In this document: positions 1 to 64,000 of the stretch, piece after piece | How the letters are laid out: each line of letters starts with the position of its first letter | Numbering within the stretch: position 1 is the first letter of the stretch | Assembly (NCBI GenBank): GCA_022509085.1 | Contig: JAFLTW010000002.1 | Location: forward strand, 242,455-306,454 | From: Muribaculaceae bacterium | GTDB lineage: Bacteria; Bacteroidota; Bacteroidia; Bacteroidales; Muribaculaceae | Direction: 5' to 3' | Length of the DNA stretch: 64,000 bases | The notes under the pieces: model-generated | The model's input: the letters and a program-made list of their open reading frames with translations, nothing else | What the model was told of the DNA's origin: nothing | Databases searched by the model: none | Position numbers and translations under genes: made by a program

Positions 1-1080
1 ATGGGCAATCTTGAAGCTACTTCATATCTATTTAATCTTTCTTACCAAGGCAAAGGTTGTCCTCGCAACCATAGGACTGCTTTTGAGTATTTGGCAAAGG
101 GAGTCAATGGTAACGATTATACGGCCATGGAAACTTTAAAATTCCTTCCCAATAAAATTCATAATGTGCCCAAAAATATTAATTCACTTGAGCCTCCTCG
201 AGTGGAATACCGATATAACGATTTGATTATCATTAATGATTTAAATGATTGGTATATTCTTAATTCTGACTCTATAAGAGTGTCTGAAAGGCGCTACGAT
301 AAAATAGACCTTGATTCTATATCCCATAAACTTTTAGGATACATTGACCAAAGTTCAGTAGAACTCGATGAGTATGGGCTTGAAACTGTTCCAATTCAAG
401 AATTTCTGTTTGAAGATTATTTGAATCAAACTACCGGAAACCCTCTTATCGGAGCACAAAAATTTGATAAGATTTTGACCTTGGATCCCATGAATCTTGA
501 AGGTTATAACACCATGGCTTACTACAACAAGGCTGTAATTCATTATAATATGAATATGCCCACTACGGCTTTTGAATACATAAACATAGCCTTGGAACTA
601 GACCCTGATTTTGAATTGGCAAAGGAAACGCGTGAAAATATATTATCCCTGTCTCTAGAGAATTTTCAAAAACGCAACAAAGAACATGCAAATAAGACCA
701 ATCTAATTCTCGATTGTATAGCAATTGGCCTCGCCGGCTTAACGGAGTCACTCGATAACGTACAGTCAACAAAAAGAGAATACTCTATCGTGACTGAATC
801 GAATAAAGAGGAAATATTGAAAAAAAATAAAGAAAAGGCCAAACGGGCAAAACAATTAGGTAAAGATGCTAGGAAAGAATTAAACCGCTCCATATATTTT
901 AATACCATGCAGAATTGCTACCGAGAATACATCTTTATGATTGAAGCGGCCAAGACAAATCCTGTCGATTACCCGGTAGAAAGAGTAAAGCATATTCAAT
1001 CTGAAATGAAGGGTATAAGGAAAAGATTTCCTGACGTTATAACTAAGCATGAAAATGAAGATTGGATAAGAGAATCTTGA
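1..1080 (+). CDS. Sel1/TPR-repeat protein, possibly 5'-truncated
   Basis: Unrecognised helical-repeat protein, 359 residues as seen. The first 45 residues look like one Sel1-like repeat (YQGKGCPRNHRTAFEYLAKG) and residues about 165-215 like a TPR with the typical ALELDP turn. Residues about 265-300 are Lys-rich and probably coiled coil. There is no signal peptide or membrane segment. The frame is open from base 1, so the true start may lie outside the window; a Sel1 protein with only one repeat suggests missing repeats. Codon use is AT-rich, unlike the GC-rich genes that follow but like the island at 14.6-25.9 kb. A scaffold role is inferred only from the repeat type. Confidence 0.6.
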   Translation: MGNLEATSYLFNLSYQGKGCPRNHRTAFEYLAKGVNGNDYTAMETLKFLPNKIHNVPKNINSLEPPRVEYRYNDLIIINDLNDWYILNSDSIRVSERRYDKIDLDSISHKLLGYIDQSSVELDEYGLETVPIQEFLFEDYLNQTTGNPLIGAQKFDKILTLDPMNLEGYNTMAYYNKAVIHYNMNMPTTAFEYINIALELDPDFELAKETRENILSLSLENFQKRNKEHANKTNLILDCIAIGLAGLTESLDNVQSTKREYSIVTESNKEEILKKNKEKAKRAKQLGKDARKELNRSIYFNTMQNCYREYIFMIEAAKTNPVDYPVERVKHIQSEMKGIRKRFPDVITKHENEDWIRES

Positions 1081-1087
1081 GAGACAG

Positions 1088-1112
1088 GTAACGTTACGGC
1101 AAGTAACGTTAA
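1088..1112. repeat. Tandem palindromes GTAACGTTAC / GTAACGTTAA
   Basis: Two copies of the palindrome TAACGTTA, with centres 15 bp apart, lie between the TPR gene and the phosphopantetheinyl transferase gene. The arrangement resembles a pair of dimer-binding sites, but no T-run follows, so it is not an obvious terminator. Function unknown. Confidence 0.4.
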
Positions 1113-1176
1113 AGTTCGCTTATGCCCAGGAAAAGGTAATAGTTAAGAGCTAACAATTAACAGTTACAAAGATATA

Positions 1177-1776
1177 ATGGACTTCATTTACGAACGCCGA
1201 CGCCTCCCCATAGGAGTGAAGGTAGAGGAGGTGACCGGCGGCGCCCGCTACAAGGGCCGTGTATGGCTCGAGATTGCGCGCCAGATCTATTGCGAGAACG
1301 GTAAGGACGGCTACCGCGAGCTGGGCCATTTCGCCTCGGGCGCACCCTTCCTCTACGGAGCCGACGAACGCATCTCCATATCCCACACGGAGGGTTGCCT
1401 CGTGGTGGCAACAAAGGCTGTGGCTCCTGACACCGACCTTCGGGAGTTCACGCCGAGTGCCGCACTCGGAGTCGATGTGGAACGCTCCGACCGCGAGAAG
1501 GTTACCGCTCTGCGCGAACGGTTTCTTACCGAAAGGGAACTGAAGGAGGTGGTACCCGACACTCTGGAGGCATCCATAATTGCGTGGACTTGCAAGGAGG
1601 CGATGCTGAAGGCTGTGATGGATCCGGCCATCGACTGGCATCACGCCATCGAGATAAAGAAACTCCCCACCCTCTCCGAGGAGGGACGGGGAGTCGTAAG
1701 TCGCGGAGATGAGTCGTTGGAGTTTCAGCTTTACACCTACCGCTCCGAGGGCTACATCATCACTGTGGCGTATTAG
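1177..1776 (+). CDS. 4'-phosphopantetheinyl transferase superfamily protein
   Basis: Predicted to transfer 4'-phosphopantetheine from CoA to a serine of a carrier protein (ACP or PCP). At 199 residues it fits the Sfp/AcpT superfamily. Residues 97-102 (LGVDVE) supply the first metal-binding acidic pair, and WTCKEAMLK at 137-145 is the second signature (W..KEA..K). SISHTEG at 67-73 matches the SISHS.G motif of Sfp-like enzymes. No carrier-protein or synthase gene is adjacent, so it may serve fatty-acid ACP or a distant cluster. It converges on the POT gene across a shared terminator hairpin. Confidence 0.85.
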   Translation: MDFIYERRRLPIGVKVEEVTGGARYKGRVWLEIARQIYCENGKDGYRELGHFASGAPFLYGADERISISHTEGCLVVATKAVAPDTDLREFTPSAALGVDVERSDREKVTALRERFLTERELKEVVPDTLEASIIAWTCKEAMLKAVMDPAIDWHHAIEIKKLPTLSEEGRGVVSRGDESLEFQLYTYRSEGYIITVAY

Positions 1777-1796
1777 GTATAGGAAATTTTGAAAAG

Positions 1797-1823
1797 GAGG
1801 GGCGCCCCATTGGGACGCCCCTC
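1797..1823. terminator. Intrinsic terminator hairpin between convergent genes
   Basis: 8-bp stem GAGGGGCG/CGCCCCTC with an 11-nt loop. On the minus strand it is followed by a T-rich tract, so it mainly ends the POT transporter transcript. It may also stop the phosphopantetheinyl transferase transcript. Confidence 0.7.
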
Positions 1824-1829
1824 ACTGTG

Positions 1830-3560
1830 TTATTCCGTTTCGCTGGCGTTTGCCATTTCCTGGGCCACGGGATCGACGGAGGGTTCGTCGTTGGTTGCGG
1901 CCTCAAGCTTCTTCATCATCGAGAAGATGAAGACGGCGCTGATCAGACAGATGATGATGAGGATGCCCCAGAGAGCCCAGAGGGGAAGCTTGCCCCAAAG
2001 GATCATCGGGATGGAGACAAGGTAGTTGCCCACGGCGGTGGCGGCAAACCATCCACCCATCATCGAGCCCTTGAGTTTCGGGGGAGCCACCTTGCTCACG
2101 AAGCTGATGCCCATAGGCGAGAGCAGGAGCTCGGCGAAGGTGAGCACGAGATAGGTAGAGATAAGCCAGTTGGGCGATACAGCACCCTCGGTGCCGGTAA
2201 TGGAGGCGGAGCCGATACACATGATGGCGTAAGCCGCGCCGGCCATGAGCATACCGTAACCGATCTTGCGCGGGGCGCTGGGTTCCTTCTTGCGGCTGGC
2301 AAGCCATCCGAAGATGGCGAGGCTCACCGGGGTGAGGGCCACTACATAGAAGGGGTTGAACTGTTGGTATTGCTGCGGCTGGATACCCGTGAGAGGATTG
2401 GGCGTGCTCTTGAAGATGAAGATGATCGCCACGACACAGCCGGCCAGGATGAGTCCGCTTACAATCTTGCCTGTGGATTTCTTCGACTGGAAAATGCTGA
2501 AGAGGGCGTAGATGCCAACGGCCACGATGGCAAGGGCGCCTACGTTGAAGCCGATGCGAGTCCAGCTGTAGGTCTCGGAGCTGGTGCAGGTCTTGGCAAA
2601 CTCGGTGAGAGTTGCGCCGTTCTGGTGGAATACCATCCAGAAGAAGATTACTACGGCGAATACGAGAAGGAGGGCAACCACGCGGGCCTTGGTCTGGGCC
2701 GGAGTGAGCTCGGGTCCGTTGTTGACCGTGGTGGTCTTGGCGGAGGCGTCTTTCTTGTTGGAGATGATATGGCGGTAGGTTCTCTTACCGAAGGCGTAGA
2801 TACAGTAGCTGACGATGAGCGAGAGACAGGCAATCGCGAAGCCCCAGCTGTAGCCGTTGGAGAGGGCTGTGATATAGGAGTTGGCCCAGTCGAGCACGTT
2901 GCCACTCACTTCGAGTCCCCCTCCAGCTGCGATTTCCTGCACATTGGCCGAAAGGTCGGCAATTTCTCCCACCTTTCCTGCATCCTGTGCGTTGATGAGG
3001 GCGTTGCAGGCTGCGGGAAGTCCGTCGACATATTCGAGGCCTACGCGGTGCATATGCCAGTTGAGCATGGCGGTGGCGGTCATCGGCGCGAACATGGAGC
3101 CGATGTTGATGGCCATGTAGAAGAGCGAGAACGCCGAGTCGCGCTGGCTGGAATATTTTGGCTCGTTGTAGAGGTCGCCTACCATCACCTGGAGGTTACC
3201 CTTGAAGAGCCCCGTGCCCACCGATATCAGAAGGAGGGCAACGATGAGGATACCAAGCGAGAAATTGCTGTGGATCGGGGTCTGCATCGACATGATGGCA
3301 TACCCGAGAAACATCACCACGATACCGGTGATGACACACTTGTTGAAGCTCCAGCGGTCGGCCACCCAGCCGCCGATGAGCGGCATGAAGTAGACCATCG
3401 CCAGGAAGCCGGCGTAAATCTGGCCCGACACGGCTGCGTCAAACCCGAATTTGGCCTGCAGGAAGAGCAGGAATATGGCAAGCATCGTGTAGTAGCCGAA
3501 GCGCTCGCCCGTGTTTGCGAGTGCCAGCACATACAGACCTGCCGGTTGGTTTTTGAACAT
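1830..3560 (-). CDS. POT/PTR2-family peptide MFS transporter
   Basis: Inner-membrane proton-coupled di/tripeptide symporter family, 576 residues with about 14 hydrophobic segments. The N-terminus carries the POT signature region GERFGYY, and GWVADRWSFNKC is the MFS loop 2-3 motif. The family motif ExxERFxYYG is altered: the first Glu position reads Asn (NTGERF). That Glu takes part in proton coupling in studied members, so coupling may differ. Two regions of 40-60 polar residues, between the early helices and around residues 260-290, enlarge the protein relative to bacterial homologs of about 500. A TATCTTTG box lies just upstream. Confidence 0.88.
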   Translation of the reverse strand: MFKNQPAGLYVLALANTGERFGYYTMLAIFLLFLQAKFGFDAAVSGQIYAGFLAMVYFMPLIGGWVADRWSFNKCVITGIVVMFLGYAIMSMQTPIHSNFSLGILIVALLLISVGTGLFKGNLQVMVGDLYNEPKYSSQRDSAFSLFYMAINIGSMFAPMTATAMLNWHMHRVGLEYVDGLPAACNALINAQDAGKVGEIADLSANVQEIAAGGGLEVSGNVLDWANSYITALSNGYSWGFAIACLSLIVSYCIYAFGKRTYRHIISNKKDASAKTTTVNNGPELTPAQTKARVVALLLVFAVVIFFWMVFHQNGATLTEFAKTCTSSETYSWTRIGFNVGALAIVAVGIYALFSIFQSKKSTGKIVSGLILAGCVVAIIFIFKSTPNPLTGIQPQQYQQFNPFYVVALTPVSLAIFGWLASRKKEPSAPRKIGYGMLMAGAAYAIMCIGSASITGTEGAVSPNWLISTYLVLTFAELLLSPMGISFVSKVAPPKLKGSMMGGWFAATAVGNYLVSIPMILWGKLPLWALWGILIIICLISAVFIFSMMKKLEAATNDEPSVDPVAQEMANASETE

Positions 3561-3598
3561 GATATTTAGGTTTTAAGTTGTTTTTTAGGTTTATTTTG

Positions 3599-3606
3599 CA
3601 AAGATA
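3599..3606 (-). promoter_or_regulatory. -7 box of the POT transporter promoter
   Basis: TATCTTTG on the minus strand matches the Bacteroidetes -7 consensus TAnnTTTG, 38 nt upstream of the start codon. No clear TTTG is seen at the -33 spacing. Confidence 0.5.
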
Positions 3607-3767
3607 TATAAAAAACATGAGATTTTTATACCCGGCCTATAAGAAAGTCAAGACTGACACTATCTTTGTGGTATTTTTAGAGATGTCTGTTTCCTGCCGT
3701 CTCAAGATGTACCTGAACGGGCTTAAAATCTCACTAATAAATAAATTATACCTTACGAAAAATAAAA

Positions 3768-3798
3768 CATTGGGATTATCGTAAAGCATTGGGATAAT
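3768..3798. repeat. Direct repeat CATTGGGAT(T/A)AT, 19-bp period
   Basis: Two 12-bp copies with one mismatch (3768-3779 and 3787-3798) in the 261-bp gap between the POT gene and gldE. They could be binding sites or a duplication. They lie downstream of gldE and more than 200 bp upstream of the POT start. Confidence 0.35.
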
Positions 3799-3821
3799 AC
3801 CTATTATACCGTCTTAACTTT

Positions 3822-5207
3822 TTATATCTTTGTAACTTTGATTTTCAGGATGCGGTGGCGCTCCATGCTGAGCACCTTGAATTCGAACTCCCGCGCCTGC
3901 GTGCGGGCCGGAAGGGACAAGGTGAGTTCTTCACCCTTCTCCGGGAAGTCGGCCTTGATGTGGAGGATGAGGCCGGCCAGCGTCTCGCAGTCGCCTATGT
4001 CGCCGAGGTCTTCCTCCTCGATGCCCGTCACCTCGCAGAAGTCGCCGATGGGTATCTTGGCGTCGAAAATCCAGGTGTGGTCATCGAGTTTACGGTAGAG
4101 CCGGGCAGCCTGGTCGTATTCGTCGTCAATCTCTCCCAAGATCTCCTCGATGATGTCTTCGAGCGTCACGATACCCTGGGTGCCACCGTATTCGTCTACA
4201 ACAATGGCGATGTGTATGCGCTTGGTGCGGAAGTCTTCGAGCAGGTCGTCGATCATGCGGCTTTCAGGCACGAAATAAGCCTCGCGTATCAGTTTCTGCC
4301 ACTCGAAGCCCTCGGTGCGGTTGTCAAGGTGGGGCAGAAGGTCCTTGGCATACAGAATGCCCTTGATGGTGTCTTGTGAAGTGTCGTAGACGGGGATTCG
4401 GGAATAGCCCGACTCCACCACCGTCTGCATCACCTCGCTCCAGGTGGCGTGGATCTCCAGGTCTGTGACGTCGACGCGCGGAATCATAATCTCGCTCGCC
4501 TCCTTCTCGCCGAAAGAGAGGATATCCTCCAGCATCTCGCGCTCCTCGCCCTCCTTGATGTCGGAGATTTCGAGGGCTTTCTCAAGCTCGTCGGCCGAGA
4601 GTTGCGGGTCTTTCTTGGAAATGAGGCGGTTGATGATATGCGTAGACTTCGCCATACCCTTGGCCATGGGAGCCAGGAAGCGGCTCACGGCTGTCAGCGT
4701 GCCGGAGGTTTTCAGGGCCCATGATGCCGGACGCCCCTTGGCCACCAGTTTAGGGAAAATCTCGCCGAAGAGCAGGAGCAGGAAGGTTAGGAAGACGGTC
4801 TGCACCACAAAGTTGAGAGCCGCCGAATGGAACACGACGGTCTGCGAGATGGCATACGTCAGGAGCACAACCATGGTTACGTTGACCAGGTTGTTGGATA
4901 TCAGGAGAGTGGCGAGAAACCGCTCGCTGTCTTTCATCAGCCGGGCCACCCGTTTTCCGGAGGGGCTCTCGCCCTCCTCCATATCGTCGAGTTGGGCCGG
5001 ACGCAGGGCGTAGTAGGCAATCTCCGAGCCGGAGAAGAATGCCGAGCCGATGAGGCAGATCAGCGCTATGAAGATTATGAAGCTCCAGGCCACCCAGTTG
5101 TCGGGGGCCATAAACTCTATGGCTCCCCGTGCAACGTCGTTGATGGTTTCAGTTTGGTCGATGGCTCCCCTCAGGGAGTCGGTGACCGGTAAAGGGTCAG
5201 AATCCAT
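3822..5207 (-). CDS. gldE: Gliding motility-associated protein GldE (CNNM/CBS/CorC family)
   Basis: 461-residue membrane protein of the HlyC/CorC (CNNM) type that Bacteroidetes genomes annotate as GldE. It has an N-terminal CNNM domain with about four hydrophobic segments (residues 40-185), then tandem CBS domains (IMIPRVDVTDLEI onward; IHIAIVVDEYGGTQGIVTLE) and a C-terminal CorC/HlyC domain. Relatives are cation (Mg/Co) transporters or regulators. In gliding species GldE supports GldD, but most gut Bacteroidales do not glide, so an ion-transport role is more likely. The start is 11 nt beyond the secA stop, so the two are probably co-transcribed. Confidence 0.87.
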   Translation of the reverse strand: MDSDPLPVTDSLRGAIDQTETINDVARGAIEFMAPDNWVAWSFIIFIALICLIGSAFFSGSEIAYYALRPAQLDDMEEGESPSGKRVARLMKDSERFLATLLISNNLVNVTMVVLLTYAISQTVVFHSAALNFVVQTVFLTFLLLLFGEIFPKLVAKGRPASWALKTSGTLTAVSRFLAPMAKGMAKSTHIINRLISKKDPQLSADELEKALEISDIKEGEEREMLEDILSFGEKEASEIMIPRVDVTDLEIHATWSEVMQTVVESGYSRIPVYDTSQDTIKGILYAKDLLPHLDNRTEGFEWQKLIREAYFVPESRMIDDLLEDFRTKRIHIAIVVDEYGGTQGIVTLEDIIEEILGEIDDEYDQAARLYRKLDDHTWIFDAKIPIGDFCEVTGIEEEDLGDIGDCETLAGLILHIKADFPEKGEELTLSLPARTQAREFEFKVLSMERHRILKIKVTKI

Positions 5208-5218
5208 TTTCTACTGTT

Positions 5219-8713
<3,495 letters not shown>

Positions 8714-8765
8714 TTTATGTTTTTTGTTCTTGATTTCTGTTCTTTTACCTTTTACCCTTTATCTT

Positions 8766-10343
8766 TTACTTTTTGCCTGAGTTTACTGCAATCGGCTTTG
8801 CAGCTGCCCCGTTCGGGGCGCGGATATTTATCGCTGTGGCTATTGTGGGAGCCAGCGCAGTGGCTTCTACGGTGGCGGTCACCGTCTCGGGGGCGACATT
8901 CCCCCCGAAGAGGAAGGCAGGAGTGGCCGGGGAGGCCAGTCGCACCTTCTTGGAGGTGGAGGGGTAGGAGTTGTCGTCGGTTACGGTCCAGCCGGGGGTG
9001 AAGTAGAGGAAGATGTCCGGGGCATTCTTGGGGTCGATGCCGAGCGCCAGTTCCTGAGCGCGGCGCGACTCGCCGCCGGCCACCTCGTCGATGGTGAACG
9101 CTTCGCTCACACCTCCCATCTTCATCAGAAACTGCTTCGTCTCCTGCCGCAGTTTCCTTATGTCGATTCCTTTCTTCTCGGCCAGGGCGGCATCGAGATA
9201 GAGTTTGCCGTTTTTGATGAGCACGACGTAGTCTCCGTTGCCGTAGGAGGCCGAGAGATAGGAGTTGAGAAGCGATTCCGCTTTCTTCAGGGTTATCTCT
9301 CCGGAGGGGATCCGGGCGTTGCCTTCAGGTATCTCCGGTTCGCGGGCATAGCCCGTAGAGGAGAGGAATATGTAAGTGTTTTCTTTTCCATACTGCTTCT
9401 CGAGAGCCGAGATGAGGCGCCCCAGGTCGGCATCGAGCCTCATATAGGCGTCCACGAGTTCCGGGCGGCTGTCGCCGTCGGAGTCGAATCCTATCGGAGC
9501 CAGCGAGAAACTGATGTTGAGCATTGCGCTCTGTCCCGAGGAGTTCTGCAGACTCTTCAGTATGTCGAGGGCGGCGTCGGTCAGTTCGGAATTGAAGGGC
9601 GCCGAGCCTTTGAATTTGAGGTAGGTGTCACGTCCGGCGCCGCTGAAGCCGTAGCTGAAGTCGGCAGGGTTCCACACCCTCCCCATCGGGTATGTTGAGG
9701 CGACGTTGAGCGGTCGCCATACGGTGGAGGCCATCTTGGAGCCCACGGGCGAGGTGCGGTTTTTGTTGGCCACTACGGGAGGCAGTGCCCCGTAGTAGGC
9801 GGGGGTGGTCCATCTTCCTGTGGATTCGTCAAGGTAGATGGCGGCGTTGCCGGCGTGTCCGGCGGCTATTGTGGCCGTCTGCGGGTCGGCCGAAAGGGAG
9901 TAGACCTTGGCGAGGTTGCCGTTGGTGATGGCAAACTCATCGGCCAGGGTGGAGAGGCGCACCCCTTCGGGCGAAAAGTCGTATTTTATGCGTGAGGGGT
10001 CGGCAGCGAGCGTCGGCACGTTGCGCTTCAGCTGGGAGTCGAATTTCTCTGCCGAAGCCACGCCGTTGGCCACGGGCCATGCGCCGGTGTAGACCACGGC
10101 CACTCCGGCCTGCTCATCGTCGGCGGTATGCCGGAAGTCGACGTCGGGCATGTAGACTCCCTCCTTCATCAGGCGGCTGAAGCCGTCGCTGCCGAAGTAG
10201 GGGAGCAGTTGCTCGAGATAGTCGGTGCGCAGCTGGTCAACGGTAATGCCCACCACAATGCGGGGCGACTGGGCGTCGGCCGCTATGGAGTAGGCACCGG
10301 CCAGAAGGCCTGCCAGGATGGATTTGGAAAACTGGATTTTCAT
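8766..10343 (-). CDS. Alkaline phosphatase-superfamily protein, probably a pseudoenzyme
   Basis: 525-residue protein with a signal peptide and the fold pattern of the PafA/type I phosphodiesterase family: GITVDQLRTDYLEQ, TG.WP.ANGV, a helix ending YMRLDADLGRL, and a C-terminal TALAPTIATAINI block. The catalytic positions look eroded. Where active members have AGHAT with the nucleophile, this has AGVAV (79-83). The usual metal motif ADHG reads SSTG near residue 330, the D..GH site reads FDSDGD, and the late HGS/H ligands are missing. A non-catalytic envelope role is inferred. It overlaps the next gene by 4 bp, suggesting translational coupling with the Lnb-like gene. Confidence 0.75.
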   Translation of the reverse strand: MKIQFSKSILAGLLAGAYSIAADAQSPRIVVGITVDQLRTDYLEQLLPYFGSDGFSRLMKEGVYMPDVDFRHTADDEQAGVAVVYTGAWPVANGVASAEKFDSQLKRNVPTLAADPSRIKYDFSPEGVRLSTLADEFAITNGNLAKVYSLSADPQTATIAAGHAGNAAIYLDESTGRWTTPAYYGALPPVVANKNRTSPVGSKMASTVWRPLNVASTYPMGRVWNPADFSYGFSGAGRDTYLKFKGSAPFNSELTDAALDILKSLQNSSGQSAMLNISFSLAPIGFDSDGDSRPELVDAYMRLDADLGRLISALEKQYGKENTYIFLSSTGYAREPEIPEGNARIPSGEITLKKAESLLNSYLSASYGNGDYVVLIKNGKLYLDAALAEKKGIDIRKLRQETKQFLMKMGGVSEAFTIDEVAGGESRRAQELALGIDPKNAPDIFLYFTPGWTVTDDNSYPSTSKKVRLASPATPAFLFGGNVAPETVTATVEATALAPTIATAINIRAPNGAAAKPIAVNSGKK

Positions 10344-11617
10344 TTTCTCTTTCTTGTCCGGCCCTTTGGTTTATGCCTCGACGGGTGGTTGCGACCGCCT
10401 GAATTTTTTCTTTTTGTCACTATCAGATAGTTGGCTGCCAGCACGATGTCGGTAGCCATGAGTATCAGGAATGATGTCTGGCCGGCCTGCCCGCGGTCTA
10501 CTATCGGCATCAGCACCAGCAGCATGGTGACGGCGGCAAGGTTGAGCCACATCATCGCTGCCAGCGGATAGCGCATGGGGCGCCACCAGAGGCAGAACGG
10601 GATGATGAGCTGCAGGGGATTGAGCCAGAATATCAGCAGGTTGGGCGACGTTGCGGCATGCGATGAAACGCACACCAGGAATGCCACGAGGCAACCTGCC
10701 AGACCCGCCAGCCCGAAGTAGAAGGCGTACCATACCCTGGGAATGCAATTTCTGCGCCAACAGATGGCGATGAGCAGCAGGGAGATGGCCGCAATCACTA
10801 TACTGAACCATAGCGGCGTCAGCAGGAAAGGCGTGGGACCGTCTACGGCCTGCGGTGTGCCGCCATAGAGTACGTTGGTGTATTTCAACAGCGGTCGTCC
10901 GTCGGGGAGCACGGCTTTGGCGGCATGGCGGTTGAACTCTACCGGTATGAAGAGCTCCTCGCGCTGCCCGAGCTCCTCCTCGAGTCCGCTCCCGAGAGCC
11001 ACGTCGATGCCAAACTGATACCAGGGATAGTTGGCGTGGTAGCCGCGCATGGCGTCGCGGTAGGTGGCGAAGCGCACAGTGTCGGTGTAGACCACGGCAC
11101 CTCCGGCCACACTGTCCATAAGGTCTGCGATCTTGGTGGAGCAGTTGTTTTTGATGTAGTTGTATCGGTAGCGGTTGTTGGGGGGCAGAGTGCTGCGGCG
11201 AAGCAGCTCATGGAGCCGTTCCACCTCCTCGGGGGTGAGGTTGAGCACCTGCTCCTCCACCCTCCGGCCATGCATCATGTATTCGGGCATGAACCATGCG
11301 AAGGGGTAGCTTTCCACCATATAGTCGGTCTCACCCTTCACGAAGCGGTAGACGAAGTTTGGCTCTGCAAAGTTGAACACCCCGAAATTCCATACGGAGT
11401 CGATGCCGGGGCCTGTGATTCTCACGGCCTCGTGGCCGCAGAGCTCGTAGATTTCGCGGCCTGGCCACGCCGTGATCAGCGAGGCTTGTTTGGGAGCCGC
11501 ATTTATTGTGAGAAGAGGGAGGAAGAGGAGAATGCAAAGATACAGCACACCACGCGCCGAACTGGCGCGTGGCTTGCCGTAGTGGGGGTCGGTGAGTCTT
11601 AAGTGGTTAATACTCAC
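10340..11617 (-). CDS. lnb: Lnb-like lipoprotein N-acyltransferase (DUF4105)
   Basis: 425 residues: an N-terminal membrane anchor (about 25-43), a periplasmic DUF4105/Lnb_N domain, and a C-terminal bundle of about five transmembrane helices (265-410). Conserved features are [11 protein letters not shown] and [12 protein letters not shown], which supply a His and a Cys likely to act in catalysis. This domain family includes Lnb of Bacteroides, which N-acylates mature lipoproteins where Lnt is absent; the specific function here is transferred from the family. The stop overlaps the pseudophosphatase start and the start overlaps the asnS stop, so the three are packed in one transcription unit. 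Confidence 0.78.
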
Positions 11618-12989
11618 AATTTTTGGGATAGCGTGGGAAGGGTATCACGTCACGGATGTTCTGCATGCCGGTGACGAAGAGGAGCAGGCGCTCGAAGCCC
11701 AGTCCGAAGCCGGAGTGGGGCACGCTGCCGAAGCGGCGCGTGTCGACATACCAGTCCATGCCAGTGAGGCCGAGCTCGTCGATGCGTCCCTGCAGCTTTT
11801 GGAGGTCTTCCTCTCTCTGGCTGCCGCCGATTATCTCGCCGATCTTGGGGAAGAGAACGTCCATGGCGCGCACTGTCTTGCCGTCGTCGTTCATCTTCAT
11901 GTAGAAGGCCTTTATCTCCTTGGGATAGTCGGTGAGGATAACGGGCTTCTTGAAATGTTCCTCCACGAGGTAGCGCTCATGCTCCGAGGCAAGGTCGGCG
12001 CCCCAGTATACGGGGAACTCAAACTTCTTGCCGCTCTGCTCGAGGATCTTGATGCCCTCGGTGTAGGGGAGGCGAACAAAGTCATTGTCTACCACGAAGT
12101 TGAGTCGGTCAATGAGTTCCTTGTCGAAATGCTCGTTCAGGAATTCAATGTCGTCGCGGCAGTTTTCGAGAGCGTAGCGGATGCAATATTTGATAAACTC
12201 CTCGGCGAGGTCCATGTTGTCGTTGATGTCGTAGAAAGCCATCTCGGGCTCTATCATCCAGAATTCGGCAAGATGGCGCGGAGTGTATGAGTTCTCGGCG
12301 CGGAATGTGGGCCCGAAGGTGTAGATCTGGCCCAGTGCGGTGGCTCCGAGCTCACCTTCCAGCTGGCCTGATACGGTGAGGCTCGCCTGGCGTCCGAAGA
12401 AGTCTTCGGAGTAGTCGATGCTGCCGTCTTCCTTGCGGGGAGGATTGGCCATGTCGAGGGTCGTCACCTGGAACATAGCGCCTGCTCCCTCACAGTCGGA
12501 GGCCGTGATCAGCGGGGTATGGAAGTAGAAGAAACCCTTGTCGTTGAAAAACTTGTGGATGGCGTAAGCCATGGCGTGGCGCAGACGGAACACGGCACCA
12601 AACGTATTGGTGCGGGGCCGCAGGTGGGCCTTCTCGCGCAGGAACTCCATGGAGTGCCCCTTCTTCTGCAGGGGGTATTCCTCGGGGTTGGCCGTGCCGT
12701 ACACCTCGAGTTTCTCGGCCTGCATCTCCACGCTTTGTCCCTTTCCCATCGATTTTACGATGAGACCGGTAGCACAGATTGCCGAACCGGTGGTTACGGG
12801 CTTCAATTCCTCGTCGGAAAACTTCGAGAGGTCGAAAACAATCTGAAGGCTCTTCACGGTGCTGCCGTCGTTGAGGGCCACAAACTGCACGCCCTTGTTG
12901 CCGCGGCGGGTACGCACCCATCCCTTCACGTCGATGGTCTTGCCCTCGAACTCTTCGGGATGGTCGAGTATATCTTTAATCCTTATCAT
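11607..12989 (-). CDS. asnS: Asparagine--tRNA ligase
   Basis: Class IIb synthetase charging tRNA-Asn, 460 residues, typical length. The N-terminal OB-fold anticodon-binding domain includes [16 protein letters not shown]. Motif 2 is [20 protein letters not shown], and motif 3 is [15 protein letters not shown] near the C-terminus ([11 protein letters not shown]). [10 protein letters not shown] distinguishes it from AspS. It lies between the RluB-like gene and the Lnb gene, all on the minus strand. Confidence 0.97.
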
Positions 12990-13020
12990 TATAAGTGAAT
13001 GTTAAGTCTTTTCTGATGTC

Positions 13021-14592
13021 TTATTCAAAAGCGCCCATGCGGAGGTAGTTCACCTCTTCCTGGGTGAGGTAGCGCCAGCGGCCACGGGGAAGGTTCTTCT
13101 TGGTGAGACCGGCAAAGTAGACGCGGTCGAGTTTCACCACTCGATAGCCGAGGCTTTCGAAGATGCGGCGCACGATGCGGTTGCGGCCGCTGTGGATCTC
13201 GATGCCGGCCTGGTTGCGGTCGGTGTCGTTGACGTAGGATATGGCGTCGGCGTGGATCTCGCCGTCTTCAAGCTCGATGCCGTCGGCGATGCGCTGCATG
13301 TCTTCCTCGGCGATGTCCTTGTCGGTCCAGACATGATAGATCTTCTTCTTCACAAACTTCGGGTGTGTAAGTTTGGAGGCGAGGTCACCGTCGTTGGTGA
13401 GCAGCAGGACGCCCGTGGTGTTGCGGTCGAGACGGCCTACGGGATAGATTCTTTCACGGCAGGCGTTCTTCACGATGTCGAGCACTGTGGTGCGTCCTTT
13501 CGGGTCGGAGCTCGTGGTGACGCAGTCTTTCGGCTTGTTGAGCAGCACGTAGCACTTCCTTTCGGGAGTAACGACTTTCTCGTCGCATTCCACCACGTCG
13601 TTGCGCTTGATCTTGGTGCCGAGTTCGGTCACAACCTCACCGTTCACCTTCACTTTGCCCTGAGTGATGAATTCGTCGGCCTCGCGGCGAGAGCAGAGTC
13701 CGGCGTTTGCCATATACTTGTTGAGGCGGATTTCCTCGTTGGGGTCGATGTCTTCGAGCACGTAGTCGATCTGTTTGGGCCTCGGGGTGAACTTCATACC
13801 CTGGTTGTTGTTGCGGTTGAAGCCTCCCTTGTTGAAGCCACCCTGACGGTTGTAGCCGCCCTGGTTGTTGTAGCCACCCTGGCGGTTCTGGTTGTTGTAA
13901 CCGCCCTGACGGTTGTAACCGCCCTGGTTGTTGTAACCACCCTGACGGTTCTGGTTATATCCGCCCTGGTTGTTGTATCCACCCTGGCGGTTCTGGTTGT
14001 TATAGCCACCCTGACGGTTGTATCCGCCCTGGTTGTTGTAACCGCCCTGACGGTTCTGGTTGTAACCGCCCTGGTTGTTGTAACCGCCCTGGCGGTTCTG
14101 GTTGTTGTAGCCACCCTGACGGTTGTAGCCGCCCTGGTTGCTGTATCCTCCCTGACGGTTCTGGTTGTTATAGCCACCCTGACGGTTGTAGCCGCCCTGA
14201 CGGTTGTAGGGGCGATAGCCCTGCTGGCGGTAACCGCCCTGCTCACCGTAGTTGTTGCGGTGGTAGGAACCGGAAGGCTGGTATGGGGTCACATTGGAGT
14301 CGGCTGAGGATTCGGAGTCATCGGCCGGTTTTTCCGAAGCGGTGTTAGCGTCGTTGTACGATTGCTGGAAACGCGGCCGCGGCTGGTAGTTGCTTGAATA
14401 CCTGTTGGGGTAGGGGCGCTGTTCGGCAGAGTCGTTGTCTTCCGAGGTGCTTGCCTGGATAGGGCGCCGCGACGCATAATTGTTGTTGGGATAATTCACT
14501 TTCTCATAGCGAGTTTCAGACGCGGCATTCTCGCCGCCGGCATTTAAGGTCGAGCCTATGCGAGGCCTTTTAGGTTTCTTTTCTGATTCCAT
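13021..14592 (-). CDS. RluB/RsuA-type pseudouridine synthase with long Q/N/G/Y repeat tail
   Basis: Predicted to make pseudouridine in rRNA. The C-terminal half is standard: S4 domain (RLNKYMANAGLCSRREADEF, about 289-308), then the synthase domain with catalytic Asp in GRLDRNTTGVLLLTNDGDL and the RRIFESLGYRV motif. The first 275 residues are unusual. After a charged disordered stretch, residues about 118-260 are tandem units built from QGGYNNQ, QGGYNRQ and QNRQ in a higher-order period near 35 residues. This resembles a prion-like or RNA-binding low-complexity tail. RluB is the best guess; RluE/F-like specificity cannot be excluded. Confidence 0.88.
   Translation of the reverse strand: MESEKKPKRPRIGSTLNAGGENAASETRYEKVNYPNNNYASRRPIQASTSEDNDSAEQRPYPNRYSSNYQPRPRFQQSYNDANTASEKPADDSESSADSNVTPYQPSGSYHRNNYGEQGGYRQQGYRPYNRQGGYNRQGGYNNQNRQGGYSNQGGYNRQGGYNNQNRQGGYNNQGGYNQNRQGGYNNQGGYNRQGGYNNQNRQGGYNNQGGYNQNRQGGYNNQGGYNRQGGYNNQNRQGGYNNQGGYNRQGGFNKGGFNRNNNQGMKFTPRPKQIDYVLEDIDPNEEIRLNKYMANAGLCSRREADEFITQGKVKVNGEVVTELGTKIKRNDVVECDEKVVTPERKCYVLLNKPKDCVTTSSDPKGRTTVLDIVKNACRERIYPVGRLDRNTTGVLLLTNDGDLASKLTHPKFVKKKIYHVWTDKDIAEEDMQRIADGIELEDGEIHADAISYVNDTDRNQAGIEIHSGRNRIVRRIFESLGYRVVKLDRVYFAGLTKKNLPRGRWRYLTQEEVNYLRMGAFE
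13813..14241 (-). repeat. Tandem coding repeat (GGYN.Q units) in the pseudouridine synthase
   Basis: About 430 bp of closely related 15-21 bp units (forward strand variants of gttgttgtagccaccctg) encoding GGYNNQ, GGYNRQ and QNRQ. Units mix near-identical and synonymous copies, consistent with expansion by recombination or slippage in multiples of three. Confidence 0.9.
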
Positions 14593-14722
14593 TTTAAATA
14601 ATTGATAAAATCTTTGGCTATAAGGGCATTACGCATCTCTGCCACTGCCCGTTATAAATAAAATTGTGGGTTTTGAAATATGATTTTGAATATATTTTTG
14701 ATTTACGCGTAAAATTTCACCG

Positions 14723-14754
14723 CAAAATTAATCATTTTCCGCCAATTACGCAAC
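14723..14754 (-). promoter_or_regulatory. Promoter of the pseudouridine synthase gene
   Basis: Minus-strand GTTG, 20-nt spacer, then TAATTTTG (forward CAAAATTA at 14723-14730). This closely matches the Bacteroidetes TTTG/TAnnTTTG promoter. It predicts a leader of about 125 nt. Confidence 0.6.
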
Positions 14755-14872
14755 AATCCCAAACGGCTGAGAGAATAGGAAATTAAGTTTGTTTTTATAA
14801 TAGATCATCTTCACTTGGTTAAGGGAATAAGCTAATTAGAGAAGGCTTCGCCGTCACACGCATATGATAGGA

Positions 14873-14909
14873 AGCTATAGGGAATAGGGAATTTATTTTT
14901 TCTATAGCT
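14873..14909 (-). terminator. Possible terminator of the island operon (inverted repeat)
   Basis: AGCTATAG/CTATAGCT 8-bp arms around a 21-nt AT-rich loop, starting 12 nt past the AAA ATPase stop. No T-run follows on the minus strand, so efficiency is uncertain. Confidence 0.35.
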
Positions 14910-14921
14910 GTTTATATTGTT

Positions 14922-15605
14922 TCATTTATAACCAACACGCGGGCGCGTTTGAATTGTCGTATCTCCTTCCATTTGTGCCTTAATCCTTTTATATTTCTCG
15001 ATTTCTTTGGATGTAAGGGAGGATTTAGTAGTTGCAATGGTTTCTTCTAGGATAGCCATTGTAATCTTGCTTTTAGCTCTAAGGGCTTTGCGAGAAGCAT
15101 CATTAATAATAAGTGCAAGATCTGAAAATACATAGTTTTTAGTAATTTTTGCTAATTTATCATAATCAATACCAAAGTCATAAGGCCTTTTTTTAAGAAG
15201 CATCTCAAACATAGCCTTCCGAGCATCATAATCGGGAGGAGCCACATAGAACTTTTTATCCAAACGACCGGAACGAAGAATTGCCGGATCCATAAGATGC
15301 GGATAATTGGTTGCGCCAATTATGAAAATACCCTTTTCTCCAAGTCTATCCATATTTGCAAGCATTTCATTAACGGCACTTACATACATTTCATGAATAC
15401 TTCCACTGTCACGATTTGGAGTTAACTCATTCATCTCATCTATAAAGATGATTGTTGGAGCATTTTCCTCTGCTTCCTTAAACATTGCAGCAATGTTTTC
15501 TTGCGTAGCGTTGACCCATTTACTTTGAAGATCACTTGGCTTTTTAATCAAAAAGTTAAATCCAACCTCTGCAGCAAGTTGTTTTGCAAAAAAAGTTTCC
15601 CACAA
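14922..15605 (-). CDS. AAA+ ATPase, C-terminal part of a frameshifted kinase-AAA fusion
   Basis: Carries most of an AAA (CDC48/FtsH-like) ATPase module. From about 15,592 the frame reads TFFAKQLAAEVG, the direct continuation of the Walker A that ends the upstream gene. It then has Walker B TIIFIDEMNEL, sensor 1 IIGATNYPHLMDPAILRSGR with the conserved arginines of the second region of homology, and a helical lid. The nominal 227-residue start is an artefact: without the upstream frame the P-loop is missing. Restoring one base gives a protein of about 594 residues with the kinase-like domain. Remodelling of a partner such as the adjacent Hsp70 is inferred. Confidence 0.8.
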   Translation of the reverse strand: MWETFFAKQLAAEVGFNFLIKKPSDLQSKWVNATQENIAAMFKEAEENAPTIIFIDEMNELTPNRDSGSIHEMYVSAVNEMLANMDRLGEKGIFIIGATNYPHLMDPAILRSGRLDKKFYVAPPDYDARKAMFEMLLKKRPYDFGIDYDKLAKITKNYVFSDLALIINDASRKALRAKSKITMAILEETIATTKSSLTSKEIEKYKRIKAQMEGDTTIQTRPRVGYK

Positions 15606-16705
15606 CCCGGAGGTCCATATAACAACATGCCATTCGGAACCGTCACTCCATATCGTTCATATTCTTCTCGTTGATTTATAGCATCAATTACTTCAGTAGT
15701 CACTAAATCCTTTAATTCATGCATGCCAGCAATAGCTGAGAAACCTTCTCCATCTTTAGGTTTCGCTACATTATTAGAATTATTCTTGTTCTTAGACTCA
15801 CCACTAAATTTTGCTTGACGAAATTTGTCAGGATTTTCAATTTTAAGATTCCCATCTATTGCCGATATGAACTCATCAGCTGATGAGAATCTGTTTTCTG
15901 CATCCGGCAACAAAGCCCGTTTAATGGTATTAATAAACTGTTCATCTAATTCAAAGATATCTTCATCGGGAATATACAAAGGGAGTTCACGCAATTTTGC
16001 GAGCTTCTCAAGATTTTCCTGTTGAGATTTTCTGCTAATGTCAAAAAACCAAGGTAATTTACCATACAATAGAACGTAAATACATACGCCCACTGCAAAT
16101 AAATCACTTTGTACGCATGAGACACCGGCAAAGCGTTCGGGGGCTTGATAAAAGATATTAAGGTCTTCGAGTGGTTGCTTACAATTTGCCATGTCGAGAA
16201 ACCGTGAATATCCGAAATCAATTAATTTAATGTCGTCAAGATTTTCTGTATTTAAATTTAGTATAATATTTTGGATTGTTACTTCATTATGAATAATTGG
16301 CCGTGACTGTTCATGTAGATACTTCAAAGCTGAAAGAAGGGCTTTCGATATTTTTTTAATTTCATAAACATCAAACTTTTTACCACGTTCTATGGATTCA
16401 GCCAAAGTTTCATTTGCCAAAAACTCTTTCACCAAATAAGAATACTTCTGACCGTTGATAATTATATTATCGGTTAGAATAGTTTCGTTTAAGTTGTGGT
16501 GTTTAAGGTTCTTAGAAACTTCAAACTCAATAATGTTGCCATTGTCATCAATCTGCCAACTTCTAAGTTTTGAGGTGGGCACGAGTTTTAGAAATTTCTT
16601 TTTCCCTAAAGAATCTTTGACACGATATGTCTCAGCATAACTCCCTTCTTTTATTGGAGATATAACCGTAAAGTCACCAATTTTATCTTGACGCTTAAAA
16701 AGCAT
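15548..16705 (-). CDS. Ser/Thr kinase-like domain plus start of AAA+ domain (frameshifted)
   Basis: Residues 10-290 form a eukaryotic-type kinase fold: glycine loop IKEGSYAETYRV (18-29), candidate ATP-binding Lys 40, DFG at 163-165 and APE at 188-190. The catalytic loop is aberrant: HRDxKxxN reads HNEVTIQN (139-146), with Glu for the catalytic Asp and Thr for the Lys, so activity is doubtful. A Lys/Asn-rich linker leads to the AAA module (GMHELKDLVTTEV, 327 onward), which runs to GPPGCGK (364-370) and then falls out of frame. The last 15 residues are frameshift translation. It starts 8 nt after the Hsp70 stop, so it is last in the operon. Confidence 0.8.
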   Translation of the reverse strand: MLFKRQDKIGDFTVISPIKEGSYAETYRVKDSLGKKKFLKLVPTSKLRSWQIDDNGNIIEFEVSKNLKHHNLNETILTDNIIINGQKYSYLVKEFLANETLAESIERGKKFDVYEIKKISKALLSALKYLHEQSRPIIHNEVTIQNIILNLNTENLDDIKLIDFGYSRFLDMANCKQPLEDLNIFYQAPERFAGVSCVQSDLFAVGVCIYVLLYGKLPWFFDISRKSQQENLEKLAKLRELPLYIPDEDIFELDEQFINTIKRALLPDAENRFSSADEFISAIDGNLKIENPDKFRQAKFSGESKNKNNSNNVAKPKDGEGFSAIAGMHELKDLVTTEVIDAINQREEYERYGVTVPNGMLLYGPPGCGKLFLQNNLLQRLDLTF

Positions 16706-16713
16706 AATTAAAT

Positions 16714-18378
16714 TTATTTTAGGCTGATTAATGAAGGTTTGGCATTATAACGCAGGTTATTGTTGTCAAAACACAATATCTCAAAACATTTTTCTTCCGA
16801 ATTAGTAGTCATCAATTCAATAACATCCCCCAGATGATTTAATTCTATAAAATCGCTAATCCACATCTTGTCAGAACGAATAACACAACCTGTTATATTT
16901 TTATACTTTTCTGATGTTAATCTAATCGTAATAAGATGATTATCCAATTTGTGGATTTCAAGAGGAAGAGGCTCAGAGATTAAAGAGAAATTATTCTTTA
17001 TATTTTCAATAATTTTAAGCCGAGAATGTAATTTTAAGTCTACATCATTCACCTTTATTTCATCTATAGAATCTTCAATTTTATGATGAATTTCTTTTAG
17101 ATTTTGCATGGATATTTTAGATTCAGAACTATTGACATGTTCCTGTTCGACACTTTCCAACTGTTCTTTTATTTCTGATACATCTTTCCCTTCACATTTT
17201 AATGAATTTAACCAATCCTTATTTTTTAATTCCTCGTTTACTTCATTGTCTATGGTAGAAGCATAAAGAGATGCACCAATAGCCACTGCTGTGATCGGGT
17301 CAATACTGGAATCTACATTTTCTGAAACCTGCTCTTTGAGCATTCTACGAATTAGAGGTGAATGTGTGGGACCTCCGACCAATATAATCTTGGCAAGTTG
17401 TTCTTTGGAGAGATTGTTTCTTTTGATTATATTCTTGCAAATATCTACGGCTTTTTGGAAGATAGGCTGTATCGCTTTATATAGATCCTGTTGGGTTATA
17501 AGGAGGTCTATTTCCATTTCTTCTCCGGAAGCGTCTTCTCCAAAATCGCCTGCGTCAACATAAAGACTATATTCCGTATTGAACGAAAGTTGATTCTTAA
17601 CTTCTTCAGCCCAGGTTTTTAGAGCATCTCTTAAAATCTCTTTTCTATTTTCATCCTCGAGATATTCGTCAATGTCGTAATTGCCTTGAAGATAGGGAAT
17701 CAAAATTTTATCGACGATTGCAAAATCCAAATCCTTACCTCCTAGATAGTTGACCCCTTCAGTATCAAGTACCTGAATAATGCCATCTTCAACTTTCATC
17801 AAAGCTGCATCGAAGGTGCCACCTCCAAAGTCGAAAACGAGCCAATATGCATCTTTTTGAGACGAATTTAAGCCATATGCCATAGCTGCTGCAATTGGCT
17901 CTTGAAGTAACTCTATATGATTAAAGCCGGCAAGTTTGGCAGCTTCAAGGGTTGCTGTCTTTTGGTTAACAGTGAATTTTGCAGGAACAGTTATAACAAC
18001 AGAGCGAAAATCCTCGTCGGCAATATATGATTTCAGGGCTTTTAAGACTTCTGAGGAAAGTTGTTCCGAAGAAAAAGAGTCGCCCATGTGGGTACTTTTA
18101 TAGGAAGTATTTGTTCCCATAGTTCTTTTGAACTCGATGTAAGTGTTTGCTTCTTCTTTCCTACCCTTTTTTGCGGCTTTTCGCTTATCGCTTTTCATAC
18201 TGTTGTAAGCCTGCTTGCCGACTCGTAAACTCTTGTTTTTTTGAAAGAAGACACATGATGGCATTGTGTCATCAGTCACTTCGATTTTTTTAATCGTGGG
18301 AACACCGTTTTCCATTCTTGCGATTGCAGAATTGGTGGTGCCGAGGTCTATCCCGTAATTTATTTTTAATTGAGCCAT
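16714..18378 (-). CDS. Hsp70/DnaK-family protein without a canonical substrate-binding domain
   Basis: 554 residues. The first 385 or so form a complete Hsp70 ATPase domain: phosphate 1 motif YGIDLGTTNSAIA (9-21), phosphate 2 motif FDFGGGTFDAALM, adenosine motif IILVGGPTHSPLIRRML, then AVAIGASLYA. The DnaK linker (VLLLDVTPLS type) is not visible. The remaining 160 residues are a charged helical stretch and a small beta-rich end, not a normal peptide-binding domain and lid. Downstream of a GrpE-like gene (19-nt gap) and upstream of the kinase-AAA gene (8-nt gap). A specialised partner rather than the housekeeping DnaK. Confidence 0.88.
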   Translation of the reverse strand: MAQLKINYGIDLGTTNSAIARMENGVPTIKKIEVTDDTMPSCVFFQKNKSLRVGKQAYNSMKSDKRKAAKKGRKEEANTYIEFKRTMGTNTSYKSTHMGDSFSSEQLSSEVLKALKSYIADEDFRSVVITVPAKFTVNQKTATLEAAKLAGFNHIELLQEPIAAAMAYGLNSSQKDAYWLVFDFGGGTFDAALMKVEDGIIQVLDTEGVNYLGGKDLDFAIVDKILIPYLQGNYDIDEYLEDENRKEILRDALKTWAEEVKNQLSFNTEYSLYVDAGDFGEDASGEEMEIDLLITQQDLYKAIQPIFQKAVDICKNIIKRNNLSKEQLAKIILVGGPTHSPLIRRMLKEQVSENVDSSIDPITAVAIGASLYASTIDNEVNEELKNKDWLNSLKCEGKDVSEIKEQLESVEQEHVNSSESKISMQNLKEIHHKIEDSIDEIKVNDVDLKLHSRLKIIENIKNNFSLISEPLPLEIHKLDNHLITIRLTSEKYKNITGCVIRSDKMWISDFIELNHLGDVIELMTTNSEEKCFEILCFDNNNLRYNAKPSLISLK

Positions 18379-18397
18379 ATATTATTAAGTTTTGATT

Positions 18398-19315
18398 CTA
18401 TATGTTTTGAGAGACCGTAACCGATGCTTTTTGAACCAATTGACCATTATAGTGTATTTGTGGTTTGGAAACAGATGTGATAGTCCTTGTCCCGATGGGA
18501 AGCTCTTCATCAATTTCGAAATACGCATTTATTCTCATTCCTTCGTTGTATGGTTGACCTAAATAGGTTATAATATCATAGCCATTTGCCTTGAAATTAT
18601 CTTTTATTCTATCAATAGCCTTGACCAGCGGTTTGTAACCTTTTACAGAAGAATCCATGCGAGAAAGATTCTTTTCTATGCGGGTTATCTCATCCGCTAC
18701 TTTCAGTGCAAGTGAATGGTCAATTTCTGGTGATATTGCAGAAGATACATTACCGGGTTTCTGATTCTTCTCAAGATTTACTTGTTTTTCAAGGATTTCT
18801 ATCAACTTTGTATCAAGTTTGACAGATTCTTCTTCAAGATTATTCTGAGCTGCCCTAATTGCAGAAATAGCATTTGTACTTTTAGAAATACCTTTATGAA
18901 GTATGATGTAAATAATAATAGCAAATAATAATAGGCCAACAATAGACCATAATCCCCACATCGCAAGTTTATTGTAATTAGTTTGAGATGATGACTCTAC
19001 CACTTGGATTTTCTCAGTTGCCTCAGTATGGTGAGTATTTGTTAAGGTCTTTGTTTCATTAACATCATTTTGTAATGCGTAGTCTATGGAATCACTTTTA
19101 ACTTCAAGCGAAGTTATATGTTGATTCATTAACTCTAATGATTCTTTTATTTCGGACAATTCATTATTTAATGAATTATCCGAGCCCTCGAGTTGATTGA
19201 CTTTCTGATTTAACGAAGAAAGTTCGGTGGTGACTTTATTCAAGTCAGATTCGTTAACCTCTGCAAAACAGCTAAGATTAATCACCAAGAATAATGTTAG
19301 GAACAATTTATTCAT
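18398..19315 (-). CDS. Membrane-anchored GrpE-like nucleotide exchange factor (putative)
   Basis: 305 residues. Signal-like N-terminus (1-18), long coiled coil (25-115), transmembrane helix (about 120-140), second coiled coil (150-225), then a C-terminal domain (about 235-303). The last part has the spacing of the GrpE head: G.D.I..LGQPYNEGMRINAYFE, D..LPIGT..I, then a beta strand ending GQLVQKASVTVSQ, like GrpE's G.PFDP..HEAV ... G..LRPA.V.V. Topology predicts an extracytoplasmic first coiled coil and a cytoplasmic GrpE-like head. The gene lies immediately before the Hsp70. The assignment is inference from pattern and context. Confidence 0.6.
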   Translation of the reverse strand: MNKLFLTLFLVINLSCFAEVNESDLNKVTTELSSLNQKVNQLEGSDNSLNNELSEIKESLELMNQHITSLEVKSDSIDYALQNDVNETKTLTNTHHTEATEKIQVVESSSQTNYNKLAMWGLWSIVGLLLFAIIIYIILHKGISKSTNAISAIRAAQNNLEEESVKLDTKLIEILEKQVNLEKNQKPGNVSSAISPEIDHSLALKVADEITRIEKNLSRMDSSVKGYKPLVKAIDRIKDNFKANGYDIITYLGQPYNEGMRINAYFEIDEELPIGTRTITSVSKPQIHYNGQLVQKASVTVSQNI

Positions 19316-19378
19316 AATGGGTTATCGTTTGCCAAACTGATACAAAAGTATTAAGAATTTCTTTTATAATGAAATTTA

Positions 19379-20662
19379 TCAGTCTATGTTTTTTAAGTTT
19401 TTTACCCAATGTGGTGAATGGGCATAATAATATGCTATAAATTTCTTACCCCAGTTTCGTTTATTAAGGAAATTATCTCTAAAATTTCTGAGCACTAATA
19501 CCCGGAGATGATCATAATCTCCATATAGCATAGTAGCAATATAGCACCCTTCTTTTGGCTTTTCTTCAAGTTTATATGGATGCTGTAAATCAAATTGTTT
19601 GTTGGTTAGAATATTAATCGTATTATCTAGTTTGCTTCTTAATTCTTCTGAAATTTTAAATTGTCTAAATAATACTAAAGTGGATATTCCTTGAGCAATG
19701 ACAGTTTCTTTCGAAGGGGTTTCTCTCTCAAACTTTGGTTTAATGAATAAATATTTTGATGGGAAATGTGGGAGATGAAGAGCGTTTTGTATAAGCTTTT
19801 CAACGGCATTTATAGTGGTTAGGATTAATGTGGTTGAGAGGTTATTAATAAATTCATCTTTAATTCCTAATGCGTCCGTTATTTTATCATGAAGGATCTT
19901 GCTATTTATTACAGTCTCTTTTATTCTAAAAATATTATATTCATAGTAGATGAAGTCGTCTTCATAAGGAGGCTTTCTATAAGTATGCATAGAAGATGAA
20001 GTATAAGGTCTTTTTTCTTTTAATAAGGGGTTAAAAACATTAATTCCAATACTACTATCACAGTAATGTAAAGTCCATCTCATATGAGAAATTTTTTCCC
20101 GAGACGGAGAGGACATTATATTTAAATTACCTAAACCATTAATTTCCTTAATAACTAGAGATAAGCTTCTTATTTCATTTATTAATAGATAATTAATGTT
20201 TTTGAGGATTGTTTCTAATTTGCGAACTTTCTCCTGACATCTGCCTCTTGCGACATGACCACCAGTTATTGAGAGGGCATATTTCAGAAGTGCCATGGCT
20301 TTATCAGGAGCATCGTCATCTGTGGTTTCACTAAAATATGTAATACCACATTTCAGGATTGTTTGGGCTATCCGGTCTGCCACCATCTGATATTCCATAT
20401 TTGAAACTCCCAATAATTCTTTCAAGTCGGCCAAATCCTTTTTTGTGGAGTTCATCAATTTTACTCCTGCCTTATAGTTGGCGGTTGCACCCTTTACTTC
20501 TTTGGTTTCTGAAATTGAGTTATTAATGCTATCAATTAATGGCTTTACTAACGACTTACCAACTATTCTTTTCCATTCAGCTGATGTATTAGGAGCCTTG
20601 GCTAATAGAGATATGTCTATACTATCATCTGTTTTGATTTGCTCAATTAATAAATCAATCAA
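19379..20662 (-). CDS. C-terminal part of a frameshifted J-like protein with CFI-box
   Basis: 427 residues from an internal TTG codon. The frame is open further upstream to the A7 run at 20,741-20,747, where it joins the preceding gene fragment. The first 150 residues parallel the 977-residue neighbour (MEYQMVADRIAQTILKCGITYF versus a similar ADKLALQILQNGIQYY stretch, then an RC motif). The last 60 residues are a CFI-box domain: CYIATMLYGDYDHLRVLVLR, FRDNFL, then FIAYYYAHSPHWVKNL. CFI-box domains are small C-terminal modules of unknown role. With the frame restored the protein would have about 590 residues. Confidence 0.65.
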   Translation of the reverse strand: MIDLLIEQIKTDDSIDISLLAKAPNTSAEWKRIVGKSLVKPLIDSINNSISETKEVKGATANYKAGVKLMNSTKKDLADLKELLGVSNMEYQMVADRIAQTILKCGITYFSETTDDDAPDKAMALLKYALSITGGHVARGRCQEKVRKLETILKNINYLLINEIRSLSLVIKEINGLGNLNIMSSPSREKISHMRWTLHYCDSSIGINVFNPLLKEKRPYTSSSMHTYRKPPYEDDFIYYEYNIFRIKETVINSKILHDKITDALGIKDEFINNLSTTLILTTINAVEKLIQNALHLPHFPSKYLFIKPKFERETPSKETVIAQGISTLVLFRQFKISEELRSKLDNTINILTNKQFDLQHPYKLEEKPKEGCYIATMLYGDYDHLRVLVLRNFRDNFLNKRNWGKKFIAYYYAHSPHWVKNLKNID

Positions 20663-20735
20663 TTCTGAAGACGAAAATGTAAGGGTTTCGCTTATTGAAT
20701 TGCATAACTTTGAACAATAATTTGTGCATAAATAA

Positions 20736-21146
20736 CTAGCTTTTTTTGAAAATGAATTTAAGTTGTTCTCTATTAGGGCACACCATTAAATTTAATAAAG
20801 AGGACATATTGGATGCTTTATTCCAAATATCCTTAGCAAGGGATATATCCCCGGCCTCTAAATGTTTCAAGGCGATATCATCGAATTTAGAGGAATTAAT
20901 AAACCAAAACAAGCTGTGCTTTAATTGATCAATCGGTCTTTCAATTTCCGATATAGCTTTACTAATCTCATCTTCTGTCCGAATAATCGAAGGTAAAAAC
21001 TCATTAAAATACGAGGGAAAAGAAATTTCCTTTCCCACCTTTAGAAATGCTTTTGACTTGTTAATATTAGAAAGCACTTCCTTTTTAGGCGAATTAGAGA
21101 ATACGCCTAAAATTCGATATGGATTATAGGTTATTAAACTTGTCAT
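20736..21146 (-). CDS. J-domain-like N-terminal part of the frameshifted CFI-box protein
   Basis: 136 residues, closely similar to the start of the next upstream protein: both begin MTSLIT(Y/N)NPYRILGVF. NPYRILGV matches helix I of J-domains (YxxLGV), followed by two helices rich in Lys, but the HPD tripeptide that activates Hsp70 is absent (KVGKEISF instead). The reading ends at a TAG just after FKK in an AAAAAAA run. Removing one A gives FKKASYLCTNYCSKL and continues into the CFI-box frame, as in the intact paralog. It starts 6 nt past the stop of that paralog, so the two are a tandem duplication. Confidence 0.65.
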   Translation of the reverse strand: MTSLITYNPYRILGVFSNSPKKEVLSNINKSKAFLKVGKEISFPSYFNEFLPSIIRTEDEISKAISEIERPIDQLKHSLFWFINSSKFDDIALKHLEAGDISLAKDIWNKASNMSSLLNLMVCPNREQLKFIFKKS

Positions 21147-21152
21147 TTGCTA

Positions 21153-24086
21153 TTAATGAAGGTCTTTGGTGGTTTTTGATGTTACTATATGAAATTCTAC
21201 TTCGCAAGAACCTCCCTCGAAGTATTCAGTACCTGCATAATTCTGAATATTTGAGGAAGAAGCTGAAGCGGCAACTTTATAGGAGCCATTTTTCAATTTA
21301 ACGCTTCCCCTTTCATATGGAGATAATATTAATCTCTTACTTTCAGGCCCACTGTAAAGGAGTGTGAGGGTGAAGGAGGTGTTATTGAAAACACTTATAG
21401 TAGTAGTAGAGCCATATCCGTAAGAGGTCTTATCCATTGCGGGCAACGTACCATGTTCACTCGAAAAAACATCTGCGACTTCAGAATCTATTAAAATTTT
21501 GTCAGCTTGCGCATAATGTTTCCCTTTGGGATATAATTCAATGTAACGGGAATAAGCAGCTGTTGTGTTTAGTTCCTGTGCAGTCCTCCAAGCGGAAGAT
21601 TCCGTATTCCATCGAGAGTCAGCTTTATCCTTTCTAACATCAGAGTCACGATATTCATCAGAAGGAACAGCCTCCTGATATTCTTCCCATCCAGTAAAAG
21701 AATTTGTAGCCTCAGCAATGGCATATAAAGAGTCACACATCTGAGTTATTAACTCTGACACCCTGAAGTCGTTAGCTATTGAAGGGTATTCATTCTTTAA
21801 ATTATTGAGTGCAATAGGGCCTTTAGCCCTTATAGAGTTAATGTACAATTCCGTTACCTCCTCAATGTGTGTACCCCGTGGATAACCTTTGAGATACTCT
21901 TTAAAGTTTTCTTCTGATGGATTATTGATGAACCACGAATATGCTTCTTTCTCTTTTTTTATCAAATTTTCTTGAGCTCGAATTTCTTTATTCGCTTTTA
22001 CATAATCATCCATTGAACTAGCTCCAACAAAACATGCAACAGCAATAATGGCGCCTATGATTAAAATTGCAAAATAGGTGCCCGCATCTGAACCATCTTT
22101 GAAGATGCTACTCAATCCCCCCCATGCTGCGATTGCTCCTATAACTCCTATAGTGTATAGCATATATTGGTATCCTTCGGGCCCCCAAATAATACCTATT
22201 AGTGCCAAAATGGATATAATTATGCTAAAGAATATAACCCAGCCTTTATGTATTTTTAAGAAGAAAAGCAGTTTGTTACCAATAGTTTTTGATTTCTTTT
22301 CAGCCTCTATTTTGTGTTTGCCTTTGGGGAGATGATAAAGATATTCTTTGTAGTCTGCTCGGTTTTTACAAAGAGACCAAGCCCTATTATCCAATAATGA
22401 TTGAGAATCTTTATCGGTGCATTTTTGTTGAAGTTTCCAAAGTTGGTCTAATCTAATTGAGGCATTAATCTCATCAATTAATTTCTTTCTTGCTTCTTTA
22501 CGTTTGGCCTCCTCTTTTACTCTTCGTTCCCATTCAATCTTTTCTTTTCGTTCAAATTCTTCAATTTGTTTTTGTGCAATTTGTTTATAACGAGCATTCG
22601 GATAAAGAGTCAAGTATCTAATATAATCAATTTTATTTTTACAGGATTGAAAATATTCGACTTCAGTTTGGATGGTAAAACAGCTGAATCTCAGTGTAGA
22701 GATGCCCGCTTGTCTCATGAATTCTTTAAGTTTGTTGCAATTTCCCAAATACCAAGATTTAGAATCCTCATGAAGTGGTAATTTATCTAGGCATAAAGTC
22801 GCGTCCCAGGCATCGGACAAAACTTTTTTTACTCTTGCGCGTTCAGAATATTTATATGCATGGTGTGACCTGTTAAGACTGTCTATTGCATTGTTTACAT
22901 CTCCTATGATTGAATTAAGGGCCTTTCTAACTATCTTTGTAGATATTGTTATGGCTGCAACATGTTTTAATCCACATTTTTCTTTTATATTCCCAAGATA
23001 TGGAGCACAATTAATCACTAATTCTTTTGATTTCAGTGCAGATTCAGTACCCTCATCAAATTTATTCAAAAGAGTTTCAATTGCTTTAATGTCTTCAAGT
23101 ATCTCAATAGGAGGTAATTCATTATAGGCCTTTTTGATGGTTTTATAATTATTTTCGCACCTTCTTTTTGCAAGATGTCCCACAGCTATACTTTTTGAAT
23201 ACTCAAATAAAGGCATTACAATACGTGGGGCTTCAGAATCGGATGTATGGTTGTAATATTGTATGCCATTTTGAAGTATTTGCAAAGCAAGTTTGTCTGC
23301 GATTATTGCATATTCGGTTTCCTTCTCATTGCAATTATCTTTCAAATCATTTAAAATTGGTGATGCTTGCTCTTTTAGAACTTGACCAGCTTGGAGATTC
23401 GAAGAAGCATCGTTTTTAATAGCAGAGGAGGCAACTTCAATGAGTTTATTTAATTTATCTATGTAATAGGTGCGGACAGATCTAAATATAATCCTTTGTA
23501 ATAAATGCTCTTCAATTAAAATTCCTTTCGCGGCTTTTAATATTTCCGATGGACTGTATACTTTAGAAAGTTCCTCATAATAGAGCAAGTAGATTTCGCT
23601 ATTATTGAGTTTAAGAGTTTCAAGATTTAAGGCCTCAAAAAGATGTTCCTTTCGGAATTCAATAAGTTTGGAAAATGTCAGAATTGCAGCATCCATCTTC
23701 CCTTGCAAAAGAGAAATAGTATGATAATTCAGAAGTGATGACCAGCAAGAGAACTTTTCAAATATAGAAGTGGCTTTCTGAATGTCGCCGGAGGAAAGAT
23801 GTCTAAATGCAATAGCTTCAGCGGGATTTGAACAAGCAAACCAGAAGAATGCATTTTTTAATCTTTCAATAGGAAGATTTAAAGCATTGTTTGCTTCATC
23901 TATGGTCAGCGGGGTTCTAATCGGAGATTGTTCTAAAGGAATTGAAAAATCCGCTTCGGATTCAACCGATTTGCCGATTTTAAAAAAAGCCTTAAAACGG
24001 TTTATATTTGAAGTTCTTTCTTTGAGTGGCGTATTAACAAATACGCCTAAAATTCTATATGGATTATTGGTTATTAAACTTGTCAT
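21153..24086 (-). CDS. Large membrane protein with HPD-less J-like N-terminus and YLxxYPxG repeats
   Basis: 977 residues, first gene of the operon. Residues 1-110 are the J-like module (NPYRILGVF, no HPD). Residues 110-500 are helical, partly shared with the CFI-box paralog. A Lys/Glu coiled coil lies near 520-560, and about three hydrophobic segments at 613-632, 638-660 and 669-690. A motif of the form YxxYLxxYPxGxHxxxA occurs about four times around the membrane part (for example YLTLYPNARYKQIA, YIELYPKGKHYAQA). The last 90 residues form a beta-rich domain (TTTISVFNNTSFTLTLLYSG). No known enzyme is visible. A membrane platform that recruits the Hsp70 is inferred from the J-like module and context. 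Confidence 0.75.
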   Translation of the reverse strand: MTSLITNNPYRILGVFVNTPLKERTSNINRFKAFFKIGKSVESEADFSIPLEQSPIRTPLTIDEANNALNLPIERLKNAFFWFACSNPAEAIAFRHLSSGDIQKATSIFEKFSCWSSLLNYHTISLLQGKMDAAILTFSKLIEFRKEHLFEALNLETLKLNNSEIYLLYYEELSKVYSPSEILKAAKGILIEEHLLQRIIFRSVRTYYIDKLNKLIEVASSAIKNDASSNLQAGQVLKEQASPILNDLKDNCNEKETEYAIIADKLALQILQNGIQYYNHTSDSEAPRIVMPLFEYSKSIAVGHLAKRRCENNYKTIKKAYNELPPIEILEDIKAIETLLNKFDEGTESALKSKELVINCAPYLGNIKEKCGLKHVAAITISTKIVRKALNSIIGDVNNAIDSLNRSHHAYKYSERARVKKVLSDAWDATLCLDKLPLHEDSKSWYLGNCNKLKEFMRQAGISTLRFSCFTIQTEVEYFQSCKNKIDYIRYLTLYPNARYKQIAQKQIEEFERKEKIEWERRVKEEAKRKEARKKLIDEINASIRLDQLWKLQQKCTDKDSQSLLDNRAWSLCKNRADYKEYLYHLPKGKHKIEAEKKSKTIGNKLLFFLKIHKGWVIFFSIIISILALIGIIWGPEGYQYMLYTIGVIGAIAAWGGLSSIFKDGSDAGTYFAILIIGAIIAVACFVGASSMDDYVKANKEIRAQENLIKKEKEAYSWFINNPSEENFKEYLKGYPRGTHIEEVTELYINSIRAKGPIALNNLKNEYPSIANDFRVSELITQMCDSLYAIAEATNSFTGWEEYQEAVPSDEYRDSDVRKDKADSRWNTESSAWRTAQELNTTAAYSRYIELYPKGKHYAQADKILIDSEVADVFSSEHGTLPAMDKTSYGYGSTTTISVFNNTSFTLTLLYSGPESKRLILSPYERGSVKLKNGSYKVAASASSSNIQNYAGTEYFEGGSCEVEFHIVTSKTTKDLH

Positions 24087-24177
24087 ACCTTCATAAGGTT
24101 GGAGTGTGGAATAGAAGAAGTTACGTTAAGATTTTTGGCCTATTCTCTAATTTAAATATTTTTCAAACTAGGAACAC

Positions 24178-25857
24178 TTAGGCTTGGTTGACAGAAATGT
24201 ATTTTTGATTACTACTTGTAGGTTTATCCGGTATTGTCATGACAATTTTACCATCTTTCAATAAGAAGTCAAGATATCTTGCTTTGACTCTTTTAAATGC
24301 TTTGACTCCAAGGAATTCGGCTATTTCTTTGAGACTTCTCGGTTCAGAGCAAAATTCAATGATTCTATCGCATACAATGCGTGTCCCCTCAGTCATTCTT
24401 CTTTGACTTGGTACACCCTGACTTGGTACACCCTGACTTGGTACACCCTGACTTGGTACACCCTGACTTGGTACACCTTGACTTGGTACACCTTGACTTG
24501 GTACACCCTGACTTGGTACACCCTGACTTGGTACACCCTGACTTGGTACACCTTGACTTGGTACACCTTGACTTGGTACACCCTGACTTGGTACACCTTG
24601 ACTTGGTACACCCTGACTTAGTACACCCCGACTTGCTCCCTTTAATTTAGATCCTTTTACTTTACTCTTTTTACGGTTGAATATAGTAACCTCAAATGCC
24701 GTAAGGTTGTCGACATTGAATACAGCCGGCTCATTCCCATTTTCTAGTAGCTGCTTTTGCACTTCACTCACACCGCGATTAAACATATTTACATATCCAA
24801 GAGTCTTGAAGGCAGAGGCTAATAATGGGTTGCGATAGTCATTTACATTAGGGAAGTTTTCAGGCCGGGCGTTTCCAAACAATCCGCCGGGATTCATAAT
24901 TTCTACCCTATTTTCAAATTCATAAATTCTTATCGGCCCATTACCTTGCATGTCCCTATGTAGCAGTGCATTAAGAAGTAATTCCCTCAGAGCCCAGTAG
25001 GGATAATTTACAATTAATTCCTCTCTTAATAAGCTAACCGGAATGGGTTTCTTTTTTACAACTGACATCTCAAGGAAAGCCTCTAAATGAGGTAGCATCT
25101 CCACATATCCTCCCTCAAATTGGCGTTCATCCTCTACTTCGGAAGTCTTATCTTTTCCTTTAAACCTTACAAACTGTACATAAAGTCCAGGCATAAATTT
25201 TCTAGGATTGAAGCCAAATAATGCTACGGCGCCAAACGTAGGTCTATCATGTTCTAAGTCATATAGCCCCAGAGCCCCCATTTGTTCCACCGGTGTTCGC
25301 TTGTCCTTTTTCCTTACTATTGCCGGTATAGCCCTTTGGAGGTAGATATCTTTAAAAGCCTTTAAGTTAATGTCTTTTAAAGAGGCTTGAAAACAAGGGG
25401 TGGTGTCGAAAGTTGGCATGTAAGCAATCCTCCGTTCAGTAAGTATGCGCTCTTCTGCTTCTGAAGCTATATCGCGTCGAGGTCCAATTCTTATAAATGT
25501 TCTTCCCCGATAACGTACCGGCGGAAAGAGAGATGGTTGTACCTCCACCACCAATACATCTCCATCTTCAAACTCATAAGTTTCTGTGGTCATGGTTGGA
25601 AGAGGTAAAATATTACCTGAAGAGCGGATTGAGCTAATTTTTATAAACAACTTATCATCAACTTTAAGACCCGATAAGTCTCCGTTGTCTTTTACACCGA
25701 TTAATAAATACCCGGGTTTACGGCTGTTGGCCATGTCATTGGAGAAAGCACATATAGTTTCCTGGAATTTGTCCATATCTCCTGTGGAAGTAGTGCGTTC
25801 AACACGAGAGGTTTCCTTATCGTATCTAAGACGTAAAATATCTTTTCTGGTAAGCAT
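24178..25857 (-). CDS. AlbA_2/Schlafen-type ATP-binding transcriptional regulator-like protein
   Basis: 559 residues. The N-terminus (1-160) is an AlbA_2 (Schlafen-like) domain: ETICAFSNDMANSRKPGYLL, GVKDNGDL and TFIRIGPRRDIAS. The middle is a GHKL-like HATPase_c_4 domain (LRELLLNALLHRDMQGNG, VEIMNPGGLFG), as in the family often misnamed RecG-like. Residues about 410-484 are fifteen pentapeptides, fourteen GVPSQ and one GVLSQ. After them comes a winged-helix-like end (IIEFCSEPRSLKEIAEFLGV). A DNA- or RNA-binding regulator is likely; the substrate is unknown. It lies 91 nt upstream of, or may ... be separate from, the chaperone-like operon, in the opposite order to a usual regulator: it is downstream-facing on the same strand. 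Confidence 0.82.
   Translation of the reverse strand: MLTRKDILRLRYDKETSRVERTTSTGDMDKFQETICAFSNDMANSRKPGYLLIGVKDNGDLSGLKVDDKLFIKISSIRSSGNILPLPTMTTETYEFEDGDVLVVEVQPSLFPPVRYRGRTFIRIGPRRDIASEAEERILTERRIAYMPTFDTTPCFQASLKDINLKAFKDIYLQRAIPAIVRKKDKRTPVEQMGALGLYDLEHDRPTFGAVALFGFNPRKFMPGLYVQFVRFKGKDKTSEVEDERQFEGGYVEMLPHLEAFLEMSVVKKKPIPVSLLREELIVNYPYWALRELLLNALLHRDMQGNGPIRIYEFENRVEIMNPGGLFGNARPENFPNVNDYRNPLLASAFKTLGYVNMFNRGVSEVQKQLLENGNEPAVFNVDNLTAFEVTIFNRKKSKVKGSKLKGASRGVLSQGVPSQGVPSQGVPSQGVPSQGVPSQGVPSQGVPSQGVPSQGVPSQGVPSQGVPSQGVPSQGVPSQGVPSQRRMTEGTRIVCDRIIEFCSEPRSLKEIAEFLGVKAFKRVKARYLDFLLKDGKIVMTIPDKPTSSNQKYISVNQA
24406..24630 (-). repeat. 15 tandem copies of a 15-bp unit (GVPSQ-coding)
   Basis: Fifteen contiguous units of acttggtacaccctg type. 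In forward order the fourth-base variants run ccctg x4, ccttg x2, ccctg x3, ccttg x2, ccctg, ccttg, ccctg, then a divergent acttagtacaccccg. The variants are synonymous (CAG/CAA Gln), and the blocks suggest segmental duplication. Unit length is a multiple of three, so copy-number change would alter linker length without breaking the frame. Confidence 0.97.
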
Positions 25858-25882
25858 CCTTGGGCAGTTATACTAATTTGTG

Positions 25883-25890
25883 CAAATATA
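25883..25890 (-). promoter_or_regulatory. -7 box for the AlbA-type gene
   Basis: TATATTTG on the minus strand (TAnnTTTG), 25 nt before the start codon. It overlaps an imperfect inverted repeat centred on TTTGCACAAA that could be an operator. No -33 TTTG is seen. Confidence 0.45.
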
Positions 25891-25910
25891 CTAAAAAACG
25901 GTGAAATGGG

Positions 25911-27029
25911 TTAGTGGTGGGAGAGGAGGATGTGGATGAAGAGGGCGTTTTCGGCGATGCTGACGGCGTAGAGGGTGAGTATTTGCCATAGGCGGAGGGG
26001 CACGAGGAGGTAGTTGAAGTCGGCGAATTCTTTCCGTTTCCAGCTACCGGAGGCGGCGACAAACCAGGAGTGGAAGGCATGGAGGTCGAGTTTGCCGTGG
26101 CTTACGAGCCAGTCGGCTGTCTCCACCTCCAGTTGCTGGGAGTCAGCCCAGCTGAATACGCGGGCCCAGTCGACGGTTCCTTTGTCGTCAACACCGATGC
26201 ATACCACAAACTCATTCTTGTTGCCCCCTTGCCAGTAGGCGCGCTGCATCTCGGCTATGCCCACGCCCTGCGAGGCCTTGAAAAGCAGGATGTAGACGCG
26301 CATCTGGCGCGAGGGAGCCCAGTAGCCGTTGAAGCGGCGCCACCGGTCGAAGACGTCGGGCGCCACGGGGAAGTGTTTCGATAGAATGGCCGGCGCGTCG
26401 TGTTGTACGATGGCCGGATAGTCATACAGTCCTAGTTCTCGGGCCTCTTTCCGGCTAATGCGTCGGTGCTTGAAGATAGAGCTGGAGTTGCGTATCTTGT
26501 TTTTGTAGTTGTGGGGTTCGGTGACGCTGACCCAGCGCACGTCGTCTACCATCATCGGTACGGTGGATGGCATCGTGGCGTTGAGCCCGTAGCGTACGCC
26601 GCCCCGAATGCGGCTCCCTACCCACTGGAAGCGCTCCGGCGACACTCCCCAGAGGTTGACGGTGCTGTAGAAAAACCCCGCGTCCGTGGCCATTGCGGAG
26701 CCACGCGTGGTGGTGAAATAGTATTTCTCCGGATGATACACATGGCGAATCTGCACAGTGGTGTATGTATTGCCGCGGCTGTCGCGGCGTGTCACTGTCT
26801 GCGGCACGAGCTCCGTCCAGGGTGCCTCATAATGGAGGCTCTGCACTATGCTTCCCACGTATTCCTCGGCGTGGGTGCGGAAATAGTAGAAGGTATAATG
26901 CAACGCCGCCACCACCACTTCGCCCGTAAGGAAGAGAAACAGATAGTCGGTCCAATCCCCGCGGAAGTGGAATCCGACGTTCAAAACCAGGCAGGCAAAG
27001 AGCGGAAGAAGATACGCCGCCGCAATCAT
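25911..27029 (-). CDS. Unrecognised membrane protein, partner of a LemA-like gene
   Basis: 372 residues. Two hydrophobic segments at the N-terminus (about 3-20 and 28-48) and one at the C-terminus (about 348-368) enclose a soluble domain of nearly 300 residues rich in aromatic and basic residues. I recognise no family motif. It starts 23 nt after the LemA-like gene and probably shares its transcript. LemA genes in other bacteria are often paired with a large membrane protein, so a joint envelope function is plausible. The return to GC-rich composition here marks the end of the AT-rich island. Confidence 0.7.
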   Translation of the reverse strand: MIAAAYLLPLFACLVLNVGFHFRGDWTDYLFLFLTGEVVVAALHYTFYYFRTHAEEYVGSIVQSLHYEAPWTELVPQTVTRRDSRGNTYTTVQIRHVYHPEKYYFTTTRGSAMATDAGFFYSTVNLWGVSPERFQWVGSRIRGGVRYGLNATMPSTVPMMVDDVRWVSVTEPHNYKNKIRNSSSIFKHRRISRKEARELGLYDYPAIVQHDAPAILSKHFPVAPDVFDRWRRFNGYWAPSRQMRVYILLFKASQGVGIAEMQRAYWQGGNKNEFVVCIGVDDKGTVDWARVFSWADSQQLEVETADWLVSHGKLDLHAFHSWFVAASGSWKRKEFADFNYLLVPLRLWQILTLYAVSIAENALFIHILLSHH

Positions 27030-27052
27030 CCGCTATCGGGGAGAGGAAAAAG

Positions 27053-27583
27053 TTACTTCAGGTTGATGGTAAAGTCGTCGACCCCCGTGGCCATTACGTC
27101 TTTGGTGGGATTGGCTGAAATCACCTCATAGACTATCTCCTTCTTGTTTTTGATAAACCATCTGGAGGGGTAGTATTCGATGATGGCTGCACGCTGGTTG
27201 ATGATGTCGAGCATACGGGCCTGCGTGTTCATAAACTGTGCGCGCTGGGCCTCGATGGCGTTCATCAGATTGTGGTAGAGGGTGGTGTCGAAGTTGGGGT
27301 TGGCCTCCTGAATCCACTTCATCATCTCCTGCGAGTCGTTGGCATAACGGCCGCCGATAATGTCGGGGAAAATCTTGCCGAAGGCGTCGCGGTAGTCGGC
27401 GGCCACGCCGGCCTGTTCCTGGAGCACCTTGAACATCTGGTCTCTCACGGCCTCCACCTTACCCCTTTGGGCATCGCTCTCCTTACGCAGGGCGATTTCC
27501 TTGTTGTTGTAGTGGAAGTAGAGGATGAAAAGCACGATGAGCATACCGGCGACGCAGATGAAAGTAATGGCGAGTGGTGACAT
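27053..27583 (-). CDS. LemA-like membrane-anchored helical protein
   Basis: 176 residues. One N-terminal transmembrane helix (4-24) is followed by a long helical domain with the LemA-like pattern: a basic start, a mid-region QNxL-type helix (TTLYHNLMNAIEAQRAQF), and an N..i..YPSRWF end resembling YN....FP in LemA. LemA family members are envelope proteins of unclear function. The match is by pattern only. It is the upstream partner of the 372-residue membrane protein. Confidence 0.55.
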   Translation of the reverse strand: MSPLAITFICVAGMLIVLFILYFHYNNKEIALRKESDAQRGKVEAVRDQMFKVLQEQAGVAADYRDAFGKIFPDIIGGRYANDSQEMMKWIQEANPNFDTTLYHNLMNAIEAQRAQFMNTQARMLDIINQRAAIIEYYPSRWFIKNKKEIVYEVISANPTKDVMATGVDDFTINLK

Positions 27584-27610
27584 ATTTATTCAATTATCAG
27601 TTTTCAAAGA

Positions 27611-28786
27611 TTAATTTCGAAGTGAACTTAGGAGGTCAAGCCAGCGGGTAGCCACGGCTTCGGGGGTGAAAGCGTCAGGTCTTGCGGCTGAGATTTCGGG
27701 CAGAGGACGGCGCATTAGTTTGCGCAGGGCTTCGGCAAAGGCCTCCACGCCACCTTCCTCATCTACGGCCACGCCTGCTCCGCCACCCGTGATGATGTCG
27801 GACAGGGAGGAGAAGGAGTTGAAGGCTATGGGCACTGCGCCATAATTCAGGGCCTCGATCATCGACAGCGGCAACCCCTCGTAGGCCGAGGTCATCATGA
27901 AGATGGCCGACCGGCGCATGTAAGGCCTTGAGTCTTGCCACCCGTGGAATGTGGCGCGTTGCAGCCCGAGAGCATCGGCCAGTCGGCGCAGACCTCTCAT
28001 GTCGCTGCCTGAGCCTACGATGTCGAGATGCCAGTCGGTCAACTCGTCGTCTTTCTCCACCTCGGCCCAGACCCTCAGGGCGAGCGAGATGCGTTTCTGC
28101 AGCTCGTCCATACGGCTCAGAATCAGTACTCTTTTCTCCTTTCTTGGGGACTCTTCTTGCGCCTCGGACTCAAAGATATTGGGAATGGCGGCAAACCGGC
28201 TTTTGTCTTCGATACCGGCCAGAGCCGCGTACTCATCGATATAGTTGGGCGAGAGCAGCACTGTGGCGTCGCTCATACTGTAGACCTTACGGTAGATCTT
28301 TGCCAAACCCAGCCTGCGGGGCAACCTCACGAGCGGGTAGAAGGCCAGTCGCAGCCAGTATCGGAGCCTCAGCGGGTCGAGACGTATGAGCCGCCAAGCC
28401 GCGCTCCAGGTCACTTTCCGGTTTTCCGAGCCCGGGGCAAAGTGGTGCATGAAGATGAGCGATACGTTCCTTCCGCTTTTTTCTATGGCCTGCTTCAGTC
28501 TCACCTGGCGGAAAAACCTGCCCATATTCACCACCGCGTCAATCCTCCGCGAGCGGATGAATCCCGCCAACTCGTCGGCAAACTTCCTGCCACTCCCATG
28601 GAGCCGGATGGTGGCGTCGTAAGGGTTGGGCTCTGTGGCGTTGCCGCGCCTGTAGGCGCAGAACACCTCGCAACGGCCCGACAGCCGCAGGGCGCGGGCG
28701 ATGCGGGCCGTGGCCACCTCCGTGCCGCCGCGCGAATGCTCGCCGCAGAAGTTCTCGTAGTAGAAGAGTACGCGAAGCTTTTCCAT
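27611..28786 (-). CDS. GT4-family glycosyltransferase
   Basis: About 391 residues from the ATG at 28,786 (MEKLRVLFYYENFCGEHSRG). A longer open frame upstream is rejected because it crosses the divergent promoter region. It has a GT-B fold: an N-terminal Rossmann domain with GGTEVATARIARAL, and a C-terminal donor-binding domain with RVLILSRMDELQKR, FHGWQD and SAYEGLPLSMIEALNYG (the E-x7-E motif). Predicted to add a hexose to a surface glycan. Divergent from the first Stealth gene across a 66-bp gap carrying promoter boxes in both directions. Confidence 0.87.
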   Translation of the reverse strand: MEKLRVLFYYENFCGEHSRGGTEVATARIARALRLSGRCEVFCAYRRGNATEPNPYDATIRLHGSGRKFADELAGFIRSRRIDAVVNMGRFFRQVRLKQAIEKSGRNVSLIFMHHFAPGSENRKVTWSAAWRLIRLDPLRLRYWLRLAFYPLVRLPRRLGLAKIYRKVYSMSDATVLLSPNYIDEYAALAGIEDKSRFAAIPNIFESEAQEESPRKEKRVLILSRMDELQKRISLALRVWAEVEKDDELTDWHLDIVGSGSDMRGLRRLADALGLQRATFHGWQDSRPYMRRSAIFMMTSAYEGLPLSMIEALNYGAVPIAFNSFSSLSDIITGGGAGVAVDEEGGVEAFAEALRKLMRRPLPEISAARPDAFTPEAVATRWLDLLSSLRN

Positions 28787-28799
28787 TTGACTGATGGTG

Positions 28800-28807
28800 C
28801 AAAAATA
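28800..28807 (-). promoter_or_regulatory. -7 box for the GT4 gene
   Basis: TATTTTTG on the minus strand, 13 nt upstream of the ATG. A -33 TTTG is not evident. Confidence 0.4.
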
Positions 28808-28840
28808 CAAAATATTCTTGTAAGGTTTGCCTATAACGAT

Positions 28841-28848
28841 TAATTTTG
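28841..28848 (+). promoter_or_regulatory. -7 box for the first Stealth gene
   Basis: TAATTTTG with a CTTG 20 nt upstream (28817-28820). The box ends 4 nt before the start codon, so the transcript would be leaderless or start within the first codons. Confidence 0.5.
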
Positions 28849-28852
28849 CGAT

Positions 28853-29812
28853 ATGAAAGAGCGAGGGCTGCATGAGAAGGCCATAGACATGGTCTATCTT
28901 TGGGTTGACGGTAACGACCCCGAGTGGCGTCGGCGTCATGACGCAGCCGTGGGTTCCGGTCGCCGCGGGAGCGGCGCCGACTGCGAAGGCCGGTTCATAG
29001 ACAACGAGGAACTGCGCTACAGCCTCCGCTCACTCGAGCTCCACGCCCCCTGGATACGACGCATCTTCATCGTCACCGACGGGCAGGTGCCCCGCTGGCT
29101 CGACGTCTCCAACCCCCGCGTCAGGATTGTGGACCATAAGGAGATCCTGCCCCCGGAGGTGCTCCCCACCTTCAATTCGCAGACGATAGAACATGCTCTC
29201 TGGCGCATACCGGGCTTGTCGGAACACTTCATCTACGGCAACGACGACACCTTCCTCAACCGCGACGTTACTCCCTCCGATTTCTTCACGGAGGATGGCA
29301 GACCGGTGGTGCGCTTCACGCGCCGGCGATTCCGCCGCCTCACGCTATGGCTAAAGGAGCACGTGCTGCGCGACCGTATCAGCGACTACAACGCAGCCAT
29401 CCGCAACGCCGCGCGACTCGTGGAGCGGCGCTATGGCCGCTATATCGGCAGCAAGACCCACCATAACATCGACGCCTACTGCAAAAGCCAGTATCGCGAG
29501 GCATTCGAGACGTTCGAGAAAGAGATACGGCCCACGATGGCCAACAAGCTTCGGGGAGCCGACGACATCCAGCGCAACCTCTACTCGTATGTGCCTGTGG
29601 CGCAGGGGAGGGCAAAGGTGGAATACGTCACCGACCGCACCTCCTTCCGCCTGCATATCCACAAGCCGAAACTATATGATAGGTTCTGGAGGCTCAACCC
29701 CACATTCTTCTGCGTGAACGATTCGGAGTATGCCACGGAAGCCGACCGCCGGCGGCTCGGGGAGTTCCTGCGCGGACGCTTTCCCGCGCCCTCCTCATTC
29801 GAGGTCGTTTAG
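28853..29812 (+). CDS. Stealth-family sugar-phosphate transferase (first copy)
   Basis: 319 residues. Stealth proteins transfer hexose-1-phosphate in capsule or phosphoglycan synthesis and are related to eukaryotic GlcNAc-phosphotransferase. All four conserved regions are visible: CR1 [20 protein letters not shown]2 from [20 protein letters not shown] to [14 protein letters not shown]3 around [19 protein letters not shown], and CR4 [16 protein letters not shown]. It converges on the GT92-like gene with an 18-bp overlap of the 3' ends. Acceptor and donor are unknown. Confidence 0.9.
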
Positions 29813-30670
29813 GTCGTATTGCCTGAAGTAGTCTTCCGACACGGGGCGCTGCTTACCGCTGGCGCGGCCGCGGTTTTGCTTCTCGACAAACTCCTCGCGC
29901 GACTTCACGGCATAATGGTTTATTCTGATCACCTCCTGGCTTGGCTGCCGGTCGCGGAAGCTCACCCTCACGGGATGGCCCTTCTCGTCGGCTGCGCGGC
30001 CGTTGATTCTCGCGGCCTCGTGGCAGCCGATCATGTTGTAGACGCGGCGCGGGTCGACGATGCTCTTCACATGGCGGTTGAGCGGATGGTCGGGCACGGA
30101 GTGGCGCGTGAAGCGCTCCATCACGGGTCGGCCGTCGTTCTCCGTCTGTCCGTTGCTGCCGTAGATGAGCCAGTTGATCTCCACGGCGGGAGCGTCTTCG
30201 AAACGCTTCAGAAAGGTCGGGATGTCGGGGTCTTTAAGCGGCACGATAAACTCGTCGATGTCGATGAAGGCCAGCCAGCGCACGTCGTAGCGGTGGCGTC
30301 GCAGGCAGTCGTCGTAGGCGGCGAGCTGACGCTTGCGGCCCGGGAAGGGGATATGGTCTACCACCCCGGCCTCGACGTAGGGCCGGAGTACATCGGCCGT
30401 GCAGTCGGTGCTCCCGTTGTCGTATATGTAGAATTTCTCCACACCCATTCGCTTGTGCCATTCTATCCATTCCTTGAAATAGGGTCCTTCGTTTTTGGCT
30501 ATGGCGCATACGGCCAGCCCGATGCCCGGTTTCTGGTCGCGGTGCTTCCTGAGCTCTCGCCTCAGCTTCAATGCATTGATGGGGCCGAACCGCAGGATGC
30601 CCCTCCAGCGGTTGCGGGTCATCTTGTGGGGAATCACCCCGGCTATTATTTCGGCGAGGGCCTTATTCAT
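29795..30670 (-). CDS. GT92/GT2-like glycosyltransferase
   Basis: 291 residues with a GT-A fold. Features are [33 protein letters not shown] and the DxD-type metal site FIDIDEFI, the pattern of the DUF23/GT92-like group common in bacterial polysaccharide clusters. It also has the late GCHEAARI segment. Its start overlaps the stop of the second Stealth gene by 4 bp (ATGA type), so the two are translationally coupled. Confidence 0.83.
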
Positions 30671-31662
30671 AGTTCGAACGATGATTTGTCGGGCAGTATG
30701 TGCTGAAACGCGTCGCGGATGCGCTGCATGAGCCGGTCGTAATGGCGTATGTGCACGTTATCGTTGAGGCAGATGAGGGTATATTTCTGCTCGTAGATGG
30801 CCCTGACGGCCTGCCGCGGGCGCACCATGAGCGGAAACATCTTGGTGTCGCAATAGGTGTTGTAAGGGGTGAAGTTGCCCTCGCAGATCTGCCAGGTGCG
30901 GAAGAGTTCGGGTGAGAGGTCGGAGCTGGCCCTGAATCGGTTGGCCGACGTGGCTGTAAGTTCGTCGCCGGCGGCTTCCCACACTCTCTCGAATGTCTGG
31001 CGCAAGTAGGGCTGCGCGTTGTGGTGGGTTCGCAGGGTGATGAATTTCCCGTAATGCTTCAGCCGGCGGTTCCACTTCGCTTTTTTGCCGTAGATGGGGT
31101 TGAACCATTTGTCGTGGTCGCGGCGTGTCACCTCCCGCTTGTCGAAGTGGCGGTTGATGATCCGGATGTTGTTTTTCAGGGTCTTATACCATTGCGACCA
31201 TGAGGGGTTGTACTGGAAGCAGGCGAAGTCGCAGGGGAGGCCGTCGCGGAAGAAGCGTTCCGGACTCACGGGGCGGATAATGAAAAAGTCGTCGTTGAAA
31301 TAGACAAACCTCTCCGCAAGGCCGGGGATACGGTGCATGTAGCGTTCGATCACTACGGAGTTGTAGGTCGGGAGGAACTCCTCGGGGATGAAGTCGCGGT
31401 GGCTCACGAGCCTCAGTTTGGGGTTGGAGGTGTCGAGCCAGGAGGGTGTCTGGCCACAGGTGACGAAATGGATGCGGCGCACCCAGGGCGCGAATTTCTC
31501 CACGCCGCGAAACCAGTAGCGCAGCAGGCCCTGGTCGCGGAAGCGAGCGTCGGACACTCCGTTTTTCTCCTCCTTCTTACGCGTGGAATATGTGTTGAAC
31601 TCCTCGCGCCAGGCGGGATCGGACATGTCGACCCACGTAATTACAAAATCGATATCAACCAC
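30667..31662 (-). CDS. Stealth-family sugar-phosphate transferase (second copy)
   Basis: 331 residues. CR1 is IDFVITWVDMSDPAWREEF, CR2 includes LRYWFRGVEKFAPWVRRIHF and ERFVYFNDDFFIIRPV, CR3 is around LRTHHNAQPYLRQTFERVW, and CR4 is LICLNDNVHIRHYDR. It is clearly diverged from the copy at 28.9 kb, so the two probably use different acceptors or donors. It heads a two-gene unit with the GT92-like gene. A textbook promoter lies only 4 nt before the start codon. Confidence 0.9.
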   Translation of the reverse strand: MVDIDFVITWVDMSDPAWREEFNTYSTRKKEEKNGVSDARFRDQGLLRYWFRGVEKFAPWVRRIHFVTCGQTPSWLDTSNPKLRLVSHRDFIPEEFLPTYNSVVIERYMHRIPGLAERFVYFNDDFFIIRPVSPERFFRDGLPCDFACFQYNPSWSQWYKTLKNNIRIINRHFDKREVTRRDHDKWFNPIYGKKAKWNRRLKHYGKFITLRTHHNAQPYLRQTFERVWEAAGDELTATSANRFRASSDLSPELFRTWQICEGNFTPYNTYCDTKMFPLMVRPRQAVRAIYEQKYTLICLNDNVHIRHYDRLMQRIRDAFQHILPDKSSFEL

Positions 31663-31666
31663 ACCA

Positions 31667-31698
31667 CAAAATTAAGAGGAATTTTGTAACTTTGCAAA
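31667..31698 (-). promoter_or_regulatory. Consensus promoter of the second Stealth gene (TTTG-N20-TAATTTTG)
   Basis: -33 TTTG (forward CAAA at 31695-31698), 20-nt spacer, -7 TAATTTTG (forward 31667-31674). The -7 ends 4 nt before the start codon, predicting a leaderless mRNA. The plus-strand box TAACTTTG (31687-31694) of the divergent acyltransferase overlaps it. Confidence 0.75.
31687..31694 (+). promoter_or_regulatory. -7 box for the LpxL-like acyltransferase gene
   Basis: TAACTTTG, 7 nt upstream of the ATG at 31,702. No TTTG at -33. It sits inside the divergent promoter, so the two directions may exclude each other. Confidence 0.45.
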
Positions 31699-31701
31699 GA
31701 T

Positions 31702-32568
31702 ATGAAGGAAAAGTTGATTCTCGGGCTCCTGCGGGGGGTGGCCATGCTGCCGCTCGGGGTGCTCTATATTATCTCCGATTTCCTCTATCTCATCGTCTAT
31801 CGGCTTGTGCGCTACCGCCTGAAGGTGGTGCGCCATAACCTTTCAGAGGCCTTCCCGCATAAGCCTGAGAAGGAACTGCGCCACATAGAGCGCGGCTACT
31901 ACCGCTTCCTCTGCGATGTGATGGTGGAGACAGTGAAGCTGCTCCACATCTCTGCGGCAGAGCTGGCGCGCAGGGTAGAGGTGAAGAATGCCGAAGAGGT
32001 CAACGCCGTCTCCAAGGCCGGACGGTCGGTGGTGTTGATGCTCGGCCATTACGGCAACTGGGAATGGGTTCAGGACGTAAGCCGCTGCTTCACCTCCGGT
32101 GCCTACGAAGCTTCGATCTACAGACCGCTCCGCAACCCCATGTGGGACGACATTTTCCGGCGCGTGCGCAGCCGCTGGCATGTCAACATCCTGCCTCAGG
32201 CAGGGGCCGTCAAGGCGCTTCTCGACCCCTCCCACCGCCCCTGGATCTGTGGCTTCATCGCCGACCAGGGTCCGCGGCAGGTGCTCCCCGACAACGTCAC
32301 CCCCTTCCTTAACCACCACACCTCATTCATCTACGGACCCGAGGCAATCGGCACGAAGGTTGGCGCCGACTTCTACTTCCTCGAGATGGAGCGTATGAGG
32401 CGCGGCTACTACCGCATCACCTTCCATCGCCTCGAGCCGCTCGCCGACGGCAAACCCTACCCCTACTCGCGCGCCTTCTGGCAGAAATTCGAGGAGGTGA
32501 TAAAAAGAAAACCCGCCTATTGGCTCTGGAGCCATAAGCGGTGGAAGTATGATCCCGTGATAGAGTGA
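31702..32568 (+). CDS. LpxL/HtrB-type lysophospholipid (lipid A) acyltransferase
   Basis: 288 residues. Adds a secondary acyl chain to lipid A, or acylates a related lipid, at the inner membrane. An N-terminal hydrophobic segment (6-32) is followed by the acyltransferase core with the HX4(D/E) catalytic motif in GHYGNWEW, then YRPLRNPMWD and the FIADQGPRQV region. Length and motifs fit the family in Bacteroidetes. It follows the Stealth/GT block and converges on gltX with a 29-bp gap. Confidence 0.88.
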   Translation: MKEKLILGLLRGVAMLPLGVLYIISDFLYLIVYRLVRYRLKVVRHNLSEAFPHKPEKELRHIERGYYRFLCDVMVETVKLLHISAAELARRVEVKNAEEVNAVSKAGRSVVLMLGHYGNWEWVQDVSRCFTSGAYEASIYRPLRNPMWDDIFRRVRSRWHVNILPQAGAVKALLDPSHRPWICGFIADQGPRQVLPDNVTPFLNHHTSFIYGPEAIGTKVGADFYFLEMERMRRGYYRITFHRLEPLADGKPYPYSRAFWQKFEEVIKRKPAYWLWSHKRWKYDPVIE

Positions 32569-32597
32569 CTCTACCCCGGGGTGGGAGTTCATAATAA

Positions 32598-34124
32598 TTA
32601 TTCCGGGAGCGGGATGCGCTGGATGGCGCGTTCGATGCGGCAGATCACCTCTTCTTTCGGTATGAGTTCGGTGATATCGAACATATGCGGACCGCGACAC
32701 TGGCCTACTACGGCCAGGCGGAAGGCATTCATCACGTTGCCCAGGTGGTAACCCTTGGCTGCAATCCAGTCGAGCACTATCTTTTCGGCATTGGCGCTCG
32801 TCATGTCGTCGATGCCGCGGAGCACGTCGATCAGCTCGCCCATGATGGCCGGCATCTCCTTGCTCCAGCGCTTTCTCACATCTTTCTCAGCATATGTCTC
32901 GGGAGCCACGAAGAAGAAGTCTGCCTGGTCCCAAAGGTCGCCGGCCAGGTTTGCGCGTCCCTTGATCATCTCCAGAGCCTTGCCGATATATTCGTTGCTG
33001 AAGCCCACGATTCCCTTCTCGGAGAGGATGGGGAGGAAGAGCTCCACGAGGCGCTCCTGCGGGAGGTTCATCAGGTATTCGTGGTTGAACCATATACCCT
33101 TCTTGTAATCAAACTTGGCTCCGCTCTTTGCGCAGCGGTCTATCGTGAATTTGGATATAAGGGTATCCATGTCCATGAGTTCGCTGTCGTCGCCGGGATT
33201 CCAGCCGAGCAGGGCGAGGAAGTTCACCACGGCCTCGGGGATGTATCCCATCTCACGGTAACCTCTCGAGATGGCGCCCGTCTCGGGGTCGGTCCAGTCG
33301 AGGGGGAACACCGGAAAACCGAACTTGTCGCCGTCGCGTTTGGAGAGCTTGCCGTTGCCTTCCGGTTTGAGCAGCAGGGGCAGGTGTGCGAACTTCGGCA
33401 TGGTGTCTTCCCAGCCGAAGGCGCGGTAGAGGAGTACGTGGAGCGGGGCCGACGGGAGCCATTCCTCGCCGCGTATCACGTGGCTCACCTCCATCAGATG
33501 GTCGTCCACTATGTTGGCAAGGTGATATGTGGGCAGGTTGTCGGCGCTCTTGTAGAGCACCTTGTCGTCTACTATCGAGGAGTTTACGGTCACCACGCCG
33601 CGGATAAGGTCGTTGACGTGCACCTCCTCTCCCGGCTCCACCTTGAAGCGCACCACATACTGGTGGCCGTCGGCGATGAGGCGGTCCACCTCCTCGCGGG
33701 GCATCGAGAGGGAGTTGCGCATGTTCATGCGCGTCGAGGCGTCATACTGGAAGTTGGGCACCTCCTTGCGGGCGGCCTCGAGTTCCTCGGGGGTGTCGAA
33801 GGCGTAATAGGCCTTACCGTTGTCGAGGAGCATCTGCACGTGCTGGCGGTAGATCTCGCGGCGCTCGCTCTGCTTGTACGGCCCGAAGTCGCCGCCTTCG
33901 CGCACGCCTTCGTCGATGCCGATGCCGAGCCAGCGCAGGGCCTCGTTGATATATTCTTCAGCACCGGGCACGAAACGCTTGCTGTCGGTGTCTTCGATTC
34001 TCAGGATCATGGTGCCCCCGTTGTGGCGGGCAAAGAGATAGTTGAAAAGGGCCGTGCGCACTCCGCCGATGTGGAGGGGGCCTGTGGGAGACGGTGCGAA
34101 TCGCACCCTTACCGGTCGTGACAT
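32598..34124 (-). CDS. gltX: Glutamate--tRNA ligase
   Basis: Class I synthetase, 508 residues, normal length. HIGH-like motif in [20 protein letters not shown] at the N-terminus, KMSKS-like motif [12 protein letters not shown] near residue 260, and an alpha-helical anticodon-binding C-terminus. I cannot tell from the sequence whether it is discriminating or also charges tRNA-Gln. Followed on the minus strand by the converging acyltransferase; the DUF3256 gene lies 22 nt upstream. Confidence 0.97.
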
Positions 34125-34146
34125 AAAGTTATTTTCCTTCTGTATG

Positions 34147-34845
34147 TTATTGTTGTTTTATCATTTGGAATTTCTTGCCGTTCCATCGGTAGCTCAGCTT
34201 CGGGGAAAGGAGCGGCATCACCTTCCCGCTGTTCTCTACGGTCAGTATGTCGCCGAGCTCCAGCGTGGCTGTCAGCCCGTCGCCTGAGGCCTCGGTCTTG
34301 TAGGCCACGGTGAAGAAGGGTAGCAGCTGCTCCACCTCCTTGAGGGTCATCTTGCTTCCTTTGGGGATTCTTATAAAGTCTTTAAGCTCGGGAGCCTTGA
34401 GAAATTTCTCTTTCGGCAGGGGGTTGAGCGCCGAGTCGTAGAATTCCATGTCGCTCTCCATAGGCTGGCCCTCCTCGCCTACGGTGTAGACGGTCATGAT
34501 CAGCGGAGTGTTGCCCCGCTGCGGTAGCAGCTTTATCTGGAGAGTGCTAACCTCCGTGAGCTGCACCTCGATGAAGTCTGGGGTGAGCTCCCTGATGTAG
34601 GAGCGCCCCTTCAGGTTGTTGGTTGCCCGGTAGACGCTGTCCACGTCCCAGTAGTCGAGCATGTCGAGGCACGTGTTTTTCGAGAGCAGGTCGAGCGTCG
34701 AGACGGGGAGGTCGGCAAAGACAGCCCTTGCCATGACGGTGTCGGCTACAGCCTCTTTGGCCGTGACGGCGCCGGCGCCTGCTTCCTTGGCATTCAGGGC
34801 CATGGAGGCAAGCGTCAGTGTCAGCAGCATCAGAATCTTCCTCAT
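34147..34845 (-). CDS. DUF3256-family secreted protein
   Basis: 232 residues, signal peptide (1-19). The mature part matches the Bacteroidales-specific DUF3256 pattern: [24 protein letters not shown], followed by [22 protein letters not shown]. The function of the family is unknown. Its start codon shares a base with the stop of the DEAD-box helicase gene, which points to coupled translation, then gltX follows. Confidence 0.8.
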
Positions 34846-36671
34846 TATTTCTTCATGAAAATGTCATAGTTTCCGTTATAGTCGGGGCGCGGAGCGTTGG
34901 CTTCGGCAGCGGGAGTGCCGATGTAGCCCTTCTTCTTCTTTCCCTTCTTGGGAGCCGACTCCTTCTTGGCCTCACGCTTTGCGGCTGCCTTGCGTTCCTT
35001 CTTTTCGCGTCGTTTCTTTCCGGCCCCCTCATAGTCGCGGTCAGGGGCGGCTTTCTCGAGGCGGAGCCTCGTGCCGAAGAAGTTCAGGCCGTTGAGGGCG
35101 GCTATCACCTTTTTTGCCTCCGCCTTGTCCACGTCGAAAAACGCGTAGTCGTTTTTCAAGTCGATGCGGCCTATGTCGGGTTTCTTTCCCTCCACGTTCC
35201 TGTTGATGAGGTCCATCAGCGTTCCGGGGTAGAGTCCCTGGCTCTTGCCGGCGTTGATGGCGATGCGCTCCATGTGTTCGTCGTTGGGGCGACGCTCACC
35301 CTTCTTGGTCTTGGCGGCCGACTCGTTGAGGTCGATGTCGGGCATGTCTCGGTAGTAGGCCAGCAGGCGGTTGAACTCGAGGGAGAGCACCCTCTTAAGG
35401 AGGTCTTCTTCCGAGAGCCACTCCAGTTTCTTCCTCACGCCGGGGAGGAATTTCTCCATCTGCGCGTCGTCAACGGCCACGCGCTCTATGCGGTCGGCCA
35501 GAGCGTAGATCTGTTTTTCGATGATGTGTTCCGGAGTGGGCACCTTCTTATATTCGAATTCCTTGCCAATCTTCTTCTCTATCTCACGGAGGCGTTTTTT
35601 CTCGCGCGAGTGGATGATGGCGATGGAGACGCCTGTCTTGTTGGCGCGGCCGGTACGGCCGGAGCGGTGGGTATAGACGGCCACGTCGTCGGGCAGCCCG
35701 TAGTTTATCACGTGGGTGAGGTCGTCTACGTCAAGGCCGCGGGCGGCCACGTCGGTGGCCACGAGAAGCTGCGTTACGTGGTCGCGGAATTTCTTCATGG
35801 CCAGGTCGCGCTGCGCCTGCGAGAGGTCGCCATGCAGGCAGTCGGCGTTGTAGCCGTCGGCTATCAGTTTGTCGGCAATCTCCTGGGTCTCGCGGCGTGT
35901 GCGGCAGAAGATGAGGCCGTAGATGTCGGGGGCGTTGTCTACTATCCGTTTCAGGGCCAGATACTTGTCGTGGGCCTTCACCATATAGTAGATGTGCTTC
36001 ACGTTTTTCGCGCCCTCGTTTTTGTTGCCGGCCACAAACTCCACGGGGTTGTGCATGAATTTCTTGGCTATGCCCTCGATCTCCTTGGGCATCGTGGCAG
36101 AAAACATCAGCATCTTTCTTTCTGCGGGCACGTGGGTGAGGATTTCCTCGATGTCTTCGAGGAATCCCATGTTGAGCATCTCGTCGGCCTCGTCGAGTAT
36201 CACGGTGTGCACGTCGTCGAGTTTCACCTCGCCGCGCTTGATGAGGTCGATGAGCCTGCCCGGCGTAGCCACGATCACCTGCACTCCCTTGCGCAGGGAG
36301 CGTATCTGGCTGTCGATGCTCGAGCCGCCGTAGACGGGCAGGATTCTCAGGCCGTCGATATATTTCGAGAAGTCGGCGAGGTCGCCGGCAATCTGGAGGC
36401 AAAGCTCACGCGTGGGGGCGATGATCAGCGCCTGCGGTTTCTCCTTTGTAATGTCGATGCGCTGCAATACGGGCAGACCGAAGGCAGCCGTCTTGCCGGT
36501 GCCGGTCTGCGCCAGACCCACCACGTCGCCCTCCTTCTCGTTGAGGTGAGGGATTACGAGCTGCTGTATGGGCATGGGGCTCTCGAAGCCCATCTCCTCA
36601 ATGGCCCTTAGTAGCTCGGGCGCCACGCCTAATTCCGCGAATGTCGGTTTTTTGGTTTCTTCTGTTTCCAT
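34845..36671 (-). CDS. DEAD-box RNA helicase with DbpA-type RNA-binding domain and basic tail
   Basis: 608 residues. The helicase core has the Q motif, AQTGTGKTAAF (motif I), PTRELCLQ, DEAD in VILDEADEML, SATMPK and HRSGRTGRANK (motif VI). The C-terminal third contains a DbpA-like RRM fold (IGRIDLKNDYAFFDVDKAEAK), then a Lys/Arg/Glu-rich tail of about 60 residues. Likely works in ribosome assembly or RNA decay. A divergent promoter region separates it from the esterase. Confidence 0.93.
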   Translation of the reverse strand: METEETKKPTFAELGVAPELLRAIEEMGFESPMPIQQLVIPHLNEKEGDVVGLAQTGTGKTAAFGLPVLQRIDITKEKPQALIIAPTRELCLQIAGDLADFSKYIDGLRILPVYGGSSIDSQIRSLRKGVQVIVATPGRLIDLIKRGEVKLDDVHTVILDEADEMLNMGFLEDIEEILTHVPAERKMLMFSATMPKEIEGIAKKFMHNPVEFVAGNKNEGAKNVKHIYYMVKAHDKYLALKRIVDNAPDIYGLIFCRTRRETQEIADKLIADGYNADCLHGDLSQAQRDLAMKKFRDHVTQLLVATDVAARGLDVDDLTHVINYGLPDDVAVYTHRSGRTGRANKTGVSIAIIHSREKKRLREIEKKIGKEFEYKKVPTPEHIIEKQIYALADRIERVAVDDAQMEKFLPGVRKKLEWLSEEDLLKRVLSLEFNRLLAYYRDMPDIDLNESAAKTKKGERRPNDEHMERIAINAGKSQGLYPGTLMDLINRNVEGKKPDIGRIDLKNDYAFFDVDKAEAKKVIAALNGLNFFGTRLRLEKAAPDRDYEGAGKKRREKKERKAAAKREAKKESAPKKGKKKKGYIGTPAAEANAPRPDYNGNYDIFMKK

Positions 36672-36767
36672 AGTATTCTTAAGGTTTTTCCGTGTCTGTT
36701 CTTTAGATATTCTTTAGTTATAAGGCTATAAGTGGATGCTTGGTTTTGCGTTCAGTGGTATTTTCTG

Positions 36768-37964
<1,197 letters not shown>

Positions 37965-38332
37965 CGCCTCCCCTCCCAGCGCCCGGTATAGCATCGGGAA
38001 AGGCAAAAAAAAATTGGGTGTCATCCCGACAACCAATCTTTCAGTTAACCTTAAAATCTAATACCATGAAAAACTCGATGCAAAATTACAAATAATTTTT
38101 GAATCTATGTTATAAAACATAAGAAAAATTCTATTTTTTAACGAAATTTAAGTAAAAAACTACTTTAAATCGTATACTCTCTATATTTATACATAATTTA
38201 TTCCTATTCAGCAGGCCAACTGCAAATATCTCCCGGATTGTTTATTCCGGTTTCACTTACCCTCTTGCGTTGAACCTTCGGAAGGAAAACCGTGTTTTAT
38301 GGTTAGATAGAAACCCACTTAAACAGAATACT
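37965..38332. other. 368-bp intergenic region with a minus-strand hairpin and box
   Basis: No convincing protein gene. It contains a hairpin with a T9 tract on the minus strand (38006-38037), a minus-strand -7-like TAATTTTG (38091-38098) that could make a small RNA, and an 8-9 codon ATG frame at 38,066. The AT-rich second half leads to the DUF4136 gene without a clear TTTG/TAnnTTTG promoter. Confidence 0.5.
38006..38037 (-). terminator. Minus-strand terminator with no obvious minus-strand gene
   Basis: 10-bp stem ATTGGTTGTC/GACACCCAAT (one G-T pair), 5-nt loop, followed on the minus strand by nine T. It is a good intrinsic terminator, but the nearest minus-strand gene ends at 39,092, beyond its own terminator. 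It may end a small RNA or antisense transcript. Confidence 0.6.
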
Positions 38333-39034
38333 ATGAAAATGAAAGTTTGGTTAATGGCTGCGGCTGCCACCGTCGGGATGGCAATGACATCCTGCAGTCC
38401 GTTCTCGCTCGTGAATTCAGAGGTCTACAACAACGCCGACCTCGCCGACTTCCATACGTTCCGCATCGTGACTCCCGATGACGGCTCGCTGCCTCCCGGC
38501 ATGGAATCGGTAACATATTATAATATCGCTGCAGCCATCCGCGAACAGATGGTGGAACGCGGTTATCAGGAATCCCCTACATCTCCCATCGTAATCAATA
38601 TCGGTATTACCGTGCATAAGGAGATTCAGACAGAACCTCTGTCGTTTGTTACACCTCCTCCCGCCTGGGGACCAGGCTGGGGACCGGGTTGGGGTCCCGG
38701 CCCGGGTATGCCGCCGCCTCCCTACGGCAACTACTTCCCCTATGGAGGCCCCGGTCCGGCTCCGGCATACGCCCCATACTTCATCGTGCCCAGGTCTTAC
38801 TACTGGAATCCCAACGCACAGGTGGTTACCGGTATCTATAAGGAGGGTGTGCTGACGATGGATATCGTAGACATCGCCACCAAGACGGCGATATTCTCCT
38901 CTTCTGTAGCCACAATCCTCGAGCCGGGCGACGCACAGTTCCGCAACCTTACCGGCATTTCGGAGGCCGTGCAGACCCTCTTCAGCAAATTCCCCGTGCC
39001 GCTACTCCCGCAGTATCGCAACCAAAAGAAATAA
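38333..39034 (+). CDS. DUF4136-family lipoprotein
   Basis: 233 residues from the ATG at 38,333; a longer frame exists but the lipoprotein signal (MKMKVWLMAAAATVGMAMTS then CSP) fixes the start. The lipobox is MTSC. The DUF4136 fold is suggested by FHTFRIVTPDD, AAAIREQMVERGY and MDIVDIATKTAIFSSSV. It is interrupted by a Gly/Pro/Tyr-rich loop (GPGWGPGWGPGPGMPPPPYG). Probably an envelope lipoprotein of unknown function. Ends at a strong terminator shared with the opposing gene. Confidence 0.8.
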   Translation: MKMKVWLMAAAATVGMAMTSCSPFSLVNSEVYNNADLADFHTFRIVTPDDGSLPPGMESVTYYNIAAAIREQMVERGYQESPTSPIVINIGITVHKEIQTEPLSFVTPPPAWGPGWGPGWGPGPGMPPPPYGNYFPYGGPGPAPAYAPYFIVPRSYYWNPNAQVVTGIYKEGVLTMDIVDIATKTAIFSSSVATILEPGDAQFRNLTGISEAVQTLFSKFPVPLLPQYRNQKK

Positions 39035-39061
39035 GCCCTAATAAAATCGGATAACAAAAAG

Positions 39062-39094
39062 AACGCCCCTCACAAACGAGGGGCGTTTCTTTTA
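39062..39094. terminator. Bidirectional intrinsic terminator
   Basis: 10-bp stem AACGCCCCTC/GAGGGGCGTT, 6-nt loop, flanked by A-rich and T-rich tracts. It ends the DUF4136 gene on the plus strand and the secreted-protein gene on the minus strand. Confidence 0.88.
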
Positions 39095-39865
39095 GAAGAG
39101 TATCTTTCGGATGGAGGAGGCTCGGCGCTCTATCAGGATAGAGCCCGGAGCGGGCCGCATTACGCGGCGTCCGTCAAGAGTGTAATAGCCGGCTTCCGAA
39201 GAGTCGGCCTCAATGGCATCCACACCGTTTTCCTCAATCACGTCGCCGGAGTCGAGACCCGGAAAGATGATGAGCGAGGTCATGTCGGCAGGCACGCCGT
39301 CGATAAGCCAGCCGAAGCCGCCCGTAGGGTGTCCCTGGTAGCCATAGTTGGCGTCGTAGACCAGTTCACCGCCGCTTTTGCGGATGAAGTTGAGGGCCAC
39401 GACACCTTTCCTGTAGGTGGTGTAGGGTATCTCGAACCGCGGGTCGGCGATTATCTCGGCGACGGAGAGGTCGGGGTTTTGCGCCGCCGTCATCCCCAGC
39501 TGGTTGCTCACGTAAAACTCCGTGATTCCGAACGCCGGGTAAGAGAAGCCGGTCTCCGTGGGTTCGAACACCACGTGGTCAGGGTCGGCCACGTCAAACA
39601 CGATATAGCCGTCGGCCGTCGACTCGTTGTAGTAGGCCAGCGGCCCCGACTTATAGGGATTTACAAGCCTGTAGCGCGACTTCACCGCAGCGTTCTGCTG
39701 GAGGGGCACCTCATAGCGGTTGTAATACTGGTCGAAACCGAACCCCGGCATCAGCCAGCCGTCGACAAACGTGGCGTCGCCCACGTCGGTCCATATATCT
39801 TGCGCGGCGACATTCAGAAATGCCGCCGCGGTAAGAATACAGGAAATTAATCCTTTATGGTTCAT
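39092..39865 (-). CDS. Secreted protein, short paralog of the upstream gene
   Basis: 257 residues from the ATG at 39,865 (signal peptide MNHKGLISCILTAAAFLNVAA); the earlier ATG at 39,886 overlaps the preceding stop. It is clearly related to the C-terminal half of the next protein: W(T)DVGDATFVDGWLMPGFGFDQ, VPLQQN, YRLVNPYKSGPLA and GYIVFDVADPDHVVF. It ends in GYYTLDGRRVMRPAPGSILI, a short module found at the ends of secreted Bacteroidales proteins. No enzyme motif is seen; an extracellular or binding role is inferred. Confidence 0.7.
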   Translation of the reverse strand: MNHKGLISCILTAAAFLNVAAQDIWTDVGDATFVDGWLMPGFGFDQYYNRYEVPLQQNAAVKSRYRLVNPYKSGPLAYYNESTADGYIVFDVADPDHVVFEPTETGFSYPAFGITEFYVSNQLGMTAAQNPDLSVAEIIADPRFEIPYTTYRKGVVALNFIRKSGGELVYDANYGYQGHPTGGFGWLIDGVPADMTSLIIFPGLDSGDVIEENGVDAIEADSSEAGYYTLDGRRVMRPAPGSILIERRASSIRKILF

Positions 39866-39875
39866 CGGGGTGTGA

Positions 39876-41258
39876 TTAACGAACAATCTGTTTGCTCACC
39901 TTGTCGCCCTCGCGTTTGATCACGATTTCACCGGCCTTCGGGTTGGCAACCTTCACGCCCTGGAGGTTGAAGTATTCCACACCGGCGTTGCCTTTCTCAA
40001 CGGCCACCTCATCCACGCCGCTTGCGTTCGGGAAGATAATCATGGCGGTCATGTTGAGGGGTTCGTAAGTATCCTCGTCAAACCAGTACTGGCCGCCCCA
40101 TACGGCAAACTGAGCGCCGTAGGTGGCATCGTAAGCCAGACCGTCTGCCGGAGGATTATTCACGGCGAGAAGTTTTACGACACCGTTCTCAAAGGTAGTG
40201 AAGGGTATATAGTCACCGTACTGCTCGCTGTTGGCGATGAGCTCGTCGATGGTCTTGTCGGGAAAGAAGCCATGGTACATTCCGAGCTGGTTGTAGCAAT
40301 AGTATGTGCCGATATACATTTCGGGGATATAGAGGCCTGCGCGGGCGGTGAGGAAGAGCACATGGTTGGGGTCGGAGGCATCGAAAAGGATGTAGCCGTC
40401 TTCAGTGCTCTTGTTGTACTTAGCCAACGGACCAACCTTATAGGGGTTCACAAGACGGTAAAGGCCCGGGTTTTCCTCGTTCTGCTGCAGGGGCACCATC
40501 CACTGGTTGGCGGGCTTCATCGGATCCTGGTCGAAACCGGGGGTGAGCCAGCCGTCTACGAGAGTAGCCTCGCCGAGATCGGTCCACGTGCCGTCAAGGT
40601 TGGTGTTTGCGCCGGGTTTGTAAGCCTCGGAGAAATCCTGGATGTCATAGTAGGAACCCTCCAGCGTATTGCCATAATAAACGGTGCCTGCCTCATCCTT
40701 GTAGGCAACCCATGCAAGGCCGTTCAGGGAGTCGAATTCCACCATACCGAGAGCGGGGTAGTATTCACCCGTCATTTCATTGATAAATGTAAATTTACCG
40801 GTCTCGAGGTTGACAACATAAGGCTGCTGGTATATGTACATATCATTCGCCCTGAACGCGAACTCACGCTTGAGGCTTACGGAGTTGTCATCCTTGTTGT
40901 ATGTTGCTAAGAAAGCACAATACTGGTAAGTCTGATCCTCGAAAATGAGGGTGGTTCCCTGATTGGAAACGGAATAGTCCACAACGATATAGGTTCCGGC
41001 TGAATCTGAGAAATAGAAGTCGCCGAACACGAGATTCCAGTTGCCGTTGAAGTCGAGTGCGCTGCCTTCCACCTTGCGGATGCTGTTGTGGCGCATCTTC
41101 ATTTGGGTGTTGGCGAGCACGGGAGTCTGCTGTTTGAGCGTAACGGGACGTTCAGCGGGTTGGAAAGTGCGGAGCTCGCCTGTGGGGGCGGCCATCGCTG
41201 TGGCGGAGGCTGCGGCAATTACTGCGGTAGCCATCAGCATGGAATAGATTTTTTTCAT
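39876..41258 (-). CDS. Secreted protein with repeat paralogous to its neighbour
   Basis: 460 residues with a signal peptide (1-24). Residues about 65-220 are beta-rich, and residues about 225-425 match the neighbour: TWTDLGEATLVDGWLTPGF, WMVPLQQN, YRLVNPYKVGPLAKYN and GYILFDASDPNHVLF. The C-terminus is VEYFNLQGVKVANPKAGEI with a basic end (KQIVR). Unrecognised family. It lies downstream of cysS and 10 nt before the short paralog, so the pair is a local duplication on one transcript. Confidence 0.7.
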   Translation of the reverse strand: MKKIYSMLMATAVIAAASATAMAAPTGELRTFQPAERPVTLKQQTPVLANTQMKMRHNSIRKVEGSALDFNGNWNLVFGDFYFSDSAGTYIVVDYSVSNQGTTLIFEDQTYQYCAFLATYNKDDNSVSLKREFAFRANDMYIYQQPYVVNLETGKFTFINEMTGEYYPALGMVEFDSLNGLAWVAYKDEAGTVYYGNTLEGSYYDIQDFSEAYKPGANTNLDGTWTDLGEATLVDGWLTPGFDQDPMKPANQWMVPLQQNEENPGLYRLVNPYKVGPLAKYNKSTEDGYILFDASDPNHVLFLTARAGLYIPEMYIGTYYCYNQLGMYHGFFPDKTIDELIANSEQYGDYIPFTTFENGVVKLLAVNNPPADGLAYDATYGAQFAVWGGQYWFDEDTYEPLNMTAMIIFPNASGVDEVAVEKGNAGVEYFNLQGVKVANPKAGEIVIKREGDKVSKQIVR

Positions 41259-41320
41259 AGATGAGAATATTAATGAGAATTGTTATAGTCGTAAAGTCAG
41301 GTTCAGGTCTGGTTTTGAGT

Positions 41321-42802
41321 TTAGCGCAGCTTCCACTCCACGCCGGTCTTGGTGTCTTTCACGTCGAAACCGAGAGCGGCCAGTTGGTCGCGAATCAGGT
41401 CGCTCGTTGCCCAGTCTTTCGCGTCCTTTGCCTGCTTGCGGATTTGGAGCAGGAGATCAACGGCTCCCTCGAAGGGTGCCATGTCGGCTCCGCCCTCGCC
41501 CGCGTCGGCCATCCTGATACCCAGGAGGTCGAAGAGGAAAGTGTCAAAGAGATGTTTCAGGCTCCCGATCTGCGCGGCGTCGAGCTTCAGTTCGCCTGCA
41601 GCGGCCGAGTTGATTGCCTTGGAGGCCTCGAAGAGCACGGCGATCACCTGCGGCGTGTTGAGGTCGTCGTCGAGAGCGGCGTAGCACTGCTTCTCGAAGT
41701 CGGGGAGCGTCGTGTCGCTCCGGGGCGCCGGCTCCAGTTTTTCGAGACGGCGGTAGGCGTCGAGCAACTTGTTGAGCGCCTTCTCCGCGGCCTGCAGGGC
41801 CTCGTTGGAGAAGTCGACGGTGCTGCGGTAGTGGGCCTGGAGGATGAAGAAACGTATCACCATCGGAGAATAGGCCTGGGTGAGGAAGGGATGGTCACCG
41901 CTGAAGAACTGCTCGAGCGTTATGAAATTGTTGTAGCTCTTGCCCATCTTCTTGCCGTCGATGGTGATCATGTTGTTGTGGATCCAGTATTTCACGGCGT
42001 CGTGGCCCTGGGCGGCCACGCTCTGGGCTATCTCGCATTCATGGTGGGGAAACATGAGGTCCATGCCGCCGCCGTGGATGTCGAAAGTGTCGCCGAGATA
42101 CTTCTCTCCCATTGTGGAGCATTCGAGGTGCCAGCCGGGGAAACCCTCGCTCCAGGGTGAGGGCCAGTGCATTATGTGTTCCGGGGCAGCCTTCTTCCAG
42201 AGGGCGAAGTCGAGGGGGTTGCGCTTCTCGTGCTGGCCGTCGAGCTGCCGCGTGTTGTTCTGCAGGTCTTCGATGTTTCGGCCCGAGAGTTTGCCGTAGG
42301 GATGGTCGGCGTTGAATTTCTCCACGTCGAAATATACGGAGCCCTGGCTCTCGTAGGCATAGCCGGCCTCGAGGATGCGCTTTATGTATTCAATCTGTTC
42401 GATGATATGGCCTGACGCGTGAGGCTCGATTGAGGGCGGAAGCACGTTGAGGGCCTCCATGTCGCGATGGTAGGAGTTGAGATAGCGCTGCACCACCTCC
42501 ATCGGTTCGAGCGCCTCGAGACGCGCCTTCTTGGCCACCTTGTCTTCCCCCTCGTCGGCATCCTGTTCCAGATGGCCCACGTCGGTGATGTTGCGCACGT
42601 AGCGCACCTTGTAGCCCAGATGGCGCAGGTAGCGGAAGAGGGTGTCGAAAGTGATGGCCGGCCGGGCATGGCCCAGATGGGCGTCACCGTAGACGGTGGG
42701 ACCGCACACGTACATACCCACATGCCCCTCGTGCAGAGGCACGAAGGTCTGTTTCTCCCGGGTCAGGGTGTTGTAGAGCGTCAGGTCGTTGGCTTTCATC
42801 AA
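41321..42802 (-). CDS. cysS: Cysteine--tRNA ligase
   Basis: Class I synthetase, 493 residues. The zinc/HIGH region is [20 protein letters not shown] near residue 30, the KMSKS-like motif [12 protein letters not shown] near residue 270, and the zinc-binding [19 protein letters not shown] region in between. The C-terminal DALR and CysS domains are present. It overlaps the DUF3467 stop by 4 bp; the second ATG at 42,799 is the alternative start. Confidence 0.97.
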
Positions 42803-43083
42803 TTGAATGCGTTCGGATTGTTCTGAAGTTTGATTTCCCCAAACTGGGTCTCATACTTCTTTACGTTGTCGCTCAGGGCGAAGAGGAGCTTCTTGGCGTT
42901 TTCCGGGGTCATGATGATGCGGCTCACCACCGGGGCCTGCGGAATACCGGGGGCCGCGAAGATGAAGTCGATCAGGAAGTCGGAGGGAGTGTGGCCGATC
43001 ATGGCGAGATTGGAGTATTTGCCCTCGGCGATTTCCGGACGCAGTTGTATCTGAAGCTGGTTTTTGTTGTCTTGGTTTGCCAT
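42799..43083 (-). CDS. DUF3467-family protein
   Basis: 94 residues, matching the small DUF3467 family widespread in Bacteroidales: [40 protein letters not shown], and a helix [20 protein letters not shown]. Its function is unknown. Transcribed from its own promoter in the end of the lolD-like gene, then coupled by a 4-bp overlap to cysS. Confidence 0.85.
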
Positions 43084-43131
43084 AATTATGTTACGGGTTT
43101 TATTACGGGATTAAAAATTGCATTTATATTG

Positions 43132-43162
43132 CAAAATTAATCAAATTTCCGAAATTTCCAAA
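43132..43162 (-). promoter_or_regulatory. Promoter of the DUF3467-cysS unit (TTTG-N19-TAATTTTG)
   Basis: -33 TTTG (forward CAAA at 43159-43162), 19-nt spacer, -7 TAATTTTG (forward 43132-43139). The -33 half lies inside the 3' end of the ABC ATPase gene. Leader of about 45 nt. Confidence 0.7.
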
Positions 43163-43872
43163 ATAGGAGAGCCGTCTGCCGTTTCGGTCGCTTCCTGGGG
43201 GTTGGCGGCGGGGCTCTCTATGTTGTCGATGCGGCCGTCTACCATGGTCACCACGCGGTGGGCAATGCCGGCCAGCGACGAGTCGTGGGTCACCATAAGG
43301 AAGGTATGGCCTCTCTCGCGGCAGAGGCGCGAGATGAGCGTCTGGATCTCGTCGCGGTTTCGCGAGTCGAGGCTGCCGGTGGGTTCGTCGGCGAGTATCA
43401 CCTTGGGGTCGTTGACCAGCGCGCGGGCGATGGCCGCCCTCTGGCGCTCGCCGCCCGAGAGTTCCCCGGGTTTGTGGCGCAGGCGTTCCCCGAGTCCGAG
43501 CATTCCCAGCAGTTCCTCCGCCTTCCTCATGGCCTTGCGGCGCCCCATGCCTCCGATCAGTGCGGGCAGCGCCACGTTTTCCGTAGCGGTAAACTCCGGA
43601 AGCAGCTCGTGAAACTGAAACACGAACCCGATGTTGCGGTTGCGGAAGCGGGCCAGTTTCTTCTCCTTGAGGCGGTTGATCACCACATCGTCATATTCCA
43701 CATAGCCCGTGTCGGGGGTCTCCAGCGACCCGATTATCTGGAGCAGGGTGGTCTTGCCGGCGCCCGAGGGGCCGACGATAGCCGTGATTTCACCCTCCGG
43801 AATGGTTAGGCTCACGTCGTTGAGCACGTGGAGGTTGCCGTAGCTTTTGTTGATATTTTTTGCTGCAATCAT
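43141..43872 (-). CDS. LolD/MacB-type ABC transporter ATP-binding protein
   Basis: 243 residues. Walker A GPSGAGKTTLLQ, Q-loop in FVFQFHELLPEFTA, signature LSGGERQRAAIARAL, Walker B VILADEPTGSLDSRN and H-loop MVTHD. The FQFHELLPEFTA pattern is typical of LolD, which powers lipoprotein release (LolCDE) from the inner membrane. No LolC/E permease is adjacent, so a MacB-like role cannot be excluded. It stands 7 nt after the rRNA methyltransferase. Confidence 0.85.
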   Translation of the reverse strand: MIAAKNINKSYGNLHVLNDVSLTIPEGEITAIVGPSGAGKTTLLQIIGSLETPDTGYVEYDDVVINRLKEKKLARFRNRNIGFVFQFHELLPEFTATENVALPALIGGMGRRKAMRKAEELLGMLGLGERLRHKPGELSGGERQRAAIARALVNDPKVILADEPTGSLDSRNRDEIQTLISRLCRERGHTFLMVTHDSSLAGIAHRVVTMVDGRIDNIESPAANPQEATETADGSPILEISEI

Positions 43873-43879
43873 GTTCTGT

Positions 43880-45130
43880 TCAGATCATCACCCTCCATTC
43901 GGAAGGGTAGAGGTTGTTGGCGCGGGCCCCGAGGTTTTTCACCAGGCCGAGTGGGTAACCCTCGTAGGCCACTGCCACGTATCCCTGCGGGGTGTCAGGC
44001 GGCAGCGTCAGGGCGTTGCGCCGCAGGTAGGCAAGCGCGCCGTCAAGGTCGAGGTTTACAAGCGGGAAGGCGGAGCGGTCATAGTCATATGCCAGCACCT
44101 GCCTGGAGGAGGGAATCTCAACGCTCCCCTTCATCGTAGTTTTCTCGGTGCCCTCGCCTAAGATGTTGAGACCGGCCTTGCGGAGCGCGCTCTCAGCCGG
44201 GGCGATGTCCGGACTGCCTGGCTTCTGTAGCAGAGCCACGAAGAGACCCTCGCACTCCACCTCGTGGGGCATGAACCGGCGCGGAGAACCGACCACGGAA
44301 AGGCCGTATCGCTCCCCGAGCCACTCCACATTCCGCTCGTTTTCCTCCTCATTGAAGGTGCAGGTGGAGTAGATGAGGTAGCCGCCGGGTCGGAGGGCCG
44401 CAACGGCGTCGGCCAGAATGTCGCGCTGCAGGGCCGCGCATTGCTCCACCAGCCCCGGGTTCCACTGGCTTCGTGCCACGGGTTCTCGGCGCATCATCCC
44501 CTCGCCCGAGCAGGGCGCGTCGACGGCCACAATGTCGAAAAGCTCTTTCAACTCGCCAAACTTCCCGGTGGGCGAGTTGGTGACGATGACATTGGGGTCG
44601 CCCCACTTGTCGAGGTTTTCCTTCAGTATCCTGGCTCTGGCGCGGTCGAACTCATTGGCCACCAGGAGGTAATTGCCGGAGAGTCCGTTAAGGATAGCCG
44701 TTGACTTACCGCCAGGGGCGGCGCAGAGGTCGAGCACCCTCAGGCGACGGTCGCCGTCGCGCAGACCGGGTCGGGACATCAGGGCTGCCACGATGCTCTC
44801 GTAGACCATCGAGGCTGCCTCCTGCACATAGTATAAGCCGGCATGGAGCAGGGGGTCGTGGACAAACTGCGGTCGCCGTTCAAGCCGGTAGCCCGACGGG
44901 CACCATTCCACAGGCGACACACCATAAGCGGCAAACCGTCGCATGAAAGCTTCGGGATCGGCCACCTTGCGCCGGTTGAGGCGGATGGCCACAGAGGGGG
45001 GCTCCGCCAGAGCCGCCGCAAAGGCCCGGGCACCATCCTCGCCGAGACGCTCACGCATCCTCTCGAGGAAGAGTGCCGGAACGGGAATTTCCGCCACCCG
45101 GCTCACCGATTTCTTTCTCTTCTTGCCCAC
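43880..45130 (-). CDS. NOL1/NOP2/Sun-family RNA m5C methyltransferase
   Basis: About 416 residues from the GTG at 45,130. The longer open frame is rejected since it crosses the divergent promoter; GTG at 45,106 or 45,097 is also possible. The SAM-binding motif is VLDLCAAPGGKST, catalytic Cys motifs are VDAPCSGEGMM (motif IV) and IYSTCTFNEEENE (motif VI), typical of RsmB/RsmF-type enzymes. The C-terminus has an RNA-binding fold as in RsmF. Predicted to methylate cytosine-5 in rRNA or tRNA. Confidence 0.87.
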   Translation of the reverse strand: MGKKRKKSVSRVAEIPVPALFLERMRERLGEDGARAFAAALAEPPSVAIRLNRRKVADPEAFMRRFAAYGVSPVEWCPSGYRLERRPQFVHDPLLHAGLYYVQEAASMVYESIVAALMSRPGLRDGDRRLRVLDLCAAPGGKSTAILNGLSGNYLLVANEFDRARARILKENLDKWGDPNVIVTNSPTGKFGELKELFDIVAVDAPCSGEGMMRREPVARSQWNPGLVEQCAALQRDILADAVAALRPGGYLIYSTCTFNEEENERNVEWLGERYGLSVVGSPRRFMPHEVECEGLFVALLQKPGSPDIAPAESALRKAGLNILGEGTEKTTMKGSVEIPSSRQVLAYDYDRSAFPLVNLDLDGALAYLRRNALTLPPDTPQGYVAVAYEGYPLGLVKNLGARANNLYPSEWRVMI

Positions 45131-45136
45131 GGAATG

Positions 45137-45144
45137 CAAAATTA
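45137..45144 (-). promoter_or_regulatory. -7 box for the RNA m5C methyltransferase
   Basis: TAATTTTG on the minus strand, 6 nt upstream of the GTG at 45,130. Its closeness to that codon favours either a leaderless message or one of the later GTG starts. Confidence 0.45.
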
Positions 45145-45203
45145 ACAAATTTTGGAAAAGATTTGCACGCTTTTCCCTTATAAATACGTTAAAACTACAG
45201 AAT

Positions 45204-45989
45204 ATGACCGCCCCAAATCCCACCCCCGCGCTCTATTTGATACCCGTAGGCCTGAGCGACGCTCCTGCGGCCAACGTGGTGCCCCCTCTCAACATAGAGA
45301 TTATGAGGGGATTGCGACATTTCGTGGTGGAAAACGTACGCACAGCCAGGCGCTGGCTTCGCCGCTGCGACCCCTCCTTCAGTTTCGAGGGGGTAGAGTT
45401 TCAGGAGCTCAACACGCGCACTCCCGCCTCGGAGGTAGGCCGCATGCTGCAGCCCCTGCGCGACGGCCACTCCCTGGGCGTGATGAGCGAGGCGGGTTGT
45501 CCAGCCGTCGCCGACCCCGGCGCCGACATCGTAGCCGCAGCCCAGAGGGAGGGCTTCAGGGTGGTACCCCTCGTCGGGCCTTCAAGCATCCTCATGGGGC
45601 TCATGGGTTCGGGCTTCAACGGTCAGTCATTCTGCTTCCACGGTTATCTGCCCATCGACGAGGGGGAGCGGCGCCACGCCCTGCAGCGCCTCGAGCGTGA
45701 GAGCGAGCGCGAAAACCGCACCCAGATCTTCATAGAGACCCCTTACCGCAACAACAGGTTTCTCGCCATGATGGTGGAGACCCTGCAGCCCGACACCCTC
45801 GTATGCGTGGCCTCGCTGGTCACCGATCCCGAAGCCGAGAGCATCCTGACCCTTCCGGCTTCAGAATGGCGCTCACGGGAGTATGACTACAACAAGAAAC
45901 CTGCCATCTTCCTGGTTTACCGTCGAGCTGCCCGGAGGGGCGACCGCCTCGTTTACAGCACTAAAGAGAAAGGGAGGGGGAGAAGATGA
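45204..45989 (+). CDS. RsmI-like SAM-dependent tetrapyrrole-methylase-family protein
   Basis: 261 residues from the ATG at 45,204; an upstream extension of the frame overlaps the divergent gene. Family features: LYLIPVGLSD, GVMSEAGCPAVADPGADIVAAA, VVPLVGPSSILMGLMGSG, and IFIETPYRNN. This is the tetrapyrrole-methylase fold of RsmI, which 2'-O-methylates 16S rRNA C1402. The N-terminal part is more divergent than in RsmI, as in the shorter Bacteroidetes version, so the exact substrate is uncertain. Its stop overlaps the MBL gene start (ATGA). Confidence 0.82.
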   Translation: MTAPNPTPALYLIPVGLSDAPAANVVPPLNIEIMRGLRHFVVENVRTARRWLRRCDPSFSFEGVEFQELNTRTPASEVGRMLQPLRDGHSLGVMSEAGCPAVADPGADIVAAAQREGFRVVPLVGPSSILMGLMGSGFNGQSFCFHGYLPIDEGERRHALQRLERESERENRTQIFIETPYRNNRFLAMMVETLQPDTLVCVASLVTDPEAESILTLPASEWRSREYDYNKKPAIFLVYRRAARRGDRLVYSTKEKGRGRR

Positions 45990-46951
45990 GCCGCAGGAAG
46001 ATTACCTTTGCCGGAGCCGCCATCGACTTTGAGGAATGGCTCGAGCCAGGCGGCAACGAGCCCAACCGTCCCGTGCAGCCGGTAGGGAAAAATGCCGATG
46101 ACCCGACTGCCGACAACCGCATATTCTACCAGAGCTTCGGCAGCGGCTCAAGCGGCAACTGCTGCTACGTGGGCACTGCCAACAGCGGACTGCTCATCGA
46201 CGCCGGCATACGTGAAGACGCCGTTGTGGCCATGCTCCGCTCCAACGGCATCGGCATGGGGAAGGTGAAGGGAATTCTGCTCACCCACGACCATAACGAC
46301 CACGTGAAATACGTCTATAAGCTGCTGCGAAACCACAAGGGAATCAGTCTCTTCTGCACCAACAGGGTGATGAACGGGATTCTGCGTCACCACAACGTGT
46401 CAAGCAGGCTCAAAGATTACCACGTGCCCATCTTCAAAGAGATACCTTTCAAGGTGGGCGACTTTGAGGTGACCGCCTTCGAGACGAGCCACGACGGCAC
46501 CGATAACATGGGTTTTTCGCTCAGCTACGGCGACCGCAAGTTCGTGCTGGCCACCGACATGGGGGCTGTGACAACCCGCGCCAAGCACTACATCAGCGAG
46601 GCCAACCACCTCGTAATCGAGTCGAACTACGACCTTCAGATGCTTATGACGGGGCGTTATCCCGAGCATCTCAAGGCACGCATCATCACCACCACCGGAC
46701 ATATGGAAAACGAGGAGACCGGGCGATTCCTCCAGGGCGTGTACCACCCCGGGATGAGCCACATCTTCCTTTGCCACCTCTCCAAGGAGAACAATACCCC
46801 GCAGAAGGCCCTTGCGGCTGTGAGGAGCGCTCTGGAGGGGATAGGGCTTAAGACGGGAAACGGCGAGAATACTCTCGCCGACCGTGATGCCGACGTCCAG
46901 CTCGTGGCATTGCCGCGCACGGAACCCTCGCGCTGGTACGTCTTCCTGTAA
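45986..46951 (+). CDS. MBL-fold metallohydrolase (YycJ/WalJ-like)
   Basis: 321 residues. The metallo-beta-lactamase motif THDHNDH (HxHxDH) gives the two-metal site, with a further His in FETSHDG and Asp in LATDMG. FGSGSSGNCCYVGT near residue 50 is typical of the YycJ/WalJ subgroup. An N-terminal extension of about 45 residues is unusual. Substrate unknown; related proteins have 5'-3' exonuclease activity. It starts inside the stop of the RsmI-like gene and converges on the C69 dipeptidase. Confidence 0.85.
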   Translation: MSRRKITFAGAAIDFEEWLEPGGNEPNRPVQPVGKNADDPTADNRIFYQSFGSGSSGNCCYVGTANSGLLIDAGIREDAVVAMLRSNGIGMGKVKGILLTHDHNDHVKYVYKLLRNHKGISLFCTNRVMNGILRHHNVSSRLKDYHVPIFKEIPFKVGDFEVTAFETSHDGTDNMGFSLSYGDRKFVLATDMGAVTTRAKHYISEANHLVIESNYDLQMLMTGRYPEHLKARIITTTGHMENEETGRFLQGVYHPGMSHIFLCHLSKENNTPQKALAAVRSALEGIGLKTGNGENTLADRDADVQLVALPRTEPSRWYVFL

Positions 46952-46961
46952 TCCTTTAGAG

Positions 46962-48617
46962 CTACTTCACCAGCAGTTTGTCGCCGGTGTCTTTCACTAT
47001 ATTGTCATAATATTTCTGGTCGTAACCCGGGAAGGAGGGATATGCCGGCATGCCGTACTCATTGCGTTTGAAGTTGCCGTCATCGTCCAGATTCTTCATA
47101 TTGCCGTCCATAAACCTCACCAGGAGATACTGGGCCAGGTCGCGGTAGGAGTCCGTGGCCTTCTTCGCATATCGGGCCGCCTCCTCGTTGACGGCGGCCA
47201 CGAGGGCCTCCCTGCCGTCGCTGCCGAGCAGTGCCACCAACGCCTGCTCTCGCTCCGGACGCGAGGACTGGAATTCCTCCTCCAGTGCTCCCTGCACCTT
47301 GCGGATATCGGGAATCATAAGGTCATAGCGGTTGTAGGCCTGGTTGGCCACCCAGTTGTTCATCCAGAAATTGGAGTCCATCGAGAATGTGGCGATGTCG
47401 CCCTCGCCCAGCTGGGCCGGAACTTCGGTCAGCGAGCAGTAGAAGGGCATGTAGACAGTGGTGTTGGTGTCGTCGGTGCCAAACCACAGCACTCCTCCCA
47501 CCTCGTCGGGGAGCCAGTCGCGGCTCTGGCTCACGAAGCTCCAGCCGGTCTGCTGCGTGGCGATGGCCCTCTCGTTGAGATAACGCTTGCCGTCCACCTC
47601 GAAATACATTGGTCTCCAGCGGTATGGCACATGGTTGGGTCCGGCGCCCACATCCTCCGCCATAGAGAGCGGCGTGCCCTCGAAGTGGTCGCGCATGCTC
47701 TGCTGCATCTCCTGGAGGCTCACCTTGCGGTCAGGTACGATATAAAGGGGCATGGGGTCGTCGCTCTCGCCGACACACCATGCATAGTATTCGTCGGCCT
47801 CCGGCTTGAAGCGCCTGAAGTAGGTCCAGACGCGGGCGTCGCACGAGCGGCGGTCTTCAAGCACATGGTTGAAGAAAGCGTCGGCAAACGAGAAGTCTTC
47901 GTCCTTGCCGCTGAAGTAGCCGCGCCTGCGGGCGAAGTCCACGAGGCCCTTCGAGTGCCTCACGTTCTCCTTATCCTTAAGGTTAACCTTGCGAATGCGG
48001 GGTTCGTTGGCATGGCCGGAGATCGCATCGTCGGGGATGCGCACGGCGATCCATGCGGCTCCCTTCTCGGCGCCCTTGCCGATCATCTCAAGGATCCACA
48101 CCTCGTCCTTATCGGCGATGGAAAACGACTCTCCCTCGGAGGCATATCCGTATTTCTCCACGAGGTCTGTCATCACGTCGATTGCCTCGCGGGCGCTGCG
48201 GGAGCGCTCGAGGGCAATCTGGATAAGCGAACCGTAGTCGATGATGGACTGGCCGGTGGTGTCGAGGAGTTCCTCATGGCCACCCCATGTGGTTTCACCG
48301 ATGGCCACCTGATGCTCGTTCATGTTGCCCACCACGTTGTAGGTATGTGCAGGCTGGGGAATCTCGCCCAGGGGTTTGCCGGTGTCCCACTCCACCACCT
48401 TTCTCATGGCTCCTTTCGGATGGTCGGCGGCAGGGGTATGGGAGAGCTCGCCGTAGATATTGTGGGAATCGGCGGCATATGTGATCATCACCGAGCCGTC
48501 AGTTGTGGCTTTCTTGCCGGCTATAAGATTGGTGCAGGCGAGGGCCTCGGAGCCGTAGAGCGCGCCTATGGCGAGCAGGGCGCCGGCGATGCCTGCGAGC
48601 GTTAGGTTTCTTTTCAT
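46962..48617 (-). CDS. C69-family dipeptidase
   Basis: 551 residues, signal peptide (1-27) leading to Cys 28 (ALA-CTNLIAGKKATTDGS). In this Ntn-hydrolase family the Cys becomes the N-terminal nucleophile after removal of the leader. The rest follows the C69/PepD pattern (DEVWILEMIG, IRIPDD and YEHW-like segments). Predicted periplasmic or surface dipeptidase. It is followed on the minus strand by the converging MBL gene; the sufE gene is 15 nt upstream. Confidence 0.87.
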   Translation of the reverse strand: MKRNLTLAGIAGALLAIGALYGSEALACTNLIAGKKATTDGSVMITYAADSHNIYGELSHTPAADHPKGAMRKVVEWDTGKPLGEIPQPAHTYNVVGNMNEHQVAIGETTWGGHEELLDTTGQSIIDYGSLIQIALERSRSAREAIDVMTDLVEKYGYASEGESFSIADKDEVWILEMIGKGAEKGAAWIAVRIPDDAISGHANEPRIRKVNLKDKENVRHSKGLVDFARRRGYFSGKDEDFSFADAFFNHVLEDRRSCDARVWTYFRRFKPEADEYYAWCVGESDDPMPLYIVPDRKVSLQEMQQSMRDHFEGTPLSMAEDVGAGPNHVPYRWRPMYFEVDGKRYLNERAIATQQTGWSFVSQSRDWLPDEVGGVLWFGTDDTNTTVYMPFYCSLTEVPAQLGEGDIATFSMDSNFWMNNWVANQAYNRYDLMIPDIRKVQGALEEEFQSSRPEREQALVALLGSDGREALVAAVNEEAARYAKKATDSYRDLAQYLLVRFMDGNMKNLDDDGNFKRNEYGMPAYPSFPGYDQKYYDNIVKDTGDKLLVK

Positions 48618-48632
48618 TCGTTTGTCAGGTTC

Positions 48633-49061
48633 TTATTTTTGTTCCAATGCCTTGTAGGCCAGGGCATAGTTGCGTATCTGCCTCACCATCGCCACCAGGC
48701 CGTTGCTGCGCGTGGGGGAGAGATGGTCGGAGAGGCCTATCTTGTCGATGAAGTAGAGGTCGGCGCCCAGTATCTCGTCGGGCGTCCGGTCTGAGAGCAC
48801 CCTTAGCAGGAGCGTCACGATGCCCTTCACGATCATGGCGTCAGAGTCTGCCACAAAGCGTATCCTGCCGTCGGGAAGGCGGTCGGAGGCAATCCAGACG
48901 CGGCTCTGGCAACCCTCTATGAGGTTGGCCGGCACCTTCTGGTCGGCGTCGAGGGGCGGCAGCTGCGTGCCGAGCTCGATGATGTAGGCGTAGCGGTCCA
49001 TCCAGTCGGTGAGGTCGGCAAACTCATCGATTATCTCGTTTTGTGTCTCGTTGATAGTCAT
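48633..49061 (-). CDS. sufE: SufE-family sulfur acceptor
   Basis: 142 residues. Accepts persulfide sulfur from a SufS cysteine desulfurase and stimulates Fe-S cluster assembly. The active-site Cys is in LIEGCQSRVWI (near residue 50), and the second half has the typical helix with the LFRLGLSDHLSPTRSNGL-like segment (IGLSDHLSPTRSNGLVAMVR). No SufS or SufBCD is adjacent. It lies 4 nt after the acyl-CoA synthetase gene. Confidence 0.93.
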   Translation of the reverse strand: MTINETQNEIIDEFADLTDWMDRYAYIIELGTQLPPLDADQKVPANLIEGCQSRVWIASDRLPDGRIRFVADSDAMIVKGIVTLLLRVLSDRTPDEILGADLYFIDKIGLSDHLSPTRSNGLVAMVRQIRNYALAYKALEQK

Positions 49062-49065
49062 TCTG

Positions 49066-50739
49066 TCAGTTTGTGTAGAGGAAGCGCTTGATGGAGCGTT
49101 TCGGTGTCTTTTCGAATTCCTGTGGCTGCAGGATTATCTTGGTGATCTGTTCGTAGGGGGCCACGATGGCGTTGAGGTCCTTGCGGATCTTCTCCATCGT
49201 CTCCTCCTGCTCCTGCTCGGAGGTGATTCCCATATTGTCTAGCGCCTCGAAGTCGGGGTATACCAGACCCACGAGTTTTCCGCCGCGTTCCACTACCAGG
49301 CTCTCGGCCACGAAAGGCATGTTGTTGAGCTTGGCCTCGATCTCTTCCGGATAAATGTTCTGGCCTGAAGACGAGAGGATCATCGTCTTGGAGCGCCCGC
49401 GCAGGAAGATGGTGTCGTCGTCTGAGACGGTGCCCATGTCGCCCGTCTTGAGCCACCCCTTGTCGTCGAGCACGAGGGCCGTTGCCTCGGGGTTTTTGTA
49501 ATAGCCCTTCATCACGTTGGAGCCCTTCACGCATATCTCGCCGGGTTGGCCCGGGTCTTCGCTGAGCGACATCACCTCCATCGTGGGGAGGATGCGTCCG
49601 CACGAGCCGGGGATAAACTCCTTCCAGGGGGTGTAGGAGATCAGCGGGCCGCATTCCGTCATGCCGTAGCCCACCATGAAGGGGAACTTGATCTTGTGGA
49701 GGAATTCCTCCACCTCCTTATTGAGAGCGGCGCCGCCCACGATGATCTCCTCAAACTCGCCGCCGAAGGCCTCGATGAGTTTCTTGCGGATCTTGGAGTA
49801 GATGAAGTCGTCGAGGAAGGGGACCATGAGGGTCCAGCGTATGGCACCCTTCGAGATCATGGGGAGGATCTGGTTGCGGTAGATCTTCTCCAGCACGAGG
49901 GGAACGCAGAGGAGCACGCTCGGGCGCACGTCGTGGAGGGCCTTGAGGAGCACCTTGGGCGAGGGGGTCTTGCCCAGAAGGTAGATGTGGGATCCGGCAG
50001 CCAGCGGACTCAGCATGTCGAAGGCCTGCCCGTAGGCATGGGCCAGCGGCAGGATGGCCAGGGTGCGCGACGTGCGGTAGTGGATCTTCACATAGAGGGC
50101 GAAGCAGACATTGCCCGAGAGGTTCTCGCCCGTAAGCATCACGCCCTTCGAGAATCCCGTGGTGCCGCTGGTGTAGTTGATCTCATGCACCTCGTCGTTG
50201 TCACGGCGCACGTATTTCACGTCGGTGGGTTTGAACCCGTGGGGGTATTTGTCGTTGAAGCGACGGTCGAGCAGTCGCATGTCGCGCTGCAGTTCCATGC
50301 CCTCCTGCTCATACATCACCTCCTGCTTGTCGAGCGTAATCACGCCTTTCACGTTGAGCAGCGAGCTGCAGTCGATGTGTTCCCAGATGGCGTTGTCTAC
50401 CAGGAAAAGGTCGGCGTCGGAGTGGTTGACGATATGGGCCACGTCGGCCGGATTGAAGTCGGAGAGTATGGGCACAATCACGGCGCCATAGGTCACCGTG
50501 CCCATGAAAGCCGTCACCCAGGGGATGGTGTCCTTGCCGCAGATGGCCACCTTGTCGCCCGGTTTTATGCCGATGCTCTCCAGGAGCATGTGCATCTTCG
50601 CGATGCGTTCGGCAAACTGGCCGTAGGTGAGCTGCTCGCCCGTAGGGTAGTAGGTCAGGCAGGTAAGGTCCCAGTTTTCGCGGAAGCTCTTCTCGTAGAG
50701 TCCGATGAAATTCTCGATGCTGTAGGGTGCGGTTTTCAT
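49066..50739 (-). CDS. AMP-binding long-chain acyl-CoA synthetase-like enzyme
   Basis: 557 residues, ANL superfamily. Adenylation motifs: YTSGTTGFSKGVMLT (P-loop), GYGMTECGPLISYTP (A5) and WLKTGDMGTVSDDD (A7), with the C-terminal RGRSKTMILSSSGQN hinge. It most likely activates fatty acids with ATP and CoA. Bacteroidales have several such proteins, and the chain length is unknown. It is in one direction with HIT, sufE and the dipeptidase. Confidence 0.85.
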   Translation of the reverse strand: MKTAPYSIENFIGLYEKSFRENWDLTCLTYYPTGEQLTYGQFAERIAKMHMLLESIGIKPGDKVAICGKDTIPWVTAFMGTVTYGAVIVPILSDFNPADVAHIVNHSDADLFLVDNAIWEHIDCSSLLNVKGVITLDKQEVMYEQEGMELQRDMRLLDRRFNDKYPHGFKPTDVKYVRRDNDEVHEINYTSGTTGFSKGVMLTGENLSGNVCFALYVKIHYRTSRTLAILPLAHAYGQAFDMLSPLAAGSHIYLLGKTPSPKVLLKALHDVRPSVLLCVPLVLEKIYRNQILPMISKGAIRWTLMVPFLDDFIYSKIRKKLIEAFGGEFEEIIVGGAALNKEVEEFLHKIKFPFMVGYGMTECGPLISYTPWKEFIPGSCGRILPTMEVMSLSEDPGQPGEICVKGSNVMKGYYKNPEATALVLDDKGWLKTGDMGTVSDDDTIFLRGRSKTMILSSSGQNIYPEEIEAKLNNMPFVAESLVVERGGKLVGLVYPDFEALDNMGITSEQEQEETMEKIRKDLNAIVAPYEQITKIILQPQEFEKTPKRSIKRFLYTN

Positions 50740-50757
50740 GGTGGAATAAGATTAGGT

Positions 50758-51159
50758 TTAGGGGTTGGGTTTGAAGTGTGAGGCGATTGCTGCGGCTGTC
50801 TCCGCCATACGTGCCGGGTCCGGGTTGGAGACCTTCTTCGCGAAGTCCATGTCTCCTTCATGTTTCAGCGGCACGAGATGGATGTGGGCGTGGGGCACCT
50901 CCAGACCGAGCACGGCCATGCCCACCTTACGGCAGGGGAAGGCTTCCTTGATGGCCGCGGCCACTTTCTTGGCGAAGGCCATCATGCGTCCCAGCCGGGC
51001 GTCGTCGATGTCGAAGATGTAGTCAGTCTCCTGTTTGGGCACCACCAGCGTGTGCCCCCACACGATTGGATTGATGTCGAGGAAGGCGAAAAACTCGTCG
51101 TCTTCAGCCACCTTATACGAGGGGATTTCCCCGGCTATGATTTTAGAGAAGATTGTCAT
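50758..51159 (-). CDS. HIT-family nucleotide-binding protein
   Basis: 133 residues. It has the histidine triad HAHIHLVPL near residue 97 (HxHxH), with CxxC absent. HIT proteins hydrolyse AMP-linked compounds. The start overlaps the greA stop by 4 bp, so it is translationally coupled to greA and shares its promoter. Confidence 0.92.
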   Translation of the reverse strand: MTIFSKIIAGEIPSYKVAEDDEFFAFLDINPIVWGHTLVVPKQETDYIFDIDDARLGRMMAFAKKVAAAIKEAFPCRKVGMAVLGLEVPHAHIHLVPLKHEGDMDFAKKVSNPDPARMAETAAAIASHFKPNP

Positions 51160-51620
51160 ATTTCTATCTTGAGGATTTCGAAAGTCATCTTTCCGCCGGG
51201 AGCGTTTACCTCCACCTTGTCGCCTACATGGTGGCCCATGAGGGCGGCGGCGATGGGGGTGTTGGAGGCTATCTTTTTCTCCTTCAGGTTAGCTTCGTTT
51301 TCCGACACGATGGTATAGGTCATCTGCATTCCGTTAGCCGTGTTTTTGATGGTGACGGTGTTGAGCAGTTGCACTTCCTCCGTGTTGAGGTTGGAGTCGT
51401 CGATGATGCGTGCGGAGGCGATGAGCTCCTTGATTTTCGCTATCTTCATCTCGAGCATACCCTGGGCCTCCTTAGCGGCGTCGTATTCGGCGTTTTCCGA
51501 GAGGTCGCCCTTGTCGCGGGCCTCGGCAATCGCCTGCTTGATGGCGGGGCGCTGGGCTTCGAGAGCGGCCAGTTCCTCCATCTTTTTATTGTATCCCTCC
51601 TGGGTAAGATAAGTTGCCAT
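51156..51620 (-). CDS. greA: Transcript cleavage factor GreA
   Basis: 154 residues from the ATG at 51,620 (MATYLTQEGYNKKMEELAAL); an earlier in-frame ATG gives an extension that family members lack. The N-terminal coiled-coil hairpin carries the acidic tip GDLSENAEYDAAKE, and the C-terminal domain is FKBP-like, ending in FEILKIEI. It rescues backtracked RNA polymerase. Its leader of about 95 nt contains a hairpin (51,674-51,696). Confidence 0.95.
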   Translation of the reverse strand: MATYLTQEGYNKKMEELAALEAQRPAIKQAIAEARDKGDLSENAEYDAAKEAQGMLEMKIAKIKELIASARIIDDSNLNTEEVQLLNTVTIKNTANGMQMTYTIVSENEANLKEKKIASNTPIAAALMGHHVGDKVEVNAPGGKMTFEILKIEI

Positions 51621-51673
51621 TGATCGATGTAAAGGTTTTAAAGGGTTAATTTTAATAATCAAAAAATTGAATC

Positions 51674-51696
51674 ATTCTCCTCCGGAGGGGGAGAAT
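51674..51696 (-). promoter_or_regulatory. Hairpin in the greA leader
   Basis: ATTCTCC/GGAGAAT arms with a GC-rich TCCGGA core in between, about 55 nt before the greA ATG. No T-run. It could be a regulatory leader structure. Confidence 0.4.
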
Positions 51697-51723
51697 AATT
51701 CGGCTCTGATTGGATATTTTATG

Positions 51724-51731
51724 CAAAGTTA
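51724..51731 (-). promoter_or_regulatory. -7 box for greA
   Basis: TAACTTTG on the minus strand matches TAnnTTTG. It lies just after the terminator of the upstream lipoprotein gene. No TTTG at -33. Confidence 0.5.
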
Positions 51732-51750
51732 ATAAAAAAATCGCATATAT

Positions 51751-51791
51751 AAAAATAAGAGGAAAACCCTTTGGGCTTTCCTCTTATTTTT
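51751..51791 (-). terminator. Terminator of the LruC lipoprotein gene
   Basis: 15-bp perfect arms (forward aaaaataagaggaaa / tttcctcttattttt) enclosing a small CCC-TTT-GGG core, starting 12 nt past the stop. Symmetric A/T flanks would let it work in both directions. Confidence 0.88.
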
Positions 51792-51802
51792 ATTGTGCGG
51801 AA

Positions 51803-53506
51803 TTAATATACGTTGACGGGGGGAAGGGGATCAGGTTCTGGGTCGTTCTTACGGTCTTTATTTTCCCAGATCTTGTTGTGGTCAGAAGCATTGAGGTGGG
51901 GACCTACACCGGCATCTTCATAGTTGCCACGTTGTTCCTCTACGATGTTTACGTCGCAGTCCTTACCTTCATTGAAGTTCTCCTCGCCGAATGCGTTGAT
52001 GAAATAGTCGGGCAGGACGTTGCCGATAAACTCGATAGTTGCCTGGTCGAGCCACTTCTTAAGTTCACCAAGAGTGGAGTCTTCATCATAGTAGTTCCAG
52101 ATTTCGAACGTGATGCCGTCGCCATAGTTCTCCTGGAGGTATTCCATGAGCTCAGTGTTGTTTGCGAGACCTTCGGTCCAGATGTGGATACCCTCTTCAG
52201 GATTGTTGGTGAATTCAACGTAGATAGATACATCCCACCGATCGGCAATCTTGTAAGTCATCTTTGAGCGGAGACCATCCTTCATAACTACCTTACCGTC
52301 TTCATCGTAAGTAGCGTTTGTGAATTCGCCACCGTGTTCCATTTCACCTTCGAGGTGTTTCTTCACGATTTCCATATCGTCAGCGGCGCAAACAAGGTCG
52401 AGGGGCATCGGGATAAAGATATCAACGTCTACGGCCGAGCGAACGTGGATGGAGAGGTGAGACTCGTTGTACTTACCGTTGCTTGTAAGACCCTTCTCGT
52501 CGATAGCGAGGTTAACCTCAACTTCGTTGGTATGGTCGTCGCCTTCCACCACCGGAGGAGTAGTCGGTTCTTCGGGAGTTACAACGGGATCATCCTTTTC
52601 ATCACCGCCTGTGTTGCCTCCTTCACCGGGTTGTTCTCCGGGTTCGTCGTCGAGAGAAAGAAGTTCAAAGTCGCAAGTGAATACCCAGTCCTGATAATCG
52701 AAGTCGGTCCAGTCTTCGAGGCCAAGGTAGGTCTTGCCATCGAGTTCGAACGTTACAGCGTGAAGTTTCGATGTGGTTTCGGGTTGAAGTTTGCCACCTT
52801 CACCGTCTGTGCGGTAAACCTCTTCATTCTTTGAAGAGTCGCTGTAGTATTTTGTTTCTCCCTCGTTGTTATGTCCTTTCCAGTAGAAACCAAACTTGTA
52901 ACCTTCCGGAATGTGGAGTTTAACACCTTTAGAGTAAGTAACACCGAATTGTGTATAATAACCACCTTCTCCACTCCAATGGTTAGGATCCTCTACCCAA
53001 GAATCCGGAACAGGTTCACTATAATCGGTTTCAGTTAAATTCCAAGGTTCAATACCAGCCCAAACTATTACTTCGTGATATTCACCGTTTTCATCATAGT
53101 AGAAAACACCAAGATCATTCTGTGTAGTGGTCTGAGAATAAATGGGATAGAATTCAAGTTCCAGGTCAGAGGGAGCAGTGATCAAGAAATCCTCTTCAAT
53201 ACCGGGTTTTAAATTATCATTCTTTTCAGGGAGCCACTCATCAATGAGACCCTGCTCATAATTACGGTCAAGAAGGCTTGTTTTACAGGATTCAAAAGAG
53301 AAACCATCGGAAGCACGAGTGGAGAGGTTGTCGTTGAGGCCCCAATAGTGGTCGCCAGAGTAAGCTGCGATCTTCGGACCTTTAACGAGTACAGAACTGT
53401 TCCTGTTCTTGAGTGCCGGAGAATCCAGGTCGTTCGAACAGGATGCAAAACCTAAGCCGAGTATGGCTGCCATAGCCATTCCGCTGAGAATGTTTGTTAA
53501 ACGCAT
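51803..53506 (-). CDS. LruC-type (DUF4842-like) lipoprotein
   Basis: 567 residues with a lipoprotein signal: MRLTNILSGMAMAAILGLGF, lipobox ASC, then SNDLDSPA. It has Asp/Glu/Thr-rich linkers (near 293-330), a beta-rich region with LGVFYYDENGEYHEVIVW, and a C-terminal LruC-type domain (EVEVNLAIDEKGLTSNG, ADDMEIVKKHLEGE). LruC-domain lipoproteins are surface-exposed in Bacteroidales; function unknown. A textbook promoter precedes it and a strong terminator follows, so it is a single-gene unit. Confidence 0.78.
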   Translation of the reverse strand: MRLTNILSGMAMAAILGLGFASCSNDLDSPALKNRNSSVLVKGPKIAAYSGDHYWGLNDNLSTRASDGFSFESCKTSLLDRNYEQGLIDEWLPEKNDNLKPGIEEDFLITAPSDLELEFYPIYSQTTTQNDLGVFYYDENGEYHEVIVWAGIEPWNLTETDYSEPVPDSWVEDPNHWSGEGGYYTQFGVTYSKGVKLHIPEGYKFGFYWKGHNNEGETKYYSDSSKNEEVYRTDGEGGKLQPETTSKLHAVTFELDGKTYLGLEDWTDFDYQDWVFTCDFELLSLDDEPGEQPGEGGNTGGDEKDDPVVTPEEPTTPPVVEGDDHTNEVEVNLAIDEKGLTSNGKYNESHLSIHVRSAVDVDIFIPMPLDLVCAADDMEIVKKHLEGEMEHGGEFTNATYDEDGKVVMKDGLRSKMTYKIADRWDVSIYVEFTNNPEEGIHIWTEGLANNTELMEYLQENYGDGITFEIWNYYDEDSTLGELKKWLDQATIEFIGNVLPDYFINAFGEENFNEGKDCDVNIVEEQRGNYEDAGVGPHLNASDHNKIWENKDRKNDPEPDPLPPVNVY

Positions 53507-53604
53507 AAATTTATTTGTTAAGTTGTTTAATTTCAGGTTTATCCTACTGATCCGACTGTCGATGCCCTATGTGTGGAGTAAGGTTGCAGTTCTCTTATTG
53601 CGCG

Positions 53605-53636
53605 CAAAATTATATGATTTATTGCTAACAAACAAA
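53605..53636 (-). promoter_or_regulatory. Consensus promoter of the LruC lipoprotein (TTTG-N20-TAATTTTG)
   Basis: -33 TTTG (forward CAAA at 53633-53636), 20-nt spacer, -7 TAATTTTG (forward 53605-53612). Predicts a leader of about 95 nt. Confidence 0.8.
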
Positions 53637-53680
53637 TTTTTTAACAAAAAAAATTACCAAATTTTTAAAAATTTTTTTGA

Positions 53681-53719
53681 AAAAAATTTTGCCCTCCGTC
53701 ATCATGACAGAGGGCAAAA
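53681..53719 (-). terminator. Terminator of pnp
   Basis: 10-bp stem TTTTGCCCTC/GAGGGCAAAA, 13-nt loop, then a T-run on the minus strand. It lies 28 nt past the pnp stop and upstream of the LruC promoter. Confidence 0.9.
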
Positions 53720-53746
53720 TGATATCAGTTGTAAATCAACGGTTTA

Positions 53747-56080
53747 TCAGTCGTTTTTGGGTCGGAAGGGACGCTGCGGACGGAAGTCGCCGTCGCGGTG
53801 CTGACCCTGCGGACGGTTGCCGTCGCGGCGCGGTCCGCGGTCGCCGCCGTCACGACGCGGTCCACGGTCGCCACCGTCGCGGCGCGGGCCCTGCGGACGG
53901 GGTCCGCGAGGACGGTTCTCACGCTCCACGTAACCCTCGGGTTTCGGGGTGAGCACCCTCATGGAGAGGCGATACTTACCGGTCTTCTTGTCAATCTCGA
54001 TAAGCTTCACCTGCACCTTGTCGCCCTCATGCAAGCCGCTCTCCTCCATCGACTCCAGACGGTCCCAGGAGATCTCGGAGATGTGGAGCAGACCGTCGCG
54101 GCCGGGCATGAACTCAACGAACGCACCGAAGTCGAGGATCGACTGCACCGTGCCTTCGTATACCTCGCCCTCCTCGGGCTGGGCCACGATAGCCTTGATG
54201 CGCTCGTATGCAGCATCGAGGGCTGCCTGGTCTTTCGAGGCAATCTCCACGATACCCACGCCGAGCTTTTCGTCTTCGTCGATAGAGATGAGGGCTCCTG
54301 TCTCTTCCTGGATACCCTGGATCACCTTACCTTGCGGACCGATAACGGCGCCGATGAGTTCCTTCGGAATCTGGAAGGAGATCAGCCTGGGCACGTGAGG
54401 CTTATAGTCTTCACGCGGCTCGGGCATCGTCTCGTTGATGATGCCGAGGATATGCATGCGGCCCTGGCGAGCCTGCTCGAGTGCCTTGCCGAGCACCTCG
54501 TAGCTCAGACCGTCGCACTTGATGTCCATCTGAGTGGCAGTGATACCCTTTTCAGTGCCGGTCACCTTGAAGTCCATGTCGCCGAGGTGGTCCTCATCGC
54601 CAAGGATATCGCTGAGCACGGCATATTTCACGTTGCCCGCATCGGAGATCAGACCCATGGCCACACCGGCTACAGGGCGTTTCATCTTCACACCAGCGTC
54701 GAGCAGGGCGAGAGTGCCGCCACATACTGTAGCCATCGACGACGAACCGTTGGATTCGAGGATGTCGCTGACGATACGGCAGGTGTAGGGGAAATCGTCG
54801 GGGAACATGCGTTTAAGAGCCCTATGGGCCAGGTTGCCGTGGCCGATCTCGCGGCGACCAACGCCGCGCTGCGGACGGGCCTCGCCTGTGGAGAAGGGCG
54901 GGAAATTATAATGGAGCAGGAAACGCTCCTTGCTCTGGTTGAGCACATCGTCGATAATCTTCTCGTCGAGGGTGGTGCCGAGCGTTGCCGTCACAAGGGC
55001 CTGGGTCTCACCGCGCGTGAATACCGCCGACCCGTGAGGACCGGGCACATAGTCTGTGGCACACCAGATGGGGCGGATCTCGGTGGTCTTGCGGCCGTCG
55101 AGGCGGATACCCTCGTCGAGCACACAGCGACGCATCGCTTCCTTCTCCACATCGTGGTAATAGCGCTTCACCATAGCCTCGCGCTGCTCGGGAGTATACT
55201 TCTCGAGCTGCTCCTCCGACATCTCCGGCAGAGCTGCGATATATTCGTCGCGAACGGCCTTAAACGACTCGTTGCGCCACTGCTTGTCGGCATTGCCGGC
55301 CTTGGCAATCTCGTATACCTTGTCATAGCACTTGGCCTTGACGTCGGCGCGGAGCTCATCGTCGTTGATCTCATGGTCATACTCACGCTTCGTCTCCTTG
55401 CCGGCCTCCTTCATGAGCTCTAGCTGCACGGCGCAGTGCTTCTTGATCTCCTCGTGGGCCACCTTGAGAGCCTCCAGAAGGTCAGCCTCCTGCACCTCGT
55501 TCATCTCGCCCTCCACCATCATGATGTTGTCGGCCGTAGCGCCCACCATCAGTTCGATGTCGGCCTTCTCGATCTGCTCGAACGTGGGGTTGATCACCCA
55601 CTGGCCGTCAACACGGGCCACGCGCACCTCGGAGATAGGACCGTTGAAGGGAACGTCGCTCACTGCCAGAGCAGCCGAGGCTGCAAGACCTGCCAGCGCA
55701 TCGGGAGCATCATTCTCGTCGGCAGAGAACATGATGACGTTTACAAACGTCTCGGCGTGATAGTTGTCGGGAAACAGCGGACGGAGCACACGGTCAACCA
55801 GTCGCGACGTGAGGATCTCATAGTCGCTGGGGCGACCCTCCCTCTTCAGAAAGCCACCGGGATAGCGACCGATGGAGGCATACTTCTCCCTGTATTCCAC
55901 TGTGAGGGGCATAAAGTCGACACCCTCGTTGGCATCCTGCGCGCTACAAACCGTGGCCAACAGCATCGTGTTGCCCATGCGCACTTCTACTGCACCATCA
56001 GCCTGCTTTGCCAGCTTGCCGGTCTCTATCGTAATCTCGCGACCGTCGGGCAATGTGATGGTTTTCTTGATTGGTTTCAT
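53747..56080 (-). CDS. pnp: Polynucleotide phosphorylase
   Basis: 777 residues. 3'-5' exoribonuclease of RNA decay using phosphate. Two RNase PH domains (GRETTEIRPI-type and [20 protein letters not shown]), a KH domain ([20 protein letters not shown]) and an S1 domain ([20 protein letters not shown]). The last 55 residues are an Arg/Gly/Asp-rich low-complexity tail of RGPRRDGGD units, absent from E. coli Pnp. It diverges from CotH, with a promoter box upstream. Confidence 0.97.
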
Positions 56081-56115
56081 CTAAACTATATTTATCTTAC
56101 TTTCTTTATCGCCTG

Positions 56116-56123
56116 CAAAATTA
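56116..56123 (-). promoter_or_regulatory. -7 box for pnp
   Basis: TAATTTTG on the minus strand, 35 nt upstream of the pnp ATG. A -33 TTTG with the usual spacing is not clear. Confidence 0.5.
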
Positions 56124-56164
56124 CAAAATTTTATTCAATTTTTGTGCCAACACTCCCACATCTT

Positions 56165-56196
56165 TTTGCGTATTAAGACAAAACGCATTATCTTTG
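56165..56196 (+). promoter_or_regulatory. Consensus promoter of cotH (TTTG-N20-TATCTTTG)
   Basis: -33 TTTG at 56165-56168, 20-nt spacer, -7 TATCTTTG at 56189-56196, about 50 nt before the ATG at 56,254. It supports that start codon over the longer upstream frame. Confidence 0.8.
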
Positions 56197-56253
56197 CATT
56201 CCACACCGCCATTTCAGACCACAATCAACAAGAACTTCCAGCAAAACCGACTC

Positions 56254-57699
56254 ATGAGACATTTCAGAATATTCAGGGTATTTCCGCTGCTGATCGTCAC
56301 GCTCGTGACCCTCTCCTCGAGGGCTCAGGCCCAGACTGCCGCCATGCCCCAACTCAAGATAACCTACGGCGCCGGCCTCAACTACGAAACATACATTGAG
56401 GGCTCCATGGAGCTCACCGACACCGACGGCACCGTCACGGCCCTGCCCGCCATCTTCAAGACCCGCGGAGCAACCGCCCGAAAATTCACCGGCAAGCCCT
56501 CGCTTAACATGAAACTGCGTGATGCCGACGGAAACGAATACGACACGCCGCTGCTCGGCCTGCGCAAGAGCTCCACATTCATACTCGACGCCATGGCCAT
56601 CGACCGCATCAACATGCGCAACAGGGTTTGCTTCGACATCTGGAACGACTTCTCACGCCTACCTTACGAGACGGAATTCGACTCGAGAAACGGTACGGAG
56701 GGCCGATTCGTGGAACTCTTCATCAACGACAGATATAAAGGCATCTACTGCCTGAGCGACAAGATCAACCGCAAACTGCTCGACCTAAAGAAACCGCAAG
56801 CCGACGAAAAGACCGGAGAGGTGACAATCCGCGGACTGCTCTATAAAAACGGAACAAACGACCTCGGCAACCAGAACACCGCCGGCTACTTCAACGACTA
56901 CACCGTCTACGTGGCCCGCTACCACGACGCTTGGGAGCTACACGAACCCGAGGAATACGCCTCGGAAGAGGTGTGGGCACCGCTCGCAGAGCTCTACTCC
57001 GGCTCCAACTCCTCGAGTTACGACTTCGTAAAAAAGCACTTCTGGCTAGAGAACCTCGCCGACTACACCATCCACATCATGGCCCTCTGCATCTCCGACA
57101 ACTGGGGTGCGAAAAACCGCTACTTCTCCATACAGAACATAAGCAAGGACGACGAACGGAGCCGCTTCGTGCTCACACCCTGGGACCTCGACTCCTCGCT
57201 CGGGGGCAACTATAACGGCGACTACTACGGCGGCCGCTACAAGACATGGGCCATGGGCGACATAACGAAGAATCCCCCCACGCCCCTTGGCGCCTGCATG
57301 GGCAATCCCGAATTCAAGGCCCTACTCAAACGCCGCTGGCTCGAAGGCCGGCTCGGAGCATTCTCCGTAGAGTCGGTAAAGAAGCGAATGACCGACTACG
57401 CCAACCTCTTCATAGAAAGCGGAGCTTGGCAACGCACCATTGACGCCTACAACTCCAACGATTACATAGTAAAAGACCTCATGGAGGAGGTAAGGATGAT
57501 AGGGGAGTGGTATGAGGCCCGTTTCGCTGAAATGGACCAATATTTCAACGTAACAGAGGCCGACTATGCCGAGGTTGAGGCCGTAGCCCCGGAGCAGCCC
57601 CGAGAGCAACAGATCTACACCCTTCAGGGAGTGAGGGTCAAGGCCGTCACAGCCCCGGGACTTTATATAGTGGACGGCAAGAAAATAATGGTGAAATGA
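56254..57699 (+). CDS. CotH-family secreted protein kinase-like protein
   Basis: 481 residues from the ATG at 56,254, fixed by the promoter and the signal peptide (1-26). CotH fold: FKTRGATARKFTGKPSLNMKL, LRKSSTFILDAMAIDRINMR, an atypical kinase core with FVELFINDRYKGIYCLSDKI, and WDLDSSLGGNYNGDY (metal site DxD-like). CotH proteins are secreted atypical kinases. It ends in the secreted-protein module IYTLQGVRVKAVTAPGLYIV with a basic tail KKIMVK. The stop overlaps the SUI1 start. Confidence 0.82.
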   Translation: MRHFRIFRVFPLLIVTLVTLSSRAQAQTAAMPQLKITYGAGLNYETYIEGSMELTDTDGTVTALPAIFKTRGATARKFTGKPSLNMKLRDADGNEYDTPLLGLRKSSTFILDAMAIDRINMRNRVCFDIWNDFSRLPYETEFDSRNGTEGRFVELFINDRYKGIYCLSDKINRKLLDLKKPQADEKTGEVTIRGLLYKNGTNDLGNQNTAGYFNDYTVYVARYHDAWELHEPEEYASEEVWAPLAELYSGSNSSSYDFVKKHFWLENLADYTIHIMALCISDNWGAKNRYFSIQNISKDDERSRFVLTPWDLDSSLGGNYNGDYYGGRYKTWAMGDITKNPPTPLGACMGNPEFKALLKRRWLEGRLGAFSVESVKKRMTDYANLFIESGAWQRTIDAYNSNDYIVKDLMEEVRMIGEWYEARFAEMDQYFNVTEADYAEVEAVAPEQPREQQIYTLQGVRVKAVTAPGLYIVDGKKIMVK

Positions 57700-58037
57700 T
57701 GGAAGACTGGAAAGCAAAACTCGCCGCAATGGCCGGAACCGTGCCTCAGGTGGAAGAGGAAACGACGGAGCAGACCCCAACCGAAGATGCCACACCCGAA
57801 AAGAGACAGACCGCGCCTCTCAAGGTGGTGGTAGACAAGAAAGGAAGAAAGGGGAAGGTGGCGACAATCGTCGAAGGTTTCACACTCGGAGACGACGAGG
57901 TAGACGAGATAGCCTCCCGGCTGAAAAGGAAAATCGGCACCGGGGGATCTTCGCGCTGCGGCGAGATACTCCTGCAGGGAGAATGGCGCGAAAAGACAGT
58001 GGAACTGCTTAAATCAATGGGGTTCAAGGCCATTTGA
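57696..58037 (+). CDS. SUI1/eIF1-family translation factor
   Basis: 113 residues. The SUI1 domain follows a disordered Thr/Glu-rich N-terminus: VVVDKKGRKGKVATIVEGF, LASRLKRKIGTGGSSRCGEI and ILLQGEWREKTVELLKSMGF. Bacterial members (YciH) affect translation-start fidelity. The start is at 57,696 or the next codon 57,699, overlapping the cotH stop by 4 bp. Likely co-transcribed with cotH and perhaps the AddA-like gene after a repeat-rich gap. Confidence 0.9.
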   Translation: MMEDWKAKLAAMAGTVPQVEEETTEQTPTEDATPEKRQTAPLKVVVDKKGRKGKVATIVEGFTLGDDEVDEIASRLKRKIGTGGSSRCGEILLQGEWREKTVELLKSMGFKAI

Positions 58038-58088
58038 GGCCGGAGGAAGGCTTTAAGGCTATTCTTTCTAACAAGCTCTAATAAGCTA

Positions 58089-58143
58089 TTATAATTCTTA
58101 TAATTCTTATAATTCTTATAAGCTCTTATAATTCTTATAATTC
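58089..58143. repeat. TTATAATTC 9-bp tandem repeat
   Basis: Five TTATAATTC copies, three contiguous and two more after a variant TTATAAGCTC, in the 146-bp gap before the AddA-like start. A low-complexity AT-rich stretch in a GC-rich context; possible slippage site or mRNA leader element. Confidence 0.8.
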
Positions 58144-58183
58144 TTTTTCTTATAACTTCTGATATTCTCTTAAACATATTACA

Positions 58184-61100
58184 ATGCTGCATCTGAAGCG
58201 AGCTTCCGCGGGGTCCGGGAAGACCTACGACCTGACAAAGACATACATACGCCTGCTGCTCACCTACAAAAACGACAACAAGAAGCGGCAGCTGCGACAC
58301 GAGGAGACCCTGCGCGACTCCCTCTCGAGCATCATGGCCGTCACGTTCACCGTAAAGGCTACAGCCGAGATGAAGCAGCGCATCGTGGAGAAACTCGCCG
58401 ACCTCGCCACGGCCGACAACCTCGGAGACCGCACCGAGAAAGACATCCACTATCTCAGGGACTTCATGGAGGAATTCCGTACCACCCGATTCGAGATTGC
58501 CCGCTTGGCGAAGAAAGCCCTGCGCACACTCCTGCTCCATTATTCTGACTTCAGGGTGCAGACCATCGACTCATTCTTCCAGAGCATACTCCACACCTTC
58601 GCCTACGAGGCCAGTCTTGACGACAACTTCAACATGGAGATCGACACGGACTACGTTGCCTCCGTAGGTTTCGACGCTGCCCTCGACGCTATAAGCGACG
58701 CCTACGCCAACCCCCGCGAAAACAAGGAGGTGCTGATATGGCTGCGCAAAATGATAGATGAAATCAGCGACAAGAATACCTGGAACGTCTTCGCCCGCAT
58801 CAACAACGACAGGACACTCTACGGAAAACTTGTAAGTGAGGCCCGCAACCTCGAGAAGGAGCAGTTTCAGAAAATCCGCGAGGAGTTGACGGACTACTTC
58901 GAGCAAAACGGCGAAAACTTCGCAGCAATCGTGGATAAAGTGAACGAAAAGACTTTCCGTGGCCTCAAAGAGCTCCATGACAAAAGACGCGATGCCGCCA
59001 GGGAATTGACGGTAGAGATGCGCCGCGCCGGGCTGAGCAGTTCCAGCCTGAAGAGCGGGGTGCCAAAGAGGTTTGAGGCTTCGCTCGAAGACTTCGATGC
59101 GTACACGTTCACACCCCCGGAAACGATGGCTCCCCGAAAAACGGGCAAGGCCCCATGTCTCAACGCCAACGCCGAAAAAGAACTGAAGGCGGAGATAGCG
59201 CGCCGACCTGACCTCAACGAAACCTACTACAACGACCTCGGCTCCGCATTCGAAGAATGGATGGAGGCAAACAACGCAATGATCGAATACTGGGAGGAAA
59301 ACCGAAGGAGAATCCTGACTTGGCTTGCCTACCGGGATATGTTTCCCAAACTCGTGGTGGTGCTCGAGATCGCCCGCAAGAAACGGGAATATCTGGCCGA
59401 AACCAACTCGCTGGAAATAAGCGAGACAGCCCACATCCTCTCGCGTATAATCGGGGAGGAAGAGACACCCTTCGTCTACGAGCGTATGGGCACGCGCCTC
59501 AACCACTACCTCATCGACGAGTTTCAAGACACCTCCCGGATGCAGTGGGACAACTTCCGGCCGCTGCTGCTCGACAGCAACAGCAACGGCAACGACAACC
59601 TCATAATCGGCGACGCCAAACAGAGTATCTACCGCTTCCGCAACGCCGACTACCGCCTCATCTCCGAATCCGTTGAGAGAGAATTCGGCAAGAGCGTGGA
59701 GGCCACCACCGGCACCACCAACTTCCGCAGCCAACGCGCCGTGGTGGAATTCAACAACTACGTCTTCTCCAACATCATCGGGAGGAGCTTCGAGACCAAG
59801 AATGGTGAGCTCGAGCCCCTATTCTCCGACACCATAAAAAGGATCTACGAGAGTTGCCGCCAGGAGTTGCCACCGGAGAGCGCCGATCCCGGCAAACCCC
59901 GCAAGCCCTTCGGCTTCGTCAGCATGACTGTTGCCCCCACACCCAAGGGAGAGGAGGGCGAGCGGTTTGAAAAGATCGGAAATGCCAACCCCAACGAACA
60001 TGGATTCACGTCGCTGCCGGGTCTCATCATGAGTCTGCGCGACAGGGGTTTCCACTTCAAGGATATAGGCATCCTGGTGAAAACCCACGACGAAGGGAAG
60101 GCAGCCGTAAGGGTGATAACCGAATATAACGCCACCCATCCCGACGACAAGATTACTGTGATAAGCGAGGAGAACCTCCTGGTGGCCTCCTCCCTATCCG
60201 TAAAGATAATTCTCGAGGCCCTCCGGACAATGGTGGGCAATGTGCAGACTAAAGTGGAGCCCAACACCGTGCTCGAGGAGCCCGTAGACGAAAAGAGACT
60301 TTACGAGATGTTGCGCTCGATGCAGTCGCTGGCGCTCCCCTCGATAGTGGAGGCCATCGTTGACCGCTTCGTGCCCGCTGGTCAGCGCGACAAGGACGCC
60401 CCCTTCATAGCGGCCTTCCAGGACGCCGTGCTCGACTACACCTCGGGTCATTCAAGCGACATAGGGTCGTTCCTCAAATGGTGGGAGCGCAAGTCCGGCT
60501 CCCTCTCCATCGTATCGCCCGAAGACTCCGACGGAGTGGTGGTGCAGACCATCCACAAAGCCAAGGGACTCGAATATCCCTGCGTAATCATCCCCAAGGC
60601 CAATGTAAGGTTCAGACCGACTGATAAAAAGATAGAATGGCGCTGGGTAAGACCCGTCGGCAGCCTCGAGGGCAGGGAGCTGTTGCCACCGTGGGTGCCC
60701 GTGGAGACCAAAGACTCACTCAGTGAGACAGAACATGCCGACCTCCACGAGAGATTTTACGAGGAGGTGGCTCTCGACGAGCTCAACAAGATGTATGTGG
60801 CCTTCACGCGTCCTAAAGCTGAGCTCCATCTATTCTATAATATAAGTTCGCGTACCGGCTCCGTCAACTCCCTGCCGCATATGCGGGAAATGCTGCTGAG
60901 CGAAGCCTTCGAGGTGCAACGCTCTGAGACCCTGAGCCGACCTCTCGAAATAGAGGAAGACGAGAAGAAGGAGATGCTTACCATACGCTTCGGCGAACCC
61001 CTCACAGCAGCCCAGATAGAGGCCTTGCGAGAGGAGAGAGAGGTTGACGAATCGCAGCTCACAACGTATCACGTTGCATCCGAGCGGAAAGTGCTGCAGA

Positions 61101-61591
61101 CAAAACCCGACGACATGCTGCTTCACGTGCCCGTGCATACAGGCGCAGGCGAAGAGGAACTGGATCCCCGCGCAGAGGGCACCCTCAAACACCGCATAAT
61201 GCAGATGGTGACTGGCCCGGACGACCTCGACCGAGCCCTGAGGATAATGGAGGTGAACGGCTTCGTATCCCCGCGCCAGATGGAGGAATGGGGCAAGGAA
61301 CTTCGGAGCGCCATCGAGGGCGTGGCCTCCTACGGCTGGTTCAGCCCCGACGTAAGGGTGCTCAACGAGCGCGCCATCATCTGCCGCGGCAGTGAGACGA
61401 CGCGACCTGACCGCGTCGTCATAACCCCGGAGGGCGACGCCGTGGTGATCGACTATAAATTTGGCGAGGAGGACAAGGAGTATGCCAGGCAGGTGGCCGG
61501 CTATATGGACTCGCTCAAGAAGATGAAGGGCTTCCGCAGCGTAAAGGGCTACATATGGTATGTCCACACCGGAAAGGTAGACCCGGTGTGA
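58184..61591 (+). CDS. AddA/RecB-type helicase-nuclease
   Basis: 1,135 residues. UvrD-like helicase: Walker A ASAGSGKTYDLT at the N-terminus, Walker B DEFQDTSRMQWDNF, motif V/VI VVQTIHKAKGLEYPC and AFTRPKAELHLF. The C-terminus is a PD-(D/E)XK nuclease (RPDRVVITPE, VVIDYKFGE, then Q..Y). This is the AddA architecture for double-strand break processing, but no AddB subunit is adjacent in this window. The leader carries 9-bp AT repeats. It converges on the TolC gene. Confidence 0.9.
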   Translation: MLHLKRASAGSGKTYDLTKTYIRLLLTYKNDNKKRQLRHEETLRDSLSSIMAVTFTVKATAEMKQRIVEKLADLATADNLGDRTEKDIHYLRDFMEEFRTTRFEIARLAKKALRTLLLHYSDFRVQTIDSFFQSILHTFAYEASLDDNFNMEIDTDYVASVGFDAALDAISDAYANPRENKEVLIWLRKMIDEISDKNTWNVFARINNDRTLYGKLVSEARNLEKEQFQKIREELTDYFEQNGENFAAIVDKVNEKTFRGLKELHDKRRDAARELTVEMRRAGLSSSSLKSGVPKRFEASLEDFDAYTFTPPETMAPRKTGKAPCLNANAEKELKAEIARRPDLNETYYNDLGSAFEEWMEANNAMIEYWEENRRRILTWLAYRDMFPKLVVVLEIARKKREYLAETNSLEISETAHILSRIIGEEETPFVYERMGTRLNHYLIDEFQDTSRMQWDNFRPLLLDSNSNGNDNLIIGDAKQSIYRFRNADYRLISESVEREFGKSVEATTGTTNFRSQRAVVEFNNYVFSNIIGRSFETKNGELEPLFSDTIKRIYESCRQELPPESADPGKPRKPFGFVSMTVAPTPKGEEGERFEKIGNANPNEHGFTSLPGLIMSLRDRGFHFKDIGILVKTHDEGKAAVRVITEYNATHPDDKITVISEENLLVASSLSVKIILEALRTMVGNVQTKVEPNTVLEEPVDEKRLYEMLRSMQSLALPSIVEAIVDRFVPAGQRDKDAPFIAAFQDAVLDYTSGHSSDIGSFLKWWERKSGSLSIVSPEDSDGVVVQTIHKAKGLEYPCVIIPKANVRFRPTDKKIEWRWVRPVGSLEGRELLPPWVPVETKDSLSETEHADLHERFYEEVALDELNKMYVAFTRPKAELHLFYNISSRTGSVNSLPHMREMLLSEAFEVQRSETLSRPLEIEEDEKKEMLTIRFGEPLTAAQIEALREEREVDESQLTTYHVASERKVLQTKPDDMLLHVPVHTGAGEEELDPRAEGTLKHRIMQMVTGPDDLDRALRIMEVNGFVSPRQMEEWGKELRSAIEGVASYGWFSPDVRVLNERAIICRGSETTRPDRVVITPEGDAVVIDYKFGEEDKEYARQVAGYMDSLKKMKGFRSVKGYIWYVHTGKVDPV

Positions 61592-61608
61592 ACAGCACCT
61601 GAGCGTGA

Positions 61609-62919
61609 TTATTCTCCGGTAAGCATACCCACGCTGCGCAGGTAGTCCACCTCATTGATCTTATACTGTGTCTTGGCCTCGATGAGGTTGGCGAACGACG
61701 TGTGCCACTGCGCCTGGGCCTCCAGGAGGTCGGTGAGCGTCATCAGCCCGACCTGATACTGCTCCGTGATGGCCGTCAGGTTTTCCTGCGCCTCATCGAG
61801 AGCCTTCGAGGCCGTGGCGATAAGGTCGTAGCCATCCACGTAGTTGCTGTAGGTTTGCCGCGCCTGCAGCTCCATGAGTTTTCGGTTGCGGTCGAGCGAC
61901 AGCGACGCATTCTCCACCTCGATCTTAGCGCGTTTCACCTTCTTGTAGCCCTCACCCCAGTGGAACACGGGGATGGATACCGATACAGCCCCCACGAACC
62001 CCCGATAGTCGATTGTCTGGGTGAAGGGGTACATGCTGCCGTCGGGCAGCTGCGTGTAGTTCGTCATCTTCATGTTGCCGAAGGCGTTCCAGCCAATCTG
62101 CAGGCCCACAAGCGGAAGGAAGTCGGAGAGAGCCATCTTCACGTCAAGCTTCTTAACATCGACATTCTTCTGCGCCATAAGGAGTTCCGGCCGGGCGTCA
62201 ATCCCGAAATACCTGTATTCCGGGCCTCCCACGCCGTCGAGCGACTCGGTAGGCACGATGGGGGTGTCCTCGGCCACACCTATGACACGGCAGAGCGCCA
62301 TACGGCAAAGTTCGGCACCGCTCTGCGCCTGCCTCAGCCGGTATTGCAGTTCGGAGCGGCGCGACTCCACGCGGTTGACGTTCAGCTCCGTGGTGAGGCC
62401 CACCTCATAAGCCGAGCGCGTATAGGAATAAATGGAGTCGAGCTGCACCATGTAGGCAGCTATCATGTCGATCTTCGAGAGCACGGCCACATACATCCAA
62501 TAGCTCTTCTCGGCCTCAGCCGCCACGTCCATCCTCGTGGCCTCCAGCTGATATTCCGACACCTCCTTACCGATTTTGGCCATCTTGTTGCCCGTGACAA
62601 TCTTTCCGCCCGTATAGACGGGTTGGGTAAGGCTGATGCCTGCCATATAGACGCCGCGCATCTGGATATCCATCGCTGCTCCCATCGTGGGGTTTGGAGT
62701 GAGATAGAACGCCCCGCCGTTGATGTCAAACTTCGGGAGGTAGCCCGTCAGGGCTATTCCCTTGTCGAGGTTGGCCTGTGCCACACGGTTTTGCGCTATG
62801 GCCATCTCCTCGTCTGTATGCAGAGCCATGTCTACACACTCCCTCAGCGAGAGCTCCATGGCGAGGGCGCCCGTCGCGCACAGCAGACAGAGGAGAAGCG
62901 CTATATGTTTAGTTTTCAT
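61609..62919 (-). CDS. TolC-family outer-membrane efflux protein
   Basis: 436 residues, signal peptide (MKTKHIALLLCLLCATGALA). Two TolC-like halves of long coiled-coil helices: LRECVDMALHTDEEMAIAQN, YRLRQAQSGAELCRMALCRV, and LMTLTDLLEAQAQWHTSFAN. It forms the outer-membrane channel for the adjacent RND pump; its start overlaps the RND stop by 11 bp, so the two are coupled. Confidence 0.92.
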   Translation of the reverse strand: MKTKHIALLLCLLCATGALAMELSLRECVDMALHTDEEMAIAQNRVAQANLDKGIALTGYLPKFDINGGAFYLTPNPTMGAAMDIQMRGVYMAGISLTQPVYTGGKIVTGNKMAKIGKEVSEYQLEATRMDVAAEAEKSYWMYVAVLSKIDMIAAYMVQLDSIYSYTRSAYEVGLTTELNVNRVESRRSELQYRLRQAQSGAELCRMALCRVIGVAEDTPIVPTESLDGVGGPEYRYFGIDARPELLMAQKNVDVKKLDVKMALSDFLPLVGLQIGWNAFGNMKMTNYTQLPDGSMYPFTQTIDYRGFVGAVSVSIPVFHWGEGYKKVKRAKIEVENASLSLDRNRKLMELQARQTYSNYVDGYDLIATASKALDEAQENLTAITEQYQVGLMTLTDLLEAQAQWHTSFANLIEAKTQYKINEVDYLRSVGMLTGE

Positions 62920-64000
62920 TATTCTTGGTCTTGACTTTAAAGAAAAGAGAATAGAGCACGGGGAGGAAGAGAAGCGTAACCAGCGTGCCGATAATCAGAC
63001 CACCGATCACGGTTACGGCCAGCGGACCGTACATGGGGTCGCTGACGAGCGGCAGCATACCTGCCACCGTGGTGAGCGAGGCCAGCAGCACGGGGCGCAC
63101 GCGAGAGAGAGTGGCCTGCACGATGGCCGGGAAGAGCTCGAGGCGCTGGCCGGTGGTGAGAGCGTTGATTTCGTCGACAAGCACGATGGCGTTCTTCATC
63201 ATCATGCCCACCAGACCCATCAGACCCAGGATTGCCAGGAACGTGAAGGGCGTATCCGTTAGCAGCAACGCGGGGACGATGCCGCAGAGCACGAAGGGGA
63301 AGCAGAGGATAATCACGGCCAGCTTGCGCCAGTCGTTGAAGAGGAGCAGAAGCACCACGATAAGGATCACGATCATCACCGGGAGGTTCTGCATCACCTT
63401 CCCCAGGGCATCGTCGGCCACCTCACTCTCTCCCACAAAGCGCATCGTATAGCCTTGGGGTAGTTGGATTTTCTCGATCTCCTTCCTCACCGATTTCAGC
63501 AGTTTGTCGGGGGTCGCCTCAGGGTTGTAGGGGTCAGGGTCACACTCCACCTGGATGGCCCTCCTGCCGTTGTAGCGGTAGATGCGGCTCTCCTCGAGGA
63601 TGGTGGAGATGCTGTCTACACAGTTGGCCAGTGTTGTTGTGACGAACATCTTGCGGCGGATTTCTTCCTGGCTCACAGACCCGCGCATAGCCCCCTCGAG
63701 GTCTTTCTCAGAGAGGTTGACATTGAGCATGGTCCACACCGGGATGTTGGCCAGGTCGGAGAGGCGGTTGCCGTCATTGTCGCGTATCACCACATTGATG
63801 GGGATAAGGTTGTCGCGGTCGCTTACCACCCCCACGGTATAGCCGTCGGTTGCGGCCATCAGAGCATGGCCCACATCCTCACGGTTTACGCCCGCGCGGG
63901 CGGCAGATGCCGCCGAGTAGGCCACCGACAGCTGGCGCGACGGCGCGTCCCAGTTGGTCTGCACCGTATAGGGGTCCACGTATGGCGAGCTCCGCATGAT
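62909..64000 (-). CDS. RND-family efflux pump permease, C-terminal part (cut by window edge)
   Basis: At least 363 residues, continuing past the window end. The C-terminal transmembrane block has the RND pattern (LAVIILCFPFVLCGIVPALL, FLAILGLMGLVGMMMKNAIV, VRPVLLASLTTVAGMLPLV), and the preceding part is the periplasmic porter domain. AcrB/CusA type by the LVDEINAL and GMMMKNAI motifs; the substrate class is unknown. An internal ATG at 63,997 is not the true start. Paired with the TolC gene; the membrane-fusion protein would be outside the window. Confidence 0.9.
   Translation of the reverse strand: MMRSSPYVDPYTVQTNWDAPSRQLSVAYSAASAARAGVNREDVGHALMAATDGYTVGVVSDRDNLIPINVVIRDNDGNRLSDLANIPVWTMLNVNLSEKDLEGAMRGSVSQEEIRRKMFVTTTLANCVDSISTILEESRIYRYNGRRAIQVECDPDPYNPEATPDKLLKSVRKEIEKIQLPQGYTMRFVGESEVADDALGKVMQNLPVMIVILIVVLLLLFNDWRKLAVIILCFPFVLCGIVPALLLTDTPFTFLAILGLMGLVGMMMKNAIVLVDEINALTTGQRLELFPAIVQATLSRVRPVLLASLTTVAGMLPLVSDPMYGPLAVTVIGGLIIGTLVTLLFLPVLYSLFFKVKTKNNEN

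Follow-up and report, generated by a model that had tools for sequence, protein, structure and literature searches.

A conserved Hsp70, GrpE-like and Cdc48-like AAA+ operon of Bacteroidota with a putative role in surveillance or defence

An operon of J-like, GrpE-like, Hsp70 and kinase-like/AAA+ genes in a Muribaculaceae genome represents an accessory module conserved in Bacteroidota. The data presented below give good support to a membrane-tethered machine that pairs Hsp70 with an AAA+ remodelling motor, and a putative defence role for this machine is moderately supported. With slightly better than even confidence, the operon is interpreted as a private, membrane-tethered Hsp70 cycle with a Cdc48-like AAA+ motor, most likely acting as a surveillance or anti-phage module. 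A first-pass annotation of the sequence had left the role open; sequence comparisons now lean towards surveillance or defence, a function that is not proven.

Organisation of the operon

The operon was examined within a 64,000-nt window (i.e. the whole stretch of DNA analysed) and consists of adjacent ORFs, all on the minus strand and including a split J-like gene, as had been annotated. A large J-like protein of 977 aa (J1; 21153-24086) is followed by a second J-like protein (J2) in two pieces, of which the N-terminal piece carries the J-like domain (20736-21146) and the C-terminal piece a CFI-box domain (19379-20662). The further products are a GrpE-like protein of 305 aa (18398-19315), an Hsp70 of 554 aa (16714-18378), a kinase-like domain with the start of an AAA+ domain up to the Walker A motif (15548-16705) and the remainder of this Cdc48/p97-like AAA+ domain with an AAA lid (14922-15605). 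Intergenic gaps along the operon are 6, 73, 63, 19 and 8 nt, and the kinase-like and AAA+ ORFs overlap. The GC content is 32-37% in 2-kb windows wholly inside the operon versus mostly 52-62% elsewhere in the window, in agreement with the AT-rich island initially described. Canonical grpE, dnaJ and dnaK genes are present elsewhere in the same genome, indicating that the operon is a second chaperone set.

The window copy is atypical within the family, having two frame breaks, a short rearranged Hsp70 tail and no TerB. J2, mostly one unbroken gene in relatives, is interrupted at an A7 run (~20741-20747) where two frames overlap, and the kinase-AAA+ gene loses its reading frame at the Walker A motif, where a T7 run lies (~15588-15594). 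The Hsp70 is shortened and rearranged after its nucleotide-binding domain (~17230-18378), most relatives being 826-878 aa in length. TerB, a further frequent member of the operon, had no match in this copy at 1e-3. The window copy is possibly a reduced example, decaying or mis-sequenced. We give an even chance to its being a decaying remnant without present function, which could hold however the intact family is interpreted. The broken J2 and kinase-AAA+ genes, the altered Hsp70 tail and the missing TerB fit decay; however, each break sits at a 7-nt homopolymer, a common site of sequencing or assembly errors, no break interrupts J1, the GrpE-like gene or the ATPase domain of Hsp70, all of them conserved, and Hsp70 is split in other records too (L043 and L107). 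A programmed frameshift in the kinase-AAA+ gene, whose two ORFs overlap at the T7 run, is not favoured as the normal state because nearly all relatives have a single open frame, mostly of 556-615 aa, and a slip at this run would, reasoning from the sequence, lose the Walker A threonine.

Linkage and distribution

Conserved linkage of the genes and related folds of the J-like and GrpE-like domains had been set beforehand as the points on which the proposed system would stand or fall. The J-like, GrpE-like, Hsp70 and kinase-like/AAA+ genes exhibited identical order and strand in 55/55 loci holding all four, and when the search was started in reverse, with AAA+ as the query, 6 of 395 genomes matched, with this Hsp70 adjacent in all six. 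Gene trees were correlated for all ten pairs (r 0.43-0.88) and 0/200 label shuffles gave values as high. Linkage of the operon genes is beyond chance, and the case for a specialised chaperone-like accessory system, conserved in Bacteroidota, is stronger than the first-pass annotation had it. TerB was a partner at 45/75 loci and lay immediately 3′ of the AAA+ gene in 44/44; the AAA+ gene was missing at 15/75 loci, part of which are cut by contig ends.

Distribution of the operon is patchy, with 8/101 same-genus genomes positive (4/42 among near-complete ones). Within the order, 11/295 genomes had the GrpE-like gene, and the operon was missing from four of the 11. A profile search with alignment A1 matched 72/296 genomes of the phylum at E<=0.001, only five of which, the window's own genome included, fell under 1e-30; most of the other matches cover the N-terminal coiled-coil part only and were left out of membership. 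A clean empty site beside rluB was not found among eight annotated same-genus rluB regions, whose neighbours varied and none of which matches the window's right-hand genes (two of ten regions, L221 and L225, were left out as too short). No description of the operon was found among the matches listed for the open-access literature, which mostly excludes subscription papers and is not proof of unpublished status.

A GrpE-like membrane protein

The GrpE-like protein has a signal-peptide-like start, a long coiled coil, a transmembrane (TM) segment at residues 121-139 (~18899-18955) and a GrpE-like head at residues 201-305 (~18398-18715). Its AlphaFold model (pLDDT 87.4, pTM 0.49) was searched with Foldseek, and rows 1-13 of the PDB results were GrpE or GrpEL1 entries with chain lengths of 130-187 (best E 9.2e-6). 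All matches at E<=0.001 (11 of 146) were GrpE or GrpEL1, with TM-scores that are low (0.32-0.48 by target) for this model with its long flexible helices. Sequence tests were weak: PF01025 was below cut-off for both the window protein (0.013) and a relative (0.029), and GrpE homology could not be proved by sequence profile, as hhalign against 17 canonical GrpE sequences gave no significant score. When the head was aligned alone, the register was right and the best score of 17.4 was exceeded by 4/40 column shuffles (maximum 19.4). The probable GrpE identity holds mainly through the fold search.

Among GrpE-like proteins at least 280 aa long, a TM segment was predicted in 66/67, and K/R residues were richer on its C-side in 63/66 and equal in three. 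The predicted topology places the head inside, the coiled coil facing the periplasm and the TM segment between them in the inner membrane, in keeping with the membrane anchor proposed at the outset.

Hsp70 and J-like proteins

Presence of an Hsp70 (PF00012, 1.9e-67) was borne out by retention of the ATPase residues (K70, 72/73; the E171 site, 73/73; DxGGGTFD, 72-73/73; the DLGTT Asp, 71/73). In two relatives the Pfam HSP70 match extends no further than residues 407 and 382, respectively, and a profile of the C-terminal part (40 sequences) retrieved no Hsp70 among 42 PDB sequences at E<=10. As a correction to the first-pass annotation, a long C-terminal part is typical of the wider-family Hsp70 and it is the window copy that is short.

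The J-like proteins lack the HPD motif (0/74), as had been described for J1, and the canonical dnaJ product was the sole match to PF00226 in the genome at E<=10. A profile (A9) built from 45 of 76 J-like N-termini had J-domain proteins as its five best PDB sequences (E 0.037-0.56, none significant alone) and as 7 of 12 PDB sequences listed; the best match is named mKIAA0962, which we take to be a J-domain protein. The N-terminus appears weakly but specifically J-like, with a degenerate J domain. Foldseek and VIA-align searches with a model of a whole 505-aa J protein returned helical-repeat proteins, and the 50 rows listed for each search contained no J domain. The CFI-box of J2 was confirmed (NF041770, 4.5e-17; residues 373-424, ~19391-19546). 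Window J1 is 36% identical to the J1 of L092 over nearly its full length and has hydrophobic segments at residues 615-633 and 672-690. By eye, its C-terminal part contains YPxGKH-type repeats followed by a beta-rich end. Several slot proteins are secreted- or membrane-like by eye, and two of these match J1 (L041, 4e-8; L068, 8e-6).

The main rival to a defence role is envelope proteostasis or stress, in which the machine would repair or extract damaged inner-membrane or periplasmic proteins and any defence neighbours would reflect shared islands. The tethered GrpE-like head with its periplasm-facing coiled coil, the two strong hydrophobic segments of window J1, the character of the slot proteins, including those matching J1, and the TerB gene downstream are all consistent with this explanation, whereas the patchy occurrence of the operon in the genus and of the GrpE-like gene in the order argues against it. 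We regard envelope proteostasis as a possibility to be taken seriously but not as the probable function.

Kinase-like/AAA+ protein

Fusion of a kinase-like domain (PF00069, 3.5e-29) to an AAA+ domain (PF00004, 4.3e-26; lid, PF17862, 2.6e-7) was substantiated, but the kinase is catalytically degenerate in most members. The catalytic loop of the window copy reads HNE instead of HRD, with Glu at the Asp site and Thr at the catalytic Lys site. Among 59 relatives the HRD Asp site holds Asp in 23, Glu in 28 and other residues in eight, such that the catalytic Asp is missing in 36/59, and Thr occupies the catalytic Lys position in 48/59. Kinase activity is conceivable for some members, since 57/59 retain the beta3 Lys and 51/59 the DFG Asp. 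The AAA+ motifs (Walker A GK[TS], Walker B DE, sensor-1 N, Arg-finger GR and a Y/F/W pore residue) were present in 59/59; two further matches (L106 and one in L108) were dropped from these motif counts. A search with an unbroken AAA+ relative (L042) placed VCP/Cdc48 chains first (E 1.8e-83), identifying the domain, by similarity, as Cdc48-like.

Defence-gene neighbourhood

One operon copy is enclosed by a BREX operon (L084/L248/L249), the copy on plasmid pHALHY02 has BREX adjoining and SIR2 upstream, a third lies near GajA/GajB of Gabija (L060), and at a fourth locus (L250) a type I methyltransferase is second after TerB. A housekeeping stress system would hardly be expected within a BREX operon, which weighs against envelope proteostasis. 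The 110 flank proteins matched 187 PADLOC families versus 59 for 108 control proteins from eight genomes, counts that refer to families, many of them overlapping, and not to proteins. Among 14 large flank proteins chosen for size, eight had no defence match, two had partial or weak matches and the other four included specific matches to BrxC and GajA only; a PDC-M16B match is a candidate only. DpdF-type helicase models also matched a control protein (1.4e-133) and are therefore unspecific, making the defence reading slightly weaker and its envelope rival slightly stronger. No recognisable toxin or nuclease was a regular module member, as far as scanned. A general partnership with BREX was rejected, BREX genes being within the flanks analysed at 1/82 loci. 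One BrxC model was found in 3/60 operon genomes, in one of the three on the operon's contig, though other BrxC subtypes could escape this model.

The operon might alternatively act in conflict with plasmids, conjugation or other incoming DNA rather than phages, its membrane-tethered cycle sensing entry. Island placement with low GC, the plasmid copy and the copy embedded in BREX are in line with this idea, which we nevertheless consider improbable: scans of the core proteins recognised neither a nuclease nor a part that binds DNA, and only 1 of 72,556 plasmid records matched the GrpE-like protein at 1e-5.

Carriage of the operon by phages was rejected, as a GrpE-like relative (L047) had no match in 50,697 phage records. 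A viral contig (L256) carries the GrpE-like head only, at residues 1529-1599 of a 2478-aa protein (1.8e-34); a repeat search with this viral head retrieved itself only and nothing in the phage records.

Relation to known systems

The operon shares with the DnaK-DnaJ-GrpE cycle an Hsp70 ATPase domain with its catalytic residues, a GrpE fold and a J-like N-terminus. It differs in having a transmembrane GrpE-like protein, J proteins without HPD, an Hsp70 C-terminal part with no detected relation to the classical substrate-binding domain, and an added kinase-like/AAA+ protein, often with TerB. The ClpB-DnaK bichaperone likewise combines an Hsp70 with an AAA+ threading motor, but ClpB forms two AAA+ rings without any kinase-like domain, whereas the operon has one Cdc48/p97-like AAA+ domain. 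In DjlA, a J-protein of the membrane, a TerB-like domain connects TerB with the co-chaperones of Hsp70; in the operon TerB has a gene of its own and HPD is missing from the J-like proteins.

Several published systems are related in part. GAP1-N2 GTPase conflict systems include HSP70, GrpE and a DnaJ- or TPR-bearing protein near the membrane, with conflict-response thresholding proposed (Kaur et al. 2020, PMC7159879). They centre on GTPases and FNIII proteins, and HSP70 appears in them chiefly among actinobacteria and firmicutes (PMC7159879), whereas the Bacteroidota operon has a kinase-like/Cdc48-type AAA+ partner. CoCoNuT type IV restriction systems are defence operons that also encode Hsp70-like domains, and type I RM, BREX or a TerY-P kinase is often close by; they are built on McrB GTPases and RNases, and the Walker A-like motifs of their Hsp70-like domains are degenerate (PMC11090510), unlike the conserved ATPase residues of the operon Hsp70. 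Pfam scans of eight window proteins detected no GTPase with an FNIII protein, no McrB-type GTPase and no vWA or PP2C of a TerY-P triad, and the frequent partner is TerB, not TerY. Defence by bNACHT25 needs host DnaJ, the chaperone cycle sensing phage (PMC12169576), but relies on host DnaJ/K where the operon has a private set. Myxococcus xanthus DnaK2, a second Hsp70, shares its operon with a dedicated exchange factor, its own GrpE (PMC11019930), but that operon comprises two genes only, unlike the window operon.

Proposed mechanism and significance

The J-like N-terminus and helical repeats suggest that the J-like proteins would bring a client or partner to Hsp70, whose hydrolysis, given the missing HPD, probably has some other trigger than the usual one. 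The client may then be clamped by Hsp70, which has kept its ATPase site intact and has an apparently new C-terminal part. From its fold and predicted topology, the membrane-anchored GrpE-like exchange factor would time release, through which an envelope event could become client release. The kinase-like/AAA+ protein, with its complete AAA+ motifs and its aromatic pore residue, would dismantle or thread the client, while its kinase-like domain would chiefly bind ATP or a partner. TerB and variable small proteins may match the machine to its local trigger or target. A more specific version, which is tentative and rather unlikely as it stands, is a self-contained immune chaperone in which an envelope event in the course of phage infection flips Hsp70 and passes the client to the Cdc48-like motor, and in which at least one phage may carry the exchange-factor head (L256) as a decoy or hijacking tool.

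If the surveillance or anti-phage interpretation is true, the operon would provide an Hsp70 cycle with a transmembrane, receptor-like exchange factor, and a whole chaperone triad, not one co-chaperone alone, would have been recruited to surveillance. The operon suggests functions to be tested for the CFI-box, TerB and HPD-less J proteins, whose annotation in such a setting gives no role, and makes testable the question of whether bacteria can use a chaperone cycle as a threshold switch in immunity or envelope alarm.

Composition of the operon in the window

The minus-strand operon encodes, in transcription order, a J-like protein (J1, 21153-24086), a second J-like protein carrying a CFI-box (J2, two ORFs at 20736-21146 and 19379-20662), a GrpE-like protein (18398-19315), an Hsp70 (16714-18378) and a kinase-like/AAA+ protein (two ORFs at 15548-16705 and 14922-15605). 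Matches to HSP70, Pkinase, AAA and CFI-box domains in Pfam and NCBIfam upheld the gene content proposed in the first-pass annotation, as did a GC content of 32-37% against mostly 52-62% in the remaining window for its description as an AT-rich island. As canonical grpE, dnaJ and dnaK are present at other places in the source genome (a draft of 2.41 Mb in 36 contigs), the island chaperone genes constitute a second set.

In the window Hsp70 (554 aa), the post-ATPase stretch resembles family residues 633-717 and is followed by one resembling residues 404-484 (E 4e-7 to 1e-5), so that the protein looks rearranged and not merely cut. Because of this tail, the frame breaks (each with a 7-nt homopolymer) and the lack of TerB in the window, this copy is a poor representative of the family. 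Either decay or, for two of the lesions, sequence error may account for its state; functional conclusions were based on relatives with open frames and not on the window copy. Adjoining the operon is a Schlafen/AlbA_2 protein (24178-25857, minus strand) that contains an extended tract of VPSQG-type pentapeptide repeats. The gene at 13021-14592 (minus strand), which we take to be rluB-like, encodes GGYN-rich repeats at its N-terminus. The upstream side of this gene varies among eight annotated same-genus regions, suggesting an integration hot spot.

Linkage and distribution

Of 295 genomes from the order, 11 had a match to the GrpE-like protein. The operon was present in seven of them, namely the window's own and six others (L031-L036; a contig end truncates L036). 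In the other four (L037-L040) the GrpE-like protein is more distant and stands without the remaining operon genes, no Hsp70 or J match lying nearby. These proteins are 392-427 aa long, and the match is to the C-terminal GrpE-like region in L037-L039 and, weakly, to the N-terminal part in L040; L038 and L039 have neighbour genes of similar sizes in common. These four may represent a second protein family using the GrpE-like head.

A scan of 84,980 species genomes with one peptide pattern from the alignment yielded 75 loci, a lower bound that includes six records used to build the query. Record titles placed 72 of these in Bacteroidota, the other three being labelled Clostridia, Nitrosomonadaceae and Paraglaciecola. 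Hsp70 lay directly downstream of the GrpE-like gene on the same strand in 68/75 loci and a J-like gene directly upstream in 61/75, while the kinase-like/AAA+ gene (60/75, including a weak match in L106) and TerB (45/75) were also found within the locus. The seven loci with no called Hsp70 directly downstream comprised four cut by contig ends (L103, L109, L114 and L115), one with an uncalled GrpE-like frame (L106) and two real exceptions (L080 and L113). J, GrpE-like, Hsp70 and AAA+ genes occurred together in 55 loci, always in that order on one strand, and TerB was directly 3' of AAA+ in 44/44 loci with both. A reverse search with the L062 kinase-like/AAA+ protein (E<=1e-70, scoring three candidates in each genome) matched 6 of 395 phylum genomes, the window's own included; all six matches were beside this Hsp70, the contig of one genome (G509) ending right after it. 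The linkage noted in the first-pass annotation is thus conserved. Protein trees of the five families correlated in ten of ten pairs (r 0.43-0.88; 0/200 label shuffles as high), a correlation that could partly arise from shared species history alone.

The family is patchy: within the window's genus, 8/101 genomes (4/42 of the near-complete ones) carry this Hsp70. Hsp70 frames were open (830-844 aa) in the seven other same-genus genomes, and one same-genus operon (L179) has open frames and TerB. A variant in five loci (L085-L088 and L090) combines a 171-aa membrane GrpE-like protein with an 834-aa Hsp70, and no kinase-like/AAA+ gene was found within the stretch examined. A 393-aa protein is next in four of these loci; that of L086 is AIR-synthase-like. 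The operon is easily overlooked by annotation, since a public record (NC_015512.1 1-29507, L226) labels the GrpE-like protein 'septum formation initiator' and the J-like protein 'CFI-box-CTERM'.

Features of the encoded proteins

The GrpE-like assignment was borne out by fold. For the window protein, an AlphaFold model built without templates (52 sequences, pLDDT 87.4, pTM 0.49) gave GrpE or GrpEL1 chains as its best 13 PDB matches (best E 9.2e-6; lengths 130-187), with TM-scores that were low (0.32-0.48 by target) because the long helices bend differently. Sequence tests were weak: for the window protein, PF01025 aligned over positions 9-165 of 165 at E 0.013, below the family cut-off, and hhalign against canonical GrpE gave no significant score. 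An early hydrophobic segment and a mid-protein TM segment were each detected in 66/67 GrpE-like proteins of at least 280 aa. As Lys/Arg are commoner C-terminal of the TM segment in 63/66 (equal in 3), the coiled coil should be periplasmic and the GrpE head cytoplasmic. In the five 171-aa versions, too, a TM segment precedes the head.

The J-like claim stood in part. A profile built from the N-terminal 88 residues (45 of 76 N-termini) ranked J-domain proteins in the top five places among PDB sequences (E 0.037, 0.31, 0.31, 0.34 and 0.56; none significant singly). J-domain proteins made up 7 of the 12 matches listed, with the alignments falling in the helix I-II region, but the HPD motif was present in 0/74 J-like proteins. 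It is the agreement among matches and not any single E value that carries the J-like reading. The N-terminus is read as a putative J-derived domain without the usual Hsp70 trigger, and the remainder of the protein consists of helical repeats.

ATPase residues of the Hsp70 are retained. The interdomain linker is VLLLDV in the genome's own DnaK and mostly hydrophobic-polar alternating here. Single uncut frames in relatives span 826-878 aa; in two relatives scanned with Pfam, the HSP70 match stops at residues 407 and 382, and no Hsp70 was among PDB matches to a profile of the family's C-terminal part. Contig ends cut the gene in L061, L073 and L105, and L097 has an additional copy of 692 aa. Hsp70 is split into two frames in L043 (8271-10767) and L107 (10921-13464), resembling the broken genes of the window.

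For the kinase-AAA+ fusion, the AAA+ half held, with its motifs and aromatic pore residue retained in 59/59 relatives and VCP/Cdc48 as closest solved relatives, but the kinase half was altered. The HRD Asp is retained in only 23/59 (Glu in 28, other residues in 8) and the catalytic Lys position is Thr in 48/59, with the beta3 Lys (57/59) and DFG Asp (51/59) retained. From these residues we infer a predicted ATP-binding pseudokinase in most members. The nearest models in the PADLOC defence collection (mad6 and PD-T4-6 for the kinase, IetA for AAA+) may reflect resemblance common to kinases and AAA+ proteins in general.

Accessory genes and genomic neighbourhood

Variable small proteins sit between Hsp70 and AAA+ (n=41, 16 clusters, in the loci examined); visual inspection suggests signal-peptide or membrane segments in many of them. 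Those of L041 and L068 match J1 (4e-8 and 8e-6) and, by eye, have J1 repeats or the J1 beta-rich end in common. TerB matches were near threshold in the four proteins scanned (E 3.7e-6, 0.00045, 0.059 and 0.02; one above the curated cut-off); the copy on plasmid pHALHY02 carries a TerB family annotation.

The operon of L084/L248/L249 sits within a BREX operon on the same strand, with brxA, brxB and brxC before and pglX, pglZ and brxL after. On pHALHY02 an operon with open frames adjoins BREX genes, with SIR2 and WD40 genes upstream. BREX is no regular partner. GajA and GajB lie a short way 3' of TerB in L060, a type I methyltransferase is the second gene after TerB in L250, and a DpdF-like helicase (L061; DpdF models also match a control protein) or a PDC-M16B protein (L059; PDC families are candidates only) lies upstream. 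Among 14 large flank proteins, picked by size and examined singly, four had strong matches (BrxC, GajA, DpdF-like, PDC-M16B), two partial or weak and eight none. PADLOC families matched at 1e-10 numbered 187 for 110 flank proteins (random from 371) versus 59 for 108 control proteins (random from 192), an excess that is only suggestive of a defence setting because families overlap and counts are not per protein. Controls were 18 regions from eight genomes, all on contigs that carry the operon (one ~10 kb from the operon, two ~22 kb, others >=28 kb).

A 2478-aa phage protein (L256:5417-12853, IMGVR_UViG_3300011008_000023) contains one GrpE-like head (residues 1529-1599, 105.6 bits, 1.8e-34), the sole case in the viral contigs searched; the 20 kb examined gave no match to Hsp70, J or AAA+. 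The protein may mimic the exchange factor or hijack it.

Proposed mechanism

The principle has precedents: bNACHT25 senses phage via host DnaJ (PMC12169576), and chaperone-based thresholds are proposed for conflict systems, among them GAP1-N2 systems with HSP70-GrpE-DnaJ sets (PMC7159879). TerB in Ter systems is a proposed ligand-binding sensor with a suggested role in superinfection exclusion (PMC7824862). CoCoNuTs, another defence family, have Hsp70-like domains (PMC11090510), and M. xanthus DnaK2, whose operon consists of two genes and includes a dedicated GrpE, shows a private exchange factor in simpler form (PMC11019930). The gene set, gene order, GrpE-type fold and motifs are the computed part of the mechanism, in which J-like proteins would choose clients, Hsp70 would clamp them, the membrane-spanning GrpE-like exchange factor would time their release and the AAA+ ring would remodel them.
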